Shown here: positions 1 to 28,254 of the stretch, piece by piece
Layout: each line of letters opens with the position of its first letter
Position numbering within the stretch: the stretch's first letter is position 1
From: a virus
Virus record (IMG/VR): IMGVR_UViG_3300021139_000104
Span: 1-28,254 of that record
DNA: 28,254 nucleotides
Reading direction: 5' to 3' (one strand)
Position numbers and translations under genes: made by a program
Notes under the pieces: generated by a model
What the model saw: only the letters and a program-made list of their open reading frames with translations
Told to the model about the DNA's origin: nothing
Databases searched by the model: none

Positions 1-1
1 T

Positions 2-61
2 GTGGCTGCTCCTGCTGCTCCTGTAGCTCCTGCTGCAGATCCAGCAGCTCCTACAGCATAG
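2..61 (+). CDS. C-terminal end of an Ala/Pro-rich protein (partial)
   Basis: Frame 2 is open from the window edge and ends at TAG 59-61. The 19 visible residues are almost only alanine and proline, with one aspartate and one threonine. A strong rightward terminator begins about 60 bases later, which supports this being the last gene of a rightward transcript. Such Ala/Pro tails occur as linkers or disordered ends of phage virion and lysis proteins; the body lies outside the window, so no function can be given. Confidence 0.6.
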   Translation: MAAPAAPVAPAADPAAPTA

Positions 62-121
62 TCCTAAACGGTTTGAGGATTGGTTTTAAGCCACTTTTAG
101 CCTAGTTAGGTACAAAGATAT

Positions 122-164
122 ACCCCCTTTCAGACTTACTGTCTGATCGGGGGTTATTTTTTTT
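122..164 (+). terminator. Rho-independent terminator
   Basis: Five C (123-127) pair with five G (149-153), then a 2x2 internal loop, then TCAGAC (130-135) pairs with GTCTGA (141-146) around a 5-base loop. Eight T follow at 157-164. The T-run is on the plus side only, so it ends rightward transcription from the gene closing at base 61. Confidence 0.9.
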
Positions 165-189
165 GCCATTTTACGGCGTGTCTTCCCTG

Positions 190-210
190 TACTGTACAGT
201 CTGTACAGTA
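190..210. promoter_or_regulatory. Perfect inverted repeat, operator-like
   Basis: TACTGTACAG and its exact reverse complement are separated by one T, so 20 of 21 bases are symmetrical. Each arm also contains the 8-base palindrome CTGTACAG. It sits in the 60-base gap between two terminators. Nine bases of an arm, ACTGTACAG, recur at 12598-12606 in the leader before the late genes. It could be a protein-binding site; nothing here identifies the protein. Confidence 0.4.
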
Positions 211-237
211 AAATCACCCATGTCAGTGGGTGATTTT
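210..237 (-). terminator. Hairpin terminator at the end of the WhiB gene
   Basis: An 11-bp stem (210-220 with 227-237) is capped by a 6-base loop that contains the WhiB stop codon. Read leftward, the stem ends in four T. With no long T-run it may be a moderate terminator or a 3' stabilising hairpin for the leftward transcript. Confidence 0.6.
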
Positions 238-459
238 CTGTCTGCTTCTTTTAACTCTCAGTTTCTGTCTGTTCCGCGCAGACATACCGCCAAAGTATCC
301 GACTATCTCAGGGTCTGCTATAGCAAACTCTAAGCATTCAGTCTTGACAATACACCTAGCACAGATCCCTTGGATAACACGAGTAGGTTCCCCTCGGTCA
401 GGGAAGAACAGATCAGTATCTATGCCAATACAGTTGGCACTTTCCCTCCAATTAGCCAT
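223..459 (-). CDS. whiB-like: WhiB-family iron-sulfur transcriptional regulator
   Basis: A 78-residue protein with the full WhiB signature. Cys10, Cys33, Cys36 and Cys42 (C-X22-C-X2-C-X5-C) would hold a 4Fe-4S cluster. A D-x-D-L-F-F-P motif lies at 14-20, and the glycine turn V-G-Y-F-G-G at 53-58 has Phe where Trp is common. A basic tail (62-75) suits DNA contact. WhiB proteins bind the primary sigma factor of actinobacteria and alter promoter choice; phage copies can down-regulate host whiB genes. It is the last gene of the leftward block, 3 bases after a tiny upstream gene, and its stop lies in the loop of a hairpin. No strong ribosome-binding site precedes it, so translational coupling is likely. 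Confidence 0.95.
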   Translation of the reverse strand: MANWRESANCIGIDTDLFFPDRGEPTRVIQGICARCIVKTECLEFAIADPEIVGYFGGMSARNRQKLRVKRSRQKITH

Positions 460-462
460 GGA

Positions 463-543
463 CTACCAGCCGTATAGGTGTAGTAAAGCTGACAGCAGGT
501 CAGCTATTGCTCCTTGTAACAGTGTTAAGTATTCTAGCTTCAT
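463..543 (-). CDS. Possible 26-aa hydrophobic peptide
   Basis: The start ATG overlaps the TGA of the zinc-ribbon gene as ATGA, and the TAG is 3 bases before the WhiB start. It therefore exactly fills the gap between two genes in an otherwise gapless block. Ten of 26 residues are leucine and the rest are mostly uncharged, ending Gly-Trp. It resembles no family I know. It may be a real membrane-active peptide, or serve mainly to carry ribosomes to the WhiB start. Its length makes chance a real alternative. Confidence 0.4.
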   Translation of the reverse strand: MKLEYLTLLQGAIADLLSALLHLYGW

Positions 544-650
544 CGGCATGCCACGCAGTAGTAAGGGGTTCTCATCTCTGACTTGTTAATCTTAAAGAGC
601 GAGGCACACCTAGCACACCTAAGTGTGACCTCGTAATCTACATGTTCCAT
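540..650 (-). CDS. 36-aa zinc-ribbon protein
   Basis: A very short gene with a textbook ribosome-binding site (TGGAGG, 4 bases before ATG) that overlaps the end of the FmdB-like gene. Two C-x-x-C pairs, near residues 12-15 and 32-35, are separated by 16 residues, the layout of a minimal zinc ribbon. It lies in a run of four consecutive small Cys-rich proteins ending in WhiB. Proteins of this size usually bind nucleic acid or a partner protein rather than catalyse; the exact role is unknown. The stop overlaps the next candidate start as ATGA. Confidence 0.75.
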   Translation of the reverse strand: MEHVDYEVTLRCARCASLFKINKSEMRTPYYCVACR

Positions 651-818
651 TTATCCTCCAGTTGAGTAGAAGCCACCAGCCTTGAAATGAACTGGCGTGG
701 CAGACCATACTCTAGACATGGACTGTTGGCAACAGACAGGCAGTGAGTCATCACCAAATTCTTTATGGATCTCTATGATATTTCCACAGACCCCACATTT
801 GAAATCATATCTAGGCAC
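651..818 (-). CDS. FmdB-type zinc-ribbon protein
   Basis: The 55-residue product matches the FmdB putative regulatory zinc-ribbon family from end to end. It opens with P-R-Y-D-F-K-C-G-V-C-G, has a second Cys pair near residue 29 and closes with V-H-F-K-A-G-G-F-Y-S-T. GTG 816-818 is chosen because family members start directly at this M-P-x-Y-D motif and because AAGGGATGG lies just upstream; a TTG 18 bases earlier is also open. The second zinc pair is an adjacent Cys-Cys rather than the usual C-P-x-C, so the metal site may differ. The role of the family is not settled. Confidence 0.85.
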   Translation of the reverse strand: MPRYDFKCGVCGNIIEIHKEFGDDSLPVCCQQSMSRVWSATPVHFKAGGFYSTGG

Positions 819-969
819 AGTCCATCCCTTCGTCAATAGGTGTGGGTGCAGTTAGTAGTGCACCACAGTCAAAGCATGACTGCTCCAAGTCATACCATCC
901 TACCTCTCTGGTCTCTTCATCCCACATAACACGCAGGTTAAAGATCTTGCACCCGCAGATGCAAGCCAT
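811..969 (-). CDS. Small Cys-rich protein (CxCxC and CxxC)
   Basis: 52 residues with a C-I-C-G-C cluster at the N-terminus and a C-F-D-C-G knuckle near residue 33, consistent with one zinc site. The start at 967-969 is preferred because AAAGGGA lies 9 bases upstream and the gene then begins after the glycosyltransferase stop. An in-frame ATG at 997-999 would add 10 residues and overlap that gene. Its last 8 bases overlap the FmdB-like gene. I do not recognise a named family; the context of other zinc ribbons suggests a regulatory or scaffold-type role. Confidence 0.75.
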   Translation of the reverse strand: MACICGCKIFNLRVMWDEETREVGWYDLEQSCFDCGALLTAPTPIDEGMDCA

Positions 970-982
970 AGAAGGTATCCCT

Positions 983-1705
983 TTAAGGTTTAAGCTCATC
1001 TACGCCTTGGTTCTGACTACTCCAAAACATTTTGTAATACTCTAGGTCGTAAGAGAATCGCTTAATGTGTTGGACTGTTGCACCAGTGTGGGCATAGAGT
1101 GGCACACCTGCCTCATTCATTCTGCGGAAGAAGTTAATATCCTCAGATACAAACTTGTCCCCTACCCCAGTCTCATTGAAGAACGGTACGTTGCCATGTA
1201 CTTCTCTCATCTTGAGGGCAGCACTGCGGTGCATGAACAAGAAGCCAAACCCAGCAGCGCCTACCTTGACTAGCGCATTAGCTGGCAGTGGGTGTACGTA
1301 CTGTATTTGGTATGGGTCATCAGTAAATTGAAACAGTGCAGGAAATGGAGTCATGAGTGGCTGCTCATTCTCCTTGGAGATGAAGTAGACGCCGCTTACT
1401 ACTGGCTTAGTAGTAGGGTCGCATTCATTCCATAGCAATCTAAGTACATCAGATGTAAGTACAATGTCGCTATCTACCCATAGTACCCATGGGAAATCTG
1501 TGTGGTCTAGCCAGTAATCAAAAGCATTTTGACGTTGGCGTCCGATCTGGTTACCCTGCACACGCATGGCAGATTTGATAGGGATGCCACCGCCTACGAT
1601 TGAATAGACTAATCCTTCGGTAAACTTGCCATCAGTAGTCCCGTTGTCACACCAGCAAACTATGATAGAGTCAGGATCAATCTTCGGCTTCTGTTGCACT
1701 TGCAT
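983..1705 (-). CDS. Glycosyltransferase, GT-A fold (family 2-like)
   Basis: About 240 residues. After a first strand (I-I-V-C-W-C) there is a region with R-x-x-x-x-N before the metal-binding D-S-D of W-V-L-W-V-D-S-D-I-V. The arrangement is that of GT-A enzymes, which use the DxD acids to hold a divalent metal and a nucleotide-sugar. A later S-E-D-I-N-F motif supplies the likely catalytic acid. Phage enzymes of this type may glycosylate DNA bases, virion proteins or host wall polymers; nothing here decides which. ATG 1703-1705 is chosen to limit overlap with the sigma-like gene. A GTG at 1733-1735 with GGAG 8 bases before it is a fair alternative. Confidence 0.75.
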   Translation of the reverse strand: MQVQQKPKIDPDSIIVCWCDNGTTDGKFTEGLVYSIVGGGIPIKSAMRVQGNQIGRQRQNAFDYWLDHTDFPWVLWVDSDIVLTSDVLRLLWNECDPTTKPVVSGVYFISKENEQPLMTPFPALFQFTDDPYQIQYVHPLPANALVKVGAAGFGFLFMHRSAALKMREVHGNVPFFNETGVGDKFVSEDINFFRRMNEAGVPLYAHTGATVQHIKRFSYDLEYYKMFWSSQNQGVDELKP

Positions 1706-2345
1706 TGGCTTCTTCGAGCGTTGTGTCTTGGTCACGGTAGGGTCTCCATCCACCTAGGTTTTGTACTATTGATGCCAGCACACGCTGGACTTTCATGCGA
1801 GCACCATCGGCAGATGTGCCCATCTCTTCACCAAGCTTTGCCCAGTCTGCGTGCTCACTAGCAAAACGCAGTCTAAGTATCCTCTGCTTGGATTCAGATA
1901 ATTTGTAATAGCTCTTGGCTATGTCAGAGCGCAGTGCTAGCCAGTTCATGCCATCACTGATCTCACCATTACCAAACTTAAGGTTAAGGTCTTTGATCTT
2001 GCTAGGCATTTCGTATGACTCAGCAATGATGGTAGGTAGGAATGCTTCGACAACAGATACGTCGTAGTAATACAGATCTGCCAAGTCATATCCCACAATG
2101 CGAGCCTTCTCCTTCTCGCAGTACGTGATGCAGTGATTGCGCAATGACTTGGCGATCAGCTTGTCTTTATCCTTTTCCTCTAAGGACATCCACTCCTTGA
2201 ATTTCTTGGGGTGGCTGACGAACCAAAGATACATCTCCTGCTGGAGATCGTCTACCTCTACCATTGGGTACCGCTTCTTGAAGTCAGAAGCAATCCGTAT
2301 CATCATCTCTTTGTACGGCAACCACTCATCTATCTCGTGCTTCAT
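1677..2345 (-). CDS. Sigma-70-like factor
   Basis: 222 residues with a sigma layout. V-D-D-L-Q-Q-E-M-Y-L-W-F at 31-42 resembles the region 2 motif that contacts RNA polymerase. Residues 150-192 look like region 4, beginning L-S-E-S-K-Q-R-I-L-R-L and continuing with a helix-turn-helix around G-E-E-M-G-T-S-A-D-G-A. The middle is not recognisable. It probably redirects host RNA polymerase to phage promoters, which fits the presence of WhiB, another sigma-binding protein, in the same transcript. The start overlaps the phosphoesterase stop (ATGA). It could instead be a sigma-derived DNA-binding protein without polymerase activity. Confidence 0.65.
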   Translation of the reverse strand: MKHEIDEWLPYKEMMIRIASDFKKRYPMVEVDDLQQEMYLWFVSHPKKFKEWMSLEEKDKDKLIAKSLRNHCITYCEKEKARIVGYDLADLYYYDVSVVEAFLPTIIAESYEMPSKIKDLNLKFGNGEISDGMNWLALRSDIAKSYYKLSESKQRILRLRFASEHADWAKLGEEMGTSADGARMKVQRVLASIVQNLGGWRPYRDQDTTLEEANASATEAED

Positions 2346-3082
2346 GGGAGCAGGATGTCTCCATCCGTTAGCGGTACTGCATAAGGAATAACCTTGCGGT
2401 TCTTCTCTACCAAGATACCTATGCCCTGTTGCCAGTTAGCAATGCCTGATGTGAGATAAGAAGCTTGTCGCATGTCCATGAGGTGTCCCACCTCTAGCCC
2501 GTAAACGGTTCTATTCTTGCCGTAGAGACCCGTTGTCTCGTGTTGTAGTCCTAACTTGTGGGTGTGACCACAGACAACGCTCTTGCCTAGCTTCTTGGCT
2601 AGACTCATAGCAGTAGAACCCGGTACTTGCACAGAGCGTCCCTCGTCCCCGTGAGCCATTACCCAGCCGGGTAGTAACTCCTTGAACCTATGCAAGTACT
2701 GGATGCCTAATGAAGAATACCCCAACAGTTCTTCTATCTTGAGTGATTCAAGAGAGCCGAATGCTGGGGCATACTTACGGATGTAAGTTTGGATTCGATC
2801 TGTATGGTTTGATCGTTGAATAATAAAGGGTTTGTTTCTGCCGAGTGCATCTCGGAAGTCAGCCATGATGTTGTAGGTCTGATCTATTGAGTCTTGCAAG
2901 GTAGGTGCGTATTCGCCTGCCATACCTTTGTTCCACCTGCTTGGTTCTGGTGCATCTAGTTCATCCCCCACGCACCAGAGCTCATTAGGTCGGTACCATT
3001 TGATAAAGCTGATAACCTTCTTAAGAGCTACTGGGTCGTGATAAGGGATCTGTAAGTCACTGAGTACTACTACTCTTCGCAT
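2342..3082 (-). CDS. Calcineurin-like metallophosphoesterase
   Basis: 246 residues carrying the five blocks of the two-metal phosphoesterase fold in order: D-L-Q-I-P-Y-H-D (9-16), G-D-E-L-D near 40, S-N-H-T-D near 92, M-A-H-G-D-E near 144 and C-G-H-T-H near 170. The usual G-D-x-x-D is present as G-D-E-L-D. The family cleaves phosphomonoesters or diesters of nucleotides, nucleic acids or proteins. It lies between a nucleotide-pool enzyme and the sigma-like gene, and it overlaps both. GGAAGG lies 8 bases before ATG. The substrate cannot be inferred. Confidence 0.85.
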   Translation of the reverse strand: MRRVVVLSDLQIPYHDPVALKKVISFIKWYRPNELWCVGDELDAPEPSRWNKGMAGEYAPTLQDSIDQTYNIMADFRDALGRNKPFIIQRSNHTDRIQTYIRKYAPAFGSLESLKIEELLGYSSLGIQYLHRFKELLPGWVMAHGDEGRSVQVPGSTAMSLAKKLGKSVVCGHTHKLGLQHETTGLYGKNRTVYGLEVGHLMDMRQASYLTSGIANWQQGIGILVEKNRKVIPYAVPLTDGDILLP

Positions 3083-3362
3083 CAGGTAAACCTTCCCACT
3101 GTCCGTTTTGGACTAGTATGCCTATTATGGCATAGTTTGCAAGGTCAACGAAGGTATCGTGTAGTGATTCGTAATTCGGCGTGTCGTTCTCAGTCTCGAC
3201 CAAGTGACTAAACCGTTGGAGTTTATCAAACATTCTAACTCTAAGACCATTGAGTGGTCCGCCGGGAGCAAGTGAGATGTTAAGCGGACCGTAATCTTCC
3301 TGCTTCTTAAGGAGGATTGACTTGAGTTCAACAAGGATATTGTCGACATCACTTGGTCTCAT
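3057..3362 (-). CDS. DUF1599-type nucleotide-modification-associated protein
   Basis: 101 residues, all helical in character. Motifs in order are K-K-Q-E-D-Y-G (19-25), R-x-x-D-K-L-Q-R (43-50) and H-D-T-F-V-D-L-A-N-Y-A (68-78). These match DUF1599, a MazG-like all-alpha group linked to handling of modified nucleotides in phages; the acidic residues would bind Mg2+ and the nucleotide. It may hydrolyse a dNTP or act in a base-modification pathway. It overlaps the hypothetical gene before it by 14 bases and the phosphoesterase after it by 26. Confidence 0.8.
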   Translation of the reverse strand: MRPSDVDNILVELKSILLKKQEDYGPLNISLAPGGPLNGLRVRMFDKLQRFSHLVETENDTPNYESLHDTFVDLANYAIIGILVQNGQWEGLPDAKSSSTQ

Positions 3363-3660
3363 CGCTTAGTACTTCCTTCGCTTGTAGTTCAAAGTTCTTC
3401 ATTGACTCACGCACTTGTAGTTCCTGCCACACTTTGTCTGCTTGACCAAGTGGTGCTGCTACTAGTAGTGCTGCTAGTCCAATGATTAGTTCTTGTGCTT
3501 CCTTGATATCTTCAGTACTAACATGATAGATATCATAGAGAGCACCAAGAAGATCCAAGGTCTTGTCCTCCGTAACCGCAACTCCTATGCTTCCTTCCAT
3601 GTGTTCGATGTGTGTCCAGATTGTTTCGTCAAGAGGTAATACAATCTCTGATTCGCTCAT
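3349..3660 (-). CDS. Hypothetical 103-aa acidic helical protein
   Basis: 103 residues, acidic, with a central hydrophobic helix (I-I-G-L-A-A-L-L-V-A-A near 63-73) that is too short and too mixed to be a sure membrane span. No cysteines, nucleotide-binding loop or other motif is visible. AAAGG lies about 9 bases before ATG, and the gene overlaps the primase TOPRIM gene by 32 bases. Its place between primase and DUF1599 suggests a replication or nucleotide role only by proximity. Confidence 0.75.
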   Translation of the reverse strand: MSESEIVLPLDETIWTHIEHMEGSIGVAVTEDKTLDLLGALYDIYHVSTEDIKEAQELIIGLAALLVAAPLGQADKVWQELQVRESMKNFELQAKEVLSDETK

Positions 3661-4258
3661 TGATCCAGTCCTTTCCTAGTTTAACGATGACGCTATTTAC
3701 GTCCTCGCCTTCGGGCATTGGTACTACATTGGCATTAGGTAACTCACGTTGTATCTTCTTGCCAAACTCAGCTCCTGCGTTGTCACCATCTGTAAGGATG
3801 ATAACCATATCGAAGTCATCTAAGATTCTTGTATAGTGGGACTTCCAATTGTTAGCCCCCGGTATACCTACCGTTGGGTGAGTAGTCTTTACTGACATCA
3901 TGATGGAATCAAACTCACCCTCAGTAACGCAGATATATTTCTGTGCTACGAAGCAAGCTTGAGTATTAAACATGGTGGTCTTAGCACCACTCATGCCCAT
4001 GTACTTTGGTTCTTGTCCGCCTATTGACCTGAACCTGATATCAACCACACCACTCGGAGTAACGTAAGGTATAGCAAGCCTACCAACAAACTGCTCATGC
4101 CCCGGCAGAGGATCTACGACCACTCCCAAATGAAACATGCGAGCTTCTTCTACCGACAACTGTCGCGTGGCGAGATATGCCTCGGCGTGGTTGATGTGTG
4201 CTTTGTAATGCTCCGTTGCTTTGAGGAGAAATTGTCTGTGCGAATTCGATAGCCTCAC
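3629..4258 (-). CDS. dnaG-like (C-terminal part): DnaG-type primase, TOPRIM part
   Basis: 209 residues forming the catalytic half of a primase. G-R-L-A-I-P-Y (59-65) is the usual strand before TOPRIM; V-T-E-G-E-F-D holds the TOPRIM Glu113, and L-T-D-G-D-N-A-G holds Asp157 and Asp159 for metal. M-P-E-G-E-D-V-N follows, as in DnaG relatives. The start is GTG 4256-4258, preceded by a perfect AAGGAGG 8 bases upstream, with an in-frame TAG directly before it. The zinc-binding half is the previous gene, in a different frame, overlapping by 164 bases. There is no DnaB-binding domain, as in most phage primases. Confidence 0.85.
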   Translation of the reverse strand: MRLSNSHRQFLLKATEHYKAHINHAEAYLATRQLSVEEARMFHLGVVVDPLPGHEQFVGRLAIPYVTPSGVVDIRFRSIGGQEPKYMGMSGAKTTMFNTQACFVAQKYICVTEGEFDSIMMSVKTTHPTVGIPGANNWKSHYTRILDDFDMVIILTDGDNAGAEFGKKIQRELPNANVVPMPEGEDVNSVIVKLGKDWINERIRDCITS

Positions 4259-4472
4259 CTAACGTCCCTCCTTGTCTATGCATAATCAAATCGTATGTAT
4301 CACCTGATACACCACAACCAAAACATTTGAATCTATTTGTTTCTAGGTTAACAGTAGCACTAGCAGTTCCATCTTCATGGAATGGACAACGCATCTTACG
4401 CCATCCACCTGTACGTGCGGGTACTGTAGCACCAATACTATTTAAGTAATCTTCAATGCTATGCTTTTCCAT
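4095..4472 (-). CDS. dnaG-like (N-terminal part): DnaG-type primase, zinc-binding part
   Basis: 125 residues. The first 70 or so are a CHC2 primase zinc finger: Cys29, His32, Cys50 and Cys53 in C-P-F-H and F-K-C-F-G-C-G, followed by V-S-G-D-T-Y-D-L-I. This domain recognises the template in DnaG primases. The last 54 codons overlap the TOPRIM gene in another frame and read as a low-complexity Arg/Ser/Gly tail, so they may be selected only in the other frame. GAGGAGAG lies 6 bases before ATG. Whether the two parts act as separate subunits or are joined by a +1 shift is open. Confidence 0.85.
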   Translation of the reverse strand: MEKHSIEDYLNSIGATVPARTGGWRKMRCPFHEDGTASATVNLETNRFKCFGCGVSGDTYDLIMHRQGGTLGEAIEFAQTISPQSNGALQSTHQPRRGISRHATVVGRRSSHVSFGSGRRSSAGA

Positions 4473-4806
4473 CCGTTACTCTCCTCAGTAATTCAATCCA
4501 TACTGAGCCGGGCATAGTGGCATACCAATCATCAGGGTTACCTTTGCCCTTACGCTTGTGCAAGACTACTCCTGTCCAAGCATTATCGTTTGCCATCTCT
4601 ACCTTCAACTCTTCTACCCACCCCGCCAAGTCCATCCCGGCGTGGTTTTTAATCTCTATCGTAACTCCCGGTATGCCAGAGATGTCACCCTTATCTAGGG
4701 TGGCACCCGCTAGCCTACGATCTACATACGGATACCATTGTTTGAGCCATGCAACTACATCGCGTTCTGCTTGTGCGCCTTTAGCTTTGCTTGCACGTCC
4801 ACTCAT
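4459..4806 (-). CDS. PD-(D/E)xK Holliday junction resolvase-like nuclease
   Basis: 115 residues with a compact PD-(D/E)xK core: Glu14 in A-E-R-D-V, Asp41 in K-G-D-I-S-G-I, then Glu51 and Lys53 in T-I-E-I-K-N-H. This is the pattern of archaeal and phage Holliday junction resolvases, which cut branched DNA formed in replication and recombination. It starts at the ATGA overlapping the helicase stop and ends 14 bases into the primase zinc gene, so it is co-translated with replication proteins. A role as a small VRR-type nuclease is the main alternative. Confidence 0.8.
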   Translation of the reverse strand: MSGRASKAKGAQAERDVVAWLKQWYPYVDRRLAGATLDKGDISGIPGVTIEIKNHAGMDLAGWVEELKVEMANDNAWTGVVLHKRKGKGNPDDWYATMPGSVWIELLRRVTDGKA

Positions 4807-5624
4807 ACTGGCATTACCTCTTGATTGTAATCTCTTACTATATCTTCAAGATACATAGAAGCAGGATCAAATGATAGTGACACATACGTGCCACCTGTTT
4901 GATCTGCCTTGCCGTATCTATTCTTAACTGGTGCTATACACATGTAGTAATCTAACCCTGTAGGTAAAGGCATCTGTCCTACTGTGAGCACCATCGCTGG
5001 AATCTGTGCCACCTTACCTTGCAAGGCAGAGCGTGGTTGGCATGGGTAGCCTTGTGCTCCTTCTTGCGTATGGTGTAGCACTAGTACTGCAGCATTAGTA
5101 TCTCTAGCTAAGTATTTAAGTTCCTTCATGATCTGTCGCATTGCTGCGAACTCTTCAGCTCCATCCATTGCTACATCCATGAGGTTATCCACCACGATTA
5201 GTGTTGGACTTCTACCCCACATAGTTTCAAAGGCAGAGACTTCTTCATCTAGATCCTTAAGTGTTGGGCTAGATTCGAATGACCAATAGAGATGGCTTTG
5301 CTCTGACAAGATAGACTCTGCAGTATCAGGATTAGTTTTCATAAGTGTCTCTGCCTGTGACTGCGTCATTTTACCTGTCATTGCTAACAATCTCATAGCC
5401 ATAGTGTGAGCATTGGTATCCGCTGAGAAGTAAAGTGTTGGTTGCTTTAGCCTTGCAGCTATGTGTAATCCAAGTGAAGACTTACCTGCACCCGGAGTAC
5501 CAGCAATCACTGTTACCTCTGCTCTACGAATAACAATACCTGCACGTTCGAAGGCTTGGAAGGGAGCAGGTAATGGCTCCCCACCTACCTCTGACTTATG
5601 TATGCTACGCCGTAGCGTTTTCAT
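4803..5624 (-). CDS. DnaB-like replicative helicase (RecA-fold ATPase domain)
   Basis: 273 residues, only the C-terminal ATPase domain of DnaB. Walker A is G-T-P-G-A-G-K-S-S (42-50), Walker B is L-I-V-V-D-N-L near 143, and a sensor-like L-V-L-H-H-T-Q follows near 180. An arginine-rich patch (P-x-x-x-R-Y-G-K) near 235 resembles the arginine finger region. No N-terminal primase-interaction domain is present; the separate primase genes next door would supply priming. It overlaps the resolvase gene by ATGA and the preceding small gene by 20 bases. It could also be read as a RepA/KaiC-type ATPase of the same fold. Confidence 0.85.
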   Translation of the reverse strand: MKTLRRSIHKSEVGGEPLPAPFQAFERAGIVIRRAEVTVIAGTPGAGKSSLGLHIAARLKQPTLYFSADTNAHTMAMRLLAMTGKMTQSQAETLMKTNPDTAESILSEQSHLYWSFESSPTLKDLDEEVSAFETMWGRSPTLIVVDNLMDVAMDGAEEFAAMRQIMKELKYLARDTNAAVLVLHHTQEGAQGYPCQPRSALQGKVAQIPAMVLTVGQMPLPTGLDYYMCIAPVKNRYGKADQTGGTYVSLSFDPASMYLEDIVRDYNQEVMPV

Positions 5625-5766
5625 ATTCTAAGTACACCTCATAGACTTCGTTGAGTAGATCATCATCAGTGATTACACCTTTACCTTGTGAATCATTCCA
5701 ACCTTTTTGTAGGATCTTTTGTACGTGTTGACAATCTTCACAATCTACTTCACGCAACCTCATCAT
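5605..5766 (-). CDS. Small CxxC protein, 53 aa
   Basis: Starts at ATG 5764-5766 with AGAAGGG just upstream; a second ATG follows at once. It ends 20 bases inside the helicase gene in another frame. A single C-E-D-C pair at residues 9-12 is followed by a charged helical stretch and an acidic C-terminal half rich in Asp, Glu and Tyr. One CxxC could bind a metal as a dimer or be redox active. The family is unknown to me. The tight overlaps on both sides argue that it is real. Confidence 0.65.
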   Translation of the reverse strand: MMRLREVDCEDCQHVQKILQKGWNDSQGKGVITDDDLLNEVYEVYLEYENATA

Positions 5767-5881
5767 GTTTCCCTTCTAACTCATCTACTATCCACCAAAG
5801 AGTATCAATCTTATCTTCATCGTCACCCTCTAGTGTCTCCCTAAGCATTGCGCCTAGTGTAGTAAGACTTAAGGTAGTCAT
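5750..5881 (-). CDS. Small acidic protein, 43 aa
   Basis: Begins at a TAATG junction with the preceding gene and overlaps the next start by 17 bases. The product has a short Thr/Leu-rich N-terminus and then an acidic helix with Trp-Trp near residues 33-34. No motif is visible. Together with the 53-aa gene it fills the gap between the SPR-type gene and the helicase without spare bases, the main argument for coding. Confidence 0.6.
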   Translation of the reverse strand: MTTLSLTTLGAMLRETLEGDDEDKIDTLWWIVDELEGKHDEVA

Positions 5882-6321
5882 TACTTCATCCGATCTGGTA
5901 CGTATGTATTCCATTCTGGGCTGGACTTATCCACGTAGATAGTCTTGCACTTGGTTGGATCACCTTGTGCTGATGGACAGAAGTATCCTTTGTAGATACC
6001 ACCTTGCTTAGATGTACCTTGGATGGCTGTCATCTTTCCATGTGGACATGAACGTCCGCCCCCAATAGGGGCTTGACTAAAAGGTGGTATGTCTTGTACG
6101 ACTGTGCCACCTAGTGTTTGTGCGATTAGGTTTGAAGCTGGAGTAAGTGGTGCTTGTTGCCCACGTACACTAGCCTCTAGCTCCGATACAGCAGAGCTAA
6201 TAGCGGCAAGAGATTCAGATACTACTTGATCTAATCCCGTGCCTGTCTCAGCACGTACAGTTACAAGACTACCTGCTGGTGTCTTAACTGTGATACTGAT
6301 AGGTGCTTCTGTGCTACTCAT
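5881..6321 (-). CDS. Hypothetical 146-aa protein with C-terminal Cys/His module
   Basis: The start is ATG 6319-6321, with AGGAG 4 bases upstream; the ATG just before it sits too close to that site. The N-terminal 60 residues form a strand-rich then helical region (A-A-I-S-S-A-V-S-E-L-E). A Pro/Ala linker leads to a C-terminal module with S-C-P-H-G, Y-F-C-P and K-C-K that could hold one zinc ion, ending W-N-T-Y-V-P. It lies between the nuclease and helicase genes, so a DNA-binding accessory role is reasonable but unproven. I do not recognise the family. Confidence 0.75.
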   Translation of the reverse strand: MSSTEAPISITVKTPAGSLVTVRAETGTGLDQVVSESLAAISSAVSELEASVRGQQAPLTPASNLIAQTLGGTVVQDIPPFSQAPIGGGRSCPHGKMTAIQGTSKQGGIYKGYFCPSAQGDPTKCKTIYVDKSSPEWNTYVPDRMK

Positions 6322-6940
6322 CATTCTCCTTTGGTTGTGTGTACCAATCACAATGCTCGGTCAACCCACACATCTTACAGTGTTGGAAGTTAGGCACAAA
6401 GATATTATCTTTACGTGCCCTGTCGAACATAGTGACCAGCGCTTCGATCTTGCTGTCAGTATAGTCAGCGAGATCGAACGATGGTGATAGTTCACCCTTA
6501 CGTGCCATCCAGTAGTAACCTTTGGTTACCTCTAGACCGTAGACTTTACGTAGCCCGTAAGAATAGAACGCTAGTTGTAGTGCTGAGTCAGGCGTAGTCT
6601 TGCCTGTCTTTAGATCCACGATACAGTACTCAGACTTTTCAGTATCGTAGAACACACGATCAATAAACATCTTTACTTGCACGCCTTCAACCATAGGTGA
6701 AGCTTCTATTTCAATAGCCGGTTCACCATCACTGAAGGTAGCGATTACCATGTGCGGGTTGTCATCTCGCCATTGAACCCATCTATCAAAGAACTTGTAG
6801 CCATTAGTAAACCACCAGTCTTCATCCTCTGGGTTGCGACGAGGTGAAGCTACTCGCCAACTAGACTTGTCGCCTTGGTATTCAGGGCGTTCGTTAGCAG
6901 TCTCAGCCCACCATATTTTCCATTGATCTAGTAATGTCAT
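6314..6940 (-). CDS. RecB/Cas4-like Fe-S nuclease, C-terminal catalytic part
   Basis: 208 residues from the ATG in the TAATG junction at 6938-6942. It holds the PD-(D/E)xK core of the RecB/Cas4 group: Asp94 in F-I-D-R, Asp109 and Lys111 in V-D-L-K-T-G-K, and a Q-x-x-x-Y motif (122-126). Cys188, Cys191 and Cys197 in C-K-M-C-G-L-T-E-H-C match the three C-terminal cysteines of the 4Fe-4S cluster found in AddB and Cas4. The fourth Cys and the motif I His lie in a separate gene (7071-7259). The family acts as 5'-3' exonuclease in DNA processing. Nothing in this part is obviously decayed. Confidence 0.8.
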   Translation of the reverse strand: MTLLDQWKIWWAETANERPEYQGDKSSWRVASPRRNPEDEDWWFTNGYKFFDRWVQWRDDNPHMVIATFSDGEPAIEIEASPMVEGVQVKMFIDRVFYDTEKSEYCIVDLKTGKTTPDSALQLAFYSYGLRKVYGLEVTKGYYWMARKGELSPSFDLADYTDSKIEALVTMFDRARKDNIFVPNFQHCKMCGLTEHCDWYTQPKENDE

Positions 6941-7074
6941 TAGAATTGAACTGCTATCCATAAGAACAAGAACTCAATGTCAAGTGTATGTCTATCAATG
7001 TGAAAGCCAAGACCTATGCTTCTTAGGTAGTACCCAAAGCTGATCCAGCTTTTGCCTATACGTATTTCTTTCAT
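6940..7074 (-). CDS. 44-aa protein inserted between the two nuclease parts
   Basis: The ATG overlaps the stop of the N-terminal nuclease part (ATGA), and its TAA overlaps the start of the C-terminal part (TAATG). It lies in a frame different from the N-terminal part. The product begins M-K-E-I-R-I-G-K-S-W-I-S-F-G-Y and has alternating hydrophobic residues ending F-L-F-L-W-I-A-V-Q-F, suggesting a small beta-rich fold rather than a random sequence. It resembles short conserved phage proteins I have seen but cannot name. No stop-rich or decayed look is present. Confidence 0.75.
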   Translation of the reverse strand: MKEIRIGKSWISFGYYLRSIGLGFHIDRHTLDIEFLFLWIAVQF

Positions 7075-7259
7075 AGATGTTTCCTATCCCATTCTTCTGT
7101 GGCTCGGTGCACAGCACTACCACCATAGAACCACCACGCTGGTAGCTCTTGGATCTTCTTTACTCGGTTGAGATAATACGACCAACCACATGACAACCAT
7201 GTAGTCAGGCTTGAATAAGATATATGTTCAGGTAATTCGTGGTCGTCAATTGTGACCAT
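7071..7259 (-). CDS. RecB/Cas4-like Fe-S nuclease, N-terminal part
   Basis: 62 residues from ATG 7257-7259, with AAAGGAG 8 bases upstream. It matches the opening of RecB/Cas4-type nucleases: S-Y-S-S-L-T-T-W-L-S-C with Cys24, the first cluster cysteine, then Y-Y-L-N-R-V, and G-S-A-V-H with His51 of motif I followed by E-E-W. It stops just after this point, where full-length proteins continue to the catalytic core, and that core is the gene at 6314-6940. The two parts probably assemble in trans. Confidence 0.8.
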   Translation of the reverse strand: MVTIDDHELPEHISYSSLTTWLSCGWSYYLNRVKKIQELPAWWFYGGSAVHRATEEWDRKHL

Positions 7260-7282
7260 GCTTCTCTCCTTTGGTTGGGCTA

Positions 7283-7316
7283 GCAAGCAAGACCGGAGAG
7301 AGCCAGTCCTGCTTGC
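7283..7316 (-). other. Hairpin in leader of the split nuclease
   Basis: An 11-bp stem with one mismatch (7283-7293 with 7306-7316) and a 12-base loop lies 24 bases upstream of the nuclease start. No T-run follows it on the minus strand, so it is not a typical terminator. It may shape the leader RNA of the downstream genes. Confidence 0.45.
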
Positions 7317-7325
7317 GTAGCGTGT

Positions 7326-7397
7326 CATAGCATACACCACGACACAGTGGAAACTACTAAGAAAACACCGTGTCGTGACAGATAGGTGTGTGCTATG
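7326..7397 (-). repeat. Long interrupted inverted repeat
   Basis: An outer 13-bp arm pair (7326-7338 with 7385-7397, one G-T pair) encloses an inner 12-bp pair (7338-7349 with 7366-7377, one mismatch). There is a 7-base bulge on one side and a 16-base loop. It begins inside the stop codon of the 51-aa gene and fills most of the only sizeable gap in this part of the leftward block (7260-7392). No poly-T follows. It could be an RNA-processing or stability element, an operator, or a structure used in replication. Confidence 0.6.
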
Positions 7398-7548
7398 CTT
7401 GAGGGTATGGCTTGATCAATAGATCAACCACACCTGACACGTTGTTTTCTTCAGCGTATAAGCGTGCTGCTTCTGGAGTATCGAAGGGACCATGTACTGT
7501 AACAGGTACCTTCTCTGTCCATGCAGCTTCTATTAGTACGTATATCAT
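7393..7548 (-). CDS. 51-aa hypothetical protein
   Basis: Starts at an ATGA overlap with the acidic gene before it, and AGGAGA lies 6 bases upstream. The product alternates strand- and helix-like stretches (M-I-Y-V-L-I-E-A-A-W, then P-E-A-A-R-L-Y-A-E-E-N), the look of a small alpha/beta protein. Its pattern of T-P-E-A-A-x-x-Y-A followed by a strand resembles small phage proteins seen beside replication genes. The stop lies in the right arm of the inverted repeat. No function is proposed. Confidence 0.7.
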   Translation of the reverse strand: MIYVLIEAAWTEKVPVTVHGPFDTPEAARLYAEENNVSGVVDLLIKPYPQA

Positions 7549-7655
7549 TGCTCTTCTCCTAGTTCATCATGCAATGTATCTGGATCTTCTTCCAGTTCTT
7601 CTTCATCTATATCATGGGCGAGGTCATCGCCACTCATCCACATAGGTTCACTCAT
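7545..7655 (-). CDS. 36-aa very acidic protein
   Basis: Begins at a TAATG junction with the amidotransferase gene and ends at an ATGA junction with the next one. Sixteen of 36 residues are Asp or Glu, and only His among basic residues is present. Such short acidic proteins can mimic DNA or act as inhibitors of host proteins; here that is only a possibility raised by composition. Confidence 0.65.
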   Translation of the reverse strand: MSEPMWMSGDDLAHDIDEEELEEDPDTLHDELGEEQ

Positions 7656-8518
7656 TAGTAATCCCAACTCTTGTTAGACCAGCCTTTGGTTACACCAGTA
7701 GCTGTAACGTATTTATCTTTGCCCATGCTGTTGTACTTACACAAGCATGAGAAGGCATCAGATGAACAGTCAAAGCAATAGGCACAATAGAAGCAAGTAA
7801 AGTCATTGGCATCTAGTGTTGCTTCATCTATGAACTGATCACATGATGGACATTGGTATGTCTCTGTTACTCCATCAAAGTAATCATAGTCATTCTTGCT
7901 TACCCATGTACTGACACCCTTAGACTTACGAGGATCAGCATAGCCATAGTCTAGGTAGCATGAATCATTAGACCACCACACGCCTGACTTATCTTCCTTA
8001 CCAAGGTCTTGGTTAAGAAGATAGCATTCGTGCTTAGCACGTGGATCAACAGTAAGTACAGCCACCTTGGAACCAGCGGTGTACTCTTCTAACATCTCCC
8101 ATGTGTAGTCATTATCTAGTGCTGCTACTCCACCAATGGTAGGTAGAATATCTTCAGCAAAGATACGGGTATCAGATCTATCATCCTTATCATGTGGAGT
8201 GACAGGCAAGATACCATTGTGTGCGATGTGAGTACGCTCATCATCGCCTAGTGTAAATGGATGACAGTTAGCTACAATACGTGAGCCATGTGTAGCATAA
8301 CGAGCATGCCACATAGCATAGCCTTCCATGTAATAGCTACGCATTTCTAAGAACCTGTTAACAGATTCATCAGCGTCCATTGTACGCTCACGTAGGATAC
8401 GCTTCTCATCTGGTATTACGATAGAGAATCCATACCCATGTGGGTTGTTGAGTGCAGAATTAACCAGCTTATCTCTATCAGGTATAACTCCGGGTGGTAC
8501 TACGCATAACATACACAT
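7655..8518 (-). CDS. Class II glutamine amidotransferase (Ntn hydrolase)
   Basis: 287 residues. Cys2 directly after the start Met is the N-terminal nucleophile of the family. W-H-A-R-Y-A-T-H-G (70-78), C-H-P-F (85-88) and H-N-G-I-L (100-104) match the glutamine-binding blocks. It would release ammonia from glutamine. The C-terminal third carries C-P-S-C and a C-F-Y-C-A-Y-C-F-D-C cluster, an added zinc-binding module not part of the amidotransferase fold. AAGGAG lies 7 bases before the start, which overlaps the stop of the amidoligase gene. The pairing suggests it supplies ammonia for that enzyme or edits its product. Confidence 0.85.
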   Translation of the reverse strand: MCMLCVVPPGVIPDRDKLVNSALNNPHGYGFSIVIPDEKRILRERTMDADESVNRFLEMRSYYMEGYAMWHARYATHGSRIVANCHPFTLGDDERTHIAHNGILPVTPHDKDDRSDTRIFAEDILPTIGGVAALDNDYTWEMLEEYTAGSKVAVLTVDPRAKHECYLLNQDLGKEDKSGVWWSNDSCYLDYGYADPRKSKGVSTWVSKNDYDYFDGVTETYQCPSCDQFIDEATLDANDFTCFYCAYCFDCSSDAFSCLCKYNSMGKDKYVTATGVTKGWSNKSWDY

Positions 8519-9855
8519 TAGTTCTCTCCTTGGTCTTCGATTAGTAGTTCTTCTTTGTCGAACAGTTCGTTCATGATAATGAACAGGTTAGGATATGTAT
8601 CGCTATGCTCTGACACATAGGCTACAAACCTAGTCCAAGACAACGGTTTATGTTTGACCGACATCTTGAGATCACGAGTGTATTCAACAGCAGCATGAAC
8701 AAGTTCTATTGCTGATAGCACACGCTCGTAGCGCAGTGAACCACGGAACACTCTGACTTCTAGTGTTGCGTCGTTCTCTATGTTGATGGCAGCATACCTG
8801 CCATTGGATTGCTCACCATTCTTAACCTTAGGTATGATCTTACCTTTGTCACCGAAGGTAGCATAGTTAGATGAACGACCAGCAAGTCTAGTGATTTGCC
8901 GTTCGTTGTCATAGATAAGTTTCATGAATCTAATCTGATGAGACTCACGCAATGTAATAGTACCACCGCTGAATGCTGAACGTGATACGTGTACATGCAA
9001 GCCACAAGTACTAGTGTTCCATGACCTGAACCTACGAGATTTAAGTTTGCTTAGTATGTCAGCCCATGGGAAACTCTCTTGCATTTCCACAAGAGAATGT
9101 GGATGGGTAACTATCTCGAAGCCATAGGACAATGAACCATCTGACTTAAGATAAGCACGGTCACCATAGCCAGTCTTACTAGCTACGTAATCAACCACCT
9201 CATCGAAGTAGTCTTCATCACGACACTCAACCTCAAGCTCGACACCAAAGTAATACTTGGCGTCACCATGAAACTTAGGTCGTGGTTTGTAGCTGTAGTT
9301 GTGGATGTTACTGTTGCTTTCTGGATCATCACGTTCACATGTATGATCTTCTAGAACATAATGATGGTCCTCATAACCACAATCATTACAACTATAGTAT
9401 CTTTCTTGATCACAACGTGGACAGATAGATTCACCTAGCCAATTGCTATAGGTAAGATCATCTTCACTAGGCACTAGTGTTTCACATTCGTGACACATGA
9501 TAGCGTCGGGGTTTTCATCTGACCAAACAACATAGCAATCTTTACACATGTCGTTGTTCTCAACGTTCTCAAACCCACCCCATGGCTTGCGTTTATTACA
9601 AGCGTCACAAAACTGAGTACATGAGTAGTGCATGATAGTTTGATCTTCTAATGTGTATGGTGCCCACATATTATTTTCATGTTGACTAGCACGTATGCTG
9701 TTAGTCATGTAGTAATGACGATAGGTGTTGTCCCAATCTAATCCAATAGGATAGATTGTTAACTTACACCTTGGACATTCACCTAGCGATGGTGGCACTG
9801 GGTGCTGCTCTTCTGTTATCTGATCCACTGATGGATCATCTATTACATCAGGCAT
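8518..9855 (-). CDS. Amidoligase (COOH-NH2 ligase) with N-terminal zinc ribbons
   Basis: 445 residues. The C-terminal half is a glutamine-synthetase-fold amidoligase: Y-Y-F-G-V-E-L-E-V-E (201-210), S-D-G-S-L-S-Y-G-F-E-I-V-T-H-P-H (238-253) and C-G-L-H-V-H-V-S-R (284-292), the metal and ATP blocks. The first 180 residues contain at least five CxxC knuckles (near 27, 83, 104, 121, 145 and 156), probably several zinc ribbons for substrate binding. Comparative work on phage amidoligases links them with class II amidotransferases and suggests peptide or cell-wall modification. AAGGAG precedes ATG by 6 bases. The substrate is unknown. Confidence 0.88.
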   Translation of the reverse strand: MPDVIDDPSVDQITEEQHPVPPSLGECPRCKLTIYPIGLDWDNTYRHYYMTNSIRASQHENNMWAPYTLEDQTIMHYSCTQFCDACNKRKPWGGFENVENNDMCKDCYVVWSDENPDAIMCHECETLVPSEDDLTYSNWLGESICPRCDQERYYSCNDCGYEDHHYVLEDHTCERDDPESNSNIHNYSYKPRPKFHGDAKYYFGVELEVECRDEDYFDEVVDYVASKTGYGDRAYLKSDGSLSYGFEIVTHPHSLVEMQESFPWADILSKLKSRRFRSWNTSTCGLHVHVSRSAFSGGTITLRESHQIRFMKLIYDNERQITRLAGRSSNYATFGDKGKIIPKVKNGEQSNGRYAAINIENDATLEVRVFRGSLRYERVLSAIELVHAAVEYTRDLKMSVKHKPLSWTRFVAYVSEHSDTYPNLFIIMNELFDKEELLIEDQGEN

Positions 9856-9879
9856 TGTTCTCTCCTTACTTAGTAGTTG

Positions 9880-10305
9880 TTAGTACCAACCATGATTTCT
9901 TTCATGGCTCCAAGCAACTGACGGCTTGCCATATCTCTTAGCAATATACGCCAGCCCCTTGTCAATCTGATCAGGGGCTGGGGTTCTAGGATCTAGTCCT
10001 AAGATCTGTGGTATTCCGCCAGCATGTGAACCGTCATCTGTTGCCTCAGTATTGAAGGCACCGTGTCTCCAATGAGACTCGACAGTCCACAATTTGTTAA
10101 GGGCTTTCCATTCAGAACGCCCCCAGTTGTACTGCATTTGCATTATGCCACGAGCGTATGACTTAGCTACTGCTGGGTGCCAGAATTTGTTAGGCATTTC
10201 CTCGCACTTGATCTTGTTTACCACGGCATGTGCTGTATCAGGGAAGAATACAGACCAGAATGCTAGGTAAGTTACAGATAGGTAGGTCATTACTTTCTTT
10301 AGCAT
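9880..10305 (-). CDS. Secreted lytic transglycosylase (SLT/lysozyme fold)
   Basis: 141 residues with a signal peptide: Lys3-Lys4, a hydrophobic stretch to about 21, and A-H-A (25-27) as likely cleavage site. The mature part has W-K-A-L-N-K-L-W-T-V-E-S-H-W-R, with Glu76 as the catalytic acid, then A-G-G-I-P-Q-I, R-Y-G-K-P near 124-128 and a final H-G-W-Y, as in actinobacterial transglycosylase-like proteins. It would cleave the glycan strand of peptidoglycan outside the membrane. AAGGAG is 6 bases before ATG. Its place beside the amidoligase pair, far from late lysis genes, suggests remodelling of the wall during infection rather than final lysis. Confidence 0.85.
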   Translation of the reverse strand: MLKKVMTYLSVTYLAFWSVFFPDTAHAVVNKIKCEEMPNKFWHPAVAKSYARGIMQMQYNWGRSEWKALNKLWTVESHWRHGAFNTEATDDGSHAGGIPQILGLDPRTPAPDQIDKGLAYIAKRYGKPSVAWSHERNHGWY

Positions 10306-10314
10306 GCTTGCTCC

Positions 10315-10566
10315 TTACGCTTGTGACTCCTCGACTAACCGCCAGTCTACATCCCAACTGCCGTCCTCAATACTAACATGCTCTTGGAATTTGTGGTCAG
10401 CCAGTGCCCCGTTAGTCCGGAGCCAGTGTTCTTTATCAGCAGTACTGAAGTTGTTCCATCCTTTAGGGAATGGGTCAACGACTATGTACTTGTAGTCTAC
10501 ATTCCACATGCGGTAAAGGACTACCTCACGTGGTACGTTGTCATTGATAGGTACTACATTATCCAT
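10315..10566 (-). CDS. Hypothetical 83-aa Trp-rich protein
   Basis: 83 residues with seven tryptophans or more in a mix of charged residues, for example Y-R-M-W-N-V-D-Y and G-S-W-D-V-D-W-R. No cysteine, membrane segment or signal peptide is seen. AGGAG lies 5-6 bases before ATG, and the start overlaps the end of the membrane-peptide gene. It might be a small binding protein; no family is recognised. Confidence 0.75.
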   Translation of the reverse strand: MDNVVPINDNVPREVVLYRMWNVDYKYIVVDPFPKGWNNFSTADKEHWLRTNGALADHKFQEHVSIEDGSWDVDWRLVEESQA

Positions 10567-10723
10567 TGTTCTCTCCTTTGTTGTCGTAGTTTTCTTGGGC
10601 TGTAATTTCGTCCACTACTCCTGCTTCGTAGCCGTCCCACCATGCTGTCCTGTAGGTAAAGAACCATACAGCCAGCCCGAGCAGTACGTCAACGAGCAGG
10701 TTGAATCCGTTATAGTAAATCAT
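10559..10723 (-). CDS. 54-aa single-pass membrane protein
   Basis: ATG 10721-10723 is chosen because AGGAG lies 6 bases upstream; a longer open frame runs back through the SSB terminator and is not credible. Residues 8-22 are a hydrophobic stretch (L-L-V-D-V-L-L-G-L-A-V-W-F-F) followed by T-Y-R, so the short N-terminus is probably outside and the acidic C-terminal tail in the cytosol. It is first after the SSB terminator and precedes the secreted transglycosylase by two genes, so a link with envelope change or lysis is possible. Confidence 0.75.
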   Translation of the reverse strand: MIYYNGFNLLVDVLLGLAVWFFTYRTAWWDGYEAGVVDEITAQENYDNKGENNG

Positions 10724-10737
10724 GTTAGTCTCCTGTC

Positions 10738-10767
10738 GATATAAAGCTAGCCGTTGTGGCGTAGCAA
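10738..10767 (-). promoter_or_regulatory. Possible leftward promoter after the SSB terminator
   Basis: TTGCTA (10762-10767 read on the minus strand) and TATATC (10738-10743) are 18 bases apart. Each matches four of six consensus bases. A promoter is expected here because the strong terminator just upstream would otherwise silence the genes to the left. The match itself is weak. Confidence 0.25.
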
Positions 10768-10788
10768 TTTCTAGTCTGGGGGTGCGGT

Positions 10789-10827
10789 AAAAAAAAAGAG
10801 AGGCGAGTGAGCCGAAGCCCACCCGCC
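10789..10827 (-). terminator. Strong Rho-independent terminator after SSB
   Basis: On the minus strand an 11-bp stem with two G-U pairs is capped by TTCG, and the stem is followed by TCTC and nine T. It lies 10 bases after the SSB stop. This is the clearest terminator of the leftward block and makes the SSB message short. Confidence 0.95.
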
Positions 10828-10837
10828 AGTCTTGAAG

Positions 10838-11131
10838 TTAAGCAACCACCTCGATAGCAGATACTTGGATCTGCGTGAATGGCTTGAAGCGTTGGTCATT
10901 AGCGATACCCGGACGACGATCGAACCGAGTAACCAAACGACCGATGATTTGTACATGAGTATCAGCTGTTAAGCCGAGAGCACTGTCGCCGTTGTCGATG
11001 AATACCAATGGCATAGTAGTTATACACTTACCTTCCTCGTCACGTTGTGAGAGGTTAGCAGTTACGATTGAGCCTGTGTTGCCACGTGATGTGATGTTCT
11101 TGATGTTACCTGTTAGTGTTACTGTATTCAT
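10838..11131 (-). CDS. ssb-like: Single-stranded DNA-binding protein-like OB fold
   Basis: 97 residues from ATG 11129-11131, with AAAGGAG 6 bases upstream. The sequence opens M-N-T-V-T-L-T-G-N-I and continues with alternating strands: I-V-T-A-N-L-S, a turn, T-M-P-L-V-F-I, then V-Q-I-I-G-R-L and a final strand, the order of an SSB OB fold. It lacks the long disordered acidic C-terminal tail that bacterial SSB uses to recruit partners. It has its own likely promoter and leader hairpin before it and a strong terminator after it, which would allow high expression independent of the other genes. Confidence 0.8.
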   Translation of the reverse strand: MNTVTLTGNIKNITSRGNTGSIVTANLSQRDEEGKCITTMPLVFIDNGDSALGLTADTHVQIIGRLVTRFDRRPGIANDQRFKPFTQIQVSAIEVVA

Positions 11132-11161
11132 GTTTATCTCCTTTAGTAGTTTATTGGTTGA

Positions 11162-11200
11162 GGCGACTGCCCCTGCCGTTAGGCACAGGGACAGTCTGCC
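11162..11200 (-). promoter_or_regulatory. Leader hairpin of the SSB message
   Basis: On the minus strand GACTGTCCCTG pairs with CAGGGGCAGTC (one T-G pair), two further G-C pairs close the top after a 2-base bulge, and three more pairs extend the base. The whole lies between a TATAAT box and the SSB ribosome-binding site, so it would form at the 5' end of the RNA. No T-run follows. It could stabilise the message or be a site of control, for example by SSB itself. Confidence 0.55.
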
Positions 11201-11207
11201 TGTATAG

Positions 11208-11213
11208 ATTATA
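11208..11213 (-). promoter_or_regulatory. Consensus -10 box for the SSB gene
   Basis: The minus strand reads TATAAT exactly, inside the last codons and stop of the 40-aa gene. No good -35 hexamer is found at 16-18 bases (TAACCG is the nearest). With a start point about 7 bases downstream the RNA would begin just before the leader hairpin. Confidence 0.5.
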
Positions 11214-11336
11214 CTATGGTTGGACAAGTTCGGTTACTTCGTCCAGTGTGTATCCAGCACAGTACGGACAACCGTCTGTGTCGTTACAGTTATCAAGCAT
11301 TTCTTCTGCGATGATACGTGCTTGGTCTTCGTTCAT
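11214..11336 (-). CDS. 40-aa Cys-containing protein
   Basis: GGAGG lies 7 bases before ATG, which overlaps the stop of the zinc-ribbon gene as ATGA. The product is acidic and has Cys17 and a C-P-Y-C knuckle near 23-26, flanked by helical stretches (E-E-M-L-D-N before, L-D-E-V-T-E-L-V after). Three cysteines could hold a metal with help from another chain. The family is unknown to me. Its 3' end carries the -10 box for SSB. Confidence 0.7.
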   Translation of the reverse strand: MNEDQARIIAEEMLDNCNDTDGCPYCAGYTLDEVTELVQP

Positions 11337-11725
11337 GCGTCTGCCTCCTGACAGGTTGGACATGTGATACGGCGAGCGAGGAAGGTTAGGTTACACCAGT
11401 TACAGACTGCTTCTGTTGGTAGTAGTTCGAGGTCACGGCTATCTATTCTGTCAGCCAGTTCAACGATAGGTTCCGTGAACTCTTCACGCTCGCCCTTGGG
11501 CGTACGCGTGAGAGGGGCAACCCAATCGTGACCGCTTGGCTCGGTAGTTATGAGCCATTGGTTACGGTATTGGATGTTGCCTTCGTCCACGATTTCGTGG
11601 GCGAGTATGGTTTGGTTGGTATCGAATATTTCTTGGCACTCAGTACAGCGTTCGCCAAAGAGTTCGAGTGTTTGCCAGCATTTAGCACAGCTGGTTACGA
11701 TATTCATACCTGTATCTTCTGTCAT
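11333..11725 (-). CDS. Double zinc-ribbon protein, 130 aa
   Basis: 130 residues with two CxxC pairs near the N-terminus (C-A-K-C and C-T-E-C, around 13 and 27) and two near the C-terminus (C-N-W-C and C-P-T-C, around 108 and 122). These make two zinc ribbons either side of an acidic, strand-rich middle. It is the first gene of the leftward block after the long non-coding region, the place of an immediate-early gene. It may bind DNA or RNA polymerase. ATG 11723-11725 has AGAAG upstream; an ATG six codons later is an alternative. Confidence 0.75.
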   Translation of the reverse strand: MTEDTGMNIVTSCAKCWQTLELFGERCTECQEIFDTNQTILAHEIVDEGNIQYRNQWLITTEPSGHDWVAPLTRTPKGEREEFTEPIVELADRIDSRDLELLPTEAVCNWCNLTFLARRITCPTCQEADA

Positions 11726-11794
11726 GATCTTCTCTTTTCTGTTTGATACGCACCCGATTTGGATACGCCATTATCAGGACTCCTAAGTCATGCC

Positions 11795-12395
11795 CCCGAG
11801 CCCGCGGGGCGGGCGTCTGAGGGCGAAGCCCGAGGGAGGGGGATGCGGGCATGGCGCCGAAGGCGACAGGCTAGAGAGCATGGATTTAGCGAAGCGGTGC
11901 GAGCGCGTGGCTTTTTGGACACGCGGCGGCGAGCAATCCTGCGAACAAGCACAGTCCGCGCAGCGGACTTGACGACGGAGTACGATAAGGGCACCGTGAG
12001 AGGACAGCATTGATCCGCACGCCGAAGGCGTAAGCGGTCATATGCTGAACAGGGCGGGGCGTGGCGTATCGGAGCGAGGAAGCCGTAAGAGCTGACGAGC
12101 CCCCATACGACAGCGATGGACAACGTCCGAGCGTGCGCCAGAGCGGGGAACCGCGAAGCGCCCGTGATCCGACTGTCACTGCGGACTGCAGGTACCACCT
12201 GCCAGCCACCGTCAGAATAAAAACATTTTGTTTGGCTGGTAAAGGAAAGTAATTTACTTACAGCGCCCCGAGTCATGAGACGATGGGGACAGTCAGCACT
12301 CCTACGTCGCCAGCCATACTGGGACAGTCTGACTGTCGGGCTTGACCCGCCGGTTATTAAACCAGCCACTGATTTAAGTGTGACTGTCTGCCTAG
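11795..12395 (+). ncRNA. Candidate large structured non-coding RNA, about 600 nt
   Basis: This gene-free stretch is much richer in G and C than its neighbours and packed with compensating helices. Clear ones are 11800-11814, 11821-11831, 11855-11865, 11904-11925, 11953-11969, 12118-12128 and 12188-12202. A nested stem at 12005-12047 has 6, 4 and 5 bp around a GAA loop. At 12135-12161 a two-part stem is capped by GGAA, and 12081-12093 is capped by GUAA; both are GNRA loops only when read on the plus strand, and loops there are A-rich, so plus is the likely sense. GACTGTC (12171-12177) can pair with GACAGTC (12288-12294). GACAGTC (12323-12329) can pair with GACTGTC (12382-12388) around three small hairpins. 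Size and phage setting recall GOLLD and ROOL, but the family is unassigned and the ends are approximate. Confidence 0.6.
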
Positions 12396-12405
12396 AATTT
12401 TCTGG

Positions 12406-12414
12406 TGGTATACT
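12406..12414 (+). promoter_or_regulatory. Extended -10 promoter for the late genes
   Basis: TGG directly before TATACT gives an extended -10 box with five of six -10 bases matching. No clear -35 lies 16-18 bases upstream, which extended -10 promoters can do without. It faces the terminase gene across a 230-base leader full of small hairpins. Confidence 0.45.
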
Positions 12415-12430
12415 GGACTGGTATGTCCTA

Positions 12431-12630
12431 GTTTGTCCCTATTTAGGGACCAAACACAGTAGTAAGGGAAAATATATTTCCCACACGAAACGTTCGTTTC
12501 GGCTGTTTGAACGGGTTAATACTATATAGAGCAGTAAATACTGCTACTGCTATTCGCAGGCTTTTATATAGCCTGCTCATACTGTTACAGAACAGTAACT
12601 GTACAGACAGTGTAGATGGGGATAGTCTAC
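12431..12630 (+). other. Array of eight short hairpins before the terminase gene
   Basis: In 200 bases without a gene there are eight short inverted repeats in a row: 12431-12455, 12466-12482, 12486-12501, 12530-12545, 12556-12576, 12581-12596, 12598-12611 and 12612-12630. Arms are 5-10 bp with loops of 2-15 bases, and most are exact. ACTGT/ACAGT recurs in two adjacent ones. It may be a structured 5' leader, the 3' part of the neighbouring RNA, or a DNA site for packaging or replication. Confidence 0.6.
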
Positions 12631-12644
12631 CTAAAAGGGGCACA

Positions 12645-14543
12645 ATGGCAGGAAAAGGATTTGGTACGGGAGCTGACCATTTCAAGGTCAAAGCTCTAGC
12701 CGAGGCTAAGGCAAAGGTGATCTCCCTTGTGGAGCAGGGGGCAACTACCCACCAAGCCATGACAGCCGTCAATAAGAAACCCGATACCCTCAGACAATGG
12801 ATACTGCGTGACTCCGACTTTGCGGAAGCTTTAGCTGAAGCAAAGGAGCGAGGCGAGTCAACTTCGTTGGCGAGTATCGGTAAAGACAAGTCTGAACTAC
12901 AGTTCTCAGAATTCTCCAAAATTTTTTTAGGGCAGCAAGTATTCCCTCATCATCAGGACTGGGTGGATCTGCTAGAGGCTAGGGAGCCTTCTTGGTTACA
13001 CCCCTCTATGATCTACGAGCCAGCCGAACGTCACCGTCTGTTGGTGAACGTTCCTCCTGAGCATGCCAAGTCCACCGTCATTACGGTGAACTACTCGACC
13101 TACCGTATCGCCCTAGATCCCAACATTCGAATCATCGTAGTTTCGAAGACCTTAGTCAAAGCACGAGAATTCGTGTACGCAATCAAGCAACGCTTGTCAC
13201 ACCCTAGATGGCTCAAGATGCAGAACGCATACGGACCTGAGGGTGGCTGGAAACAAGACGCAGATACTTGGCGAACTGACACGGTATATCTTGGGGGCGA
13301 TGCGCGTAACTCCAGTGAAAAGGATCCTACGATCCAAGCACTCGGTATGGGTGGTCAGATCTATGGAGCACGTGCGGATCTGATCATCCTCGATGACTGT
13401 ATTACTACCGCCAATGCCCATGAGTGGGAGAAGCAGATTAACTGGCTTCAGAAAGAAGTTATCACCCGTCTGGGTAAGAACGGTAAGCTACTCGTAGTAG
13501 GGACGCGAATTGCGGCTAATGACCTTTATAAAGAACTTCGTAATCCTAAGCATTGGTCTGGTGGCAGGTCTCCTTTCACTTATATGGGTATGCCGGCTGT
13601 ACTTGAATTCGCCGAAAAGCCAGAAGACTGGGTCACACTCTGGAAAGAATCTGATGTCCCTTGGGACGGAGATGACGACATCCCGCCCAATGAACGTGGA
13701 TACTACCCAAAGTGGGACGGATCAGCGTTATACAAGCGCCGTTCAGAAGTTACTCCTTCTACGTGGGCTCTTGTCTACCAACAAGAAGACATCCAAGAAG
13801 ACTCAGTATTCCCACCAGCATTGGTACAGGGATCAGTTAACGGGGCTCGAAGAGTCGGACCTCTAAAGCCCGGAGCAATGGGGCACCCTAAAGCTGTAGA
13901 TGGCTATACCGTTGTAGGTATGGACCCAGCTATTGCTGGTAAGACTGCGCTAGTCGCACTGACCTACAACAAAGCAGATGGCAAGATCTATGTCCTTGAT
14001 TGCCTCAACATGGCAGAAGGTAACTACCAAAAGATCCGTGCTGCTATTGAAGCCTATACAGAACGTTACCGACCACAAGAAGTGCGTATTGAAATCAACG
14101 CCTTCCAGAAAGCATTTGAACTCGATGAAGACTTACGGAATTGGCTTGCAGGGCGAGGAGTTAGATTCAACTCCCACTTCACAGGCAAGAACAAATGGGA
14201 CACAGGATTCGGTGTCGCTAGTATGTCAGCATTGTTCGGATCGCTTAGGGATGGGGTCCATCAGGATAACAACCTTGTGGAACTTCCTTCGTCAGATGGC
14301 TCAGAAGGAATCAAAGCTTTAGTACAACAACTGATCACATGGAAGCCAGACACCAAAGGTCCTACGGACTGCGTCATGGCTATGTGGTTTGCGGTCATTC
14401 GTGCCCGTGAAATGATTCAAAAGAATACCAATGTGTCTCCGTACCTCACAAATAGGTGGGCTACTAGGTCGCAAATGGAATCTAGATACTCAATCAATCT
14501 CGACGATGCTTTTGCAGAGCAGTGGTCGGATCAATTCGGATAG
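12645..14543 (+). CDS. terL: Terminase large subunit with N-terminal helix-turn-helix
   Basis: 632 residues. The ATPase half has a Walker A-like N-V-P-P-E-H-A-K-S-T (135-144) and Walker B L-I-I-L-D-D (246-251), and the nuclease half starts with V-V-G-M-D-P-A (423-429) holding the first metal-binding Asp, with I-E-I-N near 482. It translocates DNA into the prohead and cuts the concatemer. Residues 22-70 form a helix-turn-helix-like stretch (A-T-T-H-Q-A-M-T-A-V then T-L-R-Q-W) of the type usually found in small terminase subunits; no separate small subunit gene is seen nearby. ATG 12645 is chosen for AAAGGGG 5 bases upstream; the frame is open further back, but only through the hairpin array. 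Confidence 0.95.
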   Translation: MAGKGFGTGADHFKVKALAEAKAKVISLVEQGATTHQAMTAVNKKPDTLRQWILRDSDFAEALAEAKERGESTSLASIGKDKSELQFSEFSKIFLGQQVFPHHQDWVDLLEAREPSWLHPSMIYEPAERHRLLVNVPPEHAKSTVITVNYSTYRIALDPNIRIIVVSKTLVKAREFVYAIKQRLSHPRWLKMQNAYGPEGGWKQDADTWRTDTVYLGGDARNSSEKDPTIQALGMGGQIYGARADLIILDDCITTANAHEWEKQINWLQKEVITRLGKNGKLLVVGTRIAANDLYKELRNPKHWSGGRSPFTYMGMPAVLEFAEKPEDWVTLWKESDVPWDGDDDIPPNERGYYPKWDGSALYKRRSEVTPSTWALVYQQEDIQEDSVFPPALVQGSVNGARRVGPLKPGAMGHPKAVDGYTVVGMDPAIAGKTALVALTYNKADGKIYVLDCLNMAEGNYQKIRAAIEAYTERYRPQEVRIEINAFQKAFELDEDLRNWLAGRGVRFNSHFTGKNKWDTGFGVASMSALFGSLRDGVHQDNNLVELPSSDGSEGIKALVQQLITWKPDTKGPTDCVMAMWFAVIRAREMIQKNTNVSPYLTNRWATRSQMESRYSINLDDAFAEQWSDQFG

Positions 14544-14551
14544 GAAACATT

Positions 14552-14941
14552 ATGGCAGCAAAGCCTGTAATTAAAGTTAACTCTAACCCAAACCCTACGC
14601 CTGCTAAAGCCATGAAGAACTCAACTGATTTTTCAAGCAAGTATGACTGGGGACATAATGCATGGAATTCAAAAGAAGGAACTGATGAATATGGTCGACC
14701 AACATTCAACAATAAGGCGCCAATCAATCCTATTAAAGTTAATTCCAACCCAAACAAAACACCAGTTCGTTCATCTGGATCACTATCACAATCTGGTCGA
14801 CTAGGCGGTGCACACGCTGGTGGAAATGGTATTAGTGAAGAAGAAATGTTTGCAGGAAAAGCGCCATCAAAGCTTGGTGGTATGAGTGAACTTGGTGCTC
14901 GCATTGTGCGTGCCACCGAAGGCGAAGTCCCACTACCTTAA
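14552..14941 (+). CDS. 129-aa hypothetical protein with internal repeat
   Basis: Starts 8 bases after the terminase stop, with AGGA upstream. Residues 7-17 and 61-71 repeat the motif I-K-V-N-S-N-P-N-x-T-P, and the DNA of the two copies is also close, so the duplication is fairly recent or held by selection. The rest is low in hydrophobic residues and rich in Gly, Ser and Asn, so most of the chain is probably disordered. It lies between terminase and portal, where phages often place small packaging or connector proteins. No family is recognised. Confidence 0.75.
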   Translation: MAAKPVIKVNSNPNPTPAKAMKNSTDFSSKYDWGHNAWNSKEGTDEYGRPTFNNKAPINPIKVNSNPNKTPVRSSGSLSQSGRLGGAHAGGNGISEEEMFAGKAPSKLGGMSELGARIVRATEGEVPLP

Positions 14942-14951
14942 GGATTACTAA

Positions 14952-16784
14952 GTGTTAACTATTCCACAAGTTGTCTCACGTGTACAGGCGTTGCGTTACC
15001 GCAATACCTCTCGTGACATGCGTAACGGTGACGTTCAAATGGTACGTCAGGGTAAGATCTCACAGGTCTACCCTAACTTCTTCCCAGATGGTATTGACCA
15101 GAACGTAGTCGCCAACTTCATTGACGTTGTCGCACGCGACCTTGCGGAAATGATTGCACCACTGCCAGCTATCAACTGCTCGGCTGTTAACCAAACTTCA
15201 GACCGTGCCCGTACGTTTGCAGATAAGCGTACCCGCATTGCTGCTAACTACTTCCGTCATTCAGAGATGGAAGTTAACATGTTCAATGGTGCGGACATGT
15301 TTGTTACATATGGATTCCTCCCTTTCATTATTGAACTGGACGAGGAAGCAAAGCTGCCACGCATCCGCCTAGAAAATCCTGTCGGAGCTTATCCGGAGTT
15401 TGACCGCTACGGACGATGCATAGCCTTTGTCAAGCGTTACTCAATGACGCTAGGAGAACTGGTCGCCCAGTTCCCTGATTACGAACGCCAGATCCTTGGA
15501 CCTGACGGATACAAGCAAGACCTTAACGGTATGCTTGAGATGATCCGTTACTATGACAAAGATCAAAGCGTTCTTTACTTGCCATCTCGCAGTAACTTTG
15601 TATTGAGCCAAGCACCTAACCCACTGGGTAAGATGATGGTTGTCATTGCAAAGCGTCCAAGCCCAGATGGTGAGCTACGTGGGCAGTTCGATGATGTGCT
15701 AGGCATTCAGTTGCTACGCAACCGATTCGCTCTGATGGCTATGGAAGCTGCAGAGAAATCCGTTCAAGCACCAATCGTTCTACCTAACGATGTACAAGAA
15801 TTGCAACTTGGTGGAGATGCGGTTATCCGCACAGCCAACCCACAAGGCGTACGCCGCGTGGCTTTGGAAATTCCACAAGGTGCATTCAATGAACAACAAA
15901 TCCTGAATGATGAATTACGTGTAGGTGCTCGTTACCCAGAATCACGTACAGGAAACATGAAGGCTTCTATTGTAACTGGTGCCGGAGTTGAAGCCCTAAT
16001 GGGCGCCTTCGACAGCCAGATCAAATCTGCACAAGCGATCTTTACAACAGCGTTACGGGACGTTATTTCGCTTTGCTTCGAAGTAGATGAGAAGATATTC
16101 AATGTCGAGAAAACTATTCGTGGTACCGATGCAGGTTCTCCTTATGCCATCACCTATACTCCATCGAAGGATATTAAAGGCGATTACTCAGCGGACGTGC
16201 GGTACGGCATGTTGGCTGGTCTCAACCCGGCGCAAGGCTTAATCTTTATGCTTCAAGCCCTTGGTGGCAAGCTGATCTCCAAGGATATGGCAATGAGAGA
16301 AATGCCTTTCAATGTCAACGTAACATTAGAACAAGAAAAGATTGAGACTGAAGATCTACGCTCATCATTGATGGGTGCTCTTCAGGCTTACACACAAGCC
16401 ATTCCACAAATGGCAGCACAGGGACAAGATCCATCAGAGATTATTCAAAGAGTCGCTCAAGTTATTAAAGAGCGTCAACGTGGAAAAGTACTCGAAGATA
16501 TTATCGAGGAAGTATTCACACCTAAGAATCCTCCTGCTGGGGCTCAACAACAGGTTGAGCAACCCGTCCCCTCTGCTCCCGGAGCTCCAGTAGGAGGCGC
16601 TCCTTCACCTATGGGTGAGGAACAAGGCGGTCCTATCGGACAAGGCGCTGAAGAAGGTCCACCATTCCGCGGACCCGGTGAAGTAACCCCAAGGCCAGAG
16701 CTACAAAGTATTTTAGCAAGTCTTAATGCGTCAGGAAAAGCAAGCGGTAGCGTAAGAACTATCGCACGTCGAACAGTCGGATAG
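14952..16784 (+). CDS. Portal protein
   Basis: 610 residues from GTG 14952 with AAGGA 7 bases upstream. Position after terminase, length and an opening rich in helices with F-P-D-G-I-D-Q-N-V-V-A-N-F-I-D-V-V-A-R-D-L support a portal, the dodecameric ring through which DNA enters and leaves the head. Residues 340-500 contain the long helical stretch expected for the stem and wing (G-V-E-A-L-M-G-A-F-D-S-Q-I-K-S-A-Q). The last 80 residues are a Pro/Gly/Gln-rich tail, likely disordered inside the head. I cannot point to a single diagnostic residue; the call rests on order and overall pattern. Confidence 0.85.
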   Translation: MLTIPQVVSRVQALRYRNTSRDMRNGDVQMVRQGKISQVYPNFFPDGIDQNVVANFIDVVARDLAEMIAPLPAINCSAVNQTSDRARTFADKRTRIAANYFRHSEMEVNMFNGADMFVTYGFLPFIIELDEEAKLPRIRLENPVGAYPEFDRYGRCIAFVKRYSMTLGELVAQFPDYERQILGPDGYKQDLNGMLEMIRYYDKDQSVLYLPSRSNFVLSQAPNPLGKMMVVIAKRPSPDGELRGQFDDVLGIQLLRNRFALMAMEAAEKSVQAPIVLPNDVQELQLGGDAVIRTANPQGVRRVALEIPQGAFNEQQILNDELRVGARYPESRTGNMKASIVTGAGVEALMGAFDSQIKSAQAIFTTALRDVISLCFEVDEKIFNVEKTIRGTDAGSPYAITYTPSKDIKGDYSADVRYGMLAGLNPAQGLIFMLQALGGKLISKDMAMREMPFNVNVTLEQEKIETEDLRSSLMGALQAYTQAIPQMAAQGQDPSEIIQRVAQVIKERQRGKVLEDIIEEVFTPKNPPAGAQQQVEQPVPSAPGAPVGGAPSPMGEEQGGPIGQGAEEGPPFRGPGEVTPRPELQSILASLNASGKASGSVRTIARRTVG

Positions 16785-16792
16785 GAGTAATC

Positions 16793-17032
16793 ATGGCAAC
16801 CCCAAGAAAAAGAACAGTAAAGCCAAGAACGGTTGCCGATGAATCCTATAGCCCACTTGAGATGTATTGCATTTGGCTACATGAATACAAGAAAGCTTTG
16901 CGTAAAGCAGGCTTTACTAACGATGATGCACTGTGGCTTGTTGCCACAAAAGAATCTTTCCCTGATTGGGTGAGCTACAAAGCCCCTACTGAAAAAGACA
17001 TTCAGAATTTATTAGATGAGGACGAAGACTAA
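16793..17032 (+). CDS. 79-aa hypothetical protein
   Basis: 79 residues with a basic start (P-R-K-R-T-V-K-P-R), a helical centre (M-Y-C-I-W-L-H-E-Y-K-K-A-L-R-K-A-G-F) and an acidic end (L-L-D-E-D-E-D). AGGAG lies 5-6 bases before ATG. The pattern of a helix followed by a Gly-Phe turn and another helix recurs in small proteins next to actinophage portals, but no role is known. Its stop overlaps the next start as TAATG. Confidence 0.75.
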   Translation: MATPRKRTVKPRTVADESYSPLEMYCIWLHEYKKALRKAGFTNDDALWLVATKESFPDWVSYKAPTEKDIQNLLDEDED

Positions 17033-17475
17033 TGGCAGGACAACAAGGCGGTTACCGTCAGCCAGCTAATCCAGCTCCCGTCTCAGGACCGGGTGCTCTC
17101 TCACAACGTACCGATGGTGGCGCCGTAGACGGCATGCAACCAGCACAGACACAAGCTCCTAAGTACATGCCGGGTCTTGGTTACGGTAAAGGCGGAGAGA
17201 ATATGGCTAACCAACAATCTGCACCGTTAGCTGGCTCACCTACACCACAAATGCCTGCACCTACAATGCCTGCAGTTCCACTATCTGCGCCAACTATGCG
17301 CCCTAACGAACCTATTACTGCTGGTGTTGACTTTGGTCCGGGTCCGGGATCAGAAGCAATTCAGATTCCTAATCAAGCAATGTCACCTAGCCATACAATT
17401 AAGCGTATTGCACAAGCGGATCCTAGTGGAGAGTCTGAGCTTCTTTACAGAGCGTTACTTGACAGAGGTCTCTAA
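17032..17475 (+). CDS. 147-aa Pro/Ala/Gln-rich protein
   Basis: Starts at a TAATG junction and ends at another one with the giant gene. The first 110 residues are Pro, Ala, Gly and Gln-rich with no predicted fold, containing short repeats such as M-P-A-P-T-M-P-A. The final 30 residues look helical (I-K-R-I-A-Q-A and S-E-L-L-Y-R-A-L-L-D-R-G-L). Such chains often serve as flexible adaptors or cargo tags in virions. It is probably co-translated with the giant protein. Confidence 0.75.
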   Translation: MAGQQGGYRQPANPAPVSGPGALSQRTDGGAVDGMQPAQTQAPKYMPGLGYGKGGENMANQQSAPLAGSPTPQMPAPTMPAVPLSAPTMRPNEPITAGVDFGPGPGSEAIQIPNQAMSPSHTIKRIAQADPSGESELLYRALLDRGL

Positions 17476-20400
17476 TGTCATTTAATCAACCGCTACCCGG
17501 AGCGAATGGGTTAAACCCACAAGTTGCTCTGGAGAACCCTTCAATTTATGTAGCTGCTAGTACGATTCCTATGAATCAACAGCAAGCTAACCATGTTAAC
17601 CAGATTTCTGCTATCATTTCTCGAAACGCACAGTTGATGAGTATGGATCCTAAGGTTGCTCAAAAGCAATATTCCTCTATGGACCCACTAGTCCAACAGC
17701 AACTTAAGTCTTTCTATCCTGACTCCAACTACATGAAGCCACCTCAAACAAATATTGGGTTGCGTGTACTAGGAGATGTAGTAAGTGGGGTTACTAACCC
17801 ATTTAAGTGGGCATTCAAGAACGTTACAAATGTCTACAACCGTTTGCTTCCAGTCAATACAGCATATCTTATTTTAGATCAGATGGGTCAGGGAACTCCT
17901 CTTAGCTGGAACATGGTTCACAATGCTTGGGACGGCAAAGAACTTTACAATAACAAAGACCTTGCTGCGCTTCATGCTAAGTATGGAAACACAGATACCT
18001 TTGTAGCAATGAAGTTGCTTGATGGTATGCCTCTTGGCAAGATCATTGATGCCTATGGAACAACTGGTTCTGACATTATCAACTCTATTGCCAAGGTAGT
18101 TGACAACCCTCAAGAGACATCAAAGATGTTGGCTGAGTTCAAAGCCTCACAACTATCTGTTGGTCGAGACATTGGTCGAGCATTCCTTAATGGTACTCCT
18201 GCAGACAACAAGGCATTTAGTAGTGGCTGGTGGAAGTTTGGTACCGGTGTCGGTGATGCTGCTGCTCAGATCTTTGGTGACCCACTAACATATGTTTCAG
18301 GCGGAACATCCAAACTTATTACTAGCGCAGACAAACTTGCTGAAGCACTTAAGGCTGGCACAAAGACTGTAGCTGAAGTATTTTCTCGTCCAGAAATGCA
18401 ACGTACATGGAATGAAGTTGCTGGACCTTTAATTGAAAGACTGGCTTCTGCCCGTTATGGAGACAAAGCAAACATTCAAACTGCTGCTGATATCCGTAAC
18501 GAACTTGCTCGTCAATTCCCTAACATGAACAACGCAACAGTTATGGATGAATTGGCTAGAGCTAAAGTATTTGATGCTCCTTCAGCTCAAAAGTTCTTTG
18601 AGCAACCAGAGATGATGACCAACCTTCTTGCTGGTCGCGTAGATGGAACAACATTCTTCCGGACGGGTATCCCTGTTGCAAAGCGTACCAACGCTATCTC
18701 ATCCAAGGTCAATAAAATGGCTAGTGACTTCTTCAATGGAGTTGCTTCAGATGAGCAAAAGCAATCATTTGGTAATTTAATTGATGATGTCCGCAATATT
18801 GGCGGAGACAAATCACAGCTTTTCAAAGACGGAGTTCTTAAGTCTCAAGTAAGTACCGAAGGTTTGGAAGCAAACACAGCACAACTTAGCAGCGTACGAG
18901 CTAAGATTGGTAGACTTGTTGCTCGATTCCCCGGTAACGCACCTATCGATGTTACAGATGAGGGCGTAGATAAGAGCCTATCTCAAGTTAATGCTCTGTC
19001 TCGTTTCATTTATACCAAAACATTCTCTGATTACTTTACAGAAGCTTTCAAGCAATCTACACAAGCAGACCGCGTGCTATTGCTACGCGGACTATACGTG
19101 CAGATCATGCACAATATGGCTCTTCATGCTACACCACAGGGACAAACTCTTATGGAGAACATCCTTAAAGAGAAGTTTGGTGAGTCAGCAGGTTATCAGA
19201 CAGCCAGAGATGTACAAGTTCCAATGCATTTGATGAACGACCTACAATCTTCTGTTGGCATGCTTGAGAAGCCTGTAGGAAAAGGCAATCAACTAGCCCG
19301 TTATAACTACAAAGGTATTGTCCATAACTATCAGAGTAAGCCACAAATAGGTAATATGCCTTGGCACCTGCTTAGCGATTATGGATTATCTATTGGTCAG
19401 AAGGCTGGACACAAAGCTGCTATTGAAGCAGTGGGTGGACATACAGCACGTGTGTTTTCTCGTCACATGGTTAACGGTTGGTCTACTGCTACCCTGTTTC
19501 CACGTCTAGGAATACGTGCATCTCTTGACGAGATGATGTTCTACAGCCTTTCTCACCCTATTCAAGACCTACTTAACTTTGGTTTGGGTCGCAAGGTCAA
19601 CAAGATTGTTACAGCATTCAGCGGTAGCGATGACTTGATCCCTCTTGCTAAGAAGAAGTGGGGAACTGCTACCTCAGAGATTGCTAAAAAGCTTCGTGGC
19701 GATGCAGCACCTGCAGAACTGAACCCATTTACTCGTACAGTTGCTAACTGGCTAGACCAGAACCCTGCTCATCTCCTATCGGATGAGGCTAGAATTAAGA
19801 CTACTCAGCTTAATGGCGAAGATCATTTTGAATTACAGGACAAAATGACTATTGCTAACCAGCTTGAGAACTACATGCGTCACGTTTTGCCTAGAGGCAA
19901 AGCAGTTATCAATGAGGCTGGCGAAAAAGTTTATCCTAAGCAAGACCAAATGATTGATTATGTCAAGCAGCTTCTTGTCCACACAGATGGCGAGATGAAC
20001 TCAGCACTTATCAAATCTTCTCTTGGTCGCAGTGCTAGAGATATCCGCAAGAACCCACTTTATGCTGAAGACTTTACTGATCGCAACCTTTTGAACAGGG
20101 CATTGGCTGATCTTAAGTTCGTACCTACGGGTAAGTATGACATGATGGACAAGGAATCTTTGGATCGCATCCATGGATCCATGTATTCCGTGGCTCACTA
20201 CAAGAACTGGTTCCTAGGTTTCCTACGTAACGGCAAGAACTACGGTGCTGGATTTTTTGATCCGGGTTCTATCTTCATGAAGCATGGAGCATTGGGACGT
20301 GAAGGCGATCTAATGAAAGCCGTCAACGATTCTCTTGAGAAGATCGGCATTGATCCAGAAGCATTGACAGTTAAGAACCAAAAGGCTTTTGATGCTTTCA

Positions 20401-22733
20401 TGCACAGCTCTGGTCAGCACGTTGTTGACGTGGCAGATGGACTATCTCCCGTACAAAGTGCTATTAACCGCCTAGAAGCTATGTATCTAGACCTACATGA
20501 GATGTTTCATGGGGGTACCGCTAATGCATTTAACAAAGATTTATACGACCATATCATCAACAGTGCTAAGGAAATCCAACATCAGGCAACTGAAGAGGGT
20601 ATCAATAGCATGTCTAAATCTGCTGCCGTTCGTAAGGCAATGCAGGGTATTGACTATGCTACCTTTGATAAGCTCACTAAAGAGTACAAGCCAGTAGGTG
20701 CTATCAATACGGACCTTAACGCTGATAGCTTTACCAAGGATCTTAGCAATGAAGGCTTCATGCTTAAGATGGCTACATGGGCAAAGCATGCACCAGATCA
20801 GGCTATGGAGTGGATGGATGCTCAGAACCAGCACATCTTCCGTCAGCCAGCCATGTTTGTTTCCTACATTAAACTCCGTCAGGAGTATGCAAAGCTAGAA
20901 CAACAGCATGTGGCTAACCTTATCCGTGCCAATGGTTGGACTAAAGACTTTGCCACCATGATTGCCGAGAAGAAGTTTACCGAGATTGCTCGCACTCAGG
21001 CTACAGATCTTACCCTTAAGAGCATTAACAACCCTGAGATCCGTTCTAACCTAGCTTGGACACTACGTACCACAGGGCGTTTCTACCGGTCTGTAGAGGA
21101 CTTCTACCGCCGTTTATGGCGGCTTAAGGATGTTACCCCACAGGCTCTTTATCGCCTGCGTATGGCAAGCCTAGGGCTGAATGCCAGTGGTTTCGTACAC
21201 CCAGATCAGAACGGTGACCCGTATCTGATTATGCCAGCAGACAATGTCTTGTTCCATGCTATGCAAGGTGGGATGTCTCTGCTAGGTGCTGATCCTAAGC
21301 AGCCTTTGTTTGATAACTTTGCTATGAATCTAACAATGTCTAACCCTACATTGAACCAAGATGCTGGTATGCCTAGCCTTCAAGGTCCATTCGTTGGGCT
21401 TAGCGTTAAGCTAGCACAGGGTCTACTTAGTACATTTGGTGGATCAGAAGGTGCTGCGCTATCTCAAAACCTCAGCAAAGAGATCATGGGATCTGTTAAT
21501 CAGAACCTTACATGGACTGGAGCTATTGTTCCTACCTCTTTACAGCGTGTATGGAACATGATTGATCTTCCAAGTAGGAGCAGAGAATATACATCTGCCT
21601 TTGCATCTGCTGTTGCCTACAATGCAGCTACTGGTCATGGTCTAACACAGGATCAATTGAACCAAATGGTAGATGAGTCTGGTCGTCCAGATGTAGCAAA
21701 GCAACAAAATGCTGTAACGGATTACATGAATAAGATACGTATTACAGCACACAACATTATATTTATGCGTGAGTTCTTGGGACTATTGTCCCCTATCACG
21801 CCTACACTACAACCATCTGTAGGTGTACCTAACTATCTTAAAGATGCAGGTGTTACTAGCCTACGTCAAGAGTTTAATGACATACTTCAAGAGAACTATA
21901 CATTGTCTCAAGGTAAGCTTCAGGATCCATATGGCTATTCATTGATGATGTTTGCTAAGAATAACCCGGGATTGCTAGCCTATACAGTCTCTCCTACAGT
22001 TAAAGATACTGCATTATCCATTGCCTATACCAAGGAAAATGAAAACTGGATAGGTGCAAATAAGGGTGCTATCGACAAGTATGGCAATGCTGCCTTGTTG
22101 TTTGCTCCACACATCGGCAAGTTTGATGCCAATGCTTTTGCTTGGATGGAAGCATCCGGTCTTGTTAAGAACAAAGACCTAAGAGATTACTACACACAGG
22201 TATCTTTAGCAGCAGCAAGTACGCAATACAGTGGATTGAATTCAGATCTTGCAGCAGCAATGGGTAACCCTGATCTAACTCCTGTACAAAAGCAGGAAGT
22301 TATGAACTATGTACGGGGTAGAAAACAACAAATCTTGATGGAGTATCCAGCCCTTAAGATCCAGTTAGATAACCCTGTAAGCGGTGGTACTGGTGCATCC
22401 GAGAAGATGTTCCAACAACTACAGACTATCCTTGCCAACAATGATCTACCTATGTCTGCTGGTGTAAAGACTAAGATGCAGGTAGTTAGCAACCTTGTTG
22501 CTGGTGCTATCTATGACATCAAGTCTATAGATCAGAACCCTACTGGCGTTGATAAGACCCAGTCTAAAGAAGCTATTAAGAACCGTACTATTGAAGCGAT
22601 CCGCAGAATTGGACTAGCACAGGGTACTAAAGAGATCATGGATCCTATTGTTCAACAGGCATCCAAGAGTATCTTCACCCCTCTACTTGATTCATTGGTA
22701 CGCAATCCGTCAACCATTCAGATAGGGAAATAA
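17475..22733 (+). CDS. Giant 1752-aa putative internal virion / ejection protein
   Basis: The largest gene here, a fifth of the window. No signal peptide is seen, and the chain is almost wholly helical in character with many Gln, Asn, Lys and Ala. A Trp/Phe-rich segment near residues 95-125 (P-F-K-W-A-F-K-N-V) could contact membrane. Segments such as L-F-P-R-L-G-I-R-A-S-L-D-E near 675 and R-F-Y-R-S-V-E-D-F-Y-R-R-L-W near 1205 recall large internal virion proteins of podovirus-like phages and polyvalent proteins ejected with DNA. An H-G-G-T motif near 1014 lacks the companions of a known enzyme. Placement between portal and scaffold fits a protein carried in the head. The function is inferred from size, place and composition only. 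Confidence 0.75.
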   Translation: MSFNQPLPGANGLNPQVALENPSIYVAASTIPMNQQQANHVNQISAIISRNAQLMSMDPKVAQKQYSSMDPLVQQQLKSFYPDSNYMKPPQTNIGLRVLGDVVSGVTNPFKWAFKNVTNVYNRLLPVNTAYLILDQMGQGTPLSWNMVHNAWDGKELYNNKDLAALHAKYGNTDTFVAMKLLDGMPLGKIIDAYGTTGSDIINSIAKVVDNPQETSKMLAEFKASQLSVGRDIGRAFLNGTPADNKAFSSGWWKFGTGVGDAAAQIFGDPLTYVSGGTSKLITSADKLAEALKAGTKTVAEVFSRPEMQRTWNEVAGPLIERLASARYGDKANIQTAADIRNELARQFPNMNNATVMDELARAKVFDAPSAQKFFEQPEMMTNLLAGRVDGTTFFRTGIPVAKRTNAISSKVNKMASDFFNGVASDEQKQSFGNLIDDVRNIGGDKSQLFKDGVLKSQVSTEGLEANTAQLSSVRAKIGRLVARFPGNAPIDVTDEGVDKSLSQVNALSRFIYTKTFSDYFTEAFKQSTQADRVLLLRGLYVQIMHNMALHATPQGQTLMENILKEKFGESAGYQTARDVQVPMHLMNDLQSSVGMLEKPVGKGNQLARYNYKGIVHNYQSKPQIGNMPWHLLSDYGLSIGQKAGHKAAIEAVGGHTARVFSRHMVNGWSTATLFPRLGIRASLDEMMFYSLSHPIQDLLNFGLGRKVNKIVTAFSGSDDLIPLAKKKWGTATSEIAKKLRGDAAPAELNPFTRTVANWLDQNPAHLLSDEARIKTTQLNGEDHFELQDKMTIANQLENYMRHVLPRGKAVINEAGEKVYPKQDQMIDYVKQLLVHTDGEMNSALIKSSLGRSARDIRKNPLYAEDFTDRNLLNRALADLKFVPTGKYDMMDKESLDRIHGSMYSVAHYKNWFLGFLRNGKNYGAGFFDPGSIFMKHGALGREGDLMKAVNDSLEKIGIDPEALTVKNQKAFDAFMHSSGQHVVDVADGLSPVQSAINRLEAMYLDLHEMFHGGTANAFNKDLYDHIINSAKEIQHQATEEGINSMSKSAAVRKAMQGIDYATFDKLTKEYKPVGAINTDLNADSFTKDLSNEGFMLKMATWAKHAPDQAMEWMDAQNQHIFRQPAMFVSYIKLRQEYAKLEQQHVANLIRANGWTKDFATMIAEKKFTEIARTQATDLTLKSINNPEIRSNLAWTLRTTGRFYRSVEDFYRRLWRLKDVTPQALYRLRMASLGLNASGFVHPDQNGDPYLIMPADNVLFHAMQGGMSLLGADPKQPLFDNFAMNLTMSNPTLNQDAGMPSLQGPFVGLSVKLAQGLLSTFGGSEGAALSQNLSKEIMGSVNQNLTWTGAIVPTSLQRVWNMIDLPSRSREYTSAFASAVAYNAATGHGLTQDQLNQMVDESGRPDVAKQQNAVTDYMNKIRITAHNIIFMREFLGLLSPITPTLQPSVGVPNYLKDAGVTSLRQEFNDILQENYTLSQGKLQDPYGYSLMMFAKNNPGLLAYTVSPTVKDTALSIAYTKENENWIGANKGAIDKYGNAALLFAPHIGKFDANAFAWMEASGLVKNKDLRDYYTQVSLAAASTQYSGLNSDLAAAMGNPDLTPVQKQEVMNYVRGRKQQILMEYPALKIQLDNPVSGGTGASEKMFQQLQTILANNDLPMSAGVKTKMQVVSNLVAGAIYDIKSIDQNPTGVDKTQSKEAIKNRTIEAIRRIGLAQGTKEIMDPIVQQASKSIFTPLLDSLVRNPSTIQIGK

Positions 22734-22737
22734 CTAG

Positions 22738-24471
22738 ATGGCTACTCCTGATCAAAGTTATGTGCGTCGCCTTATGACCCTACATGGTTGGTCTTTATCT
22801 CAGGCTACTGCTTATGCTAATAACCATCCAGAGGTAAACCTACCTACAACACCGCTTTCAAATACACCAACAACAGATTCAGCACTATCTCCTGGTGCTA
22901 CTTTAATGGGACGTGGTGGCGGTGCTAGAAGCTTTGCTGGTTACAGCCCTGCTGCTCCAGTTAATATCACACCTAAAGGTGTTGTTACTGTTAACCCTGC
23001 AACCGCTGTGGATCCTAATGATCCTGCTACATTAGAAGCAATTATTAAGGCTCAAGCTAAGCCAAACGATCCTACTGCTGGTGTAAGTATTGGTTCAGGT
23101 GGCACTAACCCACTTAACAATACTCCCGGATCAGCAGGCAAGAAGCCTGCCATTAACTTGGTCGGTGGTACAACTTATACCAACCAGTATTTTGAAGGAG
23201 ACTTTGGTGCTGGAGTGCCGGGGTATACAAACCTGCCTTTACAGGTAAACCAAAACACTAAAGGTCAAATGGTTATTACCCGCCCTGATGGTGCCGGTAA
23301 CTATAACCAAGTAATCATTGCTGTAGATCCTAATGATCCTACACAATATATGGTACAAGATGCGGTTACTGGTATTGCTTCAATGCTACAAAAGTATCCT
23401 CCCGGATCTAAAGCTTTGGCAGATCTTAAGAATACACTTGCTAAGACTGGTAAGTACAAGAGCGCTGCTGCTGCTAGAAAGTCTGGATTTGATTCAGGCT
23501 TTGACACAGATTTCTTAAATGCATTTACAGCACAGGTAAACAAGAATACCTTTGACAACTTTACGGCTGCTAAAAATGGGCAGAAAACTTTCTCTACAGT
23601 AGAGAATACCATAACCAATACCCCTTATAGTCCTCTTGCTGGTACGCGTGAAACTACCACTACCAACATAACCCCACAGGCTACGGCATTGATGCAGATC
23701 AATACCTTTATGCAGGAACAACTTGGACGTCAGGCTACATACAAGGAAGTCAGCGACTATACTCAAGCTCTTAATAGTTATGAGAAGGCACATCCTGACC
23801 GTAACGTTGTAACTACAGATGCCTTGATGTTTGAAAAGAACAGAGTCACCTATGCAGGTGCTAGCCCTGAAGACCAGAAGGCAATCCTTGTAGGAGTTCT
23901 TTACAATGAACTATCTGCCAAGGGTGTCAACCCTGATGCTATCTCCAAGAGTGGCGGTGCTATTGCACAGGGTATGCAGGCAATTCAAAAGACTGCTGCT
24001 GATTACGGTCTAGGTCACATTGATAATGCTGCTGCTATTGGAAGCATCATTGATGCAAGCAAGGTAACAGCCAGCAAGATGACTAATGCTGACACCTTTA
24101 ATCTTGTCAAAGAAACTCTTAAGCCGGGTGGATCTATTACTAATATTGAAACCAAACTTAAGGAACAAGCCAAGCTTACCTATAAGCCATTGGCTAGCTA
24201 CATTGATGCAGGCGGTAATGTCATGGATATTGCTAACCAGTTCAATGCTTTGAACCAGAAGTATCTTGAAACCTTTACACCTACCAATGTCTTTGATCCT
24301 ACTATTCAAAAGGCTTTGGCTGGCGATGGAAAGAACGTTATGAATAGTGACGATTACATTAAGATGCTTAAGTCTGATCCTTCTTTGGGTTGGTCTAAAA
24401 CCCAGAACGCCAGAGAAGAAGCAGCTAACTATGTAACAACAATCGGCAAAGAGTTTGGATTCATGGCATAA
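22738..24471 (+). CDS. 577-aa putative virion protein
   Basis: Starts 4 bases after the giant gene. The N-terminal 45 residues form a small helical module (R-L-M-T-L-H-G-W-S-L-S-Q-A-T-A-Y-A). A Thr/Pro/Gly-rich linker to about 160 follows, in which V-D-P-N-D-P occurs near 97 and again near 197. The remainder is helical, closing W-S-K-T-Q-N-A-R-E-E-A-A-N-Y-V-T and F-G-F-M, a C-terminal pattern I associate with internal virion proteins of actinophages. No catalytic motif is visible. It is probably injected or head-bound together with its two large neighbours. Confidence 0.7.
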   Translation: MATPDQSYVRRLMTLHGWSLSQATAYANNHPEVNLPTTPLSNTPTTDSALSPGATLMGRGGGARSFAGYSPAAPVNITPKGVVTVNPATAVDPNDPATLEAIIKAQAKPNDPTAGVSIGSGGTNPLNNTPGSAGKKPAINLVGGTTYTNQYFEGDFGAGVPGYTNLPLQVNQNTKGQMVITRPDGAGNYNQVIIAVDPNDPTQYMVQDAVTGIASMLQKYPPGSKALADLKNTLAKTGKYKSAAAARKSGFDSGFDTDFLNAFTAQVNKNTFDNFTAAKNGQKTFSTVENTITNTPYSPLAGTRETTTTNITPQATALMQINTFMQEQLGRQATYKEVSDYTQALNSYEKAHPDRNVVTTDALMFEKNRVTYAGASPEDQKAILVGVLYNELSAKGVNPDAISKSGGAIAQGMQAIQKTAADYGLGHIDNAAAIGSIIDASKVTASKMTNADTFNLVKETLKPGGSITNIETKLKEQAKLTYKPLASYIDAGGNVMDIANQFNALNQKYLETFTPTNVFDPTIQKALAGDGKNVMNSDDYIKMLKSDPSLGWSKTQNAREEAANYVTTIGKEFGFMA

Positions 24472-25637
24472 TGGCAGCATTAAACGATCTTCAAATTGAA
24501 CGCTTTGCAGACTTAGGCGTAAGTAATACCAATGTAGTTCAAACAGCTAATGCCTTTTATGCTGCTGGTGGTACAGGTAACCCTTTACAAGCAGCTTATC
24601 AAGCTGGTTCAAAAACTGCAGCTTATGGTGGCAATACTCCTTATGGACAACCAGTAGGTGCACCAACCACTGTAACAAATCCAGATGGTTCAACCACTAC
24701 AACTTATACATATGCTAATGGTGTGGGTGGAACATTTACTTCAAGCACCAGCCTTAGCTCAAGTAGTAGCAATACTTCAATTACATCTGCTACACAAGAT
24801 GCTTATGCTCTTATACAATCAGAGCTTGCTCAATGGGGTTTAGGTGAACTAGCTACCCTTCTTCAAAAAGATATGGCAGCTAACATTGGTCCTAACCAAG
24901 CAGTTCTTGATATTCGTAACAGTGCTCCGTACAAGGCACGTTTTGCTGGTAACTTTACTCGCCAAGCAGCGGGTCTTAACATGCTGACTGAAGCAGAATA
25001 TTTAGCAATGGAAAATTCTTATGCTAATTTGTTTAACCAGTATGGGACAAATACTCTAGCAAACAAAGCACAGTTTGCTACTTTAATTGGCAATGATGTA
25101 TCTGCTACTGAACTTAATAGTCGCCTTGACCTAGCAGTCAATCAAGTACAGCAAGCAGACCCTACAGTTTTGAATACCCTTAAGCAGTACTACCCAACAG
25201 TATCTAATAGCGATTTAGTTGGTTACTTCTTGGCACCGACAGAGACACTACCTATGTTACAACAACAAGTTGGTACTGCTCAAGTCGGAGCTGCTGCTGC
25301 ACAGCAAGGACTATCTGATACCCAGCAACGTGCTCAACAACTTCAACAACTTGGAGTTAGTTACTCACAAGCACAGACAGGCTACGGCAAGATTGCCGAA
25401 GTACTACCTGCTTCTCAGAAGCTCAGCAATATTTACGGTGCTCAAACTGGTATCAATTACAACCAGACTGAAGCAGAGAATCAGTACCTACTTAGCAGTG
25501 GTGCTGCTGCCCTTGAACAACAGAAGCTTATTGATCTAGAGAAGCAACAATTCTCTGGACGATCAGGTGTCGTAGGAGCCAGCGCAGCTGCTGGATACAG
25601 CGGTTCATTAGGCAAGTCCATGCAAGGACAGTTCTAA
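24471..25637 (+). CDS. 388-aa putative virion protein with Q-rich helical tail
   Basis: Starts at a TAATG junction. Residues 60-110 are Thr/Ser/Gly-rich, a flexible linker. The next block has Q-W-G-L-G-E-L-A-T-L-L, then Y-K-A-R-F-A-G-N, A-A-G-L-N-M-L-T-E-A-E-Y-L, an order that recurs in large actinophage structural proteins. From about 270 to 370 the chain is Gln/Ala-rich and likely a long coiled coil. It ends with a Gly/Ser tail. With the two genes before it, it forms a three-gene virion module between portal and scaffold. Confidence 0.75.
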   Translation: MAALNDLQIERFADLGVSNTNVVQTANAFYAAGGTGNPLQAAYQAGSKTAAYGGNTPYGQPVGAPTTVTNPDGSTTTTYTYANGVGGTFTSSTSLSSSSSNTSITSATQDAYALIQSELAQWGLGELATLLQKDMAANIGPNQAVLDIRNSAPYKARFAGNFTRQAAGLNMLTEAEYLAMENSYANLFNQYGTNTLANKAQFATLIGNDVSATELNSRLDLAVNQVQQADPTVLNTLKQYYPTVSNSDLVGYFLAPTETLPMLQQQVGTAQVGAAAAQQGLSDTQQRAQQLQQLGVSYSQAQTGYGKIAEVLPASQKLSNIYGAQTGINYNQTEAENQYLLSSGAAALEQQKLIDLEKQQFSGRSGVVGASAAAGYSGSLGKSMQGQF

Positions 25638-25645
25638 ATAGATTC

Positions 25646-25674
25646 CCACCACGGAACGACCAGCACTGTGGTGG
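25646..25674 (+). promoter_or_regulatory. Hairpin in the gap before the scaffold gene
   Basis: CCACCAC pairs with GTGGTGG around 15 bases. It lies in the 128-base gap 25638-25765, the largest in the late genes, just before scaffold and capsid genes, which need much higher expression. No T-run follows. A processing or stability element, or a marker of a new transcript start, would fit; I see no convincing promoter. Confidence 0.45.
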
Positions 25675-25765
25675 TGTAACTAGGCTGGTAGCAGGATCCG
25701 ACTTAACCTTCCCCGGGTTTGGTTGCGGCTTGCGATACAACTAACAGAATGGGAGAACGGTTGCT

Positions 25766-26251
25766 ATGGCAACAAACGATTGGGACGACGACGACTTCGA
25801 TGATATCGAAGAACAGCAGGCTCCAGCTACAGGCGATGACCTCGTAAAGAAGTTACGCAAGGCTAAGCGTGCTGATGAAAAGAGAATCAAAGAACTCACT
25901 GAGCAACTTGAGGGATTATCCAAGGTGCAGCGTGAGCGAGTCGTTAAAGAAGTCCTTGATCAAAAGGGTGTAAATCCTAAGGCAGCAAGGTTAATCTTAA
26001 AAGATCTCGATGATGTTACCGAGGAGTCAGTCTCGCACTGGCTCGATGATAACGGAGATCTCTTCGGGTTTACCAAGCAGGCTCAGGAAGTGGACCCTCA
26101 ACGTGAACTAGACCTAGCGGCACTACGCCAACAGGACATAGTCACACAGAACGGTTTAACACCCGACAAACAAATGGACGCAGTTCAACGCATTAACGAT
26201 GCAGCTACGGCTGAAGAAATTATTGCAATGATCCAGTCCGGAAACTTTTAA
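25766..26251 (+). CDS. Capsid scaffolding protein
   Basis: 161 residues directly before the capsid gene. The start is extremely acidic (D-W-D-D-D-D-F-D-D-I-E-E). A long charged helix (about 25-65, K-K-L-R-K-A-K-R-A-D-E-K-R-I-K-E-L) able to form a coiled coil follows, and a helical C-terminus ends I-I-A-M-I-Q-S-G-N-F. Size, charge pattern and position are typical of scaffolds that guide capsid assembly and then leave the head. GGGAG lies about 10 bases before ATG. Sequence alone gives no protease domain. Confidence 0.85.
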   Translation: MATNDWDDDDFDDIEEQQAPATGDDLVKKLRKAKRADEKRIKELTEQLEGLSKVQRERVVKEVLDQKGVNPKAARLILKDLDDVTEESVSHWLDDNGDLFGFTKQAQEVDPQRELDLAALRQQDIVTQNGLTPDKQMDAVQRINDAATAEEIIAMIQSGNF

Positions 26252-26288
26252 TCAACCGAACTAACATCCTCATAAGGAGGTGCAACAC

Positions 26289-27458
26289 ATGGCAAACGCA
26301 TACACAACCACCGGTTCCGCTTCTCTAGGCGGTACAGTTGGTAGTGCAGGTCTCGTACAGAAGGCATATGACCGTCTAATCGAGTTCGCACTCCGTGCAC
26401 AGCCACTTATCCGCAATGTTGCAGATAAGACCCCTGCTCGTCAGAGCATCCCGGGTTCCTCAGTTGTATTGCAACGCTACGTCGACCTAACTCAACAGAC
26501 CACAACTCTGACTGAGCAAGTCGATCCAGATGCAGTAGCACTGGCTACCCCAACATACACAACCATTACTCTTGCTGAGTATGGTAACGCAGTGCTTGTT
26601 ACACGTGCTTTGGAACTCTTCAGCCTTGCTGATGTAGATCCAGCTGTTGCTAACATCATCGCGTTCAACCTTGCAGACTCTATCGATACAGTCGCTCAGA
26701 CCACTCTTGCTACAGGTGCAAACGTACTTCGCGCAGGCGCTCGTACATCTTCTGTAACAGTCACTTCATCAGATACTTTCACTTCAGCACTTGCTCGTAA
26801 GACAGTTGCTAAGCTACGCACAAACAAGGCTATCCCACGTAAGGGATCTTTGTACTGGGCAGGTATTCACCCTGAGGTTGCTCACGATCTCCGCGCTGAA
26901 ACAGGCGTAGGATCATGGCGCCAGCCACACGAGTACCAAGCAAATGATGAGATCTGGGCTGGTGAAATCGGAACTTACGAAGGTGCGTTCTATGTAGAAT
27001 CACCACGTCTATTCTCAGACAAGAAGGGTGCTGACCAAACAACATCTTCAACAACAACAACTGCAGCAGCTAACTCAGGAGCTACAACTCTTGCTCTAGC
27101 AGCTGTTGCTTTCCAAGTTGGAGACCGCCTATCAGGTACAGGTCTTGCTACTTCAGGTGTACAAGTTACAGCAATCTCAGGATTGAACGTAACAATTGAC
27201 ACACCTGTTCTTTCAGCTGGTGTTACATCTGGTGCAACAATCACAATCACTCCAGAGACAAAGGTATTCAACACCTACTTCGCAGGACAACAAGCTCTTG
27301 CTGAAGCAGTGGCTGAAGAACCACATGTCGTTATCGGACCGGTTGTTGATAAGTTGATGCGTCACCGCCCACTCGGCTGGTACGGCGTACTTGGCTTCTC
27401 AATCTACCGTGACGAATCACTCTACCGTGTAGAGACTTCTTCTTCAATCGACTACTAA
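26289..27458 (+). CDS. Major capsid protein, N4-gp56 family, with inserted domain
   Basis: 389 residues from ATG 26289, with AGGAGG 8 bases upstream. The flow A-Y-D-R-L-I-E-F-A-L-R, then V-L-Q-R-Y-V-D-L, L-A-E-Y-G-N-A-V-L-V-T and R-L-F-S-D-K-K is that of the N4-gp56 capsid family, which has the HK97 fold. Residues of about 249-322 interrupt this fold with a Thr/Ser/Ala-rich, strand-forming stretch (V-G-D-R-L-S-G-T-G-L, V-Q-V-T-A-I-S-G), after which the capsid sequence resumes. The insert probably folds as a small beta domain on the capsid surface. A strong hairpin follows the gene. Confidence 0.92.
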   Translation: MANAYTTTGSASLGGTVGSAGLVQKAYDRLIEFALRAQPLIRNVADKTPARQSIPGSSVVLQRYVDLTQQTTTLTEQVDPDAVALATPTYTTITLAEYGNAVLVTRALELFSLADVDPAVANIIAFNLADSIDTVAQTTLATGANVLRAGARTSSVTVTSSDTFTSALARKTVAKLRTNKAIPRKGSLYWAGIHPEVAHDLRAETGVGSWRQPHEYQANDEIWAGEIGTYEGAFYVESPRLFSDKKGADQTTSSTTTTAAANSGATTLALAAVAFQVGDRLSGTGLATSGVQVTAISGLNVTIDTPVLSAGVTSGATITITPETKVFNTYFAGQQALAEAVAEEPHVVIGPVVDKLMRHRPLGWYGVLGFSIYRDESLYRVETSSSIDY

Positions 27459-27475
27459 TAGTTGACTGACTGTAG

Positions 27476-27494
27476 GGCTGGGTCTTTCCCAGCC
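27476..27494 (+). terminator. Hairpin after the capsid gene (attenuator)
   Basis: GGCTGGG pairs with CCCAGCC around TCTTT. Only TTAT follows, so full termination is unlikely. Such hairpins after capsid genes commonly reduce read-through or protect the 3' end of the capsid message. Confidence 0.6.
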
Positions 27495-27520
27495 TTATGG
27501 TAAGCCCACTAAGGAGACAT

Positions 27521-27787
27521 ATGCCATACATCTTTACAACACCAACTACCTCAGAAGGTCCTGCTGGTGGCGGTCGCTTGTTCATTCGCTTCCGCTTAAA
27601 CCGTGGCATAACTGTCATGCGGGTCGGAGGAGTATGGCAAGAGATCCGCTACCCAACTGAAGACCAGACTGGTGCAGCTGATCCCGGCTTTGTATTCAGA
27701 GGTGGATACAACCATGTGCTTAATGATGAACAGAGGACGGAACTAATCAATGCAGGATACGGAAGCTACATCACTTACCAACCATGA
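27521..27787 (+). CDS. 88-aa head-region protein
   Basis: ATG 27521 has AAGGAG 5 bases upstream; an earlier in-frame start lies in the capsid hairpin and is rejected. The chain is strand-rich (R-L-F-I-R-F-R-L, V-M-R-V-G-G-V-W-Q-E-I) with G-P-A-G-G-G before it and a helix near the end (D-E-Q-R-T-E-L-I-N-A-G). Proteins of this size after the capsid gene are conserved in actinophages, without assigned function. It overlaps the next gene by 38 bases. Confidence 0.75.
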   Translation: MPYIFTTPTTSEGPAGGGRLFIRFRLNRGITVMRVGGVWQEIRYPTEDQTGAADPGFVFRGGYNHVLNDEQRTELINAGYGSYITYQP

Positions 27788-28220
27788 GCATATAAGCAAG
27801 ATCCTTGAATGGGGTCTTGATAACAAGATGGCATACAAGCCATCCCTGTACGGATGTACACAGTGTGATATCACATCACCAGAACCTTTTAAGTATGAAG
27901 ACATATTTGTGGACCACACAAAGTGTGGGGATGATTGCTTTGGTTGCAAAGCTAAGAACCTACAAATGAACGCAGGAGATGCCAAGCACTCAGTGGTTGC
28001 ATCTGGTACCACTCAAAAGAAGTGGGATAAAGAATTGGCTTTCTATAAGGAAGCTCGTGCCCAAGGCGTACAGCCTGAAGGCACAACAAGGGCAGCCGTA
28101 CAGAAAGCACTTGAAGCCTCTGAGGTTCTTAACAAACCTTATGACGGCGGGAAGATGCCGAAAGCCAATCATATAAACGAGAAGACCGTTGAGGTCTTAA
28201 AGGAAGTAGGAGCAGTCTAA
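27750..28220 (+). CDS. 156-aa conserved head-region protein with Cys/His cluster
   Basis: 156 residues. C-T-Q-C near 36-39, H-T-K-C near 56-59 and D-C-F-G-C-K near 62-67 would form a zinc site. The second half is helical, with Y-K-E-A-R-A-Q-G-V-Q-P-E-G-T-T near 98-112 and a closing V-E-V-L-K-E-V-G. I know this A-R-x-Q-G-x-x-P-x-G-T-T pattern from proteins encoded near actinophage capsid genes, where it lacks a proven role; an adaptor or head-completion role is possible. The start is kept at 27750 despite the overlap because the zinc motif needs the region after it and upstream residues look ordered. Confidence 0.75.
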   Translation: MQDTEATSLTNHEHISKILEWGLDNKMAYKPSLYGCTQCDITSPEPFKYEDIFVDHTKCGDDCFGCKAKNLQMNAGDAKHSVVASGTTQKKWDKELAFYKEARAQGVQPEGTTRAAVQKALEASEVLNKPYDGGKMPKANHINEKTVEVLKEVGAV

Positions 28221-28254
28221 TGGCAATGCACAACGATAAAGCACAAGATGCCAA
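28220..28254 (+). CDS. Start of a further late gene (partial)
   Basis: ATG at 28220 overlaps the previous stop as TAATG and the frame is open to the window edge. Eleven residues are visible, starting M-A-M-H-N-D-K-A-Q. Too little to identify; by order a head-tail connector or neck protein is expected. Confidence 0.6.
   Translation, partial: MAMHNDKAQDA

Follow-up and report, generated by a model that had tools for sequence, protein, structure and literature searches.

Two adjoining non-coding elements, a candidate structured RNA and a predicted genome-end module, precede the terminase gene of a freshwater actinobacterial phage

The window analysed in this study is an entire IMG/VR viral contig of 28,254 bases, linear and incomplete, whose source is a freshwater actinobacterial phage. 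A non-coding region separates a leftward operon on its left, which includes genes for a primase, a helicase, an exonuclease and a sigma factor, from a rightward operon on its right, in which the large terminase gene comes first and is followed by portal and capsid genes (Table 1). The terminase displays weak matches to nuclease-domain families. Elsewhere in the window, neighbouring genes at 7655-9855 gave glutamine amidotransferase-like and amidoligase-like matches, while a protein of 1752 aa (17475-22733), encoded between the portal and capsid genes, has no Pfam, PHROG or PDB match, its sole relative in the phage collection being a protein of Planktophila phage E7 with 27% identity.

Table 1. 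Features of the non-coding region and its bordering genes (positions in the window)
Feature	Position	Strand	Remarks
First conserved gene of the leftward operon, left border of the non-coding region	11333..11725	-	130 aa, weak zinc-ribbon match
Conserved block CACC..GATGTGAA.ACGCGTA	11750..11773	.	directly left of the 5' domain; kept in 15/16 type I relatives
5' domain, candidate structured RNA 'type I', about 430 nt	11774..12210	+	3' end uncertain
Helix P1, 5' strand (ACTCC..GTCA), long-range	11774..11790	+	alignment, consensus fold
Helix P1, 3' strand (TGAC..GGAGT)	11970..11987	+	begins conserved motif GGAGTAYGATRRRRGCRCCGYRGGAGGAC
Nested hairpin of the original prediction	12005..12047	+	predicted fold and alignment
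Motif 1, TTGACCCGCCGGTTATTAA	12342..12360	+	GACC invariant in 59 aligned relatives; once in window; matched in Streptomyces podoviruses
Motif 2, CTGTCTGCCTAGAATTTTC	12384..12402	+	aligns with GTG^AGTCCCCATAAATTTC; predicted terminal repeat end about 12386/12387
Hairpin A, GGGAAA-ATATA-TTTCCC	12466..12482	+	arms vary, complementarity retained in several relatives (by eye)
Pseudoknot-like or inverted-repeat motif CGAAACGTTCGTTTCGGCTGTTTGAAC	12486..12512	+	GTTC 12492-12495 pairs with GAAC 12509-12512
Hairpin C	12556..12576	+	changing complementary arms; conserved UC/UC internal loop at flank
Terminase large subunit	12645..14543 (ATG 12645)	+	weak N-terminal helix-turn-helix match

The original prediction had described positions 11795-12395 as GC-rich relative to the flanking genes and devoid of a plausible protein, and both descriptions hold: GC content reaches 0.58-0.63 between 11701 and 12300, most of the 300-base windows on either side having 0.40-0.50 (about 0.45), and the sole long frame is an overlapping minus-strand ORF of 193 aa (11788-12369), which was rejected as a protein because no conserved frame, and indeed no conserved gene, occurs in the corresponding gap of the relatives. 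When the window sequence was folded alone, it scored z values of -2.2 on the plus and -2.5 on the minus strand against dinucleotide shuffles and 0.0 against base shuffles, which is barely above the controls, and the case for structure therefore rests on the relatives; the strong evidence for the putative structure is comparative and is not drawn from the window's own fold. The region is GC-rich, protein-free, foldable and evolutionarily conserved, but it appears to consist of two adjoining elements, a 5' domain and a 3' module, the latter occupying about 12250-12640.

The comparison set comprised approximately 190 relatives, with 80 loci obtained through a terminase search and at least 120 viral contigs through a pattern derived from a conserved motif; a Paenibacillus match of this pattern was discarded as a chance match within a permease-like gene. 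Of 180 copies of the 3' module, 176 are followed by a related terminase that begins within about 120-420 nt, and the gap without conserved genes to the left of the motif has a median length of 644 nt (5-95% range 326-983; 65 relatives). Leaders of 60 non-redundant relatives have predicted folding energies with a mean z of about -4 relative to shuffles on both strands. Two other observations concern the sequence just upstream of the terminase: in L063 and L081 a tRNA T-arm-like sequence, GGGGTTCGATTCCC, follows the 3' module, for which ARAGORN calls no tRNA, and in L017, L023 and L027 a DnaA box-like sequence, TGTGGATAAC, was noted by eye.

The 5' domains of the relatives are of several unrelated kinds. 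The kind present in the window, type I, is marked by the motif GGAGTAYGAT...GGAGGAC and occurs in about 16 distinct relatives, at 515-824 nt to the left of the pseudoknot-like motif. Its consensus fold is multi-branched, with compensatory changes in 15-16 relatives, and its score is -120.9 for the plus strand and -110.6 for the minus strand, compared to -17 to -31 for column-shuffled alignments. The long-range helix P1 illustrates such changes, its letters differing yet staying complementary: CTCC-TAA-GTCA with TGAC-GAC-GGAG in the window, AATGTCA with TGACATT in L028/L210, CCTTGTCA with TGACAAGG in L207/L211, and ACTCG with CGAGT in L048. Taken together, P1 and P2 are 83.7% paired, against at most 43% when slid, and contain 19 both-side changes against 7.2. 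Compensatory base changes, the general criterion for a structured RNA, are present at this locus, although a tree-based covariation test gave a divided result: three pairs of hairpin C in the 3' module reached E < 0.05, while no single pair passed in the 16-sequence alignment of the type I domain.

Some helices drawn in the original prediction survive this comparison and others do not. The nested 43-base stem is part of the predicted fold and its arms are compensated in the alignment, with CAGCAT/ATGCTG in the window against CAGACAGAT/ATCTGTCTG in L016. GNRA-like loops occur in the window (GUAA near 12085, GGAA near 12148), but relatives carry UUUA, GAA, GGUA, GGCA or GGAU at these places, and the window's C(GAA)G triloops likewise give way to other loops elsewhere. 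The consensus fold lacks the four-way junction at 12323-12388, within which the predicted genome end would fall. The boundaries shift accordingly, the RNA-like part being re-set from 11795-12395 to a span from about 11774 to near 12200-12210. The conserved block that precedes this span may act as a promoter for the RNA, for the divergent early operon, or for both. A terminator at the proposed 3' end of the RNA was rejected, as no terminator enrichment was found there. At 12119-12129, about 262 bp left of the predicted cut, the window contains GGACAACGTCC, which recalls the GGACT^GTCC start of the Streptomyces repeats; it is not conserved in relatives and is a lead only.

Folding asymmetry, purine loading and wobble pairing were assessed with RNase P from genomes of the host order as a control. 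Folding of the 5' part favours the plus strand (z difference -0.54 +/- 0.26), as does that of RNase P (-0.69 +/- 0.23), while the 3' part displays no plus-strand preference (+0.37 +/- 0.20). The 5' domain is rich in purines on the plus strand, as RNase P RNA is. Purines make up 66-75% of unpaired bases from 11778 to 12197 and about 50% from there to 12557; shuffles of the window reproduce this composition, which was for that reason dropped as evidence of structure, and since the figure follows from base composition it indicates purine loading of the strand, as in a transcribed strand, rather than structure. These data support the suggestion that the 5' part behaves like a plus-strand RNA. Wobble counts are without a clear RNA signal: in type I helices chosen by Watson-Crick pairs, 43 G-T and 53 A-C pairs were counted, against 49 and 14 in RNase P, and under stricter filters the ratio of G-T to A-C was 11:5 in type I and 13:7 in RNase P.

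These counts are the main reason why we retain, as an unlikely alternative, the view that the entire region acts at the DNA level, as a terminal repeat and concatemer junction in which hairpins formed by the single strands would serve repeat duplication or packaging, and that no functional RNA is made. Folding that is about equally strong on both strands would suit this view, as would the lack of a wobble excess in the first test and the presence of C(GAA)G loops, which are unusually stable as DNA. Nested, multi-branched folding in which compensated helices lie 200 nt apart would be unusual for DNA, however, and the plus-strand preference and purine loading of the 5' part stop sharply at approximately 12200.

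The original prediction further held that the region is a giant structured RNA comparable to GOLLD and ROOL, possibly extending as one molecule to 12630. A large, conserved, non-coding element with compensatory changes is present, and its 5' part resembles a plus-strand RNA, but membership of an Rfam family was not borne out. No Rfam model matched: scanning the window returned nothing in the region, whether at gathering scores or up to E = 5, and the sole listing, a snoRNA of 16 bits located outside it, falls far short of its cut-off. Among the relatives, ten were scanned with gathering thresholds and yielded no family, and in a permissive scan of ten no score came close to the cut-off of a family. 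The full Rfam scans included the covariance models of ROOL, HEARO and OLE, none of which matched at the gathering score or with E raised to 5. When six records were searched directly with the GOLLD model, the best score was 5 bits, far from the locus, and no tRNA gene, closeness to which is a GOLLD criterion, was found in the window or at 18 related loci. As the full and targeted searches were empty, membership of GOLLD, ROOL, HEARO or OLE was rejected; the last three resemble the window element in being large structured RNAs without a protein product, but differ from it in that it has no Rfam match.

GOLLD (RF02032) is composed of a conserved 3' and a variable 5' part (PMC12286853), and the element described here is similar in this layout and in being large, phage-encoded and lake-associated. 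It differs in that no covariance-model match was found in the window or in the related phage records, the RNA-like part amounts to about 430 nt, the 3' part has the look of a DNA module, a neighbouring tRNA gene was not found, and the two parts differ in strand signature and are separable. A single giant RNA of the GOLLD/ROOL type, spanning 11774-12640 with a variable 5' and a conserved 3' half, would account for this layout and for the similar spacing of the parts in 16 relatives; we regard it as improbable given the empty Rfam searches, the shift of strand signature at about 12200, and a 3' hairpin array that also occurs without the 5' part and whose core matches a genome-cut site at a repeat boundary. 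The best reading of the 5' domain would be a rightward, uncatalogued structured RNA of about 430 nt belonging to a family outside Rfam. A literature search found no paper describing this element, which does not prove that none exists.

The 3' module is universal in this terminase clade, strand-symmetric and far more conserved than the 5' domain. It contains GACCC..TTAA, CTCTACC.A.AATTTTC..TATAGT, a hairpin, the pseudoknot-like motif and hairpin C. In the pseudoknot-like motif the GTTC/GAAC pairing is retained in 82 of 82 sequences, with a change of UA to CG in nine, and all seven pairs of hairpin C change on both sides. Over the named pairs of the module, the 82 sequences contain 184 both-side changes, compared to 62.6 when shuffled and at most 35 when slid. 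A role as a general promoter motif was rejected, as the pseudoknot-like and GACCC motifs recur in the window no more than by chance. Most copies have their last hairpin within about 20-70 nt of the start of the terminase, which would fit a long structured 5' leader controlling terminase expression; such a leader is nevertheless quite improbable as an explanation of the whole region, since unrelated 5' domains precede near-identical terminases and copies of the 3' module exist without a terminase.

Further information on the 3' module can be deduced from cultured phages. The nearest of these by terminase are two Planktophila phages (61% identical), followed by Streptomyces Beephvirinae (43-46%). 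The isolated Planktophila phages LanE43AprE7 and LanE43AprF5 (PMC10202952) carry the 3' module upstream of the terminase, with both motifs and the pseudoknot-like element, but differ from the window phage in being AT-rich and in having another 5' part. Direct terminal repeats of 253-274 bp are present in five of six Beephvirinae records, each ending GAGTG^AGTCCC, while the sixth, Abafar, is listed with a repeat of 396 bp and with its ends shifted by about 10 nt. The five are records L217/L218, L220/L219, L221/L254, L222/L255 and L216/L256, and 1.1-1.5 kb of unannotated DNA lies left of the repeat in the four that could be joined.

The core of the module, 12342-12402, matches the place where the repeats of the Streptomyces podoviruses end in these five records. 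The repeat end falls within the leader segment that scores best with a two-block profile of the freshwater module in each of the five Streptomyces leaders tested, and also in the two Planktophila phages; this score exceeded all 100 shuffles in four of the five Streptomyces leaders, and homology is also supported by synteny. In the Streptomyces loci no match of model R2 attained E 5, and the homology is therefore graded as good but not overwhelming. The Beephvirinae share with the window a non-coding junction between leftward early genes and the terminase, and the motif GACCCGGGGGTTGTTAA-n-GTG^AGTCCCCATAAATTTC; they differ in terminase sequence and in a repeat region that is not strongly folded, on which account the Streptomyces leaders were rejected as carriers of the same RNA. 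A modest excess of contig ends within 700 nt upstream of the terminase was set aside as evidence of a genome end, being explainable by strain variation. By homology with the repeats mapped in the Streptomyces records, the genome end of the window's phage is predicted near 12386/12387. Since the 3' module is strand-symmetric, is found without the 5' domain and has a core that matches a repeat boundary, it most likely represents a genome end or packaging signal together with a late leader.

The two elements are also separable in nature. In L003, whose terminase is 97% identical to that of the window, the genome is colinear on both sides, but different sequence takes the place of 10737-12343, a stretch that covers the 5' domain and two small early genes; the junction coincides with the module border. 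On these comparisons the 5' domain appears to be exchanged among phages like a cassette. Conversely, the 3' module occurs without the 5' domain and without a terminase in two genomes of the host's Nanopelagicales-type order, tail-to-tail beside a lone tyrosine recombinase (integrase). Relatives of the recombinase are present in 22 of 296 genomes, and the module was found at two (L260, L198) of the 20 recombinase loci checked. These two recombinases (L260:4711-5841 and L198:151-1211) are 80% identical to each other; the gene in L260 adjoins a tRNA-Lys gene and the L198 element lies beside argG, the whole resembling an integrative element of roughly 1.3 kb with a captured phage packaging/end signal.

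A 3' core homologous to a mapped end of a terminal repeat and the capture of the module next to integrases without the RNA part would both be expected if the region functioned purely as DNA, while a Streptomyces repeat that is not strongly folded would not. A further alternative is a packaging RNA like that of phi29, one encoded next to the genome end which joins the packaging motor. Cassette exchange with unrelated domains would be odd for a motor part, and the weak nuclease-domain matches of the window's terminase have no known counterpart in phi29; the proposal is accordingly highly improbable. In its favour are the position next to the terminase and the predicted genome end, and the description of the Streptomyces relative Abafar as a podovirus (PMC11536984). 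The phi29 RNA is likewise encoded beside the genome end and packaging functions, but differs in size and terminase type.

Employing these comparisons, we consider it probable, by a modest balance, that the region holds two adjacent elements, a 5' structured plus-strand RNA outside Rfam and a 3' cis-acting DNA module. The RNA would extend from 11774 to about 12210, probably starting in the gap shared with the leftward operon, and would adopt a multi-branched fold and act in trans. The DNA module, from about 12250 to 12640, would provide a genome-end/packaging site with the predicted cut near 12386/12387, and the sequence after the cut site may serve as late leader and probable promoter of the terminase operon. 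As the RNA is swapped together with neighbouring small early genes, a role in host takeover or counter-defence is favoured over a fixed virion function, and we put this role forward tentatively. It is a more doubtful proposition that freshwater actinophages reserve a site beside the genome end into which large structured RNAs of unrelated kinds can be exchanged, and that tiny integrative elements of the host, in which an integrase and a captured phage end module are all that was recognised, use the module for packaging by these phages.

To our knowledge, few families of large phage RNAs have been recognised. The locus described here provides a caution, in that hairpins conserved as an array next to a candidate RNA need not belong to the RNA and can instead be a signal for packaging or the terminus. 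The candidate RNA is clearly bounded and is naturally swapped between phages that are otherwise nearly identical, and two cultivated phages of a dominant lake bacterium carry the module; both the expression of the RNA and the packaging role of its neighbour are therefore testable.
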